Below are positions 1 through 64,000 of a stretch of 64,000 nucleotides of DNA, piece by piece (position 1 is the first letter of the stretch; each line of letters starts with the position of its first letter). Origin of the DNA: Arthrobacter sp. AFG20. Its GTDB lineage: Bacteria; Actinomycetota; Actinomycetes; Actinomycetales; Micrococcaceae. The translations under genes were made by a program, and so were the position numbers. The stretch is taken from contig NZ_PJMC01000005.1 of the NCBI RefSeq assembly GCF_002892795.1, positions 124,001 to 188,000 of the forward strand, given 5' to 3'. The notes below the pieces were generated by a model. It saw nothing but the letters and a program-made list of their open reading frames with translations, did no database searches and had not been told where the DNA came from.

Positions 1-335
1 CTATGGTCCAGGGCCTCCAATGCATCTTCGACGTGCCGCGATGTGTCGGTGGCGATGATCACCACGTCCAGTTCGGTTTCGGGGTACGAGGTGACCAATT
101 CTACGGAGGCAGGAATATCGCTCCGCCCGGCAAGGCTTGCGGTCGGACGGACGGGGAGTGCGAAGATATCGTCGACACCCATCCCCGCGAGCACCCGCAA
201 ATGCCGGGCGCCAATGGAGCCAGTGCCCCTCACGAGAGCCGATGTCCTGCGCCCTCCCTCCGGCTTCCCGGCCAATCGTGCAGAAGGCACCGGAGCCAAG
301 GCCGGAGAGACATCCAAGTATGATGTGAGCGTCAT
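1..335 (-). CDS. Gfo/Idh/MocA-family NAD(P)-dependent oxidoreductase, 3' part outside the window
   Basis: Only the N-terminal 111 codons are present; the reading frame is still open at base 1. The translation contains GTGSIGARHLRVL followed by a DVVIIATDTSRH segment. This is the Rossmann dinucleotide-binding start typical of Gfo/Idh/MocA sugar dehydrogenases. The start is taken at the ATG at 335, which leaves about 35 residues before the glycine motif, longer than usual for the family, so the true start may lie further in. It diverges from the nonulosonate gene cluster with only 37 bases between starts. Campylobacter legionaminate loci also carry oxidoreductases of uncertain role, so a link to the pathway is possible but inferred. 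Confidence 0.75.
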   Translation of the reverse strand, partial: MTLTSYLDVSPALAPVPSARLAGKPEGGRRTSALVRGTGSIGARHLRVLAGMGVDDIFALPVRPTASLAGRSDIPASVELVTSYPETELDVVIIATDTSRHVEDALEALDH

Positions 336-372
336 CTGCTCAACTCTATTGCTCAAGGCGCCGCTACTCTAA

Positions 373-1422
373 ATGGATATCCAGAATCACTACTATGGTC
401 ACTCTGCGGCATTCGCGCACCATTGCGGGATGAACAGGATCCATCACATTTCGGGCTTGGTACAGCACGGATGGACGGTCAAATCGCCCGTCCTGGCCCA
501 GTTTGCAGACTTCAACGACCGCGGTGCCAACCGGAAACGGCTGGTCTGGACATCGGCGTCGCGGGGATACTCGCCCGAAGGGCCAGAGAACCTTTTCCCG
601 GACGGATCCAGCATGATCACCGCCGTCGGGGCCCCTTTCCTCTACCTCCAGAAAGCCGTGCAGGACAAGGACGGGCTGCCGGAGCGTACGCTCGGGCCCC
701 TCGTGCTGCCTCTCCACGGAACAGCACTGGTGAAAGTCAGCGGCGACCACGACGGGTTCGCGCGGGAGGTCCTCCGTCGTGACGGGCCTGCCACGGTGTG
801 CCTCCATATCGAAGACCTCGAGCACCCTGAGATCTACAGTGCCTGGACGGACGCGGGGCACCACGTCATCAGCGCAGGAGACCGCCGGGACCCGCAGTTT
901 CTGGGACGGATCCTCTGGATGATGGCTTCTGCGCAGAAGGTGGTCTCGAACCGCATGTCCACGGCCCTCCTTTACGCCGCAGCTGCAGGCGCGGACGTGG
1001 AGGTCTACGGGCCGGACTTCCAGCTCGGACAGAACGCGGAAACGGACCCCGGACTTCGGATGCGTGAGCTGTGGCCGGAATTCTATGGCCCGTCGCCGGA
1101 CAACGCGGAGCTCAAGCGCATAGCCGACATGGAGCTCGGTGTGCAGGACATGAAGTCGCCGGACGAGCTGAAGAGCTTGCTCGGCTGGAACAGCCGCTCC
1201 TTCGGCGCGTTCTGGGATTACTGGGCCAGCGGTCCCCTGGAAAAAGCCCAGGCGGTCCTTGGGCTGCGGAAACGCCCCGAAGGCGCCCACAGCGGCGAAG
1301 CGGGCCTTTCCCCGATCCATTTCCTCCGCCATCCGCTTAAACACCTGCCGTCCCCGCTGCCGAAACTCACGCCGGCAGTAGCCGTCGAGGCGGTCAGGCT
1401 CAAAGAGTCGGGCCGGCTCTAG
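373..1422 (+). CDS. Uncharacterised protein, possible surface-glycan glycosyltransferase
   Basis: This 349-residue protein is not one I recognise with certainty. It has no signal peptide or membrane segment. The segment VVSNRMSTALLYAAAAGADVEVYGPD (residues about 193-218) resembles the nucleotide-sugar-binding half of capsule and sialic-acid-type transferases, where a conserved SNR/T-ALLYA stretch is followed by a small sheet. The gene opens the operon: only two bases separate its stop from the GTG of the legH-like gene. First position in a nonulosonate operon makes a nonulosonate transferase or other surface-glycan role plausible. That role is inferred from context and a weak motif, not from a clear family match. 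Confidence 0.5.
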   Translation: MDIQNHYYGHSAAFAHHCGMNRIHHISGLVQHGWTVKSPVLAQFADFNDRGANRKRLVWTSASRGYSPEGPENLFPDGSSMITAVGAPFLYLQKAVQDKDGLPERTLGPLVLPLHGTALVKVSGDHDGFAREVLRRDGPATVCLHIEDLEHPEIYSAWTDAGHHVISAGDRRDPQFLGRILWMMASAQKVVSNRMSTALLYAAAAGADVEVYGPDFQLGQNAETDPGLRMRELWPEFYGPSPDNAELKRIADMELGVQDMKSPDELKSLLGWNSRSFGAFWDYWASGPLEKAQAVLGLRKRPEGAHSGEAGLSPIHFLRHPLKHLPSPLPKLTPAVAVEAVRLKESGRL

Positions 1423-1424
1423 GG

Positions 1425-2126
1425 GTGGCCGCCTGGCTGATTATTGGGGCGTCCGGGCACGCACGCAGCCTCGCGTCGATCGTGAACGGCCGGGGAGACC
1501 ACGTTGCCGCCGTTTCTGACGCGGGACTGACCGGCGCAGCCCGGGACTCCGCAACGTCGCAACGGGGCCTCAGTCCCTTCGCTGCCGCAGACGGGCGAAC
1601 TCCCACCGTGTTTGTCGACGACGACGAAGCGCTGAGGTTTGCCGCGGAAATGTCCCTGTCGATCGCCGTCGGCATAGGGGACAACGGCGTACGGAACCGC
1701 ATCGCGGAGTCAATCATCGCTTCGCCGGAGCTGGCCCCTCTCACCGGTCCATTGGTCGCGGCGAGTGCCACCGTTGATCCCACCGCCCGTCTAGGGGCCC
1801 TTGCACAGGTCTGCGAGCACGCCCACGTGGGCCCGCTGGCCGATATTGGCTTAGCGGTCATCGTCAACACAGGCGCCATTGTCGAACACGAGGCCGGGGT
1901 CGGACCCGGGACGCACATCGCCCCCGGTTCAGTGCTTTTGGGGGCCTCGTTCGTGGGCAATAGAGTATTTGTTGGGTCTGGCGCCCGCATCCTTCCCGGC
2001 TGCACCGTGGGAGGACTATCTGTGATCGGTGCGGGCGCTGTCGTGACGCGTGATCTCGCCGGGGGAGCAACCTACATTGGTGTTCCGGCCCGGGAACTCA
2101 TATCCAAGAAAGGCGCAACTCCGTGA
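1425..2126 (+). CDS. legH: NeuD/PglD-type sugar O/N-acetyltransferase (LegH-like)
   Basis: The 233-residue product begins with a Rossmann-like half (LIIGASGHARSLASIV) and continues with a left-handed beta-helix of hexapeptide repeats over roughly residues 100-225. Late turns are visible as GSVLLGASFVGNRVFVGSGA and VIGAGAVVTRDLAGG, ending in GVPAREL. This is the NeuD/PglD architecture. In legionaminic-acid synthesis LegH acetylates the 4-amino group of the GDP-linked 4-amino-sugar made by LegC, and the neighbours support that step. The start is a GTG two bases after the preceding stop. The stop overlaps the GTG of the next gene, so translation is probably coupled. A NeuD-type sialate O-acetyltransferase is the alternative. 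Confidence 0.82.
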   Translation: MAAWLIIGASGHARSLASIVNGRGDHVAAVSDAGLTGAARDSATSQRGLSPFAAADGRTPTVFVDDDEALRFAAEMSLSIAVGIGDNGVRNRIAESIIASPELAPLTGPLVAASATVDPTARLGALAQVCEHAHVGPLADIGLAVIVNTGAIVEHEAGVGPGTHIAPGSVLLGASFVGNRVFVGSGARILPGCTVGGLSVIGAGAVVTRDLAGGATYIGVPARELISKKGATP

Positions 2127-3175
2127 CCATCGAATCCAAAGCCCAGCATGTGACGTTCGGTCCGCATCGCATCGGCCCTGCCGAGGAAATTTTCGTCATC
2201 GCCGAGGCCGGAGTGAACCATGACGGTGACGTCACAGTTGCCCATGAACTGATCGACATGGCGGCCGACACGGGTGCCAACGCGGTGAAGTTCCAGACCT
2301 TTAAGCCTGAGTCACTGGTCACGGAAGCTGCAGACACCACGCCGTACCAGAAAAAGGCCGGGTTCGCCGAGTCCCAGTCTGAGATGCTGAGGCGCCTGAC
2401 GCTGCCCGAGACCGCCTGGGTTGAGCTGCGGGATCACTGTTCCGAGCGGGGGATCACCTTCCTCTCCACACCCTTTGACTACGACAGCGCACGGATGCTG
2501 GCGGATATCGGTGTTCCGGGACTAAAGATCGGCTCCGGAGAGCTGACCAACACCCCTTATCTGGCCGCGATCGCCGAATTCGGCATTCCGATGATCGTAT
2601 CCACGGGAATGGGAACCCGGGAAGAGATCGCCGCGGCGCTCGAGGCGACGGCCAAAGCGCCCGCGACCGTCCTGCTGCACTGCGTCTCTGCCTACCCCGC
2701 ACCCTTGGACGAGGCCAACCTGCTCGCCATCCCCGCTATGCGGAAGGAATTCGGCGTCGAGGTCGGCTGGTCCGACCACACGCCGGGCTCCCTGACGGCC
2801 ATCGCGGCCACGGCCCTGGGGTCGACGCTGCTGGAAAAGCACATCACCACCGATAAGACACGCAACGGTCCGGACCACTCCGCGTCGCTTGAGCGGGACG
2901 AGTTCGAGGACTACGTGCGCTCCGTCCGTGACGTCTACCGGGCGCTGGGTGACGGCAACAAGCGCAGGATGCCCAGCGAGGAAGCCAATGCCGGACTGGT
3001 GCGGCGCTCCTTCCACGCCGTACGGGACATCGCAGCGGGTGCCGTGATCACGGAGGACGACGTCGCCATCCTCCGCCCGGAGGGCGGACTCCGGCCGTCG
3101 GCACAGGTTGTGGGCCGCTCGGCAGGCCGCGCCGTGAAGGCCGGAACGCCAATGACCGCCGAGGACCTGGCCTGA
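2123..3175 (+). CDS. legI: NeuB-family nonulosonic acid synthase, probably legionaminic acid synthase
   Basis: NeuB-family enzymes condense a 6-carbon amino sugar with phosphoenolpyruvate. The 350-residue protein shows the NeuB barrel: EAGVNHDGD, KFQTFKPESL, KIGSGELTNTPYL, STGMGTREEI, LLHCVSAYPAP, GWSDHTPG and LEKHITTDK. A C-terminal SAF (antifreeze-like) domain spans about residues 290-350. The GTG start overlaps the legH stop. The family alone does not distinguish sialic, legionaminic and pseudaminic acid synthases. The GDP-sugar enzymes downstream (PtmE, LegB, LegC) make legionaminic acid the best prediction, with 2,4-diacetamido-2,4,6-trideoxymannose as the expected substrate. Confidence 0.9.
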   Translation: MTIESKAQHVTFGPHRIGPAEEIFVIAEAGVNHDGDVTVAHELIDMAADTGANAVKFQTFKPESLVTEAADTTPYQKKAGFAESQSEMLRRLTLPETAWVELRDHCSERGITFLSTPFDYDSARMLADIGVPGLKIGSGELTNTPYLAAIAEFGIPMIVSTGMGTREEIAAALEATAKAPATVLLHCVSAYPAPLDEANLLAIPAMRKEFGVEVGWSDHTPGSLTAIAATALGSTLLEKHITTDKTRNGPDHSASLERDEFEDYVRSVRDVYRALGDGNKRRMPSEEANAGLVRRSFHAVRDIAAGAVITEDDVAILRPEGGLRPSAQVVGRSAGRAVKAGTPMTAEDLA

Positions 3176-3176
3176 C

Positions 3177-4331
3177 GTGCTGGTACTGGGTTTTGTAGGT
3201 ACGCGGGCGGATCTCTTCCCACTCGCCCCGGTCCTGGTCCAGCTGGCCGGAAATCCTGACGTGGAGTTGCACGTAGCAACTGCCGTCGGGTTCCCGGCCG
3301 GGACAGCAGCCAGCCGGCTTGCTGAGGCAGGACTCCAGGACGGTGCGTTCGTGCATCATGACCTGGGGCTCCACCTCGATGATGCATCCGCCCAGGGCCA
3401 GCTGGCGCTGGGCCCGAAGCTGTCCGGGAGCATGGCCGACCTGATTCAGCGGAGCCAGCCAGACGCCGTCGTTGTTCTTGGCGACCGGTGGGAGCTGCTC
3501 TATGTTGTACCGTCCGTTGTTGTTTCAGGCGTGAGGCTGGTGCATCTCCATGGCGGGGAAGTCACTGAAGGGGCACTCGATGAGCGCGTCCGGCACGCTG
3601 TGACCAAGCTGGCGGACCAGCACTGCGTGAGTACGGCCGGGGCCGCGCGCCGGGTTGCCCAGCTTGGCGAATCGCCGGAACGGATTCACCAGACAGGCGC
3701 CCCCGGGCTCGACCGGTTCAGGAAGCCGAATCCACTGACAGATGACGAGTTCCACGCAGAGTTTGGCCGGCCCCTGATCCGTCCGCTGCTGATGGTCACG
3801 TACCACCCGCCCACAGCCGAGATGGCCGGGAACGCCGGTGCCTTGGCACGCCAGGTGTTCGACGAGTCCATTGGAGCGGCAGGCACAGTGATTCTGACGT
3901 ATCCGGGCTTCGACGCCGGGCGCAACGAAATCGTGGCCGAACTTGAGGCGATTGCCGCCGGCGGCACCGCGATCGTACGGGAGAGCCTGGGGCCGCTTTA
4001 TCCCCGTGTCATGGCCACCATCGATGCCCTGGTGGGGAATTCCTCCTCGGGAATTCTTGAGGCTGCAACCTTTTCCGTGCCGGTCGTCAACGTCGGAGAC
4101 CGGCAAAAGGGGCGCGAAAGCGGCGCCAACGTCATCCACTGCCGCGACGAGCGTCCGGGGATCCACGCTAGTATTGAAAAGGCTTTGAGCGCGGAGTTCC
4201 AGGAATTGGCCCGTCACGTGGTCAATCCGTATGGGGACTCGCATTCGTCAAAACGGATCGAGCGCGTAGTGGTTGGCAGCGGACGGACGCCGCTAACCAA
4301 GGCCTTCATTGACATCGGCGCTGGAGAATGA
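3177..4331 (+). CDS. legG: Hydrolysing nucleotide-sugar 2-epimerase (NeuC/LegG type)
   Basis: The 384-residue GT-B-fold protein opens with GFVGTRADLFPLAPVL. It carries VVVLGDRWELL near residue 100, HLHGGEVTEGALDERVRHA near 125 and VGNSSSGILEA near 285. These match NeuC-type hydrolysing 2-epimerases, which invert C2 and release the nucleotide. LegG uses the GDP-linked 2,4-diacetamido sugar and yields the free manno sugar for LegI. The GTG start follows the legI stop by one base, and the last codons overlap the ATG of the next gene. Substrate assignment rests on the operon. Family membership is clear. Confidence 0.88.
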   Translation: MLVLGFVGTRADLFPLAPVLVQLAGNPDVELHVATAVGFPAGTAASRLAEAGLQDGAFVHHDLGLHLDDASAQGQLALGPKLSGSMADLIQRSQPDAVVVLGDRWELLYVVPSVVVSGVRLVHLHGGEVTEGALDERVRHAVTKLADQHCVSTAGAARRVAQLGESPERIHQTGAPGLDRFRKPNPLTDDEFHAEFGRPLIRPLLMVTYHPPTAEMAGNAGALARQVFDESIGAAGTVILTYPGFDAGRNEIVAELEAIAAGGTAIVRESLGPLYPRVMATIDALVGNSSSGILEAATFSVPVVNVGDRQKGRESGANVIHCRDERPGIHASIEKALSAEFQELARHVVNPYGDSHSSKRIERVVVGSGRTPLTKAFIDIGAGE

Positions 4332-5395
4332 CACGTATGAGTACTGACGGCCCCCTCGGCAACGTCTGCATCGGGCAGGACGCCACCGTAAGGCAGGCGC
4401 TGGAGACTATCGACCGCGGCGCGTCCGCGATAGCCCTCGTCACCGACGAGTCGGGCAAGCTCCAGGGAGTGCTTACCGACGGCGATATCCGTCGCGGCCT
4501 GCTCAAGGGGGCCGAACTCGACGGACTCGTCCACGAGTACGCCAACCGGGCACCGCACGTCGTCGGGCCCGATGCCACCCGCGCCTCCGTGCTGGACCTG
4601 ATGCGCAGCCTGCGTATCAGCGAAGTTCCCGTGGTGGATGATTCCGGCAAGCTCATCGGGTTGCACACCCTCAACGACATTGTCGGCCGGTCGTCCCTGA
4701 GCAATATTGCCGTCATCATGGCCGGAGGCAAGGGCACGCGTCTGGGCGCGCTGACCAAGGACACCCCGAAGCCACTGATGACCGTGGCCGACCGGACCAT
4801 CATCGAGTGGATCATCCTCGGGCTGGTGGAATCGGGCGTCACGAACATCTATGTCTCGGTGGCGTATCTGGCCGAAAAAATCATGGCCCACCTGGGCGAC
4901 GGCTCGCGGCTCGGCTGCAAGATCAAGTATCTGCATGAGGACCCGGCGAAGCCCCTCAACACCGCCGGTGCGCTGGGGCTGCTCCACCACGAGCGGCCTG
5001 ACATTTCCGAGCCGGTGCTTGTCACCAACGCCGATCTCATGGTGCGCTATTCGGCAGCGGAGCTTCTCGCCTTCCACGCGTCCAAGAACGCGAGCGTGAC
5101 CGTTGCTGCCCGGCCGTACGTCCACCAGGTGCCTTTCGGCGTCCTGGACATCGGTGAGGGGCGGTCAATCTCCGCTGTGGTGGAGAAACCGAGCATCGAA
5201 TTCGAAATCAGCACGGGCATTTACGCAGTGTCGCCTGAGGCGCTCGCGCTGGTGCCGTACCTTGAACCTTTTTCCATGCCGGAACTCGTTCAGGCCTGCA
5301 TCGAGCAGTCCAAGACAGTGGCCGCATGGCCGATCGAATCCGATTGGATCGACGTCGGAACTCCCAAAGACCTAGCAACAGCGAAAGGCCAGTGA
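4328..5395 (+). CDS. ptmE: CBS-domain sugar-1-phosphate nucleotidyltransferase (PtmE-like)
   Basis: The protein has 355 residues. The first 125 form a pair of CBS domains (VTDESGKLQGVLTDGDIRRG and VVDDSGKLIGLHTLNDI). A nucleotidyltransferase domain follows, with MAGGKGTRLGALT near residue 131 and LVTNADLMVRY near 235. This order is that of Campylobacter PtmE, which makes GDP-glucosamine from glucosamine-1-phosphate and so commits the sugar to the GDP route of legionaminic acid. The CBS pair suggests allosteric control by a nucleotide. The first ATG overlaps the legG stop. A second ATG at 4337 sits better behind the GGAG at 4323 and may be the real start. The nucleotide used (GDP) is inferred. 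Confidence 0.82.
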   Translation: MTRMSTDGPLGNVCIGQDATVRQALETIDRGASAIALVTDESGKLQGVLTDGDIRRGLLKGAELDGLVHEYANRAPHVVGPDATRASVLDLMRSLRISEVPVVDDSGKLIGLHTLNDIVGRSSLSNIAVIMAGGKGTRLGALTKDTPKPLMTVADRTIIEWIILGLVESGVTNIYVSVAYLAEKIMAHLGDGSRLGCKIKYLHEDPAKPLNTAGALGLLHHERPDISEPVLVTNADLMVRYSAAELLAFHASKNASVTVAARPYVHQVPFGVLDIGEGRSISAVVEKPSIEFEISTGIYAVSPEALALVPYLEPFSMPELVQACIEQSKTVAAWPIESDWIDVGTPKDLATAKGQ

Positions 5396-6408
5396 TCACC
5401 TTGATTCAGCAGAACCTAACGGGCAAGACCGTGGTTGTTACGGGCGCCGACGGCTTCATTGGAAGCCACGTCACCCAGCGGCTGATCGCACAGGGCGCCA
5501 ACGTGCGGGCCCTTTGCGTCTACAACTCCAACGGTTCCTACGGGTGGCTTGATGACCTGAGCCCCGAAGAGCGTGACTCCGTCGATCTGCGCCTCGGCGA
5601 CATCCGCGACGCGGAATACGTCTCCGATCTGGTTGCCGGTTCGGACGTTGTCCTCCACCTTGCGGCCCTCATTGCGATTCCCTACTCCTACGAGGCACCC
5701 CGCTCGTACGTGGAGACAAATGTCGTGGGCACGCTGAACGTCCTCGAGGGCGTGCGCCGCCACAACGTGCCGAGGCTGGTGAACACCTCCACGTCCGAGG
5801 TCTACGGCACCCCCAAGACCGTGCCGATCACCATCGAAAACGAGCTCCGCGGCCAGTCCCCGTACAGCGCGACGAAGATCGCCGCCGACAAGCTCTGCGA
5901 GGCATGGGCGAGCTCCTTCGAGACTCCCGTCGTGGTGCTGCGCCCGTTCAACACCTACGGTCCCCGGCAGTCCGCACGTGCCGTGATCCCCACGGTTCTG
6001 CAGCAGATGGTTGCCGGCGCCGACAAGATCCACCTCGGCTCGCTGACCCCCCGCCGCGACTTCACTTATGTCACTGACACTGCCGACGGATTCCTGAAGG
6101 CAGCCAGCGCGGACATCCCGCTGGAGGGCCAGGTCATCCAGCTCGGCACCGGCTATGACGTCTCCATCGGGGAACTCGTTGAAATGGCCCGCAAGGTCAC
6201 CGGATCGACGGCGGAAATCATCACCCAGGACGAGCGCGTCCGCCCGGAAGCCAGCGAAGTCATGCACCTTCTGTCGGATCCGTCGCAGGCACTGGCCGAA
6301 CTGGGCTGGGCCCCGCAGGTCAGCCTCGAAGAGGGCCTGCGCGAATCCGCCGAGTGGATCAAGGCCCGCGGTGTGGACCTGTCCGCGGCCGCTCGATACT
6401 CCCGTTAA
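5392..6408 (+). CDS. legB: NAD-dependent nucleotide-sugar 4,6-dehydratase (LegB-like)
   Basis: This 338-residue extended short-chain dehydrogenase converts a GDP-HexNAc to its 4-keto-6-deoxy form. Visible features are VVVTGADGFIGSHV (NAD site, residues about 12-25), NTSTSEVYGTP, the catalytic YSATK near residue 158 and RPFNTYGPRQSARAVIP. The GTG at 5392 overlaps the ptmE stop and leaves a normal-length N-terminus, so I prefer it to the in-frame ATG at 5326 inside ptmE. Its place between the nucleotidyltransferase and the aminotransferase matches step two of the legionaminate route. Confidence 0.88.
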   Translation: MITLIQQNLTGKTVVVTGADGFIGSHVTQRLIAQGANVRALCVYNSNGSYGWLDDLSPEERDSVDLRLGDIRDAEYVSDLVAGSDVVLHLAALIAIPYSYEAPRSYVETNVVGTLNVLEGVRRHNVPRLVNTSTSEVYGTPKTVPITIENELRGQSPYSATKIAADKLCEAWASSFETPVVVLRPFNTYGPRQSARAVIPTVLQQMVAGADKIHLGSLTPRRDFTYVTDTADGFLKAASADIPLEGQVIQLGTGYDVSIGELVEMARKVTGSTAEIITQDERVRPEASEVMHLLSDPSQALAELGWAPQVSLEEGLRESAEWIKARGVDLSAAARYSR

Positions 6409-6429
6409 GTTTTGCCAGAAAGGTCAATT

Positions 6430-7584
6430 GTGGCGAGCCGTATCCCACTAGCTGTACCCAATATCGGCGAGCGTGAAGCCGAACTCGTAAACGAGGCCGT
6501 CGCCAGCGGGTTTGTCTCTTCCGTGGGGCAGTTCGTCTCAGAATTCGAGCAGAAGTTCGCTGACTACGTCGGCGCGAAGCACGCCGTGGCGTGCGCTTCG
6601 GGAACTGCGGCGCTGCACATTGCGATGCGCCTCGCCGACGTTCAGCCGGGGGACCTGGTTGCCGTGTCGGACTTCACCTTCATGGCAAGCTCCAATGCGG
6701 CGTCCTACCAGTTCGCCGACCTGCTTCTGGTGGACTCGCTGGCCGAGACCTGGTGCATGGACGTTGAAAGCCTGCGCCGGGAGATTGAGCGCAGGACGGC
6801 GGCGGGGGAGAAGCTGCCCAAGGCCATCGAGATCGTGCATATCCTGGGCCAGCCCGCCGATGCCCTTGCCGCGCGGGAACTTGCGGATGAATACGGCATC
6901 ATCCTGATCGAAGATGCTGCCGAGGCCCTCGGCGCTATGTGGACCGAGGGGCCGCTGGAAGGCCGCCACGTCGGGACGGTCGGCCACATGGGCGCGTTCT
7001 CGTTCAACGGAAACAAGATCATGACCACCGGTGGCGGCGGGATGTTCACCACCGACGATCCTGAACTGGCGGCGAAGGCGAAGCACCTGTCGACGCAGGC
7101 CCGGCTCCCGGACCGCGGCTACCTGCATGACGAGATTGGCTTCAACTACCGGCTAACCAATATCGCCGCGGCCCTCGGGGTGGCACAGCTCGAGCGCCTG
7201 GACGGGTTTGTTGCCACCAAGCGCAAAATCGCGGCACGCTACGCTGACGCCTTTGCCGGTAGCGGCATCCAGACACCTCCCAACCTTCCCGGGCAGGAGT
7301 CCACGTACTGGCTGTACTCGGTGCTCGTCCCTGCATCGCGTGGTGCCGGGGCACGGGACGAACTGCAGGACTTCCTGGCGGAGGTCAACATCGAATCGCG
7401 TTCCCTGTGGCGGCCGCTGCACATGCAGCCGCCCCTGAAGGATGAACTGACCCTCGACGGCGCCACCGGTGAAGACCTGTTCGCCCGCGGCCTTTCGCTC
7501 CCTTGCTCGACTGACCTTACGGATGACGACCAGGATCGGGTCATCGAGCGTGTCCACGAATGGCTACGACTCAGCGGTGAGTAG
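6430..7584 (+). CDS. legC: PLP-dependent sugar aminotransferase, DegT/DnrJ/EryC1 family (LegC-like)
   Basis: The 384-residue aminotransferase has the substrate-side start IPLAVPNIGEREAELV, CASGTAALHIA, LIEDAAEALGA and the cofactor lysine in FSFNGNKIMTTGGGG (Lys near 196). LegC aminates C4 of the 4-keto-6-deoxy sugar made by LegB. The GTG at 6430 is preferred to the TTG at 6412 because GAAAGG lies about 7 bases before it. The gene ends a run of six pathway genes, and the flippase frame begins at or just after its stop. Confidence 0.88.
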   Translation: MASRIPLAVPNIGEREAELVNEAVASGFVSSVGQFVSEFEQKFADYVGAKHAVACASGTAALHIAMRLADVQPGDLVAVSDFTFMASSNAASYQFADLLLVDSLAETWCMDVESLRREIERRTAAGEKLPKAIEIVHILGQPADALAARELADEYGIILIEDAAEALGAMWTEGPLEGRHVGTVGHMGAFSFNGNKIMTTGGGGMFTTDDPELAAKAKHLSTQARLPDRGYLHDEIGFNYRLTNIAAALGVAQLERLDGFVATKRKIAARYADAFAGSGIQTPPNLPGQESTYWLYSVLVPASRGAGARDELQDFLAEVNIESRSLWRPLHMQPPLKDELTLDGATGEDLFARGLSLPCSTDLTDDDQDRVIERVHEWLRLSGE

Positions 7585-7627
7585 CGCCGGGCGGGCAGAT
7601 GTTGCCGAGTCCGGGGACAGCAGCGCC

Positions 7628-9013
7628 ATGGAAAGAACTGGCAGGAACTCCATCCTGTATCTGGCCGGCGCGCTCATGCAGGGCCTGGGCATCTTCCTGG
7701 TGCAGCCTTTCGCCCTGCGTGTGCTCAACAACGATGCCGAGTGGCAGGAACTCTTCCTGGCCGTCTCGGTCATCCAGGTCGGTGTGGTGCTCGGAGCCGC
7801 AGGGCTTCCGCTGGCGATCACCAAGACGTGGTTCGACCACAACGGCGCCGCCAAGGCACGCTCGATCAGCGGCTTCCTCAGCCTGTTCGGCGCGGTTGTT
7901 GGCATCCTCGCGGCAGCCGTGTACTGGTGGCTGGCGCGCGGCAGCGAAGGAACATTCAGCTTTACCATTGCGCTCCTGACCATGGGCCTGCTGGCCACCG
8001 TGTTGGCCGCCCAAGCCCTGCTGCGGGCGCAGGGGCGTCCGGTGGCTTTTGTCCTGCTGAGTCTTGGTTCATCCGTGGCCGCCTACGGCGTGGGCCTCGT
8101 TGCGATGCTCCTGGTGGGTGCTTCGGCCAGTGTCTTCATGATGGGCTTCGGCGCCGCTGTCTGCCTGACGGCCCTTGCGGCGCTGTTCGTCGCCCCGCCG
8201 TTACAGCCTTTCACGGTGCCGGGCGCCGCGAAGGAGGCGCTGCTTATTGGCTTCCCCGTGCTTCCGCATACGGGATCAATGATGCTCCTCACCCAGGGGG
8301 CGGCCTTTCTCTTGGCGGCTGTGGCAGCGGAGGGCGTCTCCGGCGACTACGGCAAGGTGCAGATCTTTGTGCTGGGAACGGTGACGTTGCTGGGCGCACT
8401 GAACAACGCCTGGGTGCCGGCGATCATGTCGGCGAAGCCGGATGAGCGGCCGGAACGCATGCGTTCAGTGATGAAGACCGCAAGTTTCGCCGGCCTGGCG
8501 ATCGTCGTGGTGGCGAGCGGCGGGGCCAACGTGGTGACCCATGTCATGGCCGTTGGACGGGAAGACCTGATTCCGGTGGCGCAGATCATGCCTCTAATCG
8601 CCCTAGGGTACCTGCTGTACCTGAATGCCTCCTCGCTGCTGTTCGCCGACAAGGTGACGTGGATTTTGGCGGTAGTGACGCCGTCGGTGCTGGTCATTTC
8701 AGCCCTGGCGGCCCTCTGGCCGGCGTCTAACGGGAACCTGGTGCTCATGGCTGCAACTTCTGCTGGGTCGTTTTTCCTGCTGGGCGGCGTCTACTTTCTG
8801 GTGGCACGACGACGGGCCCCCGGCGGGTGGCCGATGCGCACCTATGCGCTGTGCTGTCTTGCCGCGGTCGTGTATGTCATGGTGCTCTTGATGGTGCCCC
8901 GGGACATCGTGTCCGGCATCATCACGGCAGGCGTGTTGGCCGTGGCATCGGTGTGTGGACTTGCACTATGGCACCGGCGCAGGGCAAAGCGGACGGGAGA
9001 GGCTTCACAATGA
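7628..9013 (+). CDS. Wzx-like oligosaccharide flippase (MOP/MATE superfamily)
   Basis: The product is about 461 residues and almost wholly hydrophobic, with 12-14 predicted membrane helices. It opens SILYLAGALMQGLGIFLVQP, the usual start of polysaccharide flippases, and has charged loops at spacing typical of Wzx/RfbX. It should move a lipid-linked glycan repeat across the membrane. I chose the ATG at 7628, behind GGGGA. A GTG at 7577 that overlaps the legC stop is the alternative and would add 17 residues. The gene ends in ATGA overlap with the acyltransferase. Position directly after the nonulosonate genes suggests it exports a nonulosonate-bearing glycan. Confidence 0.82.
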   Translation: MERTGRNSILYLAGALMQGLGIFLVQPFALRVLNNDAEWQELFLAVSVIQVGVVLGAAGLPLAITKTWFDHNGAAKARSISGFLSLFGAVVGILAAAVYWWLARGSEGTFSFTIALLTMGLLATVLAAQALLRAQGRPVAFVLLSLGSSVAAYGVGLVAMLLVGASASVFMMGFGAAVCLTALAALFVAPPLQPFTVPGAAKEALLIGFPVLPHTGSMMLLTQGAAFLLAAVAAEGVSGDYGKVQIFVLGTVTLLGALNNAWVPAIMSAKPDERPERMRSVMKTASFAGLAIVVVASGGANVVTHVMAVGREDLIPVAQIMPLIALGYLLYLNASSLLFADKVTWILAVVTPSVLVISALAALWPASNGNLVLMAATSAGSFFLLGGVYFLVARRRAPGGWPMRTYALCCLAAVVYVMVLLMVPRDIVSGIITAGVLAVASVCGLALWHRRRAKRTGEASQ

Positions 9014-10233
9014 CTGGCACCAGCAGCCTGGAAACTCCTGCGCAGCCAAAGACGGCCACGGAACACAAGGAGGCAAAGCCCGCACCGCGGACCATTGTCT
9101 TCTTCGACTTCGCCCGTGGCATTTCTGCACAGGCCGTCGTGCTGGGCCATGCACTCAACATCTTCCTGCCGGGCATCTTCATGGTCCCCGGACAGCGCGT
9201 CTTCTACATCCAGTCCTTCGCCGTGGTGATTTTCTTCGTCCTCTCGGGGTATTTGATCACCAGTGCCGTGCTCAAGAAACGGAGCCATGCAGGGTTTACG
9301 TTCGGTACCTACCTTCTGGACCGGGTCGCGCGGGTTGTCTACCCCCTCCTGCCGGCCGTTGCACTGATCGTTGCTTTTGATTTCCTCGTGTTCCAGGGTT
9401 CCAGGCGCCTGCCCTTCATCACTATCGATCTCAGTCCCCAGGCGATTGCCGGCAGTTTCACGATGCTGTTCAACCATCCGGTGCTCCAGGAGGTCGCCGT
9501 CAGGACCTCGACCACTTGGATCGACGTCGGTCCCGTGGGGACGGGCGCACCGCTCTGGTCCGTGACGGCCGAATGGTGGATCTATGTGGCGTTTGGGATC
9601 CTGGCGCTTACTGTGCTGAGCGGCAAGCGGATGGGGATACTGCGGGTGGCCCTGCTGTTGTTCGCCATCGCCGTCCCCGTCGGTTACATGGCCCACGGAT
9701 CCTACGAATCGCTGGCCTGGATCATCGGCATGCTCTACGCCATCGCGGCTCCAACCCTGCGGAGAATGCGCGTATCGGCGCACCTGTGGCTCTTTGGCCT
9801 GGCTTCTGCCGTGTTCGCGGCGGGCCTTCACTACACCGGGCAAAACCTCCACGCCGCCGTGACGGTCGCGGCGTCGGCTGTCGCGTTCTGCCACCTGTTC
9901 CTTGCGCTGGAAGGAAGGGCCGCAGGTGCCGCCGACAGCTCTGCCCGCGGCAGGCTTCGGGCATCTGCCAGCAAGTGGTTCGATTCCGGCAGCATCTTCC
10001 TGTCCAGTTTCAGTTACTCCCTATACCTCGTGCACTTCTCTGTGATTACGTACATCTGGTTCTACCTGCACTCAGTCCTATCAGCTTGGCAGCTCATTCT
10101 GCTGTCGCTGGTCATCTGTAACCTTCTCGCCTATGCCTACTACCTCCTGGTCGAGCGCCACTTCCACAAGGTCGGTAAATGGCTTAAAAGGCACCTGCTG
10201 CCGCCCAAAAAAGAGGAAGCGGCGGCGCGCTAG
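9010..10233 (+). CDS. Acyltransferase-3 family membrane protein
   Basis: The 407-residue protein has a 35-residue polar N-terminus rich in Ala, Pro and Lys. It then shows the acyltransferase-3 signature: FFDFARGISAQAVVLGHALN with the family's catalytic-type histidine, a VIFFVLSGYLITSAVLKK segment and about ten membrane helices. Members transfer acetyl or other acyl groups to exported sugars. The ATG at 9010 overlaps the flippase stop, so it belongs to the same operon and may decorate the glycan made there. The sugar target is not visible from sequence. The C-terminus is lysine-rich and cytosolic. Confidence 0.85.
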   Translation: MTGTSSLETPAQPKTATEHKEAKPAPRTIVFFDFARGISAQAVVLGHALNIFLPGIFMVPGQRVFYIQSFAVVIFFVLSGYLITSAVLKKRSHAGFTFGTYLLDRVARVVYPLLPAVALIVAFDFLVFQGSRRLPFITIDLSPQAIAGSFTMLFNHPVLQEVAVRTSTTWIDVGPVGTGAPLWSVTAEWWIYVAFGILALTVLSGKRMGILRVALLLFAIAVPVGYMAHGSYESLAWIIGMLYAIAAPTLRRMRVSAHLWLFGLASAVFAAGLHYTGQNLHAAVTVAASAVAFCHLFLALEGRAAGAADSSARGRLRASASKWFDSGSIFLSSFSYSLYLVHFSVITYIWFYLHSVLSAWQLILLSLVICNLLAYAYYLLVERHFHKVGKWLKRHLLPPKKEEAAAR

Positions 10234-10316
10234 GTCCTTCCTGGATCCCGTTGGCGGCAAAAGAACGTGGCCGGGTGGTTCCCCTATGCGTTGGTTTCCC
10301 CACGTTCCCTTGTCGC

Positions 10317-12272
10317 TCACCTGCGTTTGACAGTGACTCCGCTGAAGCTGTAGGTGATGGATCCACCCTGGAACGGCACCTCGCGGTAGCCGTTGTACTG
10401 TACGGCTACCCCGAGGGGATACCCGAGACCGCCACCCTGCCAGCCCGCCTTGCCCCAGGCTGACCAGTAGGGTTCACCGACCATGTTTGCGCCGGTTGCG
10501 GCGGTGTAGTAGCTCGTGGCCCGTTCGAACGGCTGATAGCAGCCACCGCCGTAAAGTCCACATTTCGCAGGTCCAGTCGGGTAGCCGACGCCCGCCTGCC
10601 AGCCAGCCCACTGCCACGATCTGAAGTAGGCCCCAAAAACGGCATGGGCGCCGGTAGCGGGGGAGAAGTAGACGTTGGCCTTTTGGAAGGGCTGGTAGCA
10701 ACCACCACCATAAAGCCCGCAAGCAGTCGGGCCGGTCGGATAGCCAAGACCCTGCTGCCAGCCTGATTCCTTCCATGCATCCCAGTACGAACCGGTCACT
10801 GCATGGGCCCCGGTGGATGCCGAGAAGTAGATGTTGCCCTTCTGGAAGGGCTGGTAGCAGCCACCGTCGTACAGGCCGCAGGAAGCCGTCGCGGTCGGGT
10901 ATCCGATTCCTTGTTGCCAGCCTGCAGCTTTCCATGCGGACATGTAGCTGTTGGTCACGGCAAAAGTACCCGCGACAGGAGTGGCATAGACAATGCCGCC
11001 CTGGAATTTCTGGTGGCATGTTGTGGAGGCCGGCGCCCCATAGGGGCAGGTGACATCGCTCGTAGGGTAACCGATGCCGCTCTGCCAGCGCGCCGCACCC
11101 CAAGCCTTCCAATAGCTGCCCGTGACAGGATGTGCACCAGTTGCGCTGGTCCAGTAGATGTTGCCGCCCGCATAGGACCGGTAGCATCCGCCGCCTACCA
11201 GGTTGCAGATGTCGGACTTGGAGACTGCCGCTCCAAGGCTTCCTGAGGCTCCGCCCAATGACAGCCACTTCCGCTCGATTGCGCCTGCAGAGTCCACACC
11301 GTTCCTGGCAAAGGTCTGCAGCTGTGCGTAGTTGCCGTTCCAGACATTCGAGTCGCCTGCAAAGGGCCCGCTTGGGCTAAACTGCCAGATACTGTACTGG
11401 CTCCAGCTGGATGGGATAGGCCCGGCGTTGTCGGTCGCGGCGGTTGGGTAGTTGGCCACCCACAAGGGATAGTCGCCGAAACCGACGGCATCATTGGTGC
11501 ACTGCTTCCACCAATTTGTGTTCGTGTAAATGACGGGCAGCCGTCCGGTCAACGACCGCATGGTGTTGCCAAAGTCCCGGACCCACGTGGCCAGCTGCTG
11601 AGGCGTCCTGTCATAGCAGGTGTTTCCGTGGTAAAAGCCGTTGATGGTCTGGCCTGCGTAAGGGTTGAATTCGAAGTCCAGCACTGGGGGCATGGTGTAG
11701 CCGTCACCCGACCAGCCACCGCCGTTTGCCACGAAGAAGCGGGCCTGGTCAGCACCAGAGGAGGCGTTGGGGATGGCGAAGTGATAGGCGCCGCGAATCA
11801 TGCCTGCGTTGCGGGCTCCCAGATATTGTGAAGAGAAGCTGCCGCTGATGAAGTAATTGCCTTCGGTGGCTTTCACATATGCAAAGCGCGAGCCCATGTT
11901 CCATTGCTGTTGCCAGTTCACGGCGCCTTGGTGGCTGCTGACATCCTGGCCCTTGACGCCAAAGGACGGGACCCATGTAGCTTCTGTTGCAGCATCCCGC
12001 CGCGACTGCACGGCAAGCGGATTGCCTTGGCCCATCTGCGCGCCGTCTGCGCCTACCGCTGCCCGCATCGCGGCCTTCGCTGCTTCGGAATCGAGTTCGG
12101 TGCCCGGGGCAGGCTCCACGGGGGCGCTTGTTTCGCCTGCGGTGGCAGGCGGCGGTGATTCCACGGCTGAAGCCGGAACTGGCACCCCAAAACCCGCAAG
12201 AACCACGAGGGCGAAAAGGCCAGCGCTGAACGGGCCAACAGTCCTACGCCGTGCAGTTATGGTCATTGTCAT
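10317..12272 (-). CDS. Secreted GH25 lysozyme (muramidase) with LGFP repeats
   Basis: The 651-residue protein starts with a basic stretch and hydrophobic core ending PVPASA (signal peptide about residues 1-36), then an Ala/Pro/Glu-rich linker. A GH25 muramidase domain covers about residues 105-310: GQDVSSHQG, FAYVKATEG, GAYHFA, PVLDFEFN and YPLWVANY, with the Asp/Glu residues used by this family. The remaining 330 residues are about six LGFP-type repeats. GH25 enzymes cut MurNAc-GlcNAc bonds. LGFP repeats are thought to attach proteins to the actinobacterial wall. It is transcribed toward the acyltransferase gene, 83 bases apart. A role in wall turnover is likely. Confidence 0.93.
   Translation of the reverse strand: MTMTITARRRTVGPFSAGLFALVVLAGFGVPVPASAVESPPPATAGETSAPVEPAPGTELDSEAAKAAMRAAVGADGAQMGQGNPLAVQSRRDAATEATWVPSFGVKGQDVSSHQGAVNWQQQWNMGSRFAYVKATEGNYFISGSFSSQYLGARNAGMIRGAYHFAIPNASSGADQARFFVANGGGWSGDGYTMPPVLDFEFNPYAGQTINGFYHGNTCYDRTPQQLATWVRDFGNTMRSLTGRLPVIYTNTNWWKQCTNDAVGFGDYPLWVANYPTAATDNAGPIPSSWSQYSIWQFSPSGPFAGDSNVWNGNYAQLQTFARNGVDSAGAIERKWLSLGGASGSLGAAVSKSDICNLVGGGCYRSYAGGNIYWTSATGAHPVTGSYWKAWGAARWQSGIGYPTSDVTCPYGAPASTTCHQKFQGGIVYATPVAGTFAVTNSYMSAWKAAGWQQGIGYPTATASCGLYDGGCYQPFQKGNIYFSASTGAHAVTGSYWDAWKESGWQQGLGYPTGPTACGLYGGGCYQPFQKANVYFSPATGAHAVFGAYFRSWQWAGWQAGVGYPTGPAKCGLYGGGCYQPFERATSYYTAATGANMVGEPYWSAWGKAGWQGGGLGYPLGVAVQYNGYREVPFQGGSITYSFSGVTVKRR
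10330..11280 (-). repeat. About six tandem LGFP repeats in the lysozyme C-terminus
   Basis: Units of about 50-54 residues recur, each with a G-Y-W-x-A-W segment, a W-Q-x-G-x-GYP segment and an aromatic strand such as GNIYFS. Four central units also hold a C-G-L-Y-x-G-G-C-Y-Q-P-F type loop with two cysteines, which could form a disulfide after export. The DNA of the central units is similar enough to be visible as near repeats. Confidence 0.85.
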
Positions 12273-12365
12273 ATATCCGCTCTGCAGTCCAGGCCAGTGG
12301 CCCTAACAGGCCGGTAGGCACCGCCGGGCAGACGCGGTTAGGTCGCCCCCCCGCTCGGCCCAGCC

Positions 12366-12383
12366 CCAAGGAGTAGTCCTTGG
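12366..12383. promoter_or_regulatory. Perfect 7-bp inverted repeat between lysozyme gene and galE
   Basis: CCAAGGA-GTAG-TCCTTGG lies 94 bases upstream of the lysozyme start and about 150 bases upstream of galE. It could be an operator or a small hairpin in the leader of either divergent gene. No protein can be assigned. The rest of the 259-base gap shows nothing else I can name. Confidence 0.3.
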
Positions 12384-12531
12384 CGCGGCCCACCCTACCA
12401 CTCATGTTGCTACTGTTGCGAATGATGGGCTTGGTTCCAGTGTGATTTCTGAGACGTGGTGGATCGACTTTTGCTACGGCAGCCCGTTCGGGGATTTCAG
12501 CGTCAATCCCGGCAGCTCTAGACTGGAGGCC

Positions 12532-13581
12532 ATGAAGGTTTTGGTCACCGGCGGCGCCGGCTACATCGGATCACACACGGCTCTGTGCCTGCTCGAGGAC
12601 GGACACGAGGTTGTCGTGCTGGACAACCTCATGAACTCGAACATCGAGGCAGTTCACCGTGTTGAGGAGCTCTCCGGCAAGAAGGTGGAGTTCCGCGAGG
12701 CGGACCTCCTTGACGCTGAGGCTGTTGACCAGGTCTTCGCGGAGGGCGGATTCGACGCCGTCATTCACTTCGCCGGTCTGAAAGCCGTTGGCGAATCCGT
12801 GGCGAAGCCGCTCTGGTACTACAAGAACAACGTTGTGGGTACCCTCAACCTGCTCGAGAGCATGGACAAGGCGGGTGTCCGGCGGCTGGTCTTCAGTTCG
12901 TCGGCCACCGTTTACGGCGCCTCGGAGCACGTTCCCCTGATTGAGAAGTCTCCGCTGGACGCGACGAATCCCTACGGCAGGACTAAAGAGCAGATCGAGG
13001 ACATCCTGTCTGACCTGAGCGACGCCGACCCGCGGTGGAGCATCGCACTTCTGCGCTACTTCAACCCCGTGGGTGCGCACGAATCGGGGCGCATCGGCGA
13101 AGACCCCCATGGCATCCCCAACAACCTTTTGCCCTTCGTTGCGCAGGTTGCGGTGGGGCGACGTGAGAAAGTCATGGTGTTCGGCAACGATTACCCCACG
13201 CCGGACGGGACGGGGGTACGGGACTACATCCATGTCATGGACCTCGCAGCCGGCCACTTGGCAGCGCTGAACTACCTGCAGACCAAGACCGGCTCGTTCC
13301 GCTGGAACCTTGGGACCGGCCGGGGTTCGTCCGTTTTGGAGGTCATCGACGCGTTCGGTGCTGCTGCGGGACATCCAGTCCCTTATGAATTCGCACCCCG
13401 CCGGCCGGGGGACGCGGCCGTCAGCTACGCAGATGCTTCCGCCGCATTGGCAGATCTGGGCTGGTCGGCGCACCGTGACCTGGCGCAGATGTGCGCCGAC
13501 CACTGGCGCTGGCAGAGTGCCAATCCGTACGGCTACGCCGGCGCAGAAGTGACTGAACCGGCAACAGCCGCTACGTCCTAA
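12532..13581 (+). CDS. galE: UDP-glucose 4-epimerase
   Basis: The enzyme interconverts UDP-glucose and UDP-galactose. The 349-residue protein begins MKVLVTGGAGYIGSHTALCL with the NAD glycine motif. It has VLDNLMNSN, FAGLKAVGESV, SSSATVYG, the catalytic YGRTK near residue 149 and LRYFNPVGAHESG, all GalE hallmarks. The ATG at 12532 is preceded by GGAGG and gives family length; an upstream in-frame ATG at 12442 would add an unlikely 30 residues. It is a single gene here and may supply sugar precursors for surface glycans. Confidence 0.95.
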   Translation: MKVLVTGGAGYIGSHTALCLLEDGHEVVVLDNLMNSNIEAVHRVEELSGKKVEFREADLLDAEAVDQVFAEGGFDAVIHFAGLKAVGESVAKPLWYYKNNVVGTLNLLESMDKAGVRRLVFSSSATVYGASEHVPLIEKSPLDATNPYGRTKEQIEDILSDLSDADPRWSIALLRYFNPVGAHESGRIGEDPHGIPNNLLPFVAQVAVGRREKVMVFGNDYPTPDGTGVRDYIHVMDLAAGHLAALNYLQTKTGSFRWNLGTGRGSSVLEVIDAFGAAAGHPVPYEFAPRRPGDAAVSYADASAALADLGWSAHRDLAQMCADHWRWQSANPYGYAGAEVTEPATAATS

Positions 13582-13708
13582 GCTCTACGCCATCGCTGGT
13601 CAGTTATCCACATGCCTGTTTTTGTGACTTGGCTCACGGGATAGCATCCTTTAGCTTTAACCCAGATGTACTGCCTCCGCTGGGGGCGGCAGTCGTTCGG
13701 GGGAATTC

Positions 13709-14932
13709 ATGGATGCAGTACGCATTGTCGAGGATGAAGTCCGGGAGCTGATTCGTCGGCGGGGTCTCGATCCGTTGCACCAGACGGCCGAGGTCAGGCG
13801 GCTCGTGGAAGCGGCCGTGACTGACTATGACGAGCGCGCCCTCATGGGGCCGCTCCCGCCGTTGGGGCCCCTGGAGTCAGCACGCCGGTTTGTCTTTGAT
13901 GCGGTGGCCGGGTTCGGTGCCCTCCAACCGTTTCTGGATGATCCGGGCATCGAGGAAATCTGGATCAACGCGCCCACTGAAATCTACATCGCCCGGAACG
14001 GCGAATCTGAACTCACATCCCTGACCCTGACGGACCAGCAGGTCCGGGACCTCGTTGAGCGGATGCTGAAGAGCTCGGGCCGGCGGCTGGACATCTCATC
14101 ACCCTTCGTGGACGCAGCTCTGCCTGACGGATCCCGCCTGCACGTGGTCATCCCGGACGTCACCAGACGCCACTGGGCGGTCAACATCCGTAAGTTCGTC
14201 GTGAAGGCGAGCCGGCTGGATCATCTCGTGGAACTGGGCACACTGACCCCTCAGTCCGGGCGCTTCCTTGGCGCCGCTGTCGCGAGCGGACTCAACATAC
14301 TGGTGTCAGGCGCGACGCAGGCGGGGAAGACCACGCTGCTGAACTGCCTAGCAGCCAGCATAGGCAGCCGCGAGCGCGTCATTACGGTCGAGGAGATCTT
14401 CGAACTGCAGTTTCCGCTGCGCGATGTGGTCGGGCTCCAATGCCGGCAGCCGAACCTCGAAGGCGAAGGCGAGATACCGCTCCGCAGGCTGGTCAAGGAA
14501 GCCCTCCGGATGCGGCCCGACCGCCTGGTGGTGGGCGAGGTCCGCGAAGCAGAGAGCCTCGACATGCTGATCGCCCTCAACAGCGGGCTTCCGGGGATGT
14601 GCACCGTCCATGCCAATTCAGCCCACGACGCCGTGACCAAGATGTGCACTTTGCCGCTGCTCGCCGGGGACAACATTTCCAGCGCGTTTGTGGTTCCGAC
14701 TGTGGCCTCGTGCATCGATCTGGTGGTTCACTGCAGCCGCCTTGCCAACGGGCGGAGGCAGGTGACCGAAATTCTCTCCCTGGGCAGGCGGGTCGAGAAC
14801 GGAATTATCGAGTCCTCAATGATTTTCTCGACGACCGGCGGCCTGCTGGAACCGACGGCCAACACAATGCCGGCGGAGGAGAAATTCGCCAGAGCCGGTT
14901 ATGAGGTCGCGGCACTCCTGGACCCGCGCTGA
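13709..14932 (+). CDS. cpaF: Tad/Flp pilus assembly ATPase CpaF (TadA)
   Basis: The 407-residue cytosolic secretion ATPase powers assembly of Flp-type pili. An N-terminal all-alpha part precedes FGALQPFLDDPGIEEIWIN. The ATPase core has the Walker A motif SGATQAGKTT (near residue 205), the Asp-box region VEEIFELQ, the Walker B-like RPDRLVVGEVRE, and the TVHANSAHDA His box. The Asp-box reads EE rather than the usual ED, a conservative change. It is the first gene of a seven-gene operon and its stop overlaps the tadB ATG by one base. The CpaE/Ssd-like ATPase that often precedes cpaF in actinobacteria is not here. Confidence 0.93.
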   Translation: MDAVRIVEDEVRELIRRRGLDPLHQTAEVRRLVEAAVTDYDERALMGPLPPLGPLESARRFVFDAVAGFGALQPFLDDPGIEEIWINAPTEIYIARNGESELTSLTLTDQQVRDLVERMLKSSGRRLDISSPFVDAALPDGSRLHVVIPDVTRRHWAVNIRKFVVKASRLDHLVELGTLTPQSGRFLGAAVASGLNILVSGATQAGKTTLLNCLAASIGSRERVITVEEIFELQFPLRDVVGLQCRQPNLEGEGEIPLRRLVKEALRMRPDRLVVGEVREAESLDMLIALNSGLPGMCTVHANSAHDAVTKMCTLPLLAGDNISSAFVVPTVASCIDLVVHCSRLANGRRQVTEILSLGRRVENGIIESSMIFSTTGGLLEPTANTMPAEEKFARAGYEVAALLDPR

Positions 14933-15786
14933 TGGCTGCGCTGCTGGGGGTTCTGATAGGAGCCGGACTGTTCCTCATCTGGTGGTCGGCTTGGGACGAG
15001 CCCGCGCGTCCCAAGCGAGAACCGCGGACAAGCCGTCTCCATGACTTGCTGTTGTCTGCCGGCATTGAAAAGGTCACCGGCGCCGGTCTCATCGGCAGCT
15101 GCCTGGGACTTGGCGCCTTCGCGACGCTGGCCTTCTTCGCCGTGAGCAGGTCCTGGCCCATCTCCGTTTGCTTTGGCCTGTTCGGCGCCTGGCTCCCGGT
15201 GGCGGTGGTGAAATGGCGGGTCAAAAGACGAAGCTCCGTCCTGCGGAGGGTGTGGCCCGACGTCGTGGACCATCTGCGGTCGGCCATCCGGGCCGGGTTA
15301 TCCCTGCCCGAAGCACTGATACAGCTGGGCGAAAAGGGGCCGGAGGAGCTCCGGCAAGTGTTTCGCGACTTCGGCTCGGACTACCGCTCGGGCGGCCAGT
15401 TCGACGCATCGCTGAACAGGCTCAAGGAACGGCTGGCGGACCCCGTAGCTGACCGCATCATCGAGGCACTTCGGCTAACCCGGGAGGTGGGCGGCTCCGA
15501 TCTCGGCAAGCTGCTCGGGACCCTCGCCGAGTTCCTGCGCGAAAGTGCACGGACCCGGAGCGAACTTGAAGCGCGGCAGTCGTGGACAGTCAACGCTGCC
15601 CGACTGGCCGTCGCGGCGCCGTGGATCGTCATGCTTCTGCTGGTCAGCCGTCCGGAGGCTGTGGCTGCATACAACACCCCCGTCGGGGCAGCCGTGCTGT
15701 TGGGAGGCCTGGTTGTCTCGCTGGTGTGCTATTCGGTCATGCTGAAGATAGGAGCCCTCCCAGAGGAAGAGAGGGTGCTGCGATGA
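14932..15786 (+). CDS. tadB: Tad pilus membrane protein TadB (type II secretion F family)
   Basis: The 284-residue membrane protein has an N-terminal helix, a pair of helices around residues 45-90, a cytosolic T2SSF domain and two C-terminal helices. Within the domain, LRSAIRAGLSLPEALIQLGE and IIEALRLTREVGGSDLGKLL are typical GspF/TadB elements. It forms the inner-membrane platform with TadC and the CpaF ATPase. Its ATG shares a base with the cpaF stop, and its stop overlaps the tadC ATG. Confidence 0.88.
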   Translation: MAALLGVLIGAGLFLIWWSAWDEPARPKREPRTSRLHDLLLSAGIEKVTGAGLIGSCLGLGAFATLAFFAVSRSWPISVCFGLFGAWLPVAVVKWRVKRRSSVLRRVWPDVVDHLRSAIRAGLSLPEALIQLGEKGPEELRQVFRDFGSDYRSGGQFDASLNRLKERLADPVADRIIEALRLTREVGGSDLGKLLGTLAEFLRESARTRSELEARQSWTVNAARLAVAAPWIVMLLLVSRPEAVAAYNTPVGAAVLLGGLVVSLVCYSVMLKIGALPEEERVLR

Positions 15787-16724
15787 CCTCCGTTCCGGCG
15801 GCTGCGATCGTTTGCGGCGCATTCCTGGGTGCCGGTCTGTGGCTCCTCCTTGTCAGGCTCCCATTCATGCGGTCCATCAGTTTCGTGGAACGGATCGAAC
15901 CACAGCTCAGATCCCAAAACCTCGAATCAAGGCTCCTGCGGGCGGAGGAACATGTCCTCACTCCTTTTGGTCCCCTCGAACGCATACTCCGCCCGCTGAT
16001 CAGGGAAGCCACAGCCAAACTGGCCAGGTTCAACCTTGGCTCCGCAGCTCTCAGCCGCAGGCTTGCGCAGGCACGCATCGACAAGTCGCCCCTGGACTTC
16101 CGGGCCCAGCAGCTCTTCTGGGGGCTCTGCACATTCATTGCAGCCGTGAGCGTGATAGTGCTGGCAGCGCTCTCCGGGAGGTTCAGCCCTGTCCTGGCCG
16201 TGGCGGTCTCCGTCGGCAGCGCGATCGGCGGATTCCTCTTCAGGGATTACTGGCTCGGGGTGCAGATCAAACGGCGGGAGGAGCGGATGCTGGCAGAATT
16301 TCCCAGCCTGGCGGAAATGATTGCGCTGGCGGTGGGCGCCGGGGAGAGCGCCACCGGAGCCCTCGACCGCGTCTGCAGAACCGCCCGGGGCGAGCTCTCC
16401 AAGGAATTCAGCAGGGTCTTGGCCGAAACCCGTGCGGGCAAGCCCCTGGTAGAAGCTCTTCAGGAGTTTTCTGCACGCACAGACTTGGGGCCGCTCATAC
16501 GCTTTGTTGACGGCATCATGGTGGCTGTGGAACGCGGGACGCCACTGGCCGAAGTCCTTAGGGCGCAGGCCCAGGACGTCCGCGACACGGCCAAGCGTGA
16601 GCTGATGGAGTCCGCCGGCAAGAAGGAGATCGCGATGATGGTGCCGCTTGTCTTCGGTGTGCTGCCCCTCACGGTGGTGTTTGCCGTGTTCCCCGGAATA
16701 GCGGCACTCAGCCTGAACTTTTGA
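15783..16724 (+). CDS. tadC: Tad pilus membrane protein TadC (type II secretion F family)
   Basis: The 313-residue platform protein has a first helix at residues 5-25, a helix pair at 110-155, a T2SSF domain with FPSLAEMIALAVGAGESATGAL-type start, and a final helix (PLVFGVLPLTVVFAVFPG). The ATG at 15783 overlaps the tadB stop in ATGA form. The longer frame reaching back to 15582 lies inside tadB and is not credible as coding. Confidence 0.88.
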   Translation: MTSVPAAAIVCGAFLGAGLWLLLVRLPFMRSISFVERIEPQLRSQNLESRLLRAEEHVLTPFGPLERILRPLIREATAKLARFNLGSAALSRRLAQARIDKSPLDFRAQQLFWGLCTFIAAVSVIVLAALSGRFSPVLAVAVSVGSAIGGFLFRDYWLGVQIKRREERMLAEFPSLAEMIALAVGAGESATGALDRVCRTARGELSKEFSRVLAETRAGKPLVEALQEFSARTDLGPLIRFVDGIMVAVERGTPLAEVLRAQAQDVRDTAKRELMESAGKKEIAMMVPLVFGVLPLTVVFAVFPGIAALSLNF

Positions 16725-16791
16725 CGCCGCTGCTCCGGCAACCGCCGGAAGTGGCCACATCCAACAAACAACTCCGAGAAAAGGAAAGCAC

Positions 16792-17040
16792 ATGACATTC
16801 ATGGCCAGGCACGGACTTGCACTTGTCGCCGGAGTGGCGGCGCTGATCGGCCACTCCTTGGCTGCGGCCCCGCACCCCCGGAAAACAGCGACCTTCGCGG
16901 ACCATCCTGAACGCGGGGACGTGCCCGGCTGGGTCATGATCACCCTGATGTCCGCGGTCCTTGTTGCCGCGCTGCTGGCCGTGGCCGGCCCGGCCCTGGA
17001 AGCCATGTTCAACCAGGCGATGGACACGGTCGGAAAGTAG
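16792..17040 (+). CDS. Flp-type pilin-like small membrane protein
   Basis: The 82-residue protein has a short hydrophobic N-terminus, a polar middle and one strong helix, WVMITLMSAVLVAALLAVAG, preceded by HPERGDVPG. The acidic-then-hydrophobic junction and the position directly after tadC match the small DUF4244/Flp-like proteins of actinobacterial tad loci. It would be the major pilin or a minor one. The AAAGGAAAG at 16781 is a good ribosome site. The typical prepilin peptidase cleavage sequence G-(F/M)xxxE is not obvious, so the processing is uncertain. Confidence 0.72.
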   Translation: MTFMARHGLALVAGVAALIGHSLAAAPHPRKTATFADHPERGDVPGWVMITLMSAVLVAALLAVAGPALEAMFNQAMDTVGK

Positions 17041-17043
17041 CCC

Positions 17044-17439
17044 GTGAACGAAACCGGTGCGGCCATTTCCGGACGTGAGCGCGGTGCTGCCGTTGTCGAC
17101 TTTGTGCTTGTGGGCGCCCTGCTGACGATGTTTTTTGTCTCCCTCATTCAGCTCGCGCTCATCCTGCACGTCCGGAACACACTCATCGACGCTGCGGCGT
17201 CCGGCGCCCGGCACGGAACCTTGGCGGACCGGAGCGCGGACGACGCCCGGCACCGTACCGGCGAGCTCATCGGCACAGCGCTCAATGCCGACTTTGCCCG
17301 CGACATTGAAACGCGTGAAGTCGTCTTCCAAGGGCTGCGGACACTGGAGGTGACCGTTAGGGCGCCACTGCCGGTCATCGGTCTAATCGGTCCGCGCGGA
17401 GGGCTGGAGGTCACCGGCCATGCCGCGATCACCGGCTGA
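17044..17439 (+). CDS. TadE-like pseudopilin
   Basis: The 131-residue protein has a polar leader ending GRERGAAVVDFVLVG, then a single helix (VGALLTMFFVSLIQLALIL), and a periplasmic-side tail with ASGARHGTLADRSADDAR. This is the TadE layout, with the ERG-AAVVDF junction equivalent to the prepilin cleavage site. It starts with GTG three bases after the previous stop and overlaps the next gene by 20 bases. Confidence 0.85.
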   Translation: MNETGAAISGRERGAAVVDFVLVGALLTMFFVSLIQLALILHVRNTLIDAAASGARHGTLADRSADDARHRTGELIGTALNADFARDIETREVVFQGLRTLEVTVRAPLPVIGLIGPRGGLEVTGHAAITG

Positions 17440-17995
17440 CCGCAGGCGGCGCCACTTCACCAAGCAGGTTGGGGACAGACTCCGGGAGGCTCTGTGCCTC
17501 AGCCCTGGCGGTACTCCTGGCCCCCGCGGCAGCCTCGGCGGCCAGGGCACCCAGGATGCCCGGCGCGCAGGGGACGACGTCGGGCAACGGGGGAGTGCGG
17601 TCGTGGAGTTCACGTTCCTCGGACTACTCCTCATGGTTCCCGTGGTGTACTTCATCATCACTGTTGGCCAGCTTCAGGGCGGCTCGTTCGCCGTAGTGGG
17701 CGCAGCGGACCAGGCGGCCAAGGTCTTCGTGGCCCAGCCCGATGCACCGTCGGGCCGGGCAGCCGCAGAGCAGGCCACAATGGTGGCCCTTGCCGACTAC
17801 GGACATCCCGCCGGGAACGCCAGCGTCGAGATCCACTGTGACTCCGGCGGCGACTGCACCACGGCGGGCTCGGCGGTCACCGTCACCGTCCGGCTCACCG
17901 TGCCGCTGCCTTTCGCCCCCTTCGGGGAGGCAATGCGTCTCAACGCCGGCCAGCTCAGCGCTTCGGCCACCCAGGTTGTGGGCAGGTTCCGTTGA
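17420..17995 (+). CDS. TadE-like protein with long N-terminal leader
   Basis: The 191-residue product has an unusual 57-residue polar leader before QRGSAVVEFTFLGLLLMVPV, which is the TadE-type junction and membrane helix. The tail carries two cysteines (IHCDSGGDCTTAG) that may form a disulfide outside the cell. The ATG at 17420 lies inside the previous gene. No better start is visible nearer the junction without losing coupling, but the leader could be shorter in reality. The stop overlaps the TTG of the next gene. Confidence 0.78.
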   Translation: MPRSPADRRRRHFTKQVGDRLREALCLSPGGTPGPRGSLGGQGTQDARRAGDDVGQRGSAVVEFTFLGLLLMVPVVYFIITVGQLQGGSFAVVGAADQAAKVFVAQPDAPSGRAAAEQATMVALADYGHPAGNASVEIHCDSGGDCTTAGSAVTVTVRLTVPLPFAPFGEAMRLNAGQLSASATQVVGRFR

Positions 17996-18474
17996 CGCCT
18001 CCTGCAGCCAGCCGCACCTCCGCCGGTCCAGCGCGAACCGGCCGCGATGAGGACGGGCAAATGACAGTCCTCATCATCGGGTTCGTCATGCTGGCCCTGC
18101 TGGTCAGCACCGTGGTCATGGCGGCGTCCAGCCTTTACATCGAGCACAAGAAACTCCTGTCGCTGGCGGACGGGGCCTCCGTGGCCGCCGCCGACTCCTA
18201 CACACTTGGCCAGGTGGAAACGGCCGGCGGCACTCCGTCCGCACTGCTGAACGGTGACAGAGTCCGGAACGTTGCCGCCGATTATCTCAGCCGCAGCGGC
18301 GCCTTCGGGCGCGTCGACGGACTGGCCGTCGCAGCCGGAACAGGGACGCCGGACGGTTCCACCTCCGTCGTGGTCCTCAGCGCCACCGTGCACCCGCCGG
18401 TGGTCAATTTCCTCATCCCGGATGGCATAACCATTGCCGCCACGTCCACCGCACGCTCGCGGCTGACCCGGTAG
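17992..18474 (+). CDS. TadG-like / Rv3654c-type pilus-locus protein
   Basis: The 160-residue protein has a polar leader, then DEDGQMTVLIIGFVMLALLV, the start typical of actinobacterial TadG-like proteins that close tad operons. An extracytoplasmic part with LADGASVAAADSY follows, matching the TadE/TadG LxADxAALAAA-type segment. The start is taken at the TTG overlapping the previous stop. An internal ATG at 18061 would remove the residues before the cleavage-like site and so is less likely. Confidence 0.78.
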   Translation: MTPPAASRTSAGPARTGRDEDGQMTVLIIGFVMLALLVSTVVMAASSLYIEHKKLLSLADGASVAAADSYTLGQVETAGGTPSALLNGDRVRNVAADYLSRSGAFGRVDGLAVAAGTGTPDGSTSVVVLSATVHPPVVNFLIPDGITIAATSTARSRLTR

Positions 18475-18533
18475 CCAGGCCGCCGGTCCCACCGTCAGGC
18501 CGGTCAGGGCGGATAGCGTACGCTTAAACAACC

Positions 18534-19649
18534 ATGGCTCAAATTGATTTTGCTGCAGAAATCCGCGCGCTGCGCGGCACCTATACCTCCATCGAAAAGG
18601 TCACCGATGTTGAGGCGCTCAAGGAAGAGATCGCAGAACTGAGCGAGCGGGCCGGCGAGCCGGACCTGTGGGATGACCCAGCGGCCGCCCAGGTTATTAC
18701 CTCGCGGCTGTCGCACCGCCAATCCGAGCTGGAGCGGCTGAACACTCTGGTTTCCCGGATCGACGACCTTGAGGTGCTGGTGGAACTCGGCCAGGACGAG
18801 GACGACGCCGACTCCATGGGGGAGGCTGAGGCGGAGCTTGCGTCCATCCGCAAGTCGCTGAAGGACCTCGAGGTCGTCACCCTGCTCTCCGGCGAGTACG
18901 ACGAGCGCGAGGCAGTGGTCACTATCCGCTCCGGTGCCGGCGGCGTCGATGCCGCGGACTTCGCCGAGATGCTGCTGCGCATGTATCTCCGGTGGGCAGA
19001 GCGCCATGGCTACCCCACCACCGTAATGGACACCTCCTACGCGGAGGAGGCGGGCCTCAAGTCCGCCACCTTCGAGGTCAATGCGCCATACGCGTTCGGC
19101 ACGCTGAGCGTCGAGGCGGGAACACACCGGCTGGTCAGGATCAGCCCGTTCGACAACCAGGGGCGCCGGCAGACCTCCTTCGCTGCCGTGGAGGTCATTC
19201 CCCTCATCGAACAGACAGACTCCATTGACATCCCGGACAACGAAATCCGCGTGGACGTCTTCCGCTCCTCCGGCCCCGGCGGCCAGTCGGTTAACACCAC
19301 TGACTCAGCGGTCCGCCTGACCCACATCCCGACCGGGACCGTCGTGTCCATGCAGAATGAGAAGTCGCAGCTGCAGAACCGCGCCGCCGCGATGAGGGTG
19401 CTCCAGTCGAGGCTCCTGCTGCTCAAGAAGGAGCAGGAGGACGCGGAGAAGAAGGCATTCGCGGGCGACGTCAAGGCATCCTGGGGCGACCAGATGCGCT
19501 CCTACGTCCTGAACCCGTACCAGATGGTCAAGGACCTCCGGACTGAGCACGAAGTGGGAAACACCTCCGCCGTGCTGGACGGCGCCATTGACGACTTCAT
19601 CGAAGCTGGCATCCGCTGGCGCACTGACAACCGCAACGCCGAACGCTAG
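18534..19649 (+). CDS. prfB: Peptide chain release factor 2
   Basis: RF2 ends translation at UGA and UAA. The 371-residue protein holds the SPF codon-recognition tripeptide ([11 protein letters not shown], near residue 204) and the catalytic GGQ ([17 protein letters not shown], near 248). The reading frame is continuous from the ATG: there is no in-frame UGA or frameshift near codon 25, so the autoregulatory frameshift of many prfB genes is absent. It precedes ftsE by 175 bases, a neighbourhood common in actinobacteria. Confidence 0.96.
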
Positions 19650-19824
19650 ACGCATCCGCCCGGGCAAGGAACCCAATCCCGCGACACGCCCCCCTGACTC
19701 CCGCCTGAGCCCGGGGGCCCGTGCGTATAGTCGAGAGGCCGGAGCTCTTCTTCCCCCTAGAGAAAGCCCCCGCGCCGGTTGCAGACCATGCCCATAAAGC
19801 CGTGTCCTGCAGGGTTTTAGGGTC

Positions 19825-20634
19825 ATGATCCGTTTCGAAAATGTCACCAAGGTCTACGACCAGAAAGCCAGGCCCGCCCTGGATTCTGTCAGCCTTGAAA
19901 TTGACCGTGGTGAATTCGCCTTCCTCGTCGGCGCGTCGGGATCCGGCAAGTCCACGTTCCTGCGCCTGGTCCTCAAGGAAGACCGCGCCACCTCCGGCAC
20001 GGTCCACGTCGCCGGCCAGAACGTCGCCAACATCTCAAGCTGGCGGGTGCCCCGCCTGCGCCGCGGAATCGGCGTGGTATTCCAGGACTTCCGCCTGCTG
20101 CCGCAGAAGAACGTCTTCGCCAACGTCGCCTTCGCCATGCAGGTCATCGGCAAGAGCCGCAGCGTCATCCGCGACACCGTCCCCGAGGTGCTCAAGACCG
20201 TAGGCCTCGAGGGCAAAGAGAAGCGCATGCCGCACGAGCTCTCCGGCGGTGAGCAGCAGCGTGTGGCCATTGCCCGCGCCGTAGTCAACCGTCCCGGCAT
20301 CCTGCTGGCCGACGAGCCCACCGGCAACCTGGACCCCACCACGTCCATGGGCATCATGGGTGTCCTGGACAAGATCAACCAGAACGGCACCACCGTCGTC
20401 ATGGCCACGCACGACGACGACATCGTGAATGAGATGCGCAAGCGTGTTGTGGAGCTCAAGAACGGCAAAGTCATCCGTGATGAAGCCCGGGCCCTCTACA
20501 CGTCGATGATGCCTGTGGTCGGCCGGTCCCGAAGGCTGAAGGACGCCAGCGGACGCGATGAGGCCGCGGACTCCGCCGGCCAGTCGGCCGGCGAACAGGC
20601 AGCGCGCGAGCAGGCAGGGGAGGGTCGGCTGTGA
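19825..20634 (+). CDS. ftsE: Cell-division ABC transporter ATP-binding protein FtsE
   Basis: The 269-residue ATPase has Walker [10 protein letters not shown] (near residue 36), the Q-loop VVFQDFRLL, the signature [14 protein letters not shown], Walker [14 protein letters not shown] and the H-loop ATHD. It works with FtsX to drive peptidoglycan hydrolases at the septum. A charged, Ala/Glu-rich C-terminal tail of about 40 residues extends beyond the usual FtsE length, as in several actinobacteria. Its stop overlaps the GTG of ftsX. Confidence 0.95.
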
Positions 20635-21545
20635 GGCTCCAGTTCATCCTCGGCGAGATCGGCGGCGGCCTGCGCCGCAACCTGTCGATGGTCGTCTCCG
20701 TCATCCTGGTGACTTTCGTGTCCCTGACCTTCGTGGGCGCCGCCGGTATGCTCCAGCTCCAGATCAACCAGATGAAGGGCTACTGGTACGACAAGGTCCA
20801 GGTGGCCATCTTCCTGTGCGGCGAAGGATCGACGGCGGCCGGCTGCGCCTCGGGACCGGTGACGGCCGAACAGCAGGACAACGTGCGGACCCTGCTGGAA
20901 TCGCCTGCGGTGGCCCAGTACGTCAACGATTTCCAGTTCGAATCCAAGGACGATGCCTACAAGCACTTCAAGGAGCAGTTCTCGAACTCTCCGATCGTGG
21001 ATTCGGTCACGCCGGACCAGCTTCCGGCCTCGTTCCGGATCAACATGAAGGACCCGGAGAAGTACCAGATCATCAGCGAGACGTTCTCCTCACAGCCGGG
21101 CGTTGAAACTGTCATCGACCAGCGGCAGGTCCTGGAGCGGCTCTTCTCCGTGATGAACGCGGCGTCCCTCGTGGCAGTCATTATCGCCGGTGTTATGACG
21201 GTGTGCGCCATCCTGCTCATCGCCACCACAATCCGGCTTTCGGCGTTCAGCCGGCGGCGGGAGACGGGCATCATGCGGCTCGTGGGTGCCTCGAAGACAG
21301 TGATCCAGTTGCCCTTCATCCTTGAGGGGGTGATCGCTGCGGTGATCGGAGCAGCCCTGGCATCGGGAACGCTGTGGGCTGTGGCCCACTTCTTCCTGGG
21401 CGAATACCTGTCCAAGCAGTATCCGGACACCGCATTCATCTCCCCGGCGCAGACCCTGCTCCTGGCCCCGGCGCTTGTCGGGCTGGGTGTTGTTCTGGCG
21501 GGTACTTCATCTCTGCTCACGCTGCGCCGATACTTGAGGGTGTAG
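20631..21545 (+). CDS. ftsX: Cell-division ABC transporter permease FtsX
   Basis: The 304-residue membrane protein has an N-terminal helix ([20 protein letters not shown]), a large external loop of about 120 residues that includes a two-cysteine segment ([15 protein letters not shown]), and three C-terminal helices around [19 protein letters not shown]. The loop is the part that contacts the hydrolase partner. The GTG start overlaps the ftsE stop. The M23 peptidase gene starts 24 bases downstream. Confidence 0.95.
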
Positions 21546-21569
21546 GCCATGCTCATCGAAGGAATGCCC

Positions 21570-22952
21570 ATGACCAGTTCCGGCAGGCCCGTGCGAAGAA
21601 GCCCGGGGGGGCGCCAGCGCAGGGTTCTTAGTGCCGCCGTGGCACTGGTGCTGGCCGCGGGCTTGGGGGCGTCGGCTCCCGCCTTCGCAGACGACCTTGA
21701 AGACCAGCAGGCCGCCCTCAAAGCCGAAGCCGCCCGGGTCCAGCAGTCGCTCGAATTCGTCGACGCAAAAATTTCCAAAGCTGTCGGCGACCTGGTGATC
21801 TACCGCGGCCAGCTTCCGGCCGCGCAGCAGGCGCTGCTCGAGGCCCAGGGCCGGGTGGCGAGTGCCGTCAAGGAAGTGGAGGCCCTCGCTGCCAGGGTGG
21901 ATCTGGCCCAGCAGAACAAGGCTAAAATCACCCAGCAGCTGGATGCAGACAAGCAGAAGATCGCCAGCACGAAGAAGCTGATCGGCCAGATCGCGACGCA
22001 GGCGTACAAGTCCGGCGGCGTGCCGTCAGATCTGACCCTGTTCTTCGGTTCCAACAACACGGGCAGCCTCACTGACACGATGGACATGGCCGACCAGGCA
22101 TTGCGCAGCCAGAACTCCGCAATGGACAAGCTCACGCAGCAGAACGCCACCAACGTCAATTCGCAGGCACGCCTGCAGGCAGTCGAAGCCGAGATCAAGG
22201 ACCTCAAGGCCAAAGCCGATGCGGCGCTTGCCAAAGAGAAGGCCGCCCGCGATGAGGCCGCCGCCAAGAAGGCCAAGGTGGACAAGCTCATCGCCGACAC
22301 CACCCGCCTCAACAATGAGCTCGAGGCCGCCAAGCCGGGAATCCAGAAGAAACTGGCAGCCGTTAAGGCTCGCCAGGACGCAGTCGCGGCCGAAATCGTC
22401 GAGCGTGACCGCAGGCTGCGGGAGGCGTGGCTGGCTGAGCAGCGGCGGATTGCCGCTGCCGCCGCGGCCGCGGCTAAGGCGAAGGGTGAGGAACCGAAGC
22501 CCTTCGTCCCGGTGACCGGCCCGCCGTCGGCCTTTGGCCTCCGCCACCCGTTCCCCGGCAGCGTACCCATCACCTCCGGTTTTGGGTGGCGGGCGACGCC
22601 GCCCGGCACCATCGATTTCTACGGTGCCGGCGGCTACATGCACACGGGCATTGACTTCGGTGCCGCTTGCGGCACGCCGGTGTACGCGGCGGCAGCCGGC
22701 GAAGTTTTCTCAGCCGGCTGGGCGGACGACGGCGGCGGGAACAACGTCAAAATCTCGCACGGTGTGGTCCAGGGCAACTCACTGACCACGATCTACTACC
22801 ACAACACCAGTGTGGTGGTCTCGGCCGGACAGCAGGTCAGCCAGGGCCAGCTCATCGCCTACTCGGGCACCACCGGAAACTCCACCGGCTGCCACTCGCA
22901 CTTTGAGACCTGGCTGAACGGTGAAGCTGTTGACCCGATGCGCCTGCTGTGA
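21570..22952 (+). CDS. Secreted coiled-coil M23/LytM peptidase, probable FtsX partner
   Basis: The 460-residue protein begins with an Arg-rich n-region and a hydrophobic signal sequence ending SAPAFADD. A long Ala/Lys/Glu coiled coil (about residues 35-280) follows, then a C-terminal M23 domain with the zinc motifs HTGIDF and HSHFETW. This EnvC-like plan, next to ftsEX, suggests the wall hydrolase or activator driven by FtsEX, as EnvC in E. coli or RipC in mycobacteria. The ATG at 21570 has GAAGGA six bases before it; the ATG at 21549 lacks one. Both LytM zinc ligand motifs are present, so it may be an active endopeptidase rather than only an activator. Confidence 0.88.
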   Translation: MTSSGRPVRRSPGGRQRRVLSAAVALVLAAGLGASAPAFADDLEDQQAALKAEAARVQQSLEFVDAKISKAVGDLVIYRGQLPAAQQALLEAQGRVASAVKEVEALAARVDLAQQNKAKITQQLDADKQKIASTKKLIGQIATQAYKSGGVPSDLTLFFGSNNTGSLTDTMDMADQALRSQNSAMDKLTQQNATNVNSQARLQAVEAEIKDLKAKADAALAKEKAARDEAAAKKAKVDKLIADTTRLNNELEAAKPGIQKKLAAVKARQDAVAAEIVERDRRLREAWLAEQRRIAAAAAAAAKAKGEEPKPFVPVTGPPSAFGLRHPFPGSVPITSGFGWRATPPGTIDFYGAGGYMHTGIDFGAACGTPVYAAAAGEVFSAGWADDGGGNNVKISHGVVQGNSLTTIYYHNTSVVVSAGQQVSQGQLIAYSGTTGNSTGCHSHFETWLNGEAVDPMRLL

Positions 22953-23067
22953 CAGGGGGCAGCAGGTGCCTGTCGGCGCGGGCCCGCCGGTGCACCTGCC
23001 GTAGAATAGTAAAACTTTGTTCCGGTGCCGCCGGGACAGCCCATACCGAGAACTGAGGAGTTGAACC

Positions 23068-23538
23068 GTGCCCAAAGAAAGTGGCCGAAAAGTCGTGGCC
23101 ACCAACCGGAAGGCCCGGCACGACTACCACGTCATGGACACCTATGAGGCAGGCATCGCTCTCATGGGGACGGAGGTGAAGTCCCTCCGCGAAGGCCACG
23201 CCTCCATGGTCGACGGGTTCTGCACCTTCTATAACGATGAACTCTGGATGGAGGGCATCCACATCCCTGAATACAACCAGGGCAGCTGGACCAACCATGC
23301 GGCGCGCCGGCGGCGGAAACTCCTGCTGCACCGTGAGGAGCTCATCAAGATCTCGCACAAGATCCGCGAATCCGGCTTCACCATTGTGCCGCTGCAGCTG
23401 TACTTCGTGGACGGCCGCGCCAAGGTGGAGATCGGCATCGCCCGGGGTAAGAAGGATTACGACAAGCGCCAGACCTTGCGCGAACAGCAGGACAAGCGCG
23501 AGGCCCTCCGCGTCATGCGGGAACGCAACCGGCGCTAG
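23068..23538 (+). CDS. smpB: SsrA-binding protein SmpB
   Basis: The 156-residue RNA-binding protein escorts tmRNA to stalled ribosomes. It shows NRKARHDYHVMDTYEAGIAL, GTEVKSLREGHASMVDGF, the EYNQGSWTNH segment, RRRKLLLHREEL and a basic C-terminal tail (KKDYDKRQTLREQQDKRE). The GTG at 23068 follows AACTGAGGAGTTG, a good ribosome site. Its own substrate partner, ssrA, begins 122 bases downstream. Confidence 0.96.
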   Translation: MPKESGRKVVATNRKARHDYHVMDTYEAGIALMGTEVKSLREGHASMVDGFCTFYNDELWMEGIHIPEYNQGSWTNHAARRRRKLLLHREELIKISHKIRESGFTIVPLQLYFVDGRAKVEIGIARGKKDYDKRQTLREQQDKREALRVMRERNRR

Positions 23539-23660
23539 GACTGCCAGGCCGACGCGCGGTGCATTGGCTGGAATGAATGGCTGCCCCGATGCGTTATGAT
23601 TGGTAGTCCGGCAGGGATCTGGTCCAGAACCTGCGCCCAGCCGGTTTGGTAACAAAATAC

Positions 23661-24029
23661 GGGGATGATCGGTTTCGACGATGTTAGTCGCGACAGGTGA
23701 AGCGGGCCGAGGATGCAGAATTATCTCGTAAACGCTGTCTGCAAACCAATAAGTGCCGAATCTAAGCGCACTGACTTCGCTCTTGCTGCCTAAGCAGTAA
23801 GACAGTCCGTCAGCCCGAGGTTGCTATCGCCCCGGATCCTGGCGTCATTTAGATAGCCACTGCTGTTTGCTCCCGTCATCGGAGTAAACGGGACTTTTAG
23901 ATGACTGGGCCCGGATCAGCCGCCTGTTTGCAGGACGGCTGGGGCCGAGAAATTCCGACGCAAACTGCGCCCGGAGAAGCCCTGACAACACGACATCGGA
24001 CGGGGGTTCAATTCCCCCCATCTCCACTA
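23661..24029 (+). ncRNA. ssrA: Transfer-messenger RNA (tmRNA)
   Basis: The 5' end GGGGATGATCGGTTTCGACG and the 3' end with GGGGGTTCAATTCCCCC T-arm and CATCTCC pair as a seven-base acceptor stem. The CCA is not encoded exactly (ACTA), so the 3' boundary is uncertain by a few bases. The tag frame runs from GCC at 23755 to TAA at 23791-23793 and reads AESKRTDFALAA. The resume codon is inferred from the ALAA ending and from actinobacterial tags. The RNA rescues stalled ribosomes with SmpB. A TATGAT at 23595 may be its -10 box. Confidence 0.96.
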
Positions 24030-24049
24030 ATTCCCGTTACCTGACGGGG

Positions 24050-24075
24050 AATGCCCGGACTTCGGTCCGGGCATT
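24050..24075 (+). terminator. Rho-independent terminator after ssrA
   Basis: AATGCCCGGAC-TTCG-GTCCGGGCATT forms an 11-bp stem with a stable TTCG loop, followed by CCTTGTTT. Confidence 0.88.
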
Positions 24076-24200
24076 CCTTGTTTAATCAGGCCTTCTGTTC
24101 ACCGACGGCGTAGCCCGCCAGGGACTACCTGCCATGCCCCCGCCGTTGTGACAGGTATCACGAATCCAGCGATTCGAAACCAGCAGTAGGGAGGCTCCCC

Positions 24201-25184
24201 ATGTCCACGGCGGCTGCAAACGAACCGGGTCCCGTCGACGACGGCGCGGCCCTCGACTCCTATTCCGAGACGGTCATCAGGGTGGCCAGGACCGTCACGC
24301 CCCATGTGGCCGCCATTGAGATGACGGGGAACCGGCGCAACGGCCGGTTCCGGGTCGGCGCCGGATCCGCGGTCCTGTTCACCGAGGACGGCTACCTGCT
24401 GACCAACGCCCACGTGGTGGCCGGCACGCAGAAGGGCCGCGCCGTCTTCGCCGACGGCTCCGGCACTGATCTTGACGTGGTGGGCGCGGATCCCTTGTCC
24501 GATCTTGCAGTGGTCCGGGGCCGCGCCCCGCACGTCGCTCCTGCGGAGTTCGGGGACGCAGAGTCACTGCAGGTGGGGCAGTTGGTGATTGCCGTCGGGA
24601 ACCCGCTGGGGCTCTCGGGTTCGGTGACGGCGGGTGTGGTCAGCGGACTGGGACGCGCCATCCCTGTCTGGGCCGGACGCAACCGCAGGGTCATTGAGGA
24701 TGTCATCCAGACCGATGCCGCCTTGAATGCCGGCAGTTCCGGCGGGGCACTGGCCGACTCACAAAGCCGGATCGTCGGAATCAACACCGCGGTGGCCGGT
24801 GCCGGGCTGGGGCTGGCTGTTCCCATCAACAGCACCTCGCGCCGGATCATTTCCGCGCTTCTGTCGCACGGCCGGGTCCGGCGGGCCTATCTCGGCGTGG
24901 TCAGCACCCCGATCCGGCTGGGCGCAAGCGAAGTGGTCCGTACCGGCCAGCGGGAGGGGCTGCGCGTGGTGGAGGTGCTCTCGGGTTCCCCGGCGGAGCA
25001 GGCAGGGCTCCGGACCGGCGATGTACTGCTGCGGGTGGGCTCCAGAGCCGTCAGCAATGCCGAGAGTCTGCAAAAACTCCTCTTCGTCGAGGCCATCGGC
25101 GTCCCCATGAACATAGCCGTACTGCGCGACGGACACTTGACCGACATCACAGCCGTGCCCGGCGAGATGGCGGACTGGGGATAG
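24201..25184 (+). CDS. HtrA/DegP-like trypsin-family serine protease with PDZ domain
   Basis: The 327-residue protein has a trypsin-like domain with the catalytic triad visible: TNAHVV (His), DPLSDLAV (Asp) and NAGSSGGAL (Ser). A PDZ domain occupies about residues 220-315 (AYLGVV, GSPAEQAGLRTGDVLLRVG). Unlike most actinobacterial HtrA proteins, no signal peptide or membrane anchor is visible at the ATG at 24201, so the product may be cytosolic or released by another route. GGGAGG lies 8 bases upstream. It is a single gene with a strong hairpin downstream. Confidence 0.9.
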   Translation: MSTAAANEPGPVDDGAALDSYSETVIRVARTVTPHVAAIEMTGNRRNGRFRVGAGSAVLFTEDGYLLTNAHVVAGTQKGRAVFADGSGTDLDVVGADPLSDLAVVRGRAPHVAPAEFGDAESLQVGQLVIAVGNPLGLSGSVTAGVVSGLGRAIPVWAGRNRRVIEDVIQTDAALNAGSSGGALADSQSRIVGINTAVAGAGLGLAVPINSTSRRIISALLSHGRVRRAYLGVVSTPIRLGASEVVRTGQREGLRVVEVLSGSPAEQAGLRTGDVLLRVGSRAVSNAESLQKLLFVEAIGVPMNIAVLRDGHLTDITAVPGEMADWG

Positions 25185-25204
25185 GTACAGGAACCGGACA
25201 CAAC

Positions 25205-25245
25205 GGGGTGGCCAGGAAATCCCTGGCCACCCCTAATCTTTGTTT
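25205..25245. terminator. Bidirectional terminator between protease gene and small basic protein gene
   Basis: GGGGTGGCCAGG-AAATC-CCTGGCCACCCC is a perfect 12-bp stem, followed on the plus strand by TAATCTTTGTTTT. It serves the plus-strand protease gene and may also stop the convergent 44-residue gene. Confidence 0.88.
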
Positions 25246-25253
25246 TCCGGCAA

Positions 25254-25388
25254 TCAGCGTTTCTTCAGATGCGCTACGGGGTCCGCTGCTCCCTCATGCG
25301 GGGCCTTGGCCTTCTTATCCGCGCGTTTCTGTTTGATGGTCTTGCCCGCTTTTTTCTGCTGTTGCTGGTGCGGCGACTTGTCCGGCAT
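25254..25388 (-). CDS. Small basic protein, 44 residues, unknown function
   Basis: The frame reads MPDKSPHQQQQKKAGKTIKQ and continues with RADKKAKAPHEGAADPVAHLKKR. It is very rich in Lys and Gln with no membrane segment. A strong ribosome site, GAGGGAG, lies 7 bases before the ATG, and a terminator follows. I recall similar short Lys-rich proteins from Arthrobacter genomes with the same MPDKSPH start, but no function is known to me. Nucleic-acid binding is possible from composition only. Confidence 0.7.
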   Translation of the reverse strand: MPDKSPHQQQQKKAGKTIKQKRADKKAKAPHEGAADPVAHLKKR

Positions 25389-25479
25389 GGCGTGCTCCCT
25401 CGTCCGAGGGGCAGGAGGGTGCCCCTCCCTACGTAAATTACGCCTGTTTCGGTTCAGATGTAACTGCCCACATGGCCCG

Positions 25480-25866
25480 TCAACCCGTGACGTCGGCGAT
25501 TCCCACAAACCTGGTGCCCACGCCGTCGAACTCGCTCCGTACGAATCCGGCCGTCGGCGGGGGAACCTCGGAGGAGCGGTGATGGTCGCACACGACGTAC
25601 GTGAACTCCGGCCACCACTTCTTTGGCCGGGCCGCCTCCTCGTAACCGCAGACCGCGCAGACGAGGTGCACCCACACCGGCCGCTTCCCTGTCCGATTGG
25701 CGCGGGACTGGACGAGCCACGCAGGCGGATTGTCCAGCAGTTCGCCAAGCTGGGCTTCGGTCAGAAGCTTGGGAATGCCGTGGCGCTGGGCCATTTCCAG
25801 TGGTACATCCAAGGCAATTGCCGCATCACGTCTGCTGATCATCCAGTCCACGATACGGTAAGTCAT
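25480..25866 (-). CDS. Uncharacterised protein with Cys/His metal-site-like motif
   Basis: The 128-residue protein starts MTYRIVDWMISRRDAAIALD and carries CAVCGY followed 18 residues later by CDHH, a possible zinc knuckle. The remainder is mixed with a WPEFTYVVCDHH core. No family was recognised. Its ATG (25866-25864) overlaps the ATG of the divergent MFS gene within a CATG. An internal ATG at 25842 (MISRRDAAIALD) would avoid that overlap and is a realistic alternative start. Confidence 0.62.
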   Translation of the reverse strand: MTYRIVDWMISRRDAAIALDVPLEMAQRHGIPKLLTEAQLGELLDNPPAWLVQSRANRTGKRPVWVHLVCAVCGYEEAARPKKWWPEFTYVVCDHHRSSEVPPPTAGFVRSEFDGVGTRFVGIADVTG

Positions 25867-27253
25867 GAGCGATGCCAGCCAGACCACCGCGCCCACGCGC
25901 CTGCAGCGACACGTGCTGGCGGTCGCGATCGTGGCGTCCTTCATGGCGATCCTCGACAGCTTCGTTGTCAGCCTGGCACTGCCCGCCATCGGCAGGGAAC
26001 TTGGCGGCGGCCTCCGCATCCAGCAGTGGGTGGTGGACGCCTACCTCCTGACGCTCGGGGCGCTCATTCTGGCGGCCGGCTCGCTCTCGGACCATTTCGG
26101 ACGGGTGCGTGTGCTGCAGTGGGGGCTGGGCGGGTTTGCCCTCACCTCGGTCCTCTGCGGGGCAGCCTGGACCGGTGAAATGCTGGTGATAAGCCGGGGG
26201 CTGCAGGGAGTGGCCGGAGCACTCCTGGTGCCCAGCTCGCTCGCGCTGATCGTCAGCCACTTCGACAGTGGCGCGCAAGGTGCGGCCATCGGCAAATGGT
26301 CGGCGTGGACGAGTGCCGCGGCCATCGTGGCCCCCTTGATCGGCGGCGTGTCTGTGGACCTGCTCTCGTGGCGGGTCATCTTCTTCGTCAACATCCTGCC
26401 CGCGGCGGCCATCTGGCCCGTACTGGCCAGGCTACGGAAGGCCGACGCCGCCCCAGGCCCTGCCGGCAGCATCGACATAGCAGGGGCGCTTCTGGCCGTC
26501 ATCGCTCTTGGCGGACCGGTTTATGCGCTGATCGAACAGGGGACCGCGGGGTGGGGCAGCCCGCAGGTCTGGATGCCGCTGGCCGCCGGCGTCGTGGCCA
26601 CGGTGCTTTTCCTCATCCACGAATCGAGGACAGCCGCGCCGCTCCTGCCCCTGGGCATGTTCACGGTCCGGAACTTCGGCTGGGGCAACATCGCCACCGC
26701 CGCGATCTACGGCGGATTTTCCCTCGGATTCTTTGCGCTGGGTATCTACATCCAGCAGGTCGGCGGCATGAAGGCGACCACCGCCGGCTTGGCACTGCTG
26801 CCCTCAACGGTGATCCTGATGCTGTTGGCATCGTTCTTCGGGGGACTCGCCGGCAAATACGGGCCGCGGTGGTTCATGGCCGCCGGCCCGGTGCTGTGCG
26901 CGGCCGGGTTCCTGCTCACGCTGTCCGTTGGCGGCTCCCTGAACTACTGGACCCAGGTCCTGCCCGGGCAGGTGGTCTTCGGCCTCGGCCTGTCCATGAC
27001 GGTGGCACCCCTGACGGCGGCCATCCTTGGATCAGTCCCTGAGAAGCAGGCGGGCGTGGGCTCCGCGGTGAACAATGCTGTTTCGAGGATCGCCGGCCTG
27101 GTCTGCATCGCCTTTGCGGGCTTCATCGTCGGTCCCGAACTGACGACGCCGGGCCTTCACCGCGCGTTGCTGGCCACCGCCGCGCTGCTGTTGCTGGGTG
27201 CGGCCTGCTCCGCCGTCGGAATCCGGAACCCGGTGCGGGCTAGCCGCCGCTGA
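25865..27253 (+). CDS. MFS drug exporter, DHA2 (EmrB/QacA) type
   Basis: The 462-residue membrane protein begins with a helix holding FMAILDSFVVSLALPAIGRE, the family's motif near helix 1, and WVVDAYLLTLGALILAAGSL (motif for DHA2 helix 2). It continues with SDHFGRVRVLQWG and about 14 helices. Such proteins export hydrophobic compounds using the proton gradient; the substrate here is unknown. The last 14 bases overlap the 3' end of the convergent crcB gene. Confidence 0.88.
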   Translation: MSDASQTTAPTRLQRHVLAVAIVASFMAILDSFVVSLALPAIGRELGGGLRIQQWVVDAYLLTLGALILAAGSLSDHFGRVRVLQWGLGGFALTSVLCGAAWTGEMLVISRGLQGVAGALLVPSSLALIVSHFDSGAQGAAIGKWSAWTSAAAIVAPLIGGVSVDLLSWRVIFFVNILPAAAIWPVLARLRKADAAPGPAGSIDIAGALLAVIALGGPVYALIEQGTAGWGSPQVWMPLAAGVVATVLFLIHESRTAAPLLPLGMFTVRNFGWGNIATAAIYGGFSLGFFALGIYIQQVGGMKATTAGLALLPSTVILMLLASFFGGLAGKYGPRWFMAAGPVLCAAGFLLTLSVGGSLNYWTQVLPGQVVFGLGLSMTVAPLTAAILGSVPEKQAGVGSAVNNAVSRIAGLVCIAFAGFIVGPELTTPGLHRALLATAALLLLGAACSAVGIRNPVRASRR

Positions 27254-27605
27254 CCGCGATTCCCGCCGCGGCAGCAGCCAGCCCCAGCAACAAGTTGGCG
27301 AGGATGTTGGCGGCGGCGGCGAGGTAGCGCCGTTCACTGGCCAGGCGCACCGTCGCAGTGGTCCAGGAACTGAAAGTGGTCAGGCCGCCGGCGAATCCGG
27401 TGGCCATGGCAGCGTGCCATTCGGGGCCGAATGCCGCGGTGACGCCCACCGACAGCCCGATGACGAAGGAGCCAGCCACATTGACCAGCAGGGTAGCCCA
27501 GGGCCAGTGCCGCCGCGTCGACGGGAACCCGGCCAGCCAGCCATCAACGGCGAACCGGAGAAGCGCCCCGGCGGTGCCGAAGAGACCAACGAGGAGCGCC
27601 GTCAC
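27240..27605 (-). CDS. crcB: CrcB/Fluc fluoride channel subunit 2
   Basis: The 121-residue four-helix protein contains GTAGALLRF, NVAGSFVIGLSVG and GGLTTFSSWTT, the fluoride-channel polyserine/phenylalanine region. Its GTG start overlaps the stop of the neighbouring crcB copy, so the two are made together and probably form a heterodimer. It ends inside the 3' end of the MFS gene on the other strand. Fluc proteins let fluoride leave the cytosol. Confidence 0.88.
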   Translation of the reverse strand: MTALLVGLFGTAGALLRFAVDGWLAGFPSTRRHWPWATLLVNVAGSFVIGLSVGVTAAFGPEWHAAMATGFAGGLTTFSSWTTATVRLASERRYLAAAANILANLLLGLAAAAAGIAVSGG

Positions 27606-28078
27606 TGTCCACCGCCACGAGGAGCGCCGCGGAAAGCACGGAAGGCGCCAAGCACCCTGCCGGTCCGCCAGCCGGCGGCAGCCGCCGCCAGCCCCAGCAG
27701 GACGGACAGTCCCAGATAGAGAAGACCCAGGCCGGCGAGCCCTCCCCGGGTCAGTTGGTCCGTGGAAAATACGACGGCCGAGAAGGTGGTGAAAGAGCCC
27801 AGCACGCCCGGCCCGATGGCCGCGCGAAGCCAGAACGCGGTCTGCGGCCGCGCGATCCAGATGGTGGTGAGGGCCGCCAGCACGAAGCTGCCAACGATGT
27901 TGATGCCCAGCGTGGCCCACGGCAGGTCTCCGGGCTGGTCCGGGAACAGCAGTCCCAGCACGTACCGGAGCTCGGTGCCCAGCAGCCCGCCGGCGGCCAC
28001 GGCCGTCCAGACCCGCCAGCCGTAGCCGGAGCCCGTCCTGGAGGCGGTGCCGGTGCGACCGGCCAGGGGAGCCCGCAC
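27602..28078 (-). CDS. crcB: CrcB/Fluc fluoride channel subunit 1
   Basis: The 158-residue partner has GTELRYVLGLLF, NIVGSFVLAALTT and GVLGSFTTFSAV, the same channel signatures as its neighbour. An N-terminal Arg/Thr/Gly-rich stretch of about 20 residues and a Gly/Arg-rich tail are additional. The GTG at 28078 lies 6 bases after the mntR stop, which puts the pair in the same transcript as the metal regulator. No fluoride riboswitch is evident upstream. Confidence 0.88.
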   Translation of the reverse strand: MRAPLAGRTGTASRTGSGYGWRVWTAVAAGGLLGTELRYVLGLLFPDQPGDLPWATLGINIVGSFVLAALTTIWIARPQTAFWLRAAIGPGVLGSFTTFSAVVFSTDQLTRGGLAGLGLLYLGLSVLLGLAAAAAGWRTGRVLGAFRAFRGAPRGGGQ

Positions 28079-28084
28079 CTGTGC

Positions 28085-28798
28085 CTACAGGTTGGCCATG
28101 CGGCAGCCGGGATGCGCGGAGTCGCTGTGGATCCAGAGAGCGGAGGCCACTTCGTCGGCGAGGTCAACGTCGCGGCTGGTACCGGGGGAGCCGATGCGGA
28201 CGACGAGCGCACCGCCGAAGGGCTTGCGGCCGCGCACCTCGACGTCGGCGTCGAGGCTGATCTTCTCCGCGGCGAGGTAGCGCAGCAGCTCCGGGTTCTC
28301 GTCGCTGATCCGGGTGATCCTGCCGGTGTGGCCGTCGTCGAGCTCGATCATCCGGTGGGCTGACGGCATCCGCACGGTACCGTCAGCCGAGGGGATGGGA
28401 TCGCCGTGCGGGTCCCGTGACGGGTTGCCCAGCCGGGCTGCCAGCCTCTCAACGAACGTGTCCGAGACCGCATGTTCCAGCTGTTCGGCCTCGTCATGGA
28501 CTTCGTCCCAGCTGTATCCCAGGTCCTTGACCAGGTACGTCTCAATGAGCCGGTGCCGCCGGACCATGGAGAGGGCAAGCCGGACGCCCTGGGGCGTCAG
28601 CGTGATGGCGCTGTACGGCTTGTGGAGGACGAGACCCTGGTCCTTGAGCTTGCGCACCATCTCGGAAACCGAGGAATTGGCCACGCCGAGGCGCTGTGCA
28701 AGCTGGGTGGAGGTGATGGGCTTGTCCTGCCATTCCGTAAAGGAATAGATGACCTTAACGTAGTCCTCGATCGAGGAGGAGGGCGTACTGGTCTTCAC
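28085..28798 (-). CDS. mntR: DtxR-family metal-dependent repressor, MntR-type ligands
   Basis: The 237-residue protein has a winged helix (STQLAQRLGVANSSVSEMVR), a dimerisation and metal-binding part and a C-terminal SH3-like/FeoA-type domain from about residue 160. With a GTG start at 28798 the metal ligands read Asp12 (SIEDYVKVIY), His82, Glu86, His101, Glu105, Glu108 and His109. DtxR/IdeR have Met10 and Cys102 at the first and fifth places; Asp and Glu there are the combination used by manganese-responsive MntR. Manganese control is therefore more likely than iron. The target genes are not in this window. Confidence 0.85.
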   Translation of the reverse strand: MKTSTPSSSIEDYVKVIYSFTEWQDKPITSTQLAQRLGVANSSVSEMVRKLKDQGLVLHKPYSAITLTPQGVRLALSMVRRHRLIETYLVKDLGYSWDEVHDEAEQLEHAVSDTFVERLAARLGNPSRDPHGDPIPSADGTVRMPSAHRMIELDDGHTGRITRISDENPELLRYLAAEKISLDADVEVRGRKPFGGALVVRIGSPGTSRDVDLADEVASALWIHSDSAHPGCRMANL

Positions 28799-28808
28799 AG
28801 CTTCAAGC

Positions 28809-29588
28809 CTACCTGCTGCCACCACGGCCCTCCGCCCTGACAGCCCGCCAGGTCTGCGTGAGGTAGGGGAGCTGCAGCGGTTCGCCCTCGGCATGCCCCA
28901 GGTGCTCATGCAGGTACCAGGCCAGGTTGCCGGTCACCTTGGCCCGGGTGGCGTCGTTGGCCGCGAGGTAATAGCTGCGGGACTTGGCCAGTTCGAGGAT
29001 GTCGTCCGGGGTGACGGGATCCTCCCACCGGGTCAGGTGGCTTTCGAGGGACGTGAATTCCGGTCCAATTTTGGGGCGGAAGTCGGGTTTATGGACGTCC
29101 CCGGCGTGCATGATGCGGGACAGCCGGTGCACCCAGGGCACTGATGTGTCCAGCTGGTTCCAGATCAGGCCCAACACCCCGTGCGGCTTGAGGATCCGGG
29201 AAATCTCGGTGCTGGCCCGCAGCGGGTCGCACCAGTGCCATGCCTGGGCAACGCTGACGACGTCGAACGCCGCCTCGGGCAGTCCGGTCGCCTCCGCGGT
29301 CCCTGCCAGAGCTTGAACCCCGGGGTAGGCGCGCCTGAGCTGCTCCAGCATGTCCACGGAAGGGTCCACCGCGCTGACGCTCAGCCCGCGCTCCACCAGC
29401 AATGCCGTGAATTTGCCGGTTCCGGCGCCGATGTCGGCAGCAGTGCGAGCCCCGGCCGGAATGAGCCAGTCCGCGGAATCGTCAGGGTAGCCGGGACGGA
29501 CGCGGTGGTAGTGCTCGCCGCCGTCCTGGAAGCTCTGCCCAAGCTCCTTCCGCCGCCCGTGATGAAGTTTGGGACCGCCCCGTGCCAC
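28809..29588 (-). CDS. Class I SAM-dependent methyltransferase
   Basis: The 259-residue protein has AADIGAGTGKFTALL (SAM motif I), VDPSVDMLEQ, and a VSVAQAWHWCDP segment common in methyltransferases of the UbiE/BioC-like type. The C-terminal half is helical and likely binds the substrate, which cannot be named. It starts with GTG at 29588, about 100 bases after the SufS-like gene, and ends 11 bases before mntR, so it may share a transcript with both. Confidence 0.82.
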   Translation of the reverse strand: MARGGPKLHHGRRKELGQSFQDGGEHYHRVRPGYPDDSADWLIPAGARTAADIGAGTGKFTALLVERGLSVSAVDPSVDMLEQLRRAYPGVQALAGTAEATGLPEAAFDVVSVAQAWHWCDPLRASTEISRILKPHGVLGLIWNQLDTSVPWVHRLSRIMHAGDVHKPDFRPKIGPEFTSLESHLTRWEDPVTPDDILELAKSRSYYLAANDATRAKVTGNLAWYLHEHLGHAEGEPLQLPYLTQTWRAVRAEGRGGSR

Positions 29589-29690
29589 GCACAGTCTCCT
29601 TAGCCCGACGTCGAAAATTACCTTTCGAATTTACCGCACGGGGACCGCTGCCGTGGGAGGCCGGGATGGTGCCGTAGTCCGGGGTGGCGG

Positions 29691-31097
29691 CTAGTCCTGC
29701 GCGCAGGGTGCGGCGCCGGCGGTCCCAGGGGTGTTCGGCGCCCACGCGGGGTAGGTGCGGGTGTCATTCGCCGGAACCCAGCGCCCGGCATCCACCACGT
29801 AGTCCCAGCCGAGGCCGGAGCGGCGGAGTTCCTCGATGCCGGCGAGCAGCCGCTGGGCGTCCTCCAGCCGTGATCCCACCCCGAAGCTGGCGCGCAGGGA
29901 ACCGGACGGCAGGCCGAGGCGCTTCAGCAGCGGGTGCGCGCAGAAGCGGCCGTCGCGCAGGCCCACGCCGTGTTCGGCCGACAGGTATGCGGCCACCAAG
30001 CCGGCGTCGTAACCCTCCACGGAGAAGTTGACCACGCCAATGGCGTCGTCCGGGTCGCTGTCCGCAAAGATCTGGTGGACGGTGACGCCGTCGATCCTGT
30101 GCAGCCCCTCGACGAGGAAGGACCGGATGGCGGCCTCATGGGCGTGCCAGCCCTGCGGATCAAGGGCAGCGACGACCTGGGTTGCCCTTGCCAGGGTGGC
30201 TGCGCCGAGCACGTTGGGTGAGCCGCCCTCGTGGCGGGCGGGGCCGGTGGCCCAGCTGACGCCGTCGAGCCTGGCCTCGCTCACGGCGCCGCCGCCGGCG
30301 AGGTGCGGGGTGCCGGCGTCGAGCCAGTCGGGGCGGCCGATCAGGACGCCGGCCCCGAAGGGGGCGTAGAGCTTGTGGCCGGAGAAGGCGAGGTAGTCGA
30401 CGTCGTCCGCGGCGATGTTGACGCGGCGGTGCGGCGCGAGCTGCGCGGCGTCCACCACGATCCGGGCGCCGAATTCATGGGCCAGCGCAGCGAGGCGCCG
30501 GATCGGAAGGATTTCGCCGGTGACGTTGGAGGCACCGGTCACCGCAAGGAGGCTGACATCGCCGTGCTCAAGTTCGGCGCGCAGGCTGCTAATGGTGGCT
30601 TCCAGCGTTTCCGATGCCACCACGCTGCGGTGCGGTACTCCCTGCCACGGCAGCAGGTTGGCGTGGTGCTCGATGTCCAGGTACAGCACTTCACCGGTGT
30701 GGTGGTGGTCCTCCACCGGCAGGCAGCCGGCCAGGAGATTGAGGGAGTCGGTGGTGTTCCTGGTGAAGATGACGGCGTCATCGGCGCGGCCGCCCACGAA
30801 CTCCCGCACGATGCTCCGCGAGTTCTCGTAGACGGAGGTGCTGATCTGCGAGGCATAGCCGGCGCCGCGGTGCACGCTCGCGTAGTACGGCAGGATCTCG
30901 TTGAGGTACGCGGAAACCACCGACAGCGCAGGCGCGGAGGCGCCGTAATCGAGGTTGGCGTAGCGGACGTGGCCGCCCTGGATCAGCGGAGCCTGGATTT
31001 CCGCGCCGGTCACGGCAGCCAGGGGACGGCCTGCGGCGGCAAATCGGCCGTCCAGCACGCCTGCGGCGGTGGTGGAAGAAAAGGTGGCAGTCGTCAT
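29691..31097 (-). CDS. SufS-like class V aminotransferase (cysteine desulfurase-like)
   Basis: The 468-residue PLP enzyme has the fold-type I core NLDYGASAPAL, FTRNTTDSLNLLAG, VDAAQLAPH and the cofactor lysine in FSGHKLYAPFGAG (Lys242). The motif DGRFCAHPLL near residue 386 matches the catalytic Cys segment RxGHHCA of SufS-type desulfurases, so sulfur transfer from cysteine is plausible. A SAM-IV-like riboswitch sits in its leader, pointing to a job in sulfur amino acid metabolism rather than general Fe-S assembly. No suf genes are adjacent. Exact substrate is unknown. Confidence 0.85.
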   Translation of the reverse strand: MTTATFSSTTAAGVLDGRFAAAGRPLAAVTGAEIQAPLIQGGHVRYANLDYGASAPALSVVSAYLNEILPYYASVHRGAGYASQISTSVYENSRSIVREFVGGRADDAVIFTRNTTDSLNLLAGCLPVEDHHHTGEVLYLDIEHHANLLPWQGVPHRSVVASETLEATISSLRAELEHGDVSLLAVTGASNVTGEILPIRRLAALAHEFGARIVVDAAQLAPHRRVNIAADDVDYLAFSGHKLYAPFGAGVLIGRPDWLDAGTPHLAGGGAVSEARLDGVSWATGPARHEGGSPNVLGAATLARATQVVAALDPQGWHAHEAAIRSFLVEGLHRIDGVTVHQIFADSDPDDAIGVVNFSVEGYDAGLVAAYLSAEHGVGLRDGRFCAHPLLKRLGLPSGSLRASFGVGSRLEDAQRLLAGIEELRRSGLGWDYVVDAGRWVPANDTRTYPAWAPNTPGTAGAAPCAQD

Positions 31098-31139
31098 GGG
31101 ACCTCACTGAGAAAGGACCCCGTGTGACGGGGATCCGCG

Positions 31140-31252
31140 CTTGCCGGGTCCGTTCCGGATCGGCCTGGTCGTCACCCGGGGCACCCCACCGCGAATGGAG
31201 GGTTGCCGGCCAGCTAACCGGGGTTTAGCGCTGGCACTCGTGACCTGTTACG
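31140..31252 (-). promoter_or_regulatory. SAM riboswitch, SAM-IV-like
   Basis: Read on the minus strand, the leader has GGTCACGAGTGCCAGCG, CTGGCCGGCAACCCTCC, GCGGTGGGGTGCC and CGGGTGACGACCAGG in order. The GGTCA/TGACC ends pair, and the GCCGGCAACC and GGTGGGGTGCC elements are those of the SAM-I/SAM-IV core. Arrangement and the short 3' pseudoknot region match the SAM-IV class known from actinobacteria. It lies 43 bases upstream of the SufS-like start, and binding of SAM would be expected to reduce expression. The class assignment is from memory of the consensus. Confidence 0.8.
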
Positions 31253-31345
31253 AGACTAGGACATCCGGACGGGCGATGAAAAAGCCTGTTCGGAATGTTA
31301 AGCGGATTATTACGCAGCCCTAATATGGGGCCCCAGGCCGAATAA

Positions 31346-31385
31346 ACGACGGCGAACGCCCGTAGAAGGGGACATCCGCCGTCGT
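31346..31385 (-). terminator. Probable terminator of the hisN operon
   Basis: ACGACGGCG and CGCCGTCGT form a 9-bp stem with a 22-base loop. On the minus strand it is followed by TTATTC, downstream of the hisN stop at 31427. Confidence 0.6.
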
Positions 31386-31426
31386 AATATTCAGCGCAAA
31401 GGGCGCAGGGCGGGGTGCAACGAAAA

Positions 31427-32239
31427 CTAGAGCAAATCGTCCAGCTGCGGATTCAGGCGCTTCAGGACTTCCGAGTGCAGGATCGAGTTGGTCGCCAGCG
31501 CATTGCCCCCGAACGGGCCGTCGGTTCCTTCCAGGGACGTGAAACGGCCGCCTGCCTCCGTCACGATCGGCACCAGCGCCGCCATGTCGTACAGGTTCAG
31601 TTCAGGTTCGCAGGCGATGTCCACGGCCCCTTCGGCCACCATGCAGTAGGACCAAAAATCGCCAAAGGCCCGGGTGCGCCAAACTTCCTCGGTGAGCTGG
31701 AGGAACTCATCGAGGTTTCCGCGGTCCTTCCAGCCGCCGAGGCTGGAGTAGGACAGTGAGGCGTCGGCGAGGCTGGACACGTTGGATACCTTGAGCCTCG
31801 TGGCGGCCGCGAGGGAACGGCCTGAGTAGGCGCCGGCGCCCTTGGCCGCCCACCAGCGCTTGCCCAGCGCAGGGGCGCTGACCACGCCGACGACGGGTTC
31901 GCCTTCGTCGACGAGGGCGATCAGCGTGGCCCACACCGGCACTCCGCGGACAAAGTTCTTGGTTCCGTCGATCGGATCGATGATCCAGCGGCGGGAACCG
32001 TGGCCGGAACTTCCGAACTCCTCACCGAGCACGGCGTCACGGGGACGGGAACGGGACAGCTGGCCGCGGATGGACTCCTCGGCGGCCTTGTCCGCATCGG
32101 TGACCGGCGTCAGATCAGGCTTCGTCTCGATCTTGAGGTCCAGCGCTTTGAACCGGCTCATGGTCTGGTCGTCCACGGAATCGGCCAGCACATGGGCCAG
32201 ACGCAGGTCATCGTTGTACGTTGAAGCGGGTTGGGTCAT
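31427..32239 (-). CDS. hisN: Histidinol-phosphatase, inositol-monophosphatase family
   Basis: HisN removes phosphate from histidinol phosphate, the penultimate step of histidine synthesis. The 270-residue protein holds the IMPase metal motifs GEEFG (near residue 73), [15 protein letters not shown] (near 85) and [19 protein letters not shown] (near 215). Actinobacteria use this IMPase-type HisN, and its position after aroA and rsgA is a conserved actinobacterial arrangement. A generic inositol phosphatase is the alternative. The ATG at 32239 is 66 bases after the rsgA stop. Confidence 0.85.
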
Positions 32240-32305
32240 GGTTCCAAACTACCCTCAAAGGCCCGGCGGGGCGGGGAGGCAGCCGCCGGGCTGCGCCGCG
32301 GGAGG

Positions 32306-33421
32306 CTAGCCGACGCTGCCGAGTTCCTTGGTTTCCTGGGCCTCCATGCGCGGGTCGGTGCCCAGCAGGCGGCGCAGGGACGCGAGCCTGGCTGCTCCGG
32401 TGGGGCCGGCATGGCCGGCCGCGACCCACGCATCCACGCCGCAGTTGACGGCGGTGGCGTCGTGCTTGCAGCCCCGTTCGCAGGCCTCGGTGCCCGGCTC
32501 AAGGTCGGGGAAGGAGTGCAGGATGCGGTCCGGGTCGACGTGGGCCAGCCCGAAGGAGCGGATGCCCGGCGTGTCGATGATCCAGCTCCCCGCCGGGGCG
32601 TCAGCGAGCTTGAGGGCAAGGGCCGACGACGACGTGTGCCGCCCGCGGCCCGTCACGGCGTTGACGCCGCCGGTGGCACGTTCGGCGCCCGTCAGCGCGT
32701 TGACCATGGTGGATTTTCCGACGCCGGAATGGCCCAGCATCACGGTCACCTTGCCGTCCAGGTGGGCGCGGAGCTCGGACACGGCGGCGACGTCGAGCCG
32801 GGCGGAGAGGCCGTCGTCGGACCGGGCGTCGATGCCGGAGGCCTCGGAATCGGCGGTGCGGCTGATGATGACCGGAAAGTCAAGGTGGCGGTAGTTGTCC
32901 AGCAGCCCGGTGGGGTCCTTGACGTCCGCCTTGGTGACCAGCAGCAGTGGTTCGATCCCGGCGTCGTAGGCTGCCACCAGCGCCCGGTCAATGAACCCGG
33001 TGCGGGGCTCCGGATTGGCAGCGGCGACGACCACCACCAGCTGGTCCGCGTTGGCGACAACCGCCCGTTCCACGGGATCGGTGTCATCGGCGCTGCGTCG
33101 CAGCAGGGTTTTGCGGTCCTGGATTTTCACGAGCCGGGCAAGCGTGTCCGGCTCGCCGGACACGTCACCCACGAGGGACACGAAGTCTCCGGCCACCACC
33201 GGGGAGCGGCGCAGTTCCCGGGCGCGGGCGGCGATGACGGTCCGCTCGTTGCCCGAATCCTCGCCGACGACAGCTGTGTAACGCCCCCGGTCAACGGTGA
33301 TGATCCGTCCGGTCACGGCGTCCTCATGGCTGGGGCGGTCCTTCGTCCGGGGCCTGGAACCTTTTTTGTTCGGCCGGATCCGGACGTCGGATTCGTCCCA
33401 GGAATCAGTGCTGCGTGCCAC
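32306..33421 (-). CDS. rsgA: Ribosome small-subunit GTPase RsgA
   Basis: RsgA helps mature the 30S subunit. The 371-residue protein has an OB-like domain, then a circularly permuted GTPase with G4 LVTKADVKD before G1 [14 protein letters not shown] and G3 DTPGIRSFG, and a C-terminal zinc site [14 protein letters not shown]. The N-terminal 30 residues are basic ([12 protein letters not shown]). The GTG at 33421 overlaps the aroA end by 17 bases. The open frame reaches further upstream inside aroA but has no family similarity there. Confidence 0.93.
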
Positions 33422-34826
33422 CGGGGGTCCCTGCGGTGTTGGTCGCTGCGGTGCTGGTGCCTGCGGCGGTGGCGCCCGCGCCACCCCGCTGTCCGAGCAT
33501 GTCCGCCCACAGCTTGGGGAAGTCCGGCATGGTCTTGGACGTTGTGGCGATGTCCTGCACTTCCACACCCCTGACCGCCAGCCCGAGGATGGCCCCGGCG
33601 GTGGCCATCCGGTGGTCGGCGTAGCTGTACACGACGCCGGCGCGGAGCTCCGCGGGCCGGATGATGAGTCCGTCCGCGGTTTCCTCGGCATCGCCGCCGA
33701 GGCGGTTGATTTCGGTGACGAGCGCCGCGAGCCGGTCCGTCTCGTGTCCGCGGAGATGGGCGATGCCGCTCAGCCGGGAGGGGCCGGAGGCCAGCGCGCA
33801 CAGTGCGGCGACGGTGGGTGCGAGCTCGCTGGTTTCGGCGAAGTCGGCCCCCTTGATTTCACTGCCGCCGGTCACCGTCAGGGTGCCGTCCTGCAGGGTC
33901 ACCGCGGCCCCCATGTCGGTGAGGATGCTGCGCCACATGTCACCCACCTGCGTCGTGTGCTCCGGCCAGTCCGGAATCCGAACGGTGCCGCCCGTCGCCA
34001 AGGCAGCGGCCAGGAACGGGCCGGCGTTGGACAGGTCCTGCTCGATGCGCTGGTCGAACGCACGGACCGGGCCGGGGCTGACAATCCAGTGGTTCGGCGT
34101 GGAGTCATCCACCACCACGCCCGCGCCGCGCAGCACGGCGATGGTCATGTTGATATGGTCCAGGCTCGGCACGGTGCTGCCGGCGTGTTCAAGGTGCAGG
34201 CCGTCCGCGAACCGTGCCCCCACCAGCAGCAGGGCGGAAACGAACTGCGAGGACGCGCTGGCGTCAATGACGAGGTGACCACCGCGGACCTGCCCCGTGC
34301 CTTCGACGCGGAACGGCAGCGAAGCGGGCATGCCGCCGTCGTCGCCGCGGACGGTGACGCCCAGGCCTGCAAGCGCCTCGATGATGGTCCCCATCGGCCG
34401 CGCACGGGCGTGGGGGTCGCCGTCGAAAACGGTGGCACCGCTGCGGAGTGCGGCCAGCGGCGGAACAAACCTCATGACGGTTCCGGCCAAGCCGCAGTCG
34501 ATGGCGACGTCGGCGCCACCGGAGTTGGCCGGAATCGGCGTCACCTCCAGGTCCGGGCCGAAGGCGCCTTCGCCCGGCACTTCCTGGATGTGCGCGCCCA
34601 ACTGGCGCAGGGCTTCGATCATCAGCGCTGAGTCGCGGGAGTGCAGCGGCGCCCGGAGCCGGGACGGCCCGTCGGCCAGCGCGGCGAGCACAAGGTACCT
34701 GTTGGTCAGCGACTTTGAGCCCGGCACGCGGACCGTGGCGTCAACCGGCTGCTCCGCAAACGGCGCGGGCCAGTGCGGAGCAGCGCCGGCGGTCTCAGCG
34801 GACGCGCCCATGGGTGATGCTGTCAT
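33405..34826 (-). CDS. aroA: 3-phosphoshikimate 1-carboxyvinyltransferase (EPSP synthase)
   Basis: AroA joins shikimate-3-phosphate and PEP in the shikimate pathway. The 473-residue enzyme shows [20 protein letters not shown], a [14 protein letters not shown] active-site loop, [18 protein letters not shown] and [11 protein letters not shown]. It is slightly longer than the family mean owing to an N-terminal Ala/Pro stretch of about 25 residues and an Ala/Thr-rich C-terminal tail. It follows the doxX gene by 6 bases and overlaps rsgA. Confidence 0.96.
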
Positions 34827-34832
34827 TCCTGC

Positions 34833-35402
34833 TTATGCCCCCACCGCGTGGTCAACAGCCTTGCGGACTGCCCTGTCGGCCCGGCGGACTGCCTTGTCGG
34901 CACTGTGCAGCTTCTTGCCGGTGGTCTTGCGGGCGTCCGCGGCGAGGTGGCCTGCGGTCTTGCGTGCGTCGGCGGCGAGGTGCTCTGCGCGCCAGGCCAG
35001 GCCGGGCTTGCCGGCGGTGTCCACGGAGGCCAGCAGCACACCGCCGGTAAGGGTGATGTTCTTGAGCAGTTGGTTGCGGCGGGCTGCCCGGCCCTCCTTG
35101 CTGCTGATGTCCGCGCTGCGCCATTCAACGAAGGCGTTCAGTGCCGAGATGACGGCCAGCACCGAGGCTGCCAAGCGAGCAGATTTGCCGAGCGCGAAGA
35201 GGACACCGGCACCCACCTGCGTTCCGCCGATGACCCGTGCCAGCACCTTCTCGTCCGTTTGGAACGGCAGGGCTTCGGACGCGCGGCGCAGGAGGGGCGA
35301 CAGTTGCTGTGCGGTGTCGTCCGCATTCCTGAGCTTGTCCGTTCCGGCGAGGATGAAACTTGAGGCCAGCATCGGCCGGGCAAAAAAGCGGACAAAGGAC
35401 AT
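34833..35402 (-). CDS. DoxX-family membrane protein
   Basis: The 189-residue protein has four hydrophobic stretches within the first 130 residues (RPMLASSFILAGTDKL, VIGGTQVGAGVLFALG, LAASVLAVISALNAF, ITLTGGVLLASVDTAG) typical of DoxX. A C-terminal tail of about 55 residues follows, made of Ala/Lys/Arg repeats (LAADARKTAGHLAADARKT). The tail is basic and probably cytosolic. It is the first gene of the doxX-aroA-rsgA-hisN operon and diverges from sigR. DoxX proteins have been linked to redox stress in mycobacteria, which fits the SigR neighbour, though this is context only. Confidence 0.78.
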   Translation of the reverse strand: MSFVRFFARPMLASSFILAGTDKLRNADDTAQQLSPLLRRASEALPFQTDEKVLARVIGGTQVGAGVLFALGKSARLAASVLAVISALNAFVEWRSADISSKEGRAARRNQLLKNITLTGGVLLASVDTAGKPGLAWRAEHLAADARKTAGHLAADARKTTGKKLHSADKAVRRADRAVRKAVDHAVGA

Positions 35403-35469
35403 GAATTTCCTCCTGGATGGCCGAGCCGCGTTGGCCGCGGCGGAGTCGGTTCTAGTCTTGCACTTTTGC

Positions 35470-35495
35470 GGAATATTTGCCCACCGCGCACCGTT
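35470..35495 (+). promoter_or_regulatory. SigR/SigH-type promoter upstream of sigR
   Basis: GGAAT at 35470-35474 and GTT at 35493-35495 are separated by exactly 18 bases, the published consensus of Streptomyces SigR and mycobacterial SigH promoters (GGAAT-N18-GTT). It points toward sigR, so it is probably the autoregulated promoter of the sigR-rsrA operon. Confidence 0.75.
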
Positions 35496-35821
35496 GTGCT
35501 CTTCAGACCGGAAGCAGTCTGTGAGTGGTCTCGTGTGCGGTTTCCGGTGTTCAGCGGCGGCTGGGGCAAGGCCGGAACCGGCAGGGGCGCAGACCGTGGA
35601 ACGAACGCGGGCCTTGTCCGGCGGGTCTCAATCAGCGGAGTGGAGATGGAGCATTGACTTTGGTGAAGGAAGCTGTGGGGGTACGAAGTCCCGCCACGAT
35701 GCGGCCGTTTGTGGTGCCGGAAGCTGACGCGTTTGAGGCGGGGGGCGCCCTGTCAGGCCCGGACTATGGCACGGCACGCCGTCAGGGGCGGTCAGCGCCG
35801 ATCAAAGTAGACTTGAACGCA

Positions 35822-36550
35822 ATGAGCACCGTGGATCCGGCCCTGCAGGCCGCACAGGAGGACGCCGCCAACGGCATCCCTAAGACTGGTACGTCACCCG
35901 CCGCTGAAACGGGAGAGGATATCGACGTCGGCTCGGAGAGCGCCGAAGCGCGCCGGGCCCGGTTTGAGCGAGACGCCATGCAGTACGTGGACCAGCTCTA
36001 TTCGGCGGCCATGCGCATGGCGCGGAACCCGGCCGATGCCGAGGACCTCGTGCAGGAGGCGTATACCAAGGCCTTCTCGGCGTTCCATCAGTACAAGCCG
36101 GGCACCAACCTGAAGGCCTGGCTGTACCGCATCCTGACGAACACCTACATCAACCTGTACCGGAAGCGGCAGCGGGAACCCCTGCAGTCCAATTCGGACA
36201 CCATCGAGGACTGGCAGCTTGCCCGTGCCGAGTCCCACACCTCCAGCGGTCTGCGGTCCGCGGAGGCTGAAGCCCTGGACCACCTGCCTGATTCGGACGT
36301 CAAGCGGGCCCTGCAGGCCATCCCGGAGGAGTTCCGGCTGGCCGTGTACTTCGCCGACGTGGAGGGCTTCGCGTACAAGGAAATTTCGGACATCATGAAC
36401 ACCCCCATCGGTACTGTGATGTCCCGGCTCCACCGGGGCCGGAAGATGCTGCGGGACGAGCTGGCGGACTACGCGGCCGACCGGGGATTCAAAGCTGCTG
36501 CAGACGCCACGGCGGCAACGGAAAGCAACAAACAGGAGAACGGGAAATGA
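35822..36550 (+). CDS. sigR: Redox-responsive ECF sigma factor SigR/SigH
   Basis: The 242-residue sigma factor directs the thiol-oxidative stress response. It has region 2 ([28 protein letters not shown] and [20 protein letters not shown]) and region 4 ([39 protein letters not shown]), both very like SigH/SigR. The ATG at 35822 is the conservative start. The frame is open 99 codons further upstream, and a TTG at 35654 behind GGAG would add 56 residues, close to the longer unstable SigR isoform known in Streptomyces. Its stop overlaps the rsrA ATG. Confidence 0.93.
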
Positions 36551-36807
36551 GCGACTGCCAGGGATTGGGCGATTGCGATGACACCAGGATGCAGCGCATC
36601 TACGAGTATCTGGACGGTGCTTTGACCCGCAGCGACCTTGCGGAGATAAAGCAGCACCTGGACGAGTGCCCTGAATGCACGCAGCAGTACGATCTGGAGT
36701 GCGTCATTCGAAAAGTGGTGAAGCGCTCCTGTACCGAGGCTGCTCCGGAAAACCTGAAGAACGCCATTCTGCAGCGGATTCACACGATCCGGCCGGTGGA
36801 CGCCTGA
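36547..36807 (+). CDS. rsrA: Zinc-containing anti-sigma factor RsrA/RshA
   Basis: This 86-residue protein holds SigR inactive when thiols are reduced. It shows the ZAS zinc motif HLDECPEC, giving His37, Cys41 and Cys44, with a further cysteine at 10 that matches the fourth ligand of Streptomyces RsrA. Disulfide formation on oxidation releases SigR. The ATGA overlap with sigR ensures coupled production. A strong terminator follows the stop. Confidence 0.93.
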
Positions 36808-36820
36808 CGGAATGCCTGAC

Positions 36821-36873
36821 TTAAGCGCGATGCCCCCGCTACCTTGCTGGTAGCGGGGGCATCGCGTTTAAGC
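36821..36873. terminator. Strong bidirectional terminator between rsrA and bS22 gene
   Basis: GCGATGCCCCCGCTACC and GGTAGCGGGGGCATCGC form a perfect 17-bp stem around TTGCT. Flanking TTAA stretches extend it on both sides, so it can stop both the rsrA transcript and the convergent bS22 transcript. Confidence 0.88.
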
Positions 36874-36891
36874 TTCGGTTCAAGCCGTGGC

Positions 36892-36966
36892 TTAGGTGTT
36901 GGGGCGCTTCCCGTGGTTCGCGCCGCCACGCTTACGGTCACGACGCTTACGTGCACGCTTGCTCAT
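36892..36966 (-). CDS. Small ribosomal protein bS22 (AURKAIP1/COX24 domain), 24 residues
   Basis: The frame reads MSKRARKRRDRKRGGANHG then KRPNT. It is a 24-residue, extremely basic peptide preceded by a perfect AAGGAGG seven bases from the ATG. This sequence is the AURKAIP1/COX24-type protein found in mycobacterial 30S subunits and named bS22. It is shorter than most gene finders allow. It is convergent with rsrA behind a shared terminator. Confidence 0.9.
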   Translation of the reverse strand: MSKRARKRRDRKRGGANHGKRPNT

Positions 36967-37089
36967 AGCTGGCCTCCTTAATTTCGTTACCCAAAAGAGT
37001 TGCCCTCCAGTCTCCCATATCAGCGGACCGGCTGCGAACCGGCTGCGGTGCCGTGGGTAGGGAAACGGGACCCGGTGCCCGGACTGCGC

Positions 37090-37695
37090 CTACAGGGAGT
37101 TCCGGATCGAGACCCGGGCCTGGTCCAGCACGGTCCGCACGGTTTCCAGCGCCACCGGCGTCATGGGCCGGGCGCTGGTGTGCAGGCGCAGTTCGGTGCG
37201 CATGTCGTCGCGGAACGCCTGCAGCAGCATCTCCGCTTCTTTGAGCATGCGTTGCCCCTCAGCCGTGTAGCGGCCCGTACCGGCCGGATCCGCCGACCTG
37301 GCAGCGGTGCGTGCCGCTTCCGCTGTGGCCGCCAGGTCCGCCCGCAGCCCGCGCATGTTGCTGCGGATGTCGGCGCGAAGGTCATCGGCGAGCCGGCGGA
37401 CGGATGCTGCAATGTCGTTCTCCACGGTCTCCAGCTCCTCGCGCCGGCTGTTCAGCTCAGCCAGGCCCGCAGCGGTGATGCGGTAGTTAGTGCGGCGCCC
37501 TTGGGATTCCATGGCCACCAAGCCTTCCTCCTCCAGCTTGCCCAGGCGCGGGTAGATGGTGCCGGCGCTGGGGGAGTAGGTGCCGCCAAACCGGTCGCTA
37601 AGCGCTTTGATGAGTTCATATCCGTGCTTGGGACCCGCCTCGAGGAGCGCCAGCAGATAGAGCCGGAGCGCGCCGTGGGCAAAGACGGGAGGCAT
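37090..37695 (-). CDS. PadR-family transcriptional regulator
   Basis: The 201-residue protein has an N-terminal PadR winged helix (LRLYLLALLEAGPKHGYELI, SAGTIYPRLGKLEEEGLV, GRRTNYRITAAGLAEL). A long helical C-terminal part follows (residues about 95-180), the dimerisation domain of the larger PadR type. Its ATG overlaps the stop of the DUF4097 gene, so it is the second gene of that operon. Two palindromes upstream of the operon are probable binding sites, implying autorepression. Confidence 0.9.
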   Translation of the reverse strand: MPPVFAHGALRLYLLALLEAGPKHGYELIKALSDRFGGTYSPSAGTIYPRLGKLEEEGLVAMESQGRRTNYRITAAGLAELNSRREELETVENDIAASVRRLADDLRADIRSNMRGLRADLAATAEAARTAARSADPAGTGRYTAEGQRMLKEAEMLLQAFRDDMRTELRLHTSARPMTPVALETVRTVLDQARVSIRNSL

Positions 37696-38522
37696 CAGAG
37701 CGCCGGTTCCGCGGTAGCCGGTGCCTGACCGTGGAAAATGGACGTCTTCCCGGACACGGAGTTGGTCCGAACCAGCATGAGTTTGGCGTCCGGGCCCGAG
37801 ATGGTCTGCACCTTGCCGCCGGGGTGGCCGTACTTCTGGTCGTCGATGATCACCGGACCGGTGGCCGACTGGGCCACGATGTCCACGCCGACGTCGTGCG
37901 GGACGCGGACAGTCAGGTCTCCGGACACCGAGTTCGCGCCGGAGTCGTGGGTGAAGCCGTGCAGGTCAAAGCTCATGTCGCCGCTGACGGTGTTGGCCCG
38001 GATATTGCTGAACTGGCCGGACGCCGTGACCTCGCCTGAGACGCTCTTGGCCGTGAGGACGCCGCTGTGGTTACGGGCTATCACTTCGCCGCTGACGGTG
38101 TTGACGTGCAGTTCGCCAGTGGTCCCGTCCGCCAGCAGGGATCCGGTCACGGTGCTCAGCCGGGTCCGGCCGTGGACGCCCGAGACCAGTCCGTCCCCGC
38201 TGACGGTGCCTGCCTCGACCTCGACGCCGGCTGGGACACCGATGCTGATAACCACGGAGTTGTCGCTGCTGCTGTTGACCGAATCCATCAGATTCTTGAA
38301 CCAGCCCTGCGGCCCATGCAGCTGGTGGCGGATTTCAAGGCGGCCGCCGGTCACGGAGATCGTCAGCGGATCCCCGTGCACGTCCGACACTTCGATACGG
38401 ACGGCAGCCTCGTCATGCGTGACGATGTCCAGCCTGCCGCGGACAATGCCCACTTTGAGGTGCGAGACGCCGTCGATGTCCATGGTCTGCGGGCCGGTGA
38501 CCGTCCAGGAATTTTCTTCCAT
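37695..38522 (-). CDS. DUF4097-family beta-strand repeat protein
   Basis: The protein of about 275 residues is a run of short beta strands with many V-S-G and T-V-S-G units (NTVSGEVIARN, SVSGEVTASG, NTVSGDMSFD, NSVSGDLTVRV), characteristic of DUF4097 adhesin-like proteins. There is no signal peptide or membrane helix. The function is not known; family members are often found with PadR regulators and with stress-linked membrane systems. The ATG at 38522 has GGAGGG four bases before it. The GTG at 38534 is less well placed. Confidence 0.82.
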   Translation of the reverse strand: MEENSWTVTGPQTMDIDGVSHLKVGIVRGRLDIVTHDEAAVRIEVSDVHGDPLTISVTGGRLEIRHQLHGPQGWFKNLMDSVNSSSDNSVVISIGVPAGVEVEAGTVSGDGLVSGVHGRTRLSTVTGSLLADGTTGELHVNTVSGEVIARNHSGVLTAKSVSGEVTASGQFSNIRANTVSGDMSFDLHGFTHDSGANSVSGDLTVRVPHDVGVDIVAQSATGPVIIDDQKYGHPGGKVQTISGPDAKLMLVRTNSVSGKTSIFHGQAPATAEPAL

Positions 38523-38537
38523 CATTCCCTCCACTTG

Positions 38538-38602
38538 CGATATATCGTGACTGTGGAAGCCACGCTAGTCCGCAGGCGCAGGAAGATCAAGATATATCGT
38601 GA
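38538..38602. promoter_or_regulatory. Two operator-like palindromes upstream of the DUF4097-padR operon
   Basis: GATATATCGTGA occurs at 38539-38550 and again at 38591-38602. The first lies in the perfect palindrome CGATATATCG. The copies are 52 bases apart, about five helical turns. They lie just upstream of the operon that encodes a PadR regulator, whose family often binds TATA-rich palindromes of this kind. Binding is inferred. Confidence 0.65.
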
Positions 38603-38612
38603 GTGGGTTTTC

Positions 38613-39212
38613 CTACTCCGGGGTGTCCATCCCCAGCCACTGGAACCAGCCCCGGTGCAGCACCAGCCATGCCATCAGCCCGTAGCCCGCCTGCCCGGGC
38701 GTGCCGCCGTTGGCTGCGAGGTCCTGGCGCCACTGTTCGTGGTTCAGGAGCGGTGAAAACGTGTCCACGTAGAGGTGCTTGCGCCGGGTGGTTACGTCAG
38801 CAAAGGCTGTGTTCAGCTCACCGAGGCGGCGGTTCTGCACCGGATCCAGGGTGGGAGGCGGCCCCACGACGAAGACCTCGAGCCGCTTCTGGGTGGCTGA
38901 ATCAAGGATGTTGGCGAGATTGAGCCGGCTCCGGGCAGTGGACAGCCCGAACTCGATGTCCCGCCCGGAGAGCCCGATGACCAAGCGGTTCTCGTGGTTG
39001 TCGGCGAACCGGCGGCCCGCCTCCTCGAGCCAGCGCGCGGCCAGGCCCTCGGTGCCTTCCTGGGGGCACGGAAGGGAAAAACTCTCCACCGTCATGCCGT
39101 CCTGCGGAGTGCGGGCGAGCACCCGGCCCAGCCATCCCAGCGCCCGGGGATCGCCGAGCCCGGCCAGCAGTTCATCTCCAACAGCCGCAATCCGCAGCTT
39201 CCTGTCTTCCAC
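38613..39212 (-). CDS. SGNH/GDSL-hydrolase-like protein, probably catalytically inactive
   Basis: The 199-residue protein has the SGNH fold landmarks: AAVGDELLAGLGDPRALGW at the N-terminus, VIGLSGRDIE in the middle and GGTPGQAGYGLMAWLV at the end. In active enzymes the first block is GDSL with a serine nucleophile; here the place is taken by Glu. The last block lacks the usual DxxH. Both catalytic blocks are thus altered, which suggests a binding role or a different chemistry. It lies upstream of kgd's terminator on the same strand. Confidence 0.72.
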   Translation of the reverse strand: MEDRKLRIAAVGDELLAGLGDPRALGWLGRVLARTPQDGMTVESFSLPCPQEGTEGLAARWLEEAGRRFADNHENRLVIGLSGRDIEFGLSTARSRLNLANILDSATQKRLEVFVVGPPPTLDPVQNRRLGELNTAFADVTTRRKHLYVDTFSPLLNHEQWRQDLAANGGTPGQAGYGLMAWLVLHRGWFQWLGMDTPE

Positions 39213-39300
39213 TACTACCTCTTCACTTGTTTGGAGGGCGTGTCCCGGATACGGACCGTCTGCATGCCAGCCTAAAGGTCCATTAACTCACGTCGATTAA

Positions 39301-39354
39301 ACAGAACTGCCCGGCTGGAACGGTATGTCACCGTCCGGCCGGGCAGCTGTTCTG
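39301..39354 (-). terminator. Hairpin terminator after kgd
   Basis: CAGAACTGCCCGGCTGGAACGGT and the partner ACCGTCCGGCCGGGCAGCTGTTCTG form a long stem with small mismatches, directly after the kgd stop. Confidence 0.7.
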
Positions 39355-42300
39355 CTACTTACGGGCGAATGCCTGCTTTAGGAGCGTGTCCTGCTCCGCA
39401 GCGTGGCGCTTCATGGAGCCGGCCGCGGTGGAAGCCGAAGCCGGGCGTGAGACCAGGCGCACCTTCCGGTCCAGGGCCGTGGGCAGGTGCAGGCCCATGA
39501 ACGGCCACGGACCCTGGTTGGCGGGTTCGTCCTGCGCCCACACAACTTCCGCGTTCGGGTACTTGGCCAGTTCGGCTTCGATCTCCGCCTGCGGCAGCGG
39601 GTACAGCTGCTCGACTCGGATGATCGCCGTCGACTTGTCGCCCGTCTTCTGCCGCGTGGACAGCAGGTCGTAGTACAGGCGTCCGGAGACCAGAAGAACA
39701 CGTTCGACGGCGTCCCCCTGCAGCTGCTCGTGCTCACCTATCACCGGGCGGAAGCCGCCGGTGGTGAAGTCCTCCACGGACGAGGCCGCGGCCTTGAGGC
39801 GCAGCAGCTGCTTCGGCGTAAAGATGATGAGCGGCTTGCGGGGCCGGCTGTAGGCCTGGCGGCGCAGCAGGTGGAAGTGCGATGCCGCCGTCGTCGGGTT
39901 GGCGACGATGATGTTTTCCTCGGCACACAGCTGCAGGAAGCGTTCGATGCGGGCCGAGGAGTGGTCCGGACCCTGTCCTTCGTAGCCGTGCGGAAGCATC
40001 AGCACGAGCGACGAGCGCTGACCCCACTTCTGCTCGGCGGACGAGATGAACTCATCGATGATGGTCTGCGCGCCGTTGACGAAGTCACCGAACTGCGCCT
40101 CCCACAGGACCAAGGCATCGGGGCGCTCCACCGAGTAGCCGTATTCGAAGCCCATGGCCGCGTATTCGGACAGCAGGGAGTCGTAGATCCAGAGCTTGGC
40201 CTGGTTGTCCGACAGGTTAGCCAGGGGCAGCCACTCGTTGCCGTTGGCGCGGTCGTGGAACACGGCGTGGCGCTGGACGAACGTGCCGCGGCGCGAATCC
40301 TGGCCGGCAAGGCGAACGGGCACGCCTTCCATGATCAGCGATCCGAAAGCGGCAATTTCGCCGAAGCCCCAGTCAATGCCACCCTCACGGGACATCTGCT
40401 CACGCTTCTCCAACAGCTGCTTGAGCTTCGCGTGGACGGTGAAGCCCTCGGGGATCTGCACGTGGGCCTTGCCGATGCGGGCGAGGGTATCGGCGGAAAT
40501 CGCCGTGGACGCCGGGGCGTTCGTTCCGATGTCCGACTGCTGGGCCTGGGGGCGCTCGATGTCCGATACCGCAGCCGAATCGGCAGTGATGATCGGAATC
40601 GGGGACGTCTGGGCGGCGTGGGTCTCGGCGAAGACGCGCTCGAGGCGTTCCTGGTAGTCGCGGAGCAGCTGCTCGGCTTCTTCCTCGGTGATGTCGCCGC
40701 GGCCGATCAGCGACTCGGTGTAGAGCTTGCGGACGGACCGCTTGGCTTCGATGAGGTTGTACATCAGCGGCTGCGTCATCGAGGGGTCATCACCCTCGTT
40801 GTGTCCACGGCGGCGGTAGCAGACCATGTCGATGACAACGTCCTTGTGGAACCGCTGGCGGAACTCGTAGGCGAGCTGGCCGATGCGGACAACTGCTTCG
40901 GGGTCGTCGCCGTTCACATGGAAGACCGGAGCCTGGATCATCTTGGCGACGTCCGTGGAGTACGTGGACGAACGCGACGAGGACGGTGCGGTGGTGAAAC
41001 CGACCTGGTTGTTGACCACGATGTGGATGGTTCCGCCGGTGCGGTAGCCGCGCAGCTGGGACAGGTTGAGCGTTTCCGCCACAACACCCTGGCCGGCGAA
41101 GGCCGCATCGCCGTGGACCATGATGGGCAGCACAGGGAACGACTGTCCCTGGTCCAGCCGGTCCTGCTTGGCGCGGACGATGCCCTCCAGGACCGAGTCG
41201 ACGGCCTCGAGGTGCGAGGGGTTGGCGGCGAGGTAGACCTTGGTCTCCTTGCCGTTGTCCGACGTGAACGTGCCCTCGGTGCCGAGGTGGTACTTGACGT
41301 CGCCGGAACCCTGCACGGAGCGCGGGTCCTGGGTGCCTTCGAACTCGCGGAACACCTGGGCGTAGGTCTTGCCGGCGATGTTGGTCAGCACGTTCAGGCG
41401 GCCGCGGTGGGCCATGCCGATGGCAACCTCATCCAGTCCGTCGTCAGCTGCATCGGAGATGACCGCGTCCAGCAGCGGAATCAGCGACTCGCCGCCTTCG
41501 AGCGAGAAGCGCTTCTGGCCGACGAATTTCGTCTGCAGGAAGGTCTCGAAGGCCTCTGCGGCGTTCAGCTTGGACACGATGCGCAGCTGCTCGTCGCGGC
41601 TCGGCTTGGAGTACGGGTGCTCCAGCTGGTCCTGGAACCACTTGCGTTCGGCCGGATCCTGGATGTGCATGTACTCGATGCCGGTGGTGCGGCAGTAGGC
41701 GTCCCGGAGCACGCCGAGGATGTCGCGGAACTTCAGCATCGGCTTGCCGCCGAAGCCGCCGGTGGGCCACTCGCGGTCGAGGTCCCACAGGGTCAGGCCG
41801 TAGGTAAGCACGTCGAGGTCGGGGTGCTTGCGCTGGACGTACTCGAGGGGATCGGTGTCCGCCATGAGGTGGCCGCGCACGCGGTAGGAGTGGATCAGCT
41901 GCTGGATGCGGGCGACCTTGTTGATCTGGTCGGCCGGGTCCACCTGCAGGTCCGGGCTCCACCGCACAGGCTCGTACGGGATGCGCAGCGCTTCGAAGAT
42001 CTCGTCGTAGAAGTCCTGCGCGCCGAGGAGCAGGGAGTGGACGAGCTTGAGGAATTCGCCGCTGCCTGCACCCTGGATGACGCGGTGGTCATACGTGGAG
42101 GTCAGGGTGAGGATCTTGCTGATGGCGTTCTGGGCGATGATCTTCTCGCTGGCGCCCTGCCATTCGGCCGGGTAGTCGAGGGCGCCGACGCCAATGATGG
42201 CGGCCTGGCCCTTCGAGAGGCGGGGCACAGAGTGCACAGTGCCGATGCCGCCCGGGTTGGTCAGCGACACGGTGGTGCCTGCGTGGTCGTCTGCCGTCAG

Positions 42301-43182
42301 CTTGCCGTTGCGGGCACGCTTGATGAGGTCCTCATACGTGTGCCAGAACTCCGCAAAGTTCATGGTTTCGGCCTTCTTGATGTTGGGAACCATCAGAAGG
42401 CGGGTGCCGTCGGGCTTGGGCATGTCAATGGCGATGCCGAAGTTCACGTGTGCCGGCTGGACCGCGACGGGCTTGCCGTCGACCTCGTCGTAGTACACGT
42501 TCATGGACGGGAACTGGGACAGTGCCCGGACAACGGCGTAGCCGATGAGGTGGGTGAAGGAAACCTTGCCGCCGCGGGCGCGGGCCAGGTTGGAGTTGAT
42601 GACAACCCGGTTGTCGATCAGGAGCTTGGCCGGAACGGCCCTGACGCTGGTGGCCGTGGGCACCTCGAGGCTGGTGACCATGTTCGTCGCAATGGCCTTG
42701 GCCGGTCCGCGGAGGACGGATACGACGTCTTCCTCGGGAGCGGTGGGAGCCTTGACGTTCTTCGGCAGCTGGGCAGGGATAGGCTGGGCGCCGGTGCCCG
42801 CCTCGGTCTTCTTCGCGCCGTCGCGGGCTACCGTTGCCGGAGCCTTCTTGGCAGGTGCCGGCTGGGCGGGGGCTGCCGCCGGCGCCGGTGCCGGAGCTGC
42901 CGCAGGCGCCTGAGCCGCGGGAGTAGCGGATGCCGGTGCCTTCGCGGGCGCCGGGGGAGTGACAACAGGCAGTTCGCGGGTAGCCGGATTGGCCGCCGGT
43001 GACGTCACTGCCGGCACGCCGTTGGAAGATAGACCGCTGCCGCTGTCGAATGATTCGAACAGGGGCCACCACTTGGCATCAACCGTGTTCTTGTCCTGCT
43101 GGTAACGCTCGTACAGTTCGTCAACGAGCCACTCGTTTCCACCAAATTCCTCTGGCAGACGGTGGCTAGGCTGCTCTGGCAC
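39355..43182 (-). CDS. kgd: Multifunctional 2-oxoglutarate dehydrogenase/decarboxylase (Kgd, E1 with SucB-like domain)
   Basis: The 1275-residue enzyme belongs to the TCA cycle and uses thiamine diphosphate. Order: an N-terminal helix (EFGGNEWLVDELYERYQQD), an Ala/Pro-rich linker (about residues 60-140), an E2-like acyltransferase domain with TSTYDHRVIQGA, then the E1 domain with MAHRGRLNVLTN and VYRRRGHNEGDDP-like segments. This E1-E2 fusion is typical of actinobacteria. The GTG at 43182 follows GAGG and gives the usual length; earlier in-frame codons would add an unrelated 20 residues. It is a single gene with its own terminator. Confidence 0.95.
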   Translation of the reverse strand: MPEQPSHRLPEEFGGNEWLVDELYERYQQDKNTVDAKWWPLFESFDSGSGLSSNGVPAVTSPAANPATRELPVVTPPAPAKAPASATPAAQAPAAAPAPAPAAAPAQPAPAKKAPATVARDGAKKTEAGTGAQPIPAQLPKNVKAPTAPEEDVVSVLRGPAKAIATNMVTSLEVPTATSVRAVPAKLLIDNRVVINSNLARARGGKVSFTHLIGYAVVRALSQFPSMNVYYDEVDGKPVAVQPAHVNFGIAIDMPKPDGTRLLMVPNIKKAETMNFAEFWHTYEDLIKRARNGKLTADDHAGTTVSLTNPGGIGTVHSVPRLSKGQAAIIGVGALDYPAEWQGASEKIIAQNAISKILTLTSTYDHRVIQGAGSGEFLKLVHSLLLGAQDFYDEIFEALRIPYEPVRWSPDLQVDPADQINKVARIQQLIHSYRVRGHLMADTDPLEYVQRKHPDLDVLTYGLTLWDLDREWPTGGFGGKPMLKFRDILGVLRDAYCRTTGIEYMHIQDPAERKWFQDQLEHPYSKPSRDEQLRIVSKLNAAEAFETFLQTKFVGQKRFSLEGGESLIPLLDAVISDAADDGLDEVAIGMAHRGRLNVLTNIAGKTYAQVFREFEGTQDPRSVQGSGDVKYHLGTEGTFTSDNGKETKVYLAANPSHLEAVDSVLEGIVRAKQDRLDQGQSFPVLPIMVHGDAAFAGQGVVAETLNLSQLRGYRTGGTIHIVVNNQVGFTTAPSSSRSSTYSTDVAKMIQAPVFHVNGDDPEAVVRIGQLAYEFRQRFHKDVVIDMVCYRRRGHNEGDDPSMTQPLMYNLIEAKRSVRKLYTESLIGRGDITEEEAEQLLRDYQERLERVFAETHAAQTSPIPIITADSAAVSDIERPQAQQSDIGTNAPASTAISADTLARIGKAHVQIPEGFTVHAKLKQLLEKREQMSREGGIDWGFGEIAAFGSLIMEGVPVRLAGQDSRRGTFVQRHAVFHDRANGNEWLPLANLSDNQAKLWIYDSLLSEYAAMGFEYGYSVERPDALVLWEAQFGDFVNGAQTIIDEFISSAEQKWGQRSSLVLMLPHGYEGQGPDHSSARIERFLQLCAEENIIVANPTTAASHFHLLRRQAYSRPRKPLIIFTPKQLLRLKAAASSVEDFTTGGFRPVIGEHEQLQGDAVERVLLVSGRLYYDLLSTRQKTGDKSTAIIRVEQLYPLPQAEIEAELAKYPNAEVVWAQDEPANQGPWPFMGLHLPTALDRKVRLVSRPASASTAAGSMKRHAAEQDTLLKQAFARK

Positions 43183-43633
43183 TTGAAATACGCCTCTTCC
43201 ATGAGTTTGATTTCCCTCTGGTCGCCTAAGGTGCCACGGCACAACGATCGAACCAGTTCCTGTGTCCTATGAACCCAGACCTTTGCCAGTCTAATGACCG
43301 TTCCGGGTTAACTGCCAATAAGGGTGACCCAAATCATGTACCGCCCGAATTATGGCGAAATGACGTCCAGACGAGCCCGGATCAGTGTCTTTTCCAGCGT
43401 GCCCGGACGGCGGCTCCGGACGGGCCGGATGAGCCCCTTCAGACCTCTGTGGCCGCGCGTCGCTCCTGTAGACTGCAATCCTTATGGACAGTAGATATAG
43501 GTGCCATGGACGGTAAATCCAGGTGCCGGCCTGGGGGCTTTCAGTGGAGCACGGTCAGCTCCGCGCAGCCCGACCACAGCGCCGGCAAACCCACTGGCCC
43601 GGGCCGCTGCCACCGACGACTTCCGGCTGGCCC
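43183..43633. other. 451-base intergenic region between kgd and the CNNM gene
   Basis: Divergent upstream region of kgd (minus) and the first CNNM-family gene (plus). Open frames exist in it only as short artefacts. It is somewhat less GC-rich near 43300-43350 and near 43480-43500, which may hold promoters. No hairpin, repeat or RNA motif stood out. Confidence 0.5.
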
Positions 43634-45022
43634 ATGATGGAGTGGCTCCTTGTCGCCGCCGGACTGCTGCTCATCCTCGGAACAGGCTTCTTCGTCGCCG
43701 TCGAATTTTCCCTTATTGCGCTGGACCAGCCCACAGTGCAGCGTGCCGTTGACGACGGCGACGCCGCCGCAGTGCCGCTGCTCAAGTGCCTGAAGTCCCT
43801 GTCCACGCAGTTGTCCAGCTGCCAACTCGGCATCACCATGACCACGCTGTTGACGGGTTATGTCATGGAGCCGTCCGTCGGGGCGCTGCTCGAGGCGCCC
43901 ATGGTCGCCGTAGGGATCCCCGAGCCGGTGGCCGGTTCCGTCTCCCTCGTGGTCGCGATGGTGATCGCGACGGGGCTGTCCATGCTCCTGGGTGAGCTCG
44001 TTCCCAAAAACATGGCCATAGCCCTGGCGTTCCGCATCGGCCGCGCCCTGGCGCCGCCGCAGCTGGTCTTCACCGCCATTTTCAAGCCCGCCATCGTGGT
44101 CCTGAACGGTTTTTCGAACAAGGTCCTGAACGTCTTCGGACTGGAGGCCAAGGAGGAGATCTCCGGGGCCCGTACGCCGGCGGAGCTTGCCTCCTTGGTG
44201 CGGAGGTCCGCGGCCATGGGCACGCTCGATCCCGGGACCGCGAACTTCATCGCCCGCACGCTGAACTTCTCGGGCCGCAGCGCCGCTGACGTGATGACGC
44301 CGCGCATCCGCGTCGAAACCATTGACGCCGACCAGCCGGTCTCGGACATCATCGACGCCGCGCGCCGCAGCGGATATTCGCGCTTCCCCGTCATCGGTGA
44401 ATCTGCGGACGATATCCGCGGGCTGGTGCACGTCAAGAAAGCCATCGCAGTTCCTCCGGACCGGAGGCGGAAGCTTGAGGCCGGCGCCATCATGACGGAC
44501 GTCCTCAGGGTGCCCGAAACCATCCACCTGGACGCCCTCCTGGCGGAACTGCGGGAGGGGAACCTGCAGCTGGCCGTGGTGCTTGACGAGTACGGCGGAA
44601 CTGCCGGGATCGCCACGCTGGAGGACCTGGTCGAGGAAATCGTGGGCGAAGTGGCCGACGAGCATGACAAGGTCCGGCCGGGGCTGCTGCAAAGCGCCTC
44701 CGGTGACTGGTACTTTCCGGGCCTGATGCGGCCGGACGAGCTCTCGGAACAGATTCCGGGCCTCGCCGTTCCCGACGAGGCCGCTTACGAGACGGTGGGC
44801 GGGTATGTCATGCGCGAGCTTGGACGGATTCCCGAGGTTGGGGACACCGTTGAAGCTGGCGGCGGAACGCTCAGTGTTACGAGGATGGACGGCCGGCGCA
44901 TCGACCGGATCTGCTTCAGGCCACACCGTGAACCGAGGGACAGCGCCGCCAATCACGGCAAGTCAGGGAACGGCGGCAGGACCGCTAACCACGGCAAGCC
45001 CGGGAACGGCGGCCGGGCATGA
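43634..45022 (+). CDS. CNNM/CorC-type (hemolysin-like) membrane protein 1
   Basis: The 462-residue protein has a CNNM membrane domain (WLLVAAGLLLILGTGFFVAVEF, then QLSSCQLGITMTTLLTGY and GELVPKNMAIA), two CBS domains (ADVMTPRIRVETIDA and about residues 270-340) and a CorC_HlyC domain (YFPGLMRPDELSEQIPG). Members are linked to magnesium or other divalent cation transport. The C-terminal 30 residues are a Gly/Asn/Lys repeat (NHGKSGNGGRTANHGKPGNG). The ATG at 43634 matches the family start. Its stop overlaps the next gene in ATGA form. Confidence 0.9.
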   Translation: MMEWLLVAAGLLLILGTGFFVAVEFSLIALDQPTVQRAVDDGDAAAVPLLKCLKSLSTQLSSCQLGITMTTLLTGYVMEPSVGALLEAPMVAVGIPEPVAGSVSLVVAMVIATGLSMLLGELVPKNMAIALAFRIGRALAPPQLVFTAIFKPAIVVLNGFSNKVLNVFGLEAKEEISGARTPAELASLVRRSAAMGTLDPGTANFIARTLNFSGRSAADVMTPRIRVETIDADQPVSDIIDAARRSGYSRFPVIGESADDIRGLVHVKKAIAVPPDRRRKLEAGAIMTDVLRVPETIHLDALLAELREGNLQLAVVLDEYGGTAGIATLEDLVEEIVGEVADEHDKVRPGLLQSASGDWYFPGLMRPDELSEQIPGLAVPDEAAYETVGGYVMRELGRIPEVGDTVEAGGGTLSVTRMDGRRIDRICFRPHREPRDSAANHGKSGNGGRTANHGKPGNGGRA

Positions 45023-46089
45023 GCGACTGGGCAGGACTGATCTGGCTGGTGGTGCTGCTCCTGGGCAACGCCTTCTTCGTGGCCGCGGAATTCGCGGTCA
45101 TGTCCGCACGCCGGAGCCAGATTGAGCCGCTGGCAGACGAGGGCGTCCTGCGCGCGCAGACCACGCTGCGGGCCATGGAGAACGTCTCACTGATGCTGGC
45201 ATGCGCGCAACTGGGCATTACGGTGTGCTCGCTGCTGATCCTGCTGGTGGCGGAGCCGGCGATCCACCACTTGCTGGCTGTGCCTCTTGCCGGGCTGGGG
45301 GTGCCGACGGAGATTGCCGACGTCTCGGCGTTCGCTGTGGCCCTCATGCTGGTGACGTTCCTGCATGTGACGTTCGGGGAGATGGTGCCCAAGAACATTT
45401 CCGTCTCCGTTGCCGACAAGGCAGCGCTGCTCCTGGCGCCGCCGCTGATGTTCATTGCACGGATCGTGAACCCGGTCATCGCCGCGCTCAACTGGTCCGC
45501 TAACCACATCCTGAAGCTGATGCGCATCGAGCCCAAGGACGAGGTCAATTCCACGTTCACACTGGAGGAGGTTCAGTCCATCGTGCAGGAGTCCACGCGG
45601 CACGGCCTGGTGGATGACGATGCCGGCCTGATCACCGGGGCCCTCGAATTTTCGGAGTACACCGCCGGCAGCGTCATGGTCCCGCTGGAACGGCTGGTCA
45701 TGCTGAGGTCCTCGACCTCGCCGCTGGAGTTTGAAAAGGCTGTCAGCCGCACCGGTTTTTCCCGCTTCCCGATGCTGGACGACGACGGCCTGCTGGCCGG
45801 CTACCTCCACATCAAGGACGTGCTCGCCATCCCGGAATCCGGCTATGAGGTGCCCATCGCGGAGAGCCGCATTCGGTCACTGGCCAACCTCTCGCGAGAC
45901 GACGAGATAGAAATGGCGATGTCCGTGATGCAGCGTTCCGGCTCACATCTGGCGCGCGTCATGGGTCCGGGCGGGCAAACCGAAGGCGTGCTGTTCCTGG
46001 AGGATGTGATCGAGCAGCTTGTGGGGGAGATCCGGGATGCCAACCAAGCCAAGGGCATCCGGCGGCTGGGAAGGCCCGACGGCGAATAG
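45019..46089 (+). CDS. CNNM/CorC-type membrane protein 2
   Basis: The 356-residue paralogue repeats the CNNM domain (FFVAAEFAVMSARRSQIEPL, LACAQLGITVCSLLI, GEMVPKNISVSVADK) and two CBS domains (VMVPLERLVML, FLEDVIEQLVGEI). It stops there: it lacks the C-terminal CorC_HlyC domain of its neighbour. Overlapping start with gene 1 suggests the two form a hetero-oligomer. The cation is not known. Confidence 0.88.
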   Translation: MSDWAGLIWLVVLLLGNAFFVAAEFAVMSARRSQIEPLADEGVLRAQTTLRAMENVSLMLACAQLGITVCSLLILLVAEPAIHHLLAVPLAGLGVPTEIADVSAFAVALMLVTFLHVTFGEMVPKNISVSVADKAALLLAPPLMFIARIVNPVIAALNWSANHILKLMRIEPKDEVNSTFTLEEVQSIVQESTRHGLVDDDAGLITGALEFSEYTAGSVMVPLERLVMLRSSTSPLEFEKAVSRTGFSRFPMLDDDGLLAGYLHIKDVLAIPESGYEVPIAESRIRSLANLSRDDEIEMAMSVMQRSGSHLARVMGPGGQTEGVLFLEDVIEQLVGEIRDANQAKGIRRLGRPDGE

Positions 46090-46129
46090 CGGCCCGGCCG
46101 CCTCGGGCCAGCTCTCGCCCCCGCGAGTT

Positions 46130-46154
46130 CTAAATAGGAATCATTCCTATTTAG
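46130..46154. promoter_or_regulatory. Zur-box-like 25-bp palindrome upstream of znuA
   Basis: CTAAATAGGAAT and ATTCCTATTTAG flank a central C, a perfect 12+1+12 inverted repeat. It is 66 bases before the znuA GTG. Its AT-rich arms and centre resemble Fur-family operators, and the Zur-like gene lies at the other end of the znu operon. Zinc-dependent repression is therefore likely; the binding protein is inferred. Confidence 0.8.
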
Positions 46155-46219
46155 CGTTACACTCGAATTAGGGGTTGCCCCTCCCCGCAACCGGACCTGT
46201 CCAGAACCGAGGTATTTCC

Positions 46220-47206
46220 GTGCCCAGCAATGCCCGCACTTTCCTGACCGCCGCCCTGGCCGGCTTCGGCCTGCTCCTCACCGGCTGTGGTTCGCCGGCG
46301 GCCCCGACTCCAGGCGCAGACGCCAGCGGCCGCATCGCCGTCGTCACGTCCACGAACGTCTACGGGGACATTGTTGAGGCCATCGGCGGGGACAAGGTCA
46401 ACGTCGCGGCCATCATCTCCCGTCCGAGCCAGGACCCGCACTCCTACGAGGCGAACGCCCAGGACCGGCTAACCGTGTCCAAAGCCAAGCTGGTGGTGGA
46501 AAACGGCGGCGGCTACGACGACTTCATCCACACCCTGGCGGACGACAGCAATGTGCCGCACGAGAACATCATCAGTGCCGTGGAGGTGTCCGGACTGGCC
46601 CCTGAAACGGCGGGCACGGCCTCCGCGCACGCAGACTCCGCCCACGCAGAGGATGGGCACTCCCATGACCACGGCGACTTCAACGAGCACGTCTGGTACA
46701 GCCTTGACGCGATGTCGCACCTTGCCGATGCAGTGGCGGCCCGGCTCGGCGCGCTCGACTCCTCCTCGGCCCCCCAGTTCACCGCCAATGCAGCCGCGTT
46801 CAAGTCAGGTCTCACCAAGCTTGAGAGTAAGATTTCCGCAATGAAGACCTCGCACGGCGGTGCCGGCGTCGCGGTGACCGAACCGGTTCCCCTCTACCTG
46901 CTGGAAGCGGCCGGGCTGGAGAACCGCACGCCTGCCGAGTACACGGCCGCCGTGGAGGAAGGCGCTGACGTTCCGCCCGCCGTCCTGAAGGCGGCCACCT
47001 CGACGGTCGCGGCCAAGGACACGAGTTTCCTCGCCTATAACGAGCAGACGGAAGGCCCGCAGACCCAGGCCGTCAAGAACGCGGCCAGCGCCGCCGGCAC
47101 CCCGGTGGTGAACTTCGCTGAAACACTTCCGGACGGCAAGACCTACCTGGAATGGATGGCGGACAACGTGGAAAACGTCAGCAAAGCACTGAAGAGCCAG
47201 CGTTGA
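46220..47206 (+). CDS. znuA: Zinc ABC transporter substrate-binding lipoprotein ZnuA
   Basis: The 328-residue lipoprotein has a signal sequence with lipobox LLTGC (Cys23). The solute-binding fold includes DPHSYE (zinc His), a His-rich loop HADSAHAEDGHSHDHGDFNEHVWYS-type segment at about residues 135-160, and LAYNEQTEGPQTQAV near the end. These are signs of a zinc or manganese cluster-9 protein; the His-rich loop and the Zur box favour zinc. The GTG at 46220 has GAGG 8 bases before it. The stop overlaps the TTG start of znuC. Confidence 0.9.
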   Translation: MPSNARTFLTAALAGFGLLLTGCGSPAAPTPGADASGRIAVVTSTNVYGDIVEAIGGDKVNVAAIISRPSQDPHSYEANAQDRLTVSKAKLVVENGGGYDDFIHTLADDSNVPHENIISAVEVSGLAPETAGTASAHADSAHAEDGHSHDHGDFNEHVWYSLDAMSHLADAVAARLGALDSSSAPQFTANAAAFKSGLTKLESKISAMKTSHGGAGVAVTEPVPLYLLEAAGLENRTPAEYTAAVEEGADVPPAVLKAATSTVAAKDTSFLAYNEQTEGPQTQAVKNAASAAGTPVVNFAETLPDGKTYLEWMADNVENVSKALKSQR

Positions 47207-48018
47207 ACCCAGTCATCAGCCTGAAGCAGGCGTCCCTGAAGTTCGGCCGGCGTGCGCTGTGGGAAGACCTGAACCTGGACATCAATCCGGGGGAGTTCTT
47301 CGCGGTGCTGGGGCCAAACGGCAGCGGCAAGACCAGCTTCCTCAAGGTCCTGCTGGGGCTGCAGGAGCTGCACTCCGGCCACGCGAGCCTCGGGGGCCAC
47401 CCTGTGGAGCGGGGCAGCCGGCTGATCGGCTACATCCCGCAGCAGAAGCCATTCCTGCCAGACACCCCCATGCGTGCCCGCGACCTGGTGGGCCTGGGTG
47501 TCGACGGGCACCGCTGGGGAATCCGGCTGGGTACCGCCAAAGCCAACCGCAGGATCGACGAACTGCTGGACCTCGTCGGGGCAAGCGACTACGCCAAGGT
47601 CCCCGTCGGGCAGTTGTCCGGCGGTGAGCAGCAGCGTCTCCGTGTGGCCCAGGCCCTTGCCACCGACCCAAAGGTGCTGCTCTGCGACGAGCCGCTCCTG
47701 TCGCTGGACCTGCACCACCAGCAGGCCGTCAGCGCACTCATCAACAAGCAGTGCCATGACCGGAAGAGCGCCGTGGTGTTCGTGACCCACGAGATCAATC
47801 CGATCATCGATTACGTGGACCGCATCCTGTACCTGGCCGGTGGCCGCTTCAGCGTGGGAACGCCACACGAGGTTATGACCACCGAGGTCCTCTCCGACCT
47901 TTACGACAGCAACGTGGAAGTGATCCATGCCAACGGCCGGATCGTCGTCGTTGGTCTGCCCGACGCCACCACGCACCATCATGACGACGCGCACGCTGCT
48001 GCGGGGGAGGGTTCCTGA
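47203..48018 (+). CDS. znuC: Zinc ABC transporter ATP-binding protein ZnuC
   Basis: The 271-residue ATPase has Walker A GPNGSGKTS, the Q-loop YIPQQKPFL, the signature [15 protein letters not shown], Walker B VLLCDEPLLSLD and the H-loop VTHE. A His/Asp-rich C-terminus (DATTHHHDDAHA) may bind zinc. The start is taken at the TTG overlapping the znuA stop. The upstream ATG at 47152 lies in znuA and would add 17 unrelated residues. Confidence 0.9.
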   Translation: MNPVISLKQASLKFGRRALWEDLNLDINPGEFFAVLGPNGSGKTSFLKVLLGLQELHSGHASLGGHPVERGSRLIGYIPQQKPFLPDTPMRARDLVGLGVDGHRWGIRLGTAKANRRIDELLDLVGASDYAKVPVGQLSGGEQQRLRVAQALATDPKVLLCDEPLLSLDLHHQQAVSALINKQCHDRKSAVVFVTHEINPIIDYVDRILYLAGGRFSVGTPHEVMTTEVLSDLYDSNVEVIHANGRIVVVGLPDATTHHHDDAHAAAGEGS

Positions 48019-48893
48019 TGGATCTGGAATCGCTGCTGCAGTCGGTGTTTAACTTCGAGAACTACGGCGAATTGCTGGTGCTGGTGCAGAACTCGCTATG
48101 GGCCGGCGCGGTCCTTGGACTCCTCGGCGGCCTCGTGGGGACCTTCGTGATGAAGCGCGACCTGGCGTTTGCCGTCCACGGAATCTCCGAGCTGTCGTTC
48201 GCCGGCGCGGCCTTCGCGCTCCTGATCGGCACCGACGTGGTGTTCGGCTCCCTGGTCGGGTCCGTGGCGGCCGCGCTGTTGCTCGGGCTCATGGGCGTCC
48301 GGGCGCGGGACAAGAACTCCATCATCGGCGTGATCATGCCCTTTGGCCTCGGGCTCGGCATTCTCTTCCTGTCGCTCTACGAAGGCAGGGCCGCCAACAA
48401 GTTCGGACTCCTCACCGGGCAGATTGTGTCGGTGGACACCGTCCAGCTCCAGGTCCTTGCGGGGACCGCGGTGGCGGTGATGGCGGCGCTGTGCGTCATC
48501 TGGCGCCCGCTGAGCTTCGCCAGCGTTGATCCCGAGCTGGCCGAGGCCCGCGGTGTTCCCGTGCGTTCCCTGGCCCTGGTTTTCATGGTGCTCCTGGGCG
48601 TCAGCGTGGCGCTGTCCATCCAGATCGTGGGCGCCCTGCTGGTTCTTGCCCTGCTTATCACGCCCGCGGCTGCGGCCCTGCGCGTGACGTCCTCGCCGCG
48701 TCTCGTTGTCCTGCTCAGTGTGGTGTTCGCCGTTGCGGCGACGGTGGGGGGAATCCTGCTCGCACTCGGCGGCCGCATCCCTATCAGTCCCTACGTCACC
48801 ACGCTGTCGTTCCTGATCTACGTGGTGTGCCGGGTCATCGGCAGCGTCCGCGCCAGGCGGGGCCTCAACGGCCGGGTCATGCGGACCGCCTGA
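48018..48893 (+). CDS. znuB: Zinc ABC transporter permease ZnuB
   Basis: The 291-residue permease has about eight helices with the family's FAVHGISELSFAGAAFA loop near residue 55 and VGALLVLALLITPAAAALR near residue 210. Its ATG shares one base with the znuC stop. It closes the znuACB operon and converges on the zur-like gene. Confidence 0.9.
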   Translation: MDLESLLQSVFNFENYGELLVLVQNSLWAGAVLGLLGGLVGTFVMKRDLAFAVHGISELSFAGAAFALLIGTDVVFGSLVGSVAAALLLGLMGVRARDKNSIIGVIMPFGLGLGILFLSLYEGRAANKFGLLTGQIVSVDTVQLQVLAGTAVAVMAALCVIWRPLSFASVDPELAEARGVPVRSLALVFMVLLGVSVALSIQIVGALLVLALLITPAAAALRVTSSPRLVVLLSVVFAVAATVGGILLALGGRIPISPYVTTLSFLIYVVCRVIGSVRARRGLNGRVMRTA

Positions 48894-48927
48894 ATTATCT
48901 AGGCGCGCTGACTATTGCGCTAGGTGC

Positions 48928-49392
48928 CTACTGCGCTGCGGCCTTGCGTGCGGAGCAGTCGGGGCAGAGGCCGTAGATCTCAACGGTGTGAGCCACTTCC
49001 GTGAAGCCGTGCTCCTGCGCGGTCCGCGCGGCCCACGTCTCGACGGCGGGGGCCTCCACTTCCACGGCCTTGCCGCAGTTGCGGCAGAGGAGGTGGTGGT
49101 GGTGCACGGTCACGGCGCAGCGGCGGTAGACGGCTTCGCCGTCGCCGTTGCGCAGCACGTCCACGAGTTCCTCGTCGGCCAATGACTGCAGGATCCGGTA
49201 GGCGGTGGCCAGGGAGACCGAGACACCCTTGTTCTGGAGGATCCGGTACAGCTCCTGGGTGCTCACGAAGTCATTGAGTTCATCCAGGGCGGCGCTGACA
49301 GCGATCCGCTGCTTGGTGACGCGCTGCTCTTTCCCGCCGGCCGCCGTTGAAGGTGCCTGTGGTCTGCCGTCAGCGCTGGTGCGTTGTGGCAT
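48928..49392 (-). CDS. zur: Fur-family regulator, probably Zur
   Basis: The 154-residue protein has a winged helix (VSTQELYRILQNKGVSVSLATAYRILQ), the metal-sensing segment VYRRCAVTVHHHHLLCRNCG and a C-terminal CPDC zinc site (IYGLCPDCSARK). The CxxC pairs and HHHH run are those of Fur/Zur. Adjacency to znuACB and the palindrome at 46130 point to Zur rather than Fur. About 20 residues precede the helix, mostly polar. Confidence 0.85.
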   Translation of the reverse strand: MPQRTSADGRPQAPSTAAGGKEQRVTKQRIAVSAALDELNDFVSTQELYRILQNKGVSVSLATAYRILQSLADEELVDVLRNGDGEAVYRRCAVTVHHHHLLCRNCGKAVEVEAPAVETWAARTAQEHGFTEVAHTVEIYGLCPDCSARKAAAQ

Positions 49393-49487
49393 GAATGAAC
49401 TCGCTTTTCTTCCGGGTAATGGCAGGCTTTAACGTTACCAGCCGGAGCCGCGTGGACACTGATCGGGGCCGTCCCTAGGCTTGCTTC

Positions 49488-50144
49488 ATGAAGCTGACCA
49501 AATTCACGCACGCCTGTGTCCGCCTCGAAAAGGATGGCCATGTGCTGGTCCTGGACCCGGGGACCTTCTCCGAAACCGCCGAGGCGCTGGACGGCGCACA
49601 CGCCGTCCTCATCACGCACGAGCACGCCGACCACATCGATGTTCCCGCGGTGACCGCCGCGCTGACGGACAATGGCGGGCTGGAGCTCTTCGCACCGGAG
49701 GGCGTGGCTCGGAATGTGCGCAAGGAAGCGCCGGATGCCGCTGGCCGGGTGCATGCCGTGGAACCGGGAACCGCGTTCGACGCCGCAGGGTTCGCGGTCC
49801 GCAGCTTCGGGGGCCAGCACGCGCTGATTCACCCGCAGATTCCCGTGGTCGCCAACATCGGTTACCTCGTGGACGAGAACGTTTACCACCCGGGCGACTC
49901 GTTCATCATTCCGGACGGCATCAGAGTGCGCACGCTCCTGGTCCCGGTCCACGCCCCGTGGAACAAGGTCAGCGAGGTGGTGGACTTCGTGATCGGCGTC
50001 CGCGCAGAGCGTGCCTTTGCCATCCACGACGGGCTCCTGAACGACACCGGCCTGGGCCTGGTGGAGGGCCACGTCAAGCGGATCGGGGCCAGGTACGGCA
50101 CGGAGTACACCCACCTCTCCAGCCGGGAATCCGTGGAGCTTTAG
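49488..50144 (+). CDS. Metallo-beta-lactamase-fold hydrolase
   Basis: The 218-residue protein begins [17 protein letters not shown], with LVLDPGTFS and the metal motif THEHADHID near residue 42. It continues with [11 protein letters not shown] containing a later metal His. It resembles the UlaG/YcbL-type single-domain MBL proteins; the substrate is unknown. It ends convergently with the Cds1-like gene, the two stop regions overlapping by 4 bases. The ATG at 49488 is preceded by a weak ribosome site. Confidence 0.82.
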
Positions 50145-51220
50145 GGCCGCCAGACACCCGTCTCGAAGAATGCCTTCAGCATGTCCTCGTGTGGCTGCGG
50201 ATCCAGTCCCTGGGCCGCCAGCCACGCGGGGCTGTAGTGGCTGCCGGCGTACCGGTCACCGCCGTCGCACATCAGGGACACGATGCTGCCCCGTTCGCCG
50301 TCCGCCACCATCTGTGCCACGAGCTGCCAGACACCCCAGAGGTTGGTGCCCGTGGAAGGCCCGGCGTGCAGCCCCGCCAGCGTGTGCAGGTGACGCATGG
50401 CTGCGACCGAGGCGGCGTCGGGAACCTGGATCATGTGGTCGATGACTGAGGGGACGAAACTTGGCTCCATGCGGGGCCGGCCGATCCCCTCGATCCGGGA
50501 GGGCATGCCGGTGCTGAAATCCGCAGAGCCGCTCCGCCAGCCGGGATAGAAGGCGGAGTTTTCCGGATCGACAACCGCCAGGGACGTCGCGTGCCGGTGA
50601 TAGCGGAGATAGCGGCCAATCGTGGCGCTGGTCCCGCCCGTTCCGGCTCCCACCACAATCCAGCGGGGGACCGGATGCTCCTCCAGCGCCAGCTGCTCAA
50701 AGATGGACTCGGCAATGTTGTTGTTGCCCCGCCAGTCCGTGGCGCGCTCGGCGTAGGTGAACTGGTCCATGTAGTGGCCACCGCTCGTGGCGGCAACCTC
50801 GGCGGCTGCCGCGTACACCTCTGAGGCATGGTCCACCAGGAGGCATGCACCGCCGAACTGTTCGATCAGGGCAATCTTTTCCGGGCTGGTGGTGCGGGTC
50901 ATCACTGCTATGAACGGCAGGCCCAGGAGCTGCGCGAAGTACGCTTCGGAGACCGCGGTGCTGCCGCTGGATGCCTCCACGATGGTGGTGTCCTCGTGGA
51001 TCCACCCGTTCACCAGCCCGAACAGGAAGAGGGAACGGGCCAGCCGGTGCTTCAGGCTTCCTGAGCGGTGCGTCGATTCATCCTTGAGGTACAGCTGGAC
51101 GCCCCAGTGTTCCGGCAGCGGCACCGAATACAGGTGGGTGTCGGCCGACCGGTTGTTTTCTGCGTTGATCTTGCGGACAGCCTCATCCGCCCATGCCCGT
51201 TCACTGAATTGCCTGCTCAC
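50141..51220 (-). CDS. PLP-dependent cysteine desulfhydrase Cds1-like (cysteine-synthase fold)
   Basis: The 359-residue fold-type II PLP enzyme has the cofactor segment [12 protein letters not shown] (Lys), [10 protein letters not shown], and [16 protein letters not shown] (phosphate loop). The N-terminal extension and the [13 protein letters not shown] region distinguish it from biosynthetic cysteine synthases. It is like M. tuberculosis Rv3684 (Cds1), a cysteine desulfhydrase that releases H2S, pyruvate and ammonia. The assignment is from memory of that family. It diverges from a mercaptopyruvate sulfurtransferase gene, start to start 60 bases. Confidence 0.75.
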
Positions 51221-51280
51221 GGATTCAGCCTACCGGCGCGGACAGCCGGGGCTAGAGTTGGTGCAAACCCAAGGAGGCAG

Positions 51281-52120
51281 ATGGACACCCTCATTGACGT
51301 GGCCGGGCTGAACGCCCGGATGGCGGCCGGTCAACGCACCGTGCTGCTCGATGTCCGCTGGGCGCTCGGGGATCCGGAGGGCCGCAGCCACTACCTGAAA
51401 GGGCACATACCGGGCGCAGTGTATGTGGATTTGCCCACCCAGCTGGCGGAGCCCGCAAATCCCGGCCGCGGGCGCCACCCGTTGCCTTCCCAGGCCCGCT
51501 TCCAGGAGGCGGCACGGTCCTGGGGAATTTGCGACGGCGACGTCGTGGTCGCCTACGACGATGCCGGCAACACCTCCGCCGCCCGGGCGTGGTGGATGCT
51601 CCGGAACGCCGGCGTGCGCACCATCTACCTGCTCGACGGCGGTCTGGCCGCCTGGCGCACGGCAGGGCTGCCCGTGGAGGACGGCGAAGTGCACCCGGAC
51701 GCCGGAGACGTGACGCTTGCCAGCGGCGGCATGCCAGTGACCGACGCCGACGGTGCCGCGGACTGGGCCGCCGGAGGCGTGCTGCTGGATGCGCGCGCCT
51801 CAGAACGGTACCGCGGGGAAGTCGAACCGGTGGACCCCCGGGCCGGCCACATTCCCGGCGCCGTCAGCGCCCCCACCACCGGGAATCTTGACGACGACGG
51901 CCGCTTCCTGCCGGCGGAGAAGCTGCGGCAGCGGTTTGCAAGCCTTGGCGTCGACGCAGCGACACCCATCGCCGTCTACTGCGGCAGCGGCGTGACAGCC
52001 TCCCACGAGATAGCGGCCCTGGAAATCGCCGGTTTTACCGCCGTTCTATTTCCCGGATCTTTCTCCCAATGGTCCAACGACGCCTCCCGCCAGGTGGCCA
52101 CGGGCGCCGATCCCGAATGA
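51281..52120 (+). CDS. sseA: 3-mercaptopyruvate sulfurtransferase (two-domain rhodanese)
   Basis: The 279-residue protein has two rhodanese domains: an N-terminal one with LLDVRW and HIPGAVYVDL, and a C-terminal one ending in the catalytic loop VYCGSGVTASH (Cys near residue 231). CGSGVTA is the active-site form of mercaptopyruvate sulfurtransferases; thiosulfate sulfurtransferases differ. It makes a protein persulfide and H2S. AAGGAGG is 3-4 bases before the ATG at 51281, so the earlier in-frame ATG at 51068 is not used. Confidence 0.85.
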   Translation: MDTLIDVAGLNARMAAGQRTVLLDVRWALGDPEGRSHYLKGHIPGAVYVDLPTQLAEPANPGRGRHPLPSQARFQEAARSWGICDGDVVVAYDDAGNTSAARAWWMLRNAGVRTIYLLDGGLAAWRTAGLPVEDGEVHPDAGDVTLASGGMPVTDADGAADWAAGGVLLDARASERYRGEVEPVDPRAGHIPGAVSAPTTGNLDDDGRFLPAEKLRQRFASLGVDAATPIAVYCGSGVTASHEIAALEIAGFTAVLFPGSFSQWSNDASRQVATGADPE

Positions 52121-52217
52121 CCGACCCCGGGAAGTGATCCCCGGCGGCACGGCGGGCCGACCCGTGGAACGCCACCGGCAATTGGAACTCACCGGGGAGC
52201 CGCGGTAGCGTCGCCGT

Positions 52218-53372
52218 ATGACTCCTGGACGCCCCGTGCCCCCGCCGCTGAACCTGCGGATCCCGCTGGAAGAGACCGCCGTCGGACCCCTCGAAGGACG
52301 CCATGCCGCCGCCCGCGGCGCGTCATCCGCCACAAGCGGACTGGTTGGGCTGACAGTTGCCCGCCGGGCACCTAAAGCCGACGACGTCGAAATTGCGATC
52401 GAGTTCTGCGGGCTGTGCCACTCCGACGTTCACGCCACGCGGGGGGAGTGGGGCTCGCAGAAGTACCCGCTCGTGCCGGGCCACGAGATTGTGGGCAGGG
52501 TCAGCCGCGTCGGTTCTGACGTGTTGGACTTTCAGCCGGGAGACCGCGTGGGCGTGGGCTGCATGGTGGACTCCTGCAGGGAATGCGAGAGCTGCCTCGA
52601 AGGGCTGGAGCAGTACTGTGAACGCGGCCTGACCGGAACGTACGGTGCCAAGGACGCCAGGAACGGGGACGCCGTTACCCAGGGCGGTTATTCCACGTCC
52701 GTGGTGGTGGACCGGCGGTACGTCCTGCGGGTGCCCGAAAACCTGGACCCCGCGGCGGCTGCCCCGCTGCTCTGCGCCGGCATCACCACCTTCTCGCCGC
52801 TGCGCCATTTCGGTGTCCGGGCAGGCCATGTGGTCGGCGTCGTGGGACTTGGCGGCCTGGGCCACATGGCCGTCAAACTGGCCAAGGCTATGGGGGCCGA
52901 GGTCAAGGTCTTCACTACCTCTGAATCCAAGGTGTCGGCGGCGCTGGAACTCGGCGCTGACGCAGTAGTGCTTTCCCGGGATGAGGAAGCGATGGCCGCT
53001 GAGAACCGGAGCATCGACGTCATCATCGATACGGTGGCAGCACCGCACGACCTCAACCCGTTCTTCCGGACCCTGCGCAGGGACGGGGCCCTGTTCCAGC
53101 TGGGCCTGCCGTCCGAGGCCATGCCGCCGGTTAGTCCCGGGGCGCTGATCCGGCGGCGGATTTCCTACTCCGGTTCCCTGATCGGGGGCATCGCCGAGAC
53201 GCAGGAGATGCTCGACTTCTGCGCCGGGCACGGGGTTGTGTCGGACATCGAACTGGTCGGTGCCGAGCAACTTAACGACGCCTATGACCGAATGGTCGCG
53301 GGTGATGTGAAGTACCGTTTTGTCCTGGATGCATCCACACTGCAGGAACCGTCGGAAAGGGCTGACGCATGA
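52218..53372 (+). CDS. Zinc-dependent NAD(P) alcohol dehydrogenase
   Basis: The 384-residue MDR enzyme has the catalytic zinc ligands in GLCHSD and GHEIVG, the four structural cysteines in DSCRECESCLEGLEQYC, and the cofactor motif VVGVVGLGGLGHMAVKLA. Its C-terminal domain has SGSLIGGIAETQEML, common in the cinnamyl/YahK-type NADP aldehyde reductases. An N-terminal extension of about 40 residues is unusual. Its stop overlaps the HIT gene start. Confidence 0.88.
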   Translation: MTPGRPVPPPLNLRIPLEETAVGPLEGRHAAARGASSATSGLVGLTVARRAPKADDVEIAIEFCGLCHSDVHATRGEWGSQKYPLVPGHEIVGRVSRVGSDVLDFQPGDRVGVGCMVDSCRECESCLEGLEQYCERGLTGTYGAKDARNGDAVTQGGYSTSVVVDRRYVLRVPENLDPAAAAPLLCAGITTFSPLRHFGVRAGHVVGVVGLGGLGHMAVKLAKAMGAEVKVFTTSESKVSAALELGADAVVLSRDEEAMAAENRSIDVIIDTVAAPHDLNPFFRTLRRDGALFQLGLPSEAMPPVSPGALIRRRISYSGSLIGGIAETQEMLDFCAGHGVVSDIELVGAEQLNDAYDRMVAGDVKYRFVLDASTLQEPSERADA

Positions 53373-53797
53373 GCACGCTGTTTACCAAGATTCTCAACGG
53401 GGAGATCCCTGGCCGGTTTGTCTGGCGCGAACAGGACGTCTCCGCGTTCCTGACCATGGGTCCGCTCGCTGACGGGCACACGCTGGTGGTGCCGACCGAG
53501 GAGGTGGACCGCTGGACGGACGCCTCGCCCGAGACCCTTGCCAGGGTCATGGAAGTGGCCCGGCGCATAGGTGCCGTGCAGGTTGACACGTTCGGGGCAG
53601 CCCGGGCAGGACTCATCGTGGCCGGTTACGAGATCAACCACATGCACGTGCACGTGTGGCCTTCCAACAGCATGGCAGAGTACAACTTCGCCACGGCTGA
53701 GCACAACCCCGATCCGGCACGGCTGGACGCGAACGCCGAGAAGCTGCGCGCAGGCCTGCGCGACGCCGGCTACGGGGAGTTCGTGCCTGAGGGCTAA
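53369..53797 (+). CDS. HIT-family nucleotide-binding protein
   Basis: The 142-residue protein has TLFTKILNGEIPGRFVWRE and the histidine triad NHMHVHVWP (residues about 90-98). HIT proteins hydrolyse or transfer nucleotide phosphates; the substrate cannot be told from sequence. The ATGA overlap with the alcohol dehydrogenase implies co-translation. It converges on the DUF222 gene with 34 bases between stops. Confidence 0.9.
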   Translation: MSTLFTKILNGEIPGRFVWREQDVSAFLTMGPLADGHTLVVPTEEVDRWTDASPETLARVMEVARRIGAVQVDTFGAARAGLIVAGYEINHMHVHVWPSNSMAEYNFATAEHNPDPARLDANAEKLRAGLRDAGYGEFVPEG

Positions 53798-53831
53798 GCT
53801 GCGGCACGGCGCGCCCGCCCCGCCCAGCGGG

Positions 53832-55505
53832 TTACGGGGCCGGGCCGGGATGTTCGGATTCGTGGCTTTCGCGCAAGCCGGCTGGGGACAGTCCAGACCC
53901 GGGCAGCGGAGGCGCGGTGGAGTGGTAGCTGTGGCCGGTGGGCGTTGTCAGTTCGATGGTGTGCCGCGGCCCTGGTCTGGGTTGGGCTTTCCAGCCGGGG
54001 AGTTCTTTGGTGTGGTTGCACGACTCGCAAAGTCCCGCACCGTTGCTTAATGACGTGGGGCCGCCGTCTTGCCAAGGGACGATGTGGTCGTGGTGGCGGA
54101 TCGGGGCGTCGCAGTAGGGCGTCCGGCAGGTGTCGTCGCGGATTTGGATGAAGCGGCGTAGCGGTGCCGGGAAGAGACGCCTCCGCGAGTCCATGGCAAC
54201 GAGATCGCCGGTCTCGGGTGCGGTGTAGAGCCGCCGGACCCAGGTCTTGACTTCCTCAACTCCTTTGGCCTGTTCGTCGGTCAAGAGGTTCCGTGCCCAG
54301 GCTCCGGGGACGGCACCGAAGCCGGGGATCCGGGCGGGTTCGCTGTCGCCCTGCAACAGGGTGCGGTCGGTCATGACGAGGTTGAGCTCGATGCCGGTGA
54401 TGGCGCCGGGGGTGCCGGTGATCGACTCGACCAGGGTGTCGGCCGTGATCTGGCCGTGGGATCGCGGGTCTCCAGCGGCTCGGAGGGAGTCGGCCTGCCG
54501 GGTCAGCGCCGCGAGGACCGAGACACCCTGCTGGACGGGCAGCAGCGCGGTCAGGTACGTCATGCATTCCGGAGCCGGGCGCAGGCTTACCCTCCGCTCC
54601 GAGGCGGCATGGCTGGCCCGTTGGGCTACGGAACGGGGATCCCGGCGGATCGCGGCCGACCGGACCGCTGCCACCACGGCCCGGGTCCCGGCGCCATTGA
54701 AGGTTCCGGCGTCGGCGGCGAGTTCCTCGTCAACGGCGGTCCGGTCCTCCACGCTCAAACAGGCGGTCTCTTTCACCACGTGCATGACACGCTCTTCGTT
54801 CAGCTGCCCGGTGTCCAGCGCGCCCAGGGTGTGCGGCATTTCGACGACCAGGGCTTTAGACATGCCGAGCAGCCGGCCGCCGCGGTGCGGGGACTCGCCC
54901 CGGGCCAGTGCGATCTGCTCGGCCGCCCCCAGGTCACGGTCTTTGCCGCGGTCCTTGCCAAGGTCTTCCGCCGACAGCGCAGGGTCCGCGTAGTTCCCAC
55001 GGTTTGCTTGTTCCTGGCGGAGCCGGGCCTCGAAAGTGACGGACAGCCGCGCTTGCTGCCCGGCGGCCCAGCACTTGACGTTCTCGTAGGCGCGGACCTG
55101 GTCGATCAGCCCGGCTCCGTCGGTCGTTAGGTCAGCTGCCCGAAGAACCCAGCCCGAGGTTGTTCCTCTGGCGCGTACGCTGGAACCGGCCGCCGCCTGC
55201 AGGGTGGTAACGGCGCCGGAGGGATCGCCGTCGTCAAAAGCGCCGGAGCCGAAAGGGCTGTCATCAAAAGGGTCCCCGTCGAACGGACGGTCCGTAAACA
55301 GGACCTCGGGAAAGGGATCCTCCGGAAACGATGCCGGATACACGGCGTCGAGATCGTCGTCATATGGCAACCCGTAGTACGGATCGGCGTCGAGGTTCGG
55401 GGCGTCAGGGAAGTGGAAATCGGCGTCCGGAACCGCGTCGGCCCGCAGGACGCCGCTGTGCGGCACCGCTGCCAAAGCCAGCTCCGATTTCCCAATTCCA
55501 TCCAT
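53832..55505 (-). CDS. DUF222/HNH endonuclease-like protein
   Basis: The 557-residue protein has an acidic, Asp/Pro/Phe-rich N-terminus (repeated D-P-F and DDSPF-like units, about residues 20-95), a long helical DUF222 part, and a C-terminal HNH domain with CRTPYCDAPIRHHDHIVPW and GAGLCESCNHTKE. Related proteins occur in many copies in actinobacteria (13E12 repeat family in mycobacteria). Whether it cuts DNA is unknown. The ATG at 55505 is preferred; an in-frame TTG at 55571 would extend it. The codon use does not stand out from its neighbours. Confidence 0.82.
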   Translation of the reverse strand: MDGIGKSELALAAVPHSGVLRADAVPDADFHFPDAPNLDADPYYGLPYDDDLDAVYPASFPEDPFPEVLFTDRPFDGDPFDDSPFGSGAFDDGDPSGAVTTLQAAAGSSVRARGTTSGWVLRAADLTTDGAGLIDQVRAYENVKCWAAGQQARLSVTFEARLRQEQANRGNYADPALSAEDLGKDRGKDRDLGAAEQIALARGESPHRGGRLLGMSKALVVEMPHTLGALDTGQLNEERVMHVVKETACLSVEDRTAVDEELAADAGTFNGAGTRAVVAAVRSAAIRRDPRSVAQRASHAASERRVSLRPAPECMTYLTALLPVQQGVSVLAALTRQADSLRAAGDPRSHGQITADTLVESITGTPGAITGIELNLVMTDRTLLQGDSEPARIPGFGAVPGAWARNLLTDEQAKGVEEVKTWVRRLYTAPETGDLVAMDSRRRLFPAPLRRFIQIRDDTCRTPYCDAPIRHHDHIVPWQDGGPTSLSNGAGLCESCNHTKELPGWKAQPRPGPRHTIELTTPTGHSYHSTAPPLPGSGLSPAGLRESHESEHPGPAP

Positions 55506-55600
55506 AGATACAGTCTGAGGAGGGGGTACGACATTAAAGGCGGTTCGGGACCAGATTCGGGCGGAATTCAAAATACTTTTTAACTCACCGGCGAGCGGAA

Positions 55601-55658
55601 ACTGGGTGGCACCTCAGGGCGTTCCCAGTCTCGAGAACGCCCTGAAATGCTACCCAGT
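55601..55658. repeat. Long nested inverted repeat between hrpA and the DUF222 gene
   Basis: An outer pair, ACTGGGTGGC and GCTACCCAGT (one GU-type mismatch), encloses an inner perfect 11-bp pair, TCAGGGCGTTC and GAACGCCCTGA (55614-55624 and 55635-55645). Together they form a hairpin of about 21 pairs. It lies downstream of hrpA on the same transcript direction and could be its terminator, but the length and nested form are more like a repetitive extragenic element. Confidence 0.65.
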
Positions 55659-55745
55659 TGGGTGCTGGGGCGAGCAGACAACCCTAGCCGCCTCAGCAGC
55701 GCCGGCGCACGGTAAATTCAGGGGTTGGTGTCGTGCCCGCTGACG

Positions 55746-58700
55746 CTACGCCGCGAGCACCTTGTTCAGTGCCGTCCGGATCCGCTTTTCGGACACGGAA
55801 TAGGCTGTGCCGAGTTCGACGGCGAACAGGCTCACTCGCAGCTCCTCGATCATCCAGCGCACCTGCGTCAGCTCGGCACCGGCACGGCGGCCGGGCAGCA
55901 AAGCCGACACGGCGTCGTCGTAATCATCCTCCAGCTGCTGGACCGCCGCCATGTTGAGGGCATCGCGCTGCACGTTGCCGGGCAGCTTCTCCAGGCGTTT
56001 TTCGATGGCGCTGAGGTAACGGGGGAGCTGGCTCAGCTGGGCGTAGCCCGTGCGGGCTACGAAACCCGGGAAGACCAGCTGCTCAAGCTGGCTGCGGACA
56101 TCGTTGAGTGCGCTGATGAGCGCCAGGCTCGTGGTGCCCTTGAGCTGCCTTTGAATCCGTCGCGTGCTCGCGAGGATGCGCTCCACCACGGCAGTAACAC
56201 TGAAGACGGTGTCTATCAGTTCCGCCCGGACATGCTCGAACAGGGCATCGAACGCTGCCTGGTCCCATGGGAGTTCTGCGGGGGTCAGCTTGTCCACCGC
56301 CGCCAGGACGCAGTCTGCGATCAGGGCCGAGACGGACCCGTGCGGGTTCTGGCTGAACGTCAGCTTCTCGGTGTTGTTCAGGTGCTCCAGGACATAGCGG
56401 TCAGGCGCGGGCACGCGCAGTGCGAGGAGCCGGATGACACCGCCCCGCATGGCTTCCTGCTGCTCCGAGGCGGTCTGGAAGACGCGAAGGCCAACGGACG
56501 TTCCTTCGTCCACCAGAGCGGGAAATCCGGTGACGGTATGGCCCTTGACGGTGACGCTGGCTTCCCGCTGAATGGTGCCGAACCGCCACTCGGTCAGGCC
56601 GGACTGTTCCGTGAAGCCGGCGTGCGCCTGCGGACGGCCGTCCTGTGCCCGCGCGTCCAGCAGGGCCCCTTGCGCGCCCGCCTGCTGCTGGCCCTTCTTC
56701 GGGGACCGCGGGCCGGCGGTGGCTGGAGTTGCACCCAGGGACTCCGCGATGGCCCGGCGTGTGGCCGGCGCCAGCCGCTCCTGCAGCGCTTCCAGGTCCT
56801 TGCTCTCGTCCAGGACCTTGCCGCGGCTGTCCACTACCTTGAAGCTCACTCGCAGGTGCGGCGGAACCGCGTCCCAGTTCCAGGACCCGGGCGGGATGAC
56901 CTGGCCCTTGAGGCGGCGCAGGACAAGCTCAAGCGAGCTCTCCAGCTCGTCCTCGGCAGGGTCGAAGTCCGCTTCCAGCGCCGCCACCGCCTGCCGTGCG
57001 ACGTCGGGGGCAGGAACGAAGCTCTTGCGGACCTGCTTCGGCAGCGATTTGATCAGCGCAGTCACCAGTTCCACGCGCTGGCCGGGAATCAGCCAGCGGA
57101 AGGGTGCGTCTTCAAGCTGGTTCAGGAAGAGGACCGGAACTTCCGCCGTAACGCCGTCGGACGGGTTGGGCGTCGAGCCGGGCGCCACGGGATGGAATTC
57201 ATAGCTCAGGGGCAGTTCGAACCCCTTGTGCAGCCACGTCTTCGGGTACGCGGACTCGTCCAGCGTCTCGGCGTCCTCGCTCATCAGCAGGGCCTCGTCG
57301 AAGTCCAGAAGCGCGGGATGCTGCTGCCGGGCGTCCTTCCACCACTTGTCGAAGTGCCGTTCCGAGACGACGTCCTTGCCGACGCGCGCGTCATAGAACT
57401 CGAAGAGCGTTTCGTCGTCCACCAGGAGGTCCCGGCGCCGCATGCGCGCTTCGAGTTCTTCCACTTCGTGCAGCAGGGCCCGATTGCGGTGGAAGAATTT
57501 GTGGTGCGTCTTCCATTCGCCCTGGACCAGCGCATGCCTGATAAACAGCTCGCGGGCCAGGACGGGATCGACCTTGCCGAAGTTGATCCGGCGCTGGGCG
57601 ATGATGGGCACGCCGTAGAGGGTGACCTTTTCATGCGCCATCACGGCGCCCATCTTGGTGGACCAGTGGGGTTCGCTGTAGCTGCGCTTGATCAGGTGCG
57701 GCGCCACTTGCTCGGCCCACACTGGCTCGAACTTGGAGGCCACCCGAGCCCACAGCCGGCTGGTTTCCACGAGCTCGGCGGCCATGACAAATGTGGGCGA
57801 CTTCTTGAACAGAGCCGAGCCCGGGAAGATGGCGAAGCGGGTTCCCCTGGCGCCGGCATATTCCCGCTTGCGTTCGTCGAGGATGCCGATGTGGCTTAGC
57901 AGGCCCGAGAGAAGGCTGATGTGGATGCCCTCGTGGTTGCCCACAGCATCGGCCTGGCGCTTGTTGTCCATGCTGATGCCCAGTGGACGGGCCAGCTGCC
58001 GGAGCTGCGTGAACAGGTCCTGCCACTCGCGGACGCGCAGGTAGTTGATGAATTCGTTCCGGCACAGGCGGCGGAACTGGGTGGAGGACAGCTCCTGCTG
58101 CTTCTCGTGGATGTAGTTCCAGAGGTTCAGGTAGCCGGTGAAGTCGGAATTCTCGTCGCGGAAGCGGGCGTGCTTCTCCGCCGCCAGCTGCTGCTTGTCC
58201 GTTGGGCGTTCGCGCGGGTCCTGAATGGTGAGGGCTGCCGCCAGGATCATGACTTCGCGGACGCAGCCGCGCTGGCCGGCCTCCACAATCATGCGGCCAA
58301 GCCGCGGATCCACCGGGAGCTGGGCAAGCTTATGTCCGACGGCGGTCAGCCCGCCGCCGCCGTTGCGGCCGCCACCTTTGCCGTTTTCGGCGTTGACCGC
58401 CGGGGGAGCGCCGGTGGCTGCCTGCGGCGCACTCAAGGCGCCGAGCTCACGAAGGAGGGTCACGCCGTCGTTGATGGCGCGCGAGTCCGGCGGCTCCACG
58501 AACGGAAAGTTTTCGATGTCCTTGGGCCCCCGGGCGACACCCATGGCAGTCATCTGCAGGATGACCGCGGCCAGGTTGGTGCGCAGGATTTCCGGATCGG
58601 TGTAGAGCGGCCGGGACTCGAAGTCCTCCTCGGAATACAGCCGGATGGCGATGCCGTCCGAGACGCGGCCGCAGCGCCCCGAACGCTGGTTGGCCGACGC

Positions 58701-59753
58701 CTGGGACACCCGCTCGATGGGCAGCCGCTGCACTTTGGTGCGGTGTGAATAGCGGGAGATGCGGGCGGTGCCGGTGTCGATGACGTACTTGATGCCCGGC
58801 ACAGTCAGGGAGGTCTCGGCCACGTTGGTGGCCAGCACGATCCTCCGCTTGCTGCCCGGATTGAACACCCGGTGCTGTTCCTGCAGGCTCAGCCGCGCGA
58901 ACAGCGGCAGGACCTCGGTGCCGGCCAGCCGCCGGTTGGACTGGATCCTGGCCTGCAGGGCGTCCGCGGCGTCCCGGATCTCCCGCTCGCCGGAGAAGAA
59001 GATGAGGATGTCGCCCGGGGCTTCCAGGGCGAGCTCGTCGACCGCGTCGCACACCGCGTCCAGCGGATCCCGGTCTTCCTCAAGTTCATCGTCGGAGGAG
59101 TTGTCCTCGTCATCTCCATCTCCGGTGGACGGGCCGCCGGCCGGCTGGGAGAGCGGCCGGTAGCGGATCTCCACGGGGAACGTTCGCCCGGACACCTCAA
59201 CGATCGGTGCCGGTTCCTCGTCCGAGCCGAAGTGCTTCGCGAAGCGTTCGGGATCGATGGTGGCGGAGGTGATGATCACCTTCAGGTCCGGCCGCTGCGG
59301 CAGGATCCGTTTGAGGTAACCGAGGATGAAGTCGATGTTCAGGCTGCGTTCGTGCGCCTCATCGATGATGATCGCGTTGTACTTGCGGAGCAGCCTGTCA
59401 CGCTGGATTTCGGCCAGCAGGATGCCGTCGGTCATCAGTTTGACCTTGGTGGACCTGCTCACCTCGCCGGTGAAGCGGACCTGGAAGCCCACTTCCTGTC
59501 CGATGTCGACGCCGAGTTCGGAGGCTATGCGCTCGGCCACGGTTCGGGCTGCGAGCCGCCGCGGCTGGGTGTGGCCGATCAGGCCGTTGTCACCCAGTCC
59601 CAGCTCCAAGCACATCTTGGGAATCTGGGTGGTCTTCCCGGAGCCGGTCTCGCCGGCAATGATGGTCACCTGGTTGGCGGCAATCGCGGCCATCAGGTCC
59701 TCGCGGCGCTCGGAAACCGGCAGCTCGGCGGGGTAGGAGATATGAAAAGTCAT
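55746..59753 (-). CDS. hrpA: ATP-dependent RNA helicase HrpA (DEAH box)
   Basis: The 1335-residue helicase has GETGSGKTTQIP (motif I, near residue 35), HTQPRRLAAR (Ia), DEAHERSL (II, near residue 131) and SATIDPERF (III). It continues with GRTFPVEIRYR, HRTKVQRLPIERVSQASANQRSGRCGR (motif VI) and a long C-terminal part typical of HrpA. An acidic insert with EDNSSDDELEEDRD lies near residue 225. The ATG at 59753 has AGGAGG just upstream; the open frame beyond it is antisense to other genes. It likely acts on RNA and is a single gene. Confidence 0.94.
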   Translation of the reverse strand: MTFHISYPAELPVSERREDLMAAIAANQVTIIAGETGSGKTTQIPKMCLELGLGDNGLIGHTQPRRLAARTVAERIASELGVDIGQEVGFQVRFTGEVSRSTKVKLMTDGILLAEIQRDRLLRKYNAIIIDEAHERSLNIDFILGYLKRILPQRPDLKVIITSATIDPERFAKHFGSDEEPAPIVEVSGRTFPVEIRYRPLSQPAGGPSTGDGDDEDNSSDDELEEDRDPLDAVCDAVDELALEAPGDILIFFSGEREIRDAADALQARIQSNRRLAGTEVLPLFARLSLQEQHRVFNPGSKRRIVLATNVAETSLTVPGIKYVIDTGTARISRYSHRTKVQRLPIERVSQASANQRSGRCGRVSDGIAIRLYSEEDFESRPLYTDPEILRTNLAAVILQMTAMGVARGPKDIENFPFVEPPDSRAINDGVTLLRELGALSAPQAATGAPPAVNAENGKGGGRNGGGGLTAVGHKLAQLPVDPRLGRMIVEAGQRGCVREVMILAAALTIQDPRERPTDKQQLAAEKHARFRDENSDFTGYLNLWNYIHEKQQELSSTQFRRLCRNEFINYLRVREWQDLFTQLRQLARPLGISMDNKRQADAVGNHEGIHISLLSGLLSHIGILDERKREYAGARGTRFAIFPGSALFKKSPTFVMAAELVETSRLWARVASKFEPVWAEQVAPHLIKRSYSEPHWSTKMGAVMAHEKVTLYGVPIIAQRRINFGKVDPVLARELFIRHALVQGEWKTHHKFFHRNRALLHEVEELEARMRRRDLLVDDETLFEFYDARVGKDVVSERHFDKWWKDARQQHPALLDFDEALLMSEDAETLDESAYPKTWLHKGFELPLSYEFHPVAPGSTPNPSDGVTAEVPVLFLNQLEDAPFRWLIPGQRVELVTALIKSLPKQVRKSFVPAPDVARQAVAALEADFDPAEDELESSLELVLRRLKGQVIPPGSWNWDAVPPHLRVSFKVVDSRGKVLDESKDLEALQERLAPATRRAIAESLGATPATAGPRSPKKGQQQAGAQGALLDARAQDGRPQAHAGFTEQSGLTEWRFGTIQREASVTVKGHTVTGFPALVDEGTSVGLRVFQTASEQQEAMRGGVIRLLALRVPAPDRYVLEHLNNTEKLTFSQNPHGSVSALIADCVLAAVDKLTPAELPWDQAAFDALFEHVRAELIDTVFSVTAVVERILASTRRIQRQLKGTTSLALISALNDVRSQLEQLVFPGFVARTGYAQLSQLPRYLSAIEKRLEKLPGNVQRDALNMAAVQQLEDDYDDAVSALLPGRRAGAELTQVRWMIEELRVSLFAVELGTAYSVSEKRIRTALNKVLAA

Positions 59754-59780
59754 GGCTCCTCCTAGTCTACTGCCGCGTAA

Positions 59781-59806
59781 AAGGACCCGGCGTGCGCCGG
59801 GTCCTT
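59781..59806 (-). terminator. Terminator of the small membrane protein gene
   Basis: AAGGACCCGGC-GTGC-GCCGGGTCCTT forms an 11-bp stem. On the minus strand it is followed by TTTTACG, between the small gene and hrpA. Confidence 0.8.
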
Positions 59807-59826
59807 GGTCGGGGTGGACGGGTTGG

Positions 59827-59994
59827 CTAGAAGATGCGCATGGTGTAGTTGCTGCTGGGCAGGTCCAGTGCGGACCAGTCCCGGACCGAGTGCTCGGGAG
59901 GGGTGTGGCCGCGCCCGTCCCGCAGAATGGCGCCGACCGTAGCGGCAGCTGCAACGAGGACCAGGACAAGGAGGGCGATTCCGAAGATTTCCAT
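59827..59994 (-). CDS. Small single-span membrane protein, 55 residues
   Basis: The frame reads MEIFGIALLVLVLVAAAATV and continues with GAILRDGRGHTPPEHSVRDW and a polar C-terminus ending SNYTMRIF. One N-terminal helix and a short cytosolic or external tail are visible. No function is known to me. The GGAGCT before the ATG at 59994 and the terminator downstream support a real gene. It lies between hrpA and the divergent GlxA-type regulator. Confidence 0.65.
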   Translation of the reverse strand: MEIFGIALLVLVLVAAAATVGAILRDGRGHTPPEHSVRDWSALDLPSSNYTMRIF

Positions 59995-60075
59995 AGCTCC
60001 ATGGTTGTCCCGCGGAAGCAACGAAAGAAGTGGCAGAAACGCCTAAAAACTACAAATTTCTGCCATACTGGAAAC

Positions 60076-61044
60076 ATGCTCAAAACAGTGGCAATCATTG
60101 CGGTTCCCAACTTCTCGATCTTCGAGTTCGGTACCGCTTTTGAGGTGTTTGGCATCGACCGTTCGGAACGGGGAACAGGCGTGCCGCAGTTCGACTTCCG
60201 CGTGTGCACTCCCGTGCCCGGCGCAGTTCCGCTGAAATCCGGCCTTACCATGAACGTCGGCCTCGGGCTGGAAGCCGCCGCCGATGCCGACCTGGTGATC
60301 ATGGCGCCCTACGGCCGGGAGGAAGATGTTCCGGAATCGGTCCTCGATGCCCTCCGGGCAGCGCACAGCCGCGGCGCCTGGGTGATGTCGATCTGCTCCG
60401 GCGCGTTTGCGCTGGCGCGGGCAGGGATCCTGGACGGACGCAGGTGCACCACGCACTGGCATTACTCTGAAGAGTTGGCCGCCCAGTACCCCAAAGTCCT
60501 GGTCGACGAGAACGTCCTCTATGTCCAGGACGGGCGGATCATCTCCAGCGCCGGTACGGCGGCAGGCATCGACGCCTGCCTGCACCTGGTGAGGATCGAG
60601 TTCGGGGCGGCCGTGGCTGCCGCCATCGCCAGGGACATGGTGGTTCCGCCGCACCGCGACGGTGGACAGGCCCAGTTCATCGACCGGCCCATGCCCGAGT
60701 GCGGCTCCCAGCCCATGGAGGAACTCCTCCGCTGGATGGTGGCGAACCTGGACGAGGAACATCCCGTCCAGGAGCTGGCCGCCCGCGTCCACATGTCACC
60801 GCGCACCTTTGCCCGGCGGTTCCGCGCTGAAACAGGAGCCACGCCGGCTGCGTGGCTCAATTCCCAGCGTGTCCTGCGCGCCCAGGAGCTCCTGGAGTCC
60901 ACGGAGCTGAACATCGACGAGGTGGCACGGCAGTCAGGGTTCGGCCATCCCGTGCTGCTCCGGCACCATTTCGCCAAGGTGCTGGACACGAGTCCGCAGT
61001 CCTACCGCCGGGCCTTTCGAGGCCAGATGGCCCCGGCCGGCTAG
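60076..61044 (+). CDS. GlxA-type transcriptional regulator (DJ-1/PfpI plus AraC domains)
   Basis: The 322-residue protein starts with a DJ-1/PfpI amidotransferase-like domain: VAIIAVPNFSIFEFGTAFEVFG, SICSGAFALARAGIL with the elbow cysteine, and TTHWHYSEELA. An AraC helix-turn-helix pair follows (RVHMSPRTFARRFRAETGATP and IDEVARQSGFGHPVLLRHHF). Such regulators sense small molecules, often choline- or glycine-betaine-related. The target is not evident. It overlaps the emfourin gene by 4 bases, tail to tail. Confidence 0.9.
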   Translation: MLKTVAIIAVPNFSIFEFGTAFEVFGIDRSERGTGVPQFDFRVCTPVPGAVPLKSGLTMNVGLGLEAAADADLVIMAPYGREEDVPESVLDALRAAHSRGAWVMSICSGAFALARAGILDGRRCTTHWHYSEELAAQYPKVLVDENVLYVQDGRIISSAGTAAGIDACLHLVRIEFGAAVAAAIARDMVVPPHRDGGQAQFIDRPMPECGSQPMEELLRWMVANLDEEHPVQELAARVHMSPRTFARRFRAETGATPAAWLNSQRVLRAQELLESTELNIDEVARQSGFGHPVLLRHHFAKVLDTSPQSYRRAFRGQMAPAG

Positions 61045-61325
61045 GCCGATTCTTCAGCTGCTGCCCGGGTCGACTCCACCAGCACCCGCCAAGGACCGGT
61101 GACAGCCGTCTCCGGCAGGGTGGCGCGGCGTTGGCCGGCGCGGATGGAGTACATGAAGCGGTCCGGCTGCCCGTCCGGCGCCTGCCGGGGGTCGTCGACG
61201 GCGTCCCATGGGCACGCTTCGACGAGCGGCTGCCAGCGGCTCTTGTCGCTGGTCGTGACGGCCAGCACCGTCCAGACGCGGGTGAGTGCGGCTATCCCGC
61301 CGCTGCGCTCGACTGTGATTTTCAT
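61041..61325 (-). CDS. Emfourin-like protealysin inhibitor
   Basis: The 94-residue protein begins MKITVERSGGIAAL and has no signal peptide. The start and size match the emfourin (protealysin inhibitor) family as I recall it, and it lies right after the M4 protease gene on the same strand. Emfourins block the paired M4 protease, so it probably keeps the protease silent in the cytosol. Family assignment rests on the N-terminal motif and the neighbour. Confidence 0.78.
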   Translation of the reverse strand: MKITVERSGGIAALTRVWTVLAVTTSDKSRWQPLVEACPWDAVDDPRQAPDGQPDRFMYSIRAGQRRATLPETAVTGPWRVLVESTRAAAEESA

Positions 61326-61385
61326 GGCGAGGTTCCCGGGTTTCCGCGGCTGCCGGGAAGCAGAAGGTCACAGTCCCGGCGTCGG

Positions 61386-62426
61386 TTAGAGCTTTACCTT
61401 CACAGTCTCCCACGCCCCGCGCACGGCGTCATGCTCTGCGGACTCCTCGCCGAACAGTTCCTTCGCCGTTGCCGCGGTGGCTTTGGCGAAGGCTGAGAAG
61501 GTGGTGGTCGGGCTCAGCGAGCCGCCCGTCAGGGTCTCGTACCAGATCTGGCCGGGCGCATCCCAGGCGTTCCCGCCCAGAGTCTGGGCGACGAGGCAGA
61601 ACGCCCGGTTCGGAATGCCGGAGTTGATGTGGACTCCGCCGTTGTCCGATCGTGTGCGGACGTAGGAGTCCATGGAGTCCGGCTGCGGGTCCTTGCCGAG
61701 GACGTCGTCGTCGTAAGCCGTTCCCGGTGCCTTCATGGAGCGCAGGGCGGACCCTTCAACCTGCGGCGTGAACAGGCCCTCGCCGATCAGCCAGGACGCT
61801 TCGGCGGTGGTCTGCTTCCGGAAATACTGCTCCACGAGTGCGCCGAAGACGTCGGAGACGGACTCATTGATGGCTCCCGCCTGGTTGCGGTAGGCGAGCC
61901 CGGCCGAAAACTGCGTCACCCCGTGGGCCAGCTCGTGGCCGATCACGCTGAGCGACCTCGTGAACCGCTGGAAGACCTCGCCGTCGCCGTCGCCAAACAC
62001 CATCTGCTGGCCGTCCCAAAACGCGTTGTCATACATCCTGCCGAAGTGGACGGTGGCCTTCAGCGGCATTCCCTGCCCGTCGATCGAGTTCCGCCCGAAG
62101 GCGTCCGCGTAAAGGGTGTGCGTATGGCCCAGTCCGTCATACGCCTCGTCGACGGCGGGGTCGCCGGTGGCTGCGTCTCCCTCTTTCCGGACAACCTGGC
62201 CGGGCAGCGACTCGCCGGACTTCGCGTCGAAGACGGACCTGTTGGCCGGAGAGGGCTGAAGCTGCCTGATGCCGGCAGGAGCCGACGGCGCGGACGTCCG
62301 GCCCGCGTGCACGGCCCCGACGTGGAGGAGGGCTTCCTTGGCGGCGCGGGCAACGGCCGAGAACCGGGGCGACCTCTGGGCAGCCAGACGGCGCAGGATG
62401 TACGGCGGAACAATTGAACAGAACAT
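61386..62426 (-). CDS. Protealysin-like M4 metalloprotease
   Basis: The 346-residue protease has the short protealysin propeptide, with CSIVPPYILRRLA at the very start, and no signal peptide. The catalytic zinc site is HELAH (His164, Glu165, His168) with Glu188 in NESVSD, and the catalytic His lies in NGGVHINSGIPN. Protealysin-like proteins are made in the cytosol and released by unknown means. The ATG at 62426 gives the propeptide start; the ATG at 62456 would add ten residues. The inhibitor gene follows 60 bases later. Confidence 0.88.
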   Translation of the reverse strand: MFCSIVPPYILRRLAAQRSPRFSAVARAAKEALLHVGAVHAGRTSAPSAPAGIRQLQPSPANRSVFDAKSGESLPGQVVRKEGDAATGDPAVDEAYDGLGHTHTLYADAFGRNSIDGQGMPLKATVHFGRMYDNAFWDGQQMVFGDGDGEVFQRFTRSLSVIGHELAHGVTQFSAGLAYRNQAGAINESVSDVFGALVEQYFRKQTTAEASWLIGEGLFTPQVEGSALRSMKAPGTAYDDDVLGKDPQPDSMDSYVRTRSDNGGVHINSGIPNRAFCLVAQTLGGNAWDAPGQIWYETLTGGSLSPTTTFSAFAKATAATAKELFGEESAEHDAVRGAWETVKVKL

Positions 62427-62481
62427 GCCACTCACACTACGAACGGCCTCCGACATTCTGCGTCAGGCGCACTGGAGACGC

Positions 62482-62520
62482 AGAAACCCCCGCCGCTTTC
62501 AGTAAGCGGCGGGGGTTTCT
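62482..62520 (-). terminator. Terminator after tRNA-Arg
   Basis: AGAAACCCCCGCCGCTT and AAGCGGCGGGGGTTTCT form a perfect 17-bp stem around TCAGT. It begins 5 bases after the tRNA 3' end and may also serve as an upstream boundary of the protease gene. Confidence 0.9.
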
Positions 62521-62524
62521 TCTG

Positions 62525-62597
62525 TGCCCTCGATAGGATTCGAACCTACGGCCTTCTGCTCCGGAGGCAGACGCTCTATCCCCTGAGCTACGAGGGC
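62525..62597 (-). tRNA. tRNA-Arg (anticodon CCG)
   Basis: The 73-nt minus-strand RNA has the GCCCTCG/CGAGGGC acceptor stem, a TAGCTCAGGGGATAGAG D arm, an anticodon arm with the loop CTCCGGA (anticodon CCG), and a GTAGGTTCGAATCCTAT T arm. CCA is not encoded. It decodes CGG, common in GC-rich genomes. Confidence 0.96.
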
Positions 62598-62690
62598 ATC
62601 CAGGGATCCTGCCGTTCCCGGCCGGACGTCCTAGAGCTTAGCAGGAAGGTGGGCCGGAACGGAAAACGAAACCCGTTTCCGTGCCCTACA

Positions 62691-64000
62691 TCAGTATCCC
62701 GCGAATGAGTCCACGTGGATACGGCGTGCGCCGGCATGCCGCGCGGCACGCCGAAGCGAGCCGACGCTGGCCGGTGAACCCGAGATGAAAACCCTTCGCT
62801 GGCCGATGTCCGGCACCAGCCGTTGCAGTGCGTGACCGTCCAGCCGCGCCCCCGGGGCAAGCAGCGCACCGGCGTCCTCGATGAAGTCCGGTGGCGCCGA
62901 TCCGTCGGCGAGCCGGGCAACAACGCGGGCGCCGGAATCCTCCAGTTCGGCCGCGTAGGCGAGTTCCGACGCGCTCCGGGCGAGGTACAGAAGCACGGTG
63001 TCGCGCTCGCGGGCCACCCCGCCGGACAAGTGCGCCAGATACGGCGTGATACCAATGCCGGCGGCAATGAGCAGCACGGGGTTCGAACCCTTCGGCAGGA
63101 CGAAGTCACCCGCCACGGTGGTGGCCGTGAGCTGCTCGCCGGGTTTGAGGGACAACAGCTTGCGCTTGGCAGCGGAGACGGGGTCAGCAGTGCCGACGCC
63201 GATTTTCACATGCTTCGCGTCGGGCGGGCTGGTCAGGCTGAAGACGCGGCGCCTTCCCCGTCCGTCCGGCTTGGGGTGCGGAAGATCCAGTTCGAGGTAC
63301 TGGCCGGATGAGTGGCGGAGCCGGCGCTGGGGGCGGAAGACAAATTCCGTCGTCGTCGGCGTAAGCCTGCGGGAGTGGCTGAACAGCAGCCGGACGCTTC
63401 CGCGCTGGCCGGCAAGGAACGCCAGCAGGTTGCCCGCCAGCAGTGCCAGCTCGGGGGAGTTGGCCAGGAAGCCGAGGTTGAAGGGCGTGGCCAGCAGGAT
63501 GCCGACGACGGCGGCCATCACCAGCTGCTGCCAGCGCCGGGGCGGCAGGGTGAGCGGCTCGGTGAGCATGAAGCCGGCAAAAAACAGCACGGGGCCCTGC
63601 GCCAGCGTTTGCCACACGGCACTTCCGAGGTCGACGCCGGAAGGGACTTGCACCGCGGCCGCGACGCCGGTGGCCACCAGGATAAAGACTGCGGCCATGA
63701 GCGTCTTACGGGTCCGGTAGAGCACCAGCAGGACGCCCGGGAGCAGAAGCCAGAGCATGGCAGGTGTGCCGGCCCACCACGTGGCGATGTTGAGGCCGGT
63801 CAGCCCGGTGATGAATGCTCCGGCGGCTGCGGGGTTAAATACGTGGCGGCCGCGCCAGGCAAGGGCGTACTTGGATGCTGACGCCAGGACGCAGGCCAGC
63901 GCCACCCCGGCCAGATCCATCGGCGCAAAGGCCGGGCTGAGCTGGGTGGGCCAGAACAGGAAGTAGAGGAGGAGGCCCGTGATCAGCGAGGATTCCGCAT
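62691..64000 (-). CDS. RnfD/NqrB-like membrane domain fused to ferredoxin-reductase-type flavoprotein, N-terminus outside the window
   Basis: The frame runs open to the window edge, so only the last 436 or so codons are seen. The first about 200 have six to seven membrane helices with KYALAWRGRHVFNPAAAGAF, LFFAGFMLTEPLTLPPRR and a GNLLAFLAGQR segment, as in NqrB/RnfD. The rest is an FAD/NAD(P)H module: RRVFSLTSPP (FAD), AAGIGITPYLAHL (NAD) and RRVFISGSPASV at the end. Such fusions could carry electrons from NAD(P)H through the membrane. No Rnf genes are adjacent in the window. The substrate is unknown. Confidence 0.85.
   Translation of the reverse strand, partial: AESSLITGLLLYFLFWPTQLSPAFAPMDLAGVALACVLASASKYALAWRGRHVFNPAAAGAFITGLTGLNIATWWAGTPAMLWLLLPGVLLVLYRTRKTLMAAVFILVATGVAAAVQVPSGVDLGSAVWQTLAQGPVLFFAGFMLTEPLTLPPRRWQQLVMAAVVGILLATPFNLGFLANSPELALLAGNLLAFLAGQRGSVRLLFSHSRRLTPTTTEFVFRPQRRLRHSSGQYLELDLPHPKPDGRGRRRVFSLTSPPDAKHVKIGVGTADPVSAAKRKLLSLKPGEQLTATTVAGDFVLPKGSNPVLLIAAGIGITPYLAHLSGGVARERDTVLLYLARSASELAYAAELEDSGARVVARLADGSAPPDFIEDAGALLAPGARLDGHALQRLVPDIGQRRVFISGSPASVGSLRRAARHAGARRIHVDSFAGY

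Follow-up and report, generated by a model that had tools for sequence, protein, structure and literature searches.

Gene content of the locus

Near the left end of the analysed window, a stretch of 64,000 nucleotides from Arthrobacter sp. AFG20, the genes for LegH-, LegI-, LegG-, PtmE-, LegB- and LegC-like proteins form one tight operon at bases 1425 to 7584 (Table 1). The first-pass annotation had read them as six consecutive, translationally coupled genes, and both points were confirmed: all six lie on the plus strand, four-base overlaps join LegH to LegI, LegG to PtmE, and PtmE to LegB, and the remaining joints are gaps of 1 to 3 bases. The interval given to them, 373 to 7584, held for the six genes but also took in 373 to 1422, a seventh gene (ORF1) which had been left unnamed and has no family match. 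For LegB, the GTG at 5392, which overlaps the PtmE stop codon, was chosen as the start, where the open reading frame list gives 5326.

Table 1. Features of the Leg cluster and its neighbours (positions relative to base 1 of the window)
Feature	Position	Strand	Basis
SDR, left of window	about -2405..-1611	divergent group with LegF	PF13561 139.4 bits
LegF, CMP-sugar synthetase	about -1614..-793 (G000:C40:122386-123207)	-	PF02348 71.8 bits
Gfo/Idh/MocA-type oxidoreductase, 5' part	1..356, runs left to about -750	-	PF01408 28 bits; start codon uncertain
ORF1, 349 aa, uncatalogued family, candidate CMP-nonulosonate (legionaminate) glycosyltransferase	373..1422	+	neighbourhood; weak GT-B-like fold matches
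LegH-like NeuD/PglD-family sugar N-acyltransferase	1425..2126	+	TIGR03570 8.4e-40, PglD_N, hexapeptide repeats
LegI-like NeuB-family nonulosonate synthase, C-terminal SAF domain	2123..3175	+	TIGR03569 1.1e-113; PF03102, PF08666
LegG-like NeuC-family hydrolysing NDP-sugar 2-epimerase	3177..4331	+	TIGR03568 283.1 bits, cut-off 235.9
PtmE-like CBS-domain nucleotidyltransferase, presumed guanylyltransferase	4328..5395	+	two CBS stretches and NTP_transferase (Pfam)
LegB-like NAD-dependent 4,6-dehydratase	5392..6408	+	TIGR04180 8.2e-124
LegC-like PLP aminotransferase, TTG start	6412..7584	+	TIGR04181 1.2e-113; PF01041
Wzx/MATE-like membrane protein, candidate flippase	7628..9013 (start 7628 or 7601)	+	position and hydrophobic sequence; no family match
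Acyltransferase-3 (OafA-like), last gene of operon	9010..10233	+	PF01757 3.4e-20
GH25 muramidase with LGFP repeats	10317..12272	-	PF01183, PF08310; convergent neighbour, not claimed for pathway

In comparisons with NCBIfam models, LegB, LegC and LegH were found in one cluster with TIGR04180, TIGR04181 and TIGR03570 as their best models, all under the curated cut-offs (412.5 bits against 475, 379.7 against 420, and 136.5 against 160.8 for the NeuD family, respectively). A NeuC-type epimerase and a synthase of the Neu/Leg branch of NeuB are both present; LegI scored 379.6 bits with NeuB_NnaB, below the curated cut-off of 399.65, and 264.1 with PseI. Only LegG passed its cut-off among the five proteins with a Leg or Neu model. 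The name PtmE comes from the Pfam architecture, as this protein had no model of its own in the NCBIfam results; its best PDB match was mannose-1-phosphate guanyltransferase beta and the second UTP-glucose-1-phosphate uridylyltransferase. The CBS-type nucleotidyltransferase suggests the GDP-sugar form of the pathway.

The CMP-sugar synthetase had been reported as absent from the window, which is correct because the window edge cuts the cluster. A search to the left of base 1, as the first-pass annotation had proposed, located LegF 0.8 kb away, on the strand opposite to the Leg operon and accompanied by two oxidoreductases. Its best PDB matches were CMP-Neu5Ac synthetases. The operon had been called near-complete, and all six of its enzymes are indeed present; with LegF included, the Leg gene set is therefore complete by homology. 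The SDR adjoining LegF presumably corresponds to the ptmA-ptmB arrangement of Campylobacter jejuni. To the left of the cluster are genes for Glf, GlfT2, Wzm/Wzt and DUF6541, among them the galactofuranose and ABC-export genes. At the right end, the ATG of the acyltransferase-3 gene overlaps the stop codon of the Wzx-like gene. A Wzx-like homologue lies directly 3' of LegC in all seven Arthrobacter-family loci, and an acyltransferase-3 homologue is present in five of the six Arthrobacter loci.

Conservation in relatives

LegH, LegI, LegG, PtmE, LegB, LegC, LegF, the Wzx-like protein and ORF1 were found in each of the seven Arthrobacter-family loci (six from Arthrobacter and one from genome G264), and the Leg gene order was kept in all of them. 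The Leg set recurred in 6/6 Arthrobacter loci and in four genomes of other genera; grouped by family, the pathway genes occur in all seven Arthrobacter-family loci and in three clusters from two further families. Two of these three clusters, from one family (G248 and G115), carry the pathway set with a divergent Gfo/Idh-LegF-SDR group, and in the third (G194) the set is present in a different gene order. The Gfo/Idh and SDR oxidoreductases accompany LegF in five of six Arthrobacter loci.

A strong LegB (411 to 463 bits) was detected in eight of 297 genomes of the order, the next-best score being 223 bits, and five of the eight hold the full Leg set. In three (G156, G170 and G114), LegB scored above that of AFG20 and adjoins a nucleotidyltransferase, with no NeuB within the 20 kb examined; LegB alone was thus rejected as a Leg marker. 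These three genomes would fit a reading in which LegB, LegC and PtmE belong to a different deoxyamino-sugar route (bacillosamine-like or natural product) and lie beside NeuB and NeuC by chance. For AFG20 this is highly improbable, since the genes form a single operon with four-base overlaps and an order shared by all seven family loci.

Predicted product of the pathway

The analysis establishes by homology which genes are present, how the operon is arranged, that it is conserved, and that the ORF1 family is associated with nonulosonate synthases; from this we infer the identity of the sugar, the use of GDP, the order of the steps, the activity of ORF1 and the acceptor. This chromosomal cluster probably uses a Leg-type pathway to make CMP-legionaminic acid, as Leg5Ac7Ac or a closely related derivative. 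If the steps follow the Campylobacter pathway, PtmE would turn GlcN(Ac)-1-phosphate into an NDP-sugar, likely GDP-linked, which LegB would dehydrate, LegC would aminate at C4, and LegH would N-acylate. Hydrolysis and epimerisation by LegG would give a free 2,4-diamido-mannose analogue, which LegI would condense with phosphoenolpyruvate; LegF would then form the CMP-sugar from the condensation product. ORF1 would be the likely transferase. Export of the product may fall to the Wzx-like protein, and its O-acylation to the acyltransferase-3.

A nonulosonate other than plain Leg5Ac7Ac, namely Neu5Ac, pseudaminic acid or a Leg isomer or derivative (8-epimer, N-formyl form), is an unlikely product, although the best model for LegI is an N-acetylneuraminate synthase, two further oxidoreductases accompany LegF, and LegH might use a different acyl donor. 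Synthesis of Neu5Ac requires none of LegB, LegC and PtmE, which argues against this product. Pseudaminate is disfavored by the models, with PseB at 59.4 bits for LegB and PseC at 257.8 bits for LegC, both below the Leg scores, and no extra sugar epimerase was found among the nine operon genes scanned. The earlier proposal that the LegB/LegC/PtmE trio points to legionaminate or a close relative rather than sialic acid is supported by this preference of LegB and LegC, together with co-operonic NeuB and NeuC and the adjacent CMP-sugar synthetase.

ORF1 family

No match to ORF1 was found among Pfam (E <= 1), NCBIfam or PDB sequences, and no relative was found in viral contigs. LegH or another Leg enzyme was rejected as its identity, as no such model matched, and because ORF1 matches no Pfam model, it is not Maf. 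The ORF1 profile was a 13-row alignment (A2) from which L076 and L079 were left out, L079 being too divergent. Despite a TagF-like QHG motif, homology to TagF-type enzymes or polysialyltransferases was rejected, as the hhalign probabilities of 0.25 and 0.34 against the sets of 12 PF04464 and 4 PF07388 homologues were both below 1%. LegB ranked top of 14 other families, with a probability of 2.1. Columns were shuffled 20 times per set as a control: values for TagF and LegG remained below 1, but the PF07388 control was noisy, with one shuffle reaching 99.

The predicted structural model of ORF1 was poor (mean pLDDT 48), and Foldseek returned no match at E <= 0.001 (best, 2.2e-3). The best Z score in the VIA structure search was 8.1, where values under about 8 carry a warning. 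Many of the top matches were GT-B enzymes, among them the polysialyltransferase 5wc6, which aligned over 179 positions at an rmsd of 5.0 and a Z score of 7.7. Since unrelated proteins, including receptor fusions and respiratory-complex chains, appeared at Z of about 7 in the VIA list, the structure matches were considered weak.

Two surveys, one of 394 genomes and one of a phylum sample, placed ORF1-family members in 16 genomes, and in 15 of these a NeuB-type synthase was no more than 15 kb away; in G892, the member is far from the NeuB of the same genome. Of the 15 loci, two are Leg clusters and the other 13 appear to be pseudaminate clusters, five of which were examined with family models. 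After one match (G656; E 4.2e-4, three in-frame stops) was dropped, each of the 14 usable hits in the 394 genomes, AFG20 included, shared a contig with a NeuB at most 15 kb distant. A strong NeuB, with a best E value of roughly 1e-36 or below (counted by eye and then recounted), occurred anywhere in the genome in 120 of the 394, and a NeuB at E <= 0.001 in 216; the hypergeometric P values for the association were 3.4e-8 and 1.8e-4, respectively, with genomes treated as independent. The ORF1 and NeuB surveys were taken as the same 394 genomes because all 14 genomes occur in both. ORF1-family members are absent from the complete Leg clusters of G248 and G194.

Polysialyltransferase homologues of PF07388 were found within 9 kb of NeuB in all five genomes having them among 60, one match (G336) being weak at E 1.5e-4; none was found in the AFG20 genome. 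In four large-genome relatives (families f35 and f37), a PF07388 homologue lies 1 to 4 kb from NeuB, and these loci are presumably Kdn clusters. ORF1 resembles the PF07388 and Maf proteins in its presumed donor type, CMP-nonulosonate, and resembles PF07388 alone in gene neighbourhood, but it has no sequence match to either.

With moderate confidence, the transferase step of the Leg pathway is the likely role of ORF1. It is possible, at a rather low probability, that ORF1 instead catalyses a different step of the nonulosonate branch, such as modification of CMP-Leg, CMP-Pse or the finished glycan; its undetectable homology to known families, the weak fold evidence and its lack in some Leg clusters are consistent with such a role. 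The transferase reading is favored by the occurrence of the family in both Leg and Pse clusters, whose shared chemistry is CMP-5,7-diamido-nonulosonate, and by weak structure matches that, apart from the unrelated proteins, are largely nucleotide-sugar GT-B enzymes including the polysialyltransferase. Also in its favor, the GT2 gene beside the AFG20 cluster was seen in only one of six Arthrobacter loci within the flanks examined. The broader proposal stands about evenly balanced: that ORF1 founds a new CMP-nonulosonate glycosyltransferase family of Actinobacteria, serving both Leg and Pse clusters instead of known transferases such as PF07388 or Maf, and that its task in Arthrobacter is to link legionaminate to a glycan of the cell surface, which may be galactofuranose-based.

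Destination of the sugar

A profile search for the flagellin N-domain, positive in 4 of 14 control genomes, found none in the AFG20 genome, and flagellin was rejected as the target. This result and the nearby galactofuranose and ABC-export genes point to a wall glycan as the likely destination. In Arthrobacter, legionaminate would be added to a glycan of the cell wall or capsule, for which the galactofuranose genes hint at the acceptor. Leg and Pse are well known as sugars of flagellin (PMC9298399, PMC7439481). Attachment to flagellin or pili is nevertheless quite improbable here, given the flagellin result, the galactofuranose and ABC-export genes and an ORF1 that is not Maf, although the lack of flagellin does not reach pili. 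The gene starting at 13709 is one that we take to encode a Tad-type pilus ATPase, which would suit pili.

Relation to known systems

The first-pass annotation described this route as known chiefly from Campylobacter and Legionella. For the GDP route this is supported by a survey of 12,939 genomes that found it in 93 of the 96 from C. jejuni (PMC7725333); as a statement on Leg it is too narrow, as Bacillus subtilis makes the sugar too, for its spores and by a UDP route (PMC7439481), and its biosynthesis has been reported in a haloarchaeon (PMC6137143). The CMP-legionaminate GDP route of C. jejuni was described by Schoenhofen 2009, as cited in PMC7439481, PMC6137143 and PMC7371886. PtmE-, LegB-, LegC-, LegH-, LegG-, LegI- and LegF-like genes of that route are all present here, matched by family models or, for PtmE, by Pfam architecture. 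In contrast to C. jejuni, AFG20 has an operon with a divergent operon and no flagellin, and it additionally has the Gfo/Idh oxidoreductase, the Wzx-like protein, the acyltransferase-3 and ORF1. Maf4 of C. jejuni is a putative Leg transferase (PMC9298399); a Maf-type model had no match among the Arthrobacter cluster genes scanned.

The sps pathway of B. subtilis likewise places Leg on a non-flagellar surface of a Gram-positive bacterium, as predicted here, but it is UDP-linked, serves the spore crust and has the SpsM dehydratase (predicted structure close to CapE/WbjB/PseB) in place of LegB (PMC7439481). The teichulosonic polymers of Streptomyces coelicolor are also nonulosonate polymers of an actinobacterial wall, as predicted for Arthrobacter, whereas they carry Kdn and not a 5,7-diamino sugar (PMC7831098, PMC13011467). 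Legionaminate in Arthrobacter was not reported in the titles and abstract openings returned by a literature search on Arthrobacter or Actinobacteria with legionaminic or nonulosonic acid, whose scope excluded most subscription carbohydrate journals.

With a complete set of GDP type in Arthrobacter, the range of this route would grow to include the Actinobacteria, and the set predicts a sugar to seek in actinobacterial walls. ORF1 could be the enzyme so far missing for the attachment of sialic-acid-like sugars; as a soluble-looking protein of 349 residues linked to Leg and Pse clusters of soil bacteria, it would offer a candidate open to testing and perhaps a useful enzyme.

Probable legionaminic acid genes and the missing synthetase

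The window (G000:C40:124001-188000 in the source genome) opens with a nine-gene operon on the + strand that takes up its first 10.2 kb. Its joints are 4-base overlaps or 1- to 3-base gaps, with the sole exception of the joint before the Wzx-like gene, where the spacing is 16 or 43 bases according to the start chosen. The six legionaminic acid (Leg) genes named in the first-pass annotation were confirmed at the claimed place, and their names were backed by family scans; the interval assigned to them, starting at base 373, opens with a different gene, ORF1, which had been left unnamed. Because LegG alone among the six exceeds its curated NCBIfam cut-off, the Leg names lean on best match and context. 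LegB and LegC were clearly of the Leg type rather than the pseudaminate (Pse) type in the family scans, which supports the proposed Leg pathway.

The CMP-sugar synthetase had been reported as absent from the window, and a check of the DNA left of base 1 located it (LegF). With LegF just outside the window, the Leg pathway is complete by homology. LegF belongs to a Gfo/Idh/MocA oxidoreductase-LegF-SDR block at 17095-19856 of L004, the stretch covering the DNA left of the window and its start (about window -2405 to 356). Farther leftward are genes for a GT2 glycosyltransferase, a DUF6541 protein and an ABC-2 type exporter (termed Wzm/Wzt), and also for a GlfT2-type galactofuranosyltransferase and UDP-galactopyranose mutase. 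Close to these glycan genes, L004 3754-7941 encodes a large protein, presumably FtsK/EccC-like.

Features in the window and immediately to its left (negative positions lie left of base 1)
Feature	Position	Strand	Remarks
SDR	left of window, beside LegF	-	
LegF, CMP-sugar synthetase	about -1614 to -793	-	best solved relatives are CMP-N-acetylneuraminate synthetases
Gfo/Idh/MocA oxidoreductase	starts inside window near 356, extends left	-	weak match, 28 bits
ORF1	373-1422	+	no match to Pfam, NCBIfam or PDB sequences (PDB by profile too)
LegH	1425-2126	+	family scan
LegI	2123-3175	+	family scan
LegG	3177-4331	+	family scan; over curated NCBIfam cut-off
PtmE	4328-5395	+	family scan
LegB	5392-6408	+	family scan
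LegC	6412-7584	+	family scan
Wzx-like membrane protein	about 7628-9013	+	
Acyltransferase-3	9010-10233	+	
GH25 muramidase with LGFP repeats	10317-12272		faces operon
tmRNA gene	23661-24027		encodes tag AESKRTDFALAA

Distribution of the cluster

LegB shared 100% identity with its counterpart in Arthrobacter pascens DSM 20545 and 88-91% with the LegB of five further Arthrobacter strains, and ORF1 was 97% identical to the A. pascens copy. LegH, LegI, LegG, PtmE, LegB, LegC, LegF, the Wzx-like gene and ORF1 were all present in these 6/6 loci and in G264, a genome of another genus in the same family. The Gfo/Idh/MocA-type oxidoreductase and the SDR accompany LegF in five of the six loci, and neither was found in the G264 stretch. 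The pathway set occurs with a divergently oriented Gfo/Idh-LegF-SDR block in G248 and G115, from another family, and in a different gene order in G194, from a third. Within the genus, the presence of the cluster is patchy (ORF1 in 3/37 same-genus genomes, own included; 59 genomes searched).

LegB scored 411-463 bits in 8/297 genomes of the order, and the next score was 223. Since three of the eight, whose LegB outscores that of this genome, lacked a NeuB-family nonulosonate synthase within the 20 kb taken, LegB alone is no proof of Leg. In these three (G156, G170 and G114; L048-L050), the LegB homologues (~450 bits) adjoin nucleotidyltransferases, and a different sugar pathway perhaps employs LegB there.

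The Leg pathway itself is of a known kind, found here in a new setting. Leg is described on the spores of Bacillus subtilis, Gram-positive as is Arthrobacter, where the route is the UDP one (PMC7439481). A survey of 12,939 genomes lists the GDP route in 93/96 C. jejuni genomes (PMC7725333), and an actinobacterial wall polymer of S. coelicolor is described as containing the related sugar Kdn (PMC7831098, PMC13011467). Among the papers searched, no report of Leg in Arthrobacter appeared in the titles and abstract openings retrieved for either legionaminic or nonulosonic acid in combination with Arthrobacter or with Actinobacteria.

Probable destination of the sugar

No flagellin match was found in this genome (0/1), and the control search was positive in 4/14 known genomes. 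The cluster is flanked by the galactofuranose/ABC-export genes on one side and the muramidase on the other, and the ORF1 relative in G115 (L067) likewise adjoins Glf, GlfT2, Wzm and Wzt homologues. On these grounds, our best guess for the acceptor is a wall or capsule glycan. L008, L010, L013 and L053 each have a muramidase homologue beside their Leg cluster too; the contigs of L009 and L011 run out within such a gene.

ORF1 family and its association with NeuB

A profile built from seven Arthrobacter ORF1 proteins recovered relatives in 15/394 genomes of the class, one of which (G656, a weak fragment containing stops) was excluded. In 14/14 retained genomes, own included, the contig with the ORF1-family gene also carried a NeuB-family synthase, at a distance of 0.8 to 14.8 kb. 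A strong NeuB occurs anywhere in 120/394 class genomes by manual count, or in 216 by a tally at E<=0.001; assuming independent genomes, the chance of 14/14 from NeuB presence alone is 3.4e-8 or 1.8e-4, respectively, and 1.1e-7 or 3.3e-4 with our own genome left out. Adjacency by chance is less likely still. A wider alignment of 13 members (A2), searched against a phylum-wide sample of 396 genomes, gave five family matches, two of them new: in G1000 the relative and a NeuB are 8.4 kb apart, and in G892 the NeuB is far off on the same contig. With both searches combined, an ORF1-family gene lies near NeuB in 15/16 genomes. Motifs invariant across the 13 aligned members include YGH, QHG, GxP and PxH. 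G085 carries a second, much diverged family protein (L072:13578-14960, 92 bits) about 4 kb from the first, which suggests duplication inside the cluster.

Two ORF1-family loci are Leg clusters (own and G115), and two other Leg clusters, in G248 and G194, lack a family member. When family models were applied to the neighbors in five distant ORF1 loci, matches were obtained to PseB, PseC and PseI in L070 and L077, PseB and PseI in L074, a partial PseI in L069, and a weak aminotransferase alone in L079 (PseC, 192.8 bits), some of these matches falling under curated cut-offs. At the other ORF1 loci, LegB, LegC and LegI relatives were present; their scores were similarly Pse-like, and these loci were assigned no class.

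A PF07388 polysialyltransferase homologue was found in 5/60 genomes (one weak), with NeuB <=9 kb away in 5/5, and none was found in this genome. Because such homologues adjoin NeuB elsewhere and are missing here, the ORF1 family seems to occupy the place held elsewhere by PF07388, though G336 has both. On its contig C133 (L075, L085), a single NeuB has members of both families within 9 kb, the PF07388 homologue being a weak one, and therefore the two can coexist.

Putative function of ORF1

The AlphaFold model of ORF1, built from seven input sequences 60-97% identical, was poor (mean pLDDT 48). Foldseek returned 0 matches at E<=0.001 (best 2.2e-3); GT-B enzymes fill many of the top rows, all above E 0.001. 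VIA-align gave Z 8.1 to UDP-GlcNAc 2-epimerase and 7.8/7.7 to bacterial polysialyltransferase, with unrelated proteins near 7. No link of ORF1 to PF07388 or to TagF-type proteins emerged from profile-profile comparison, and kinship with either was dropped as a reading. We consider ORF1 a putative transferase, at even chances or slightly better. The likely novelty of this cluster is ORF1, which represents an uncatalogued protein family tied to Leg and Pse clusters and possibly serving as their transferase.
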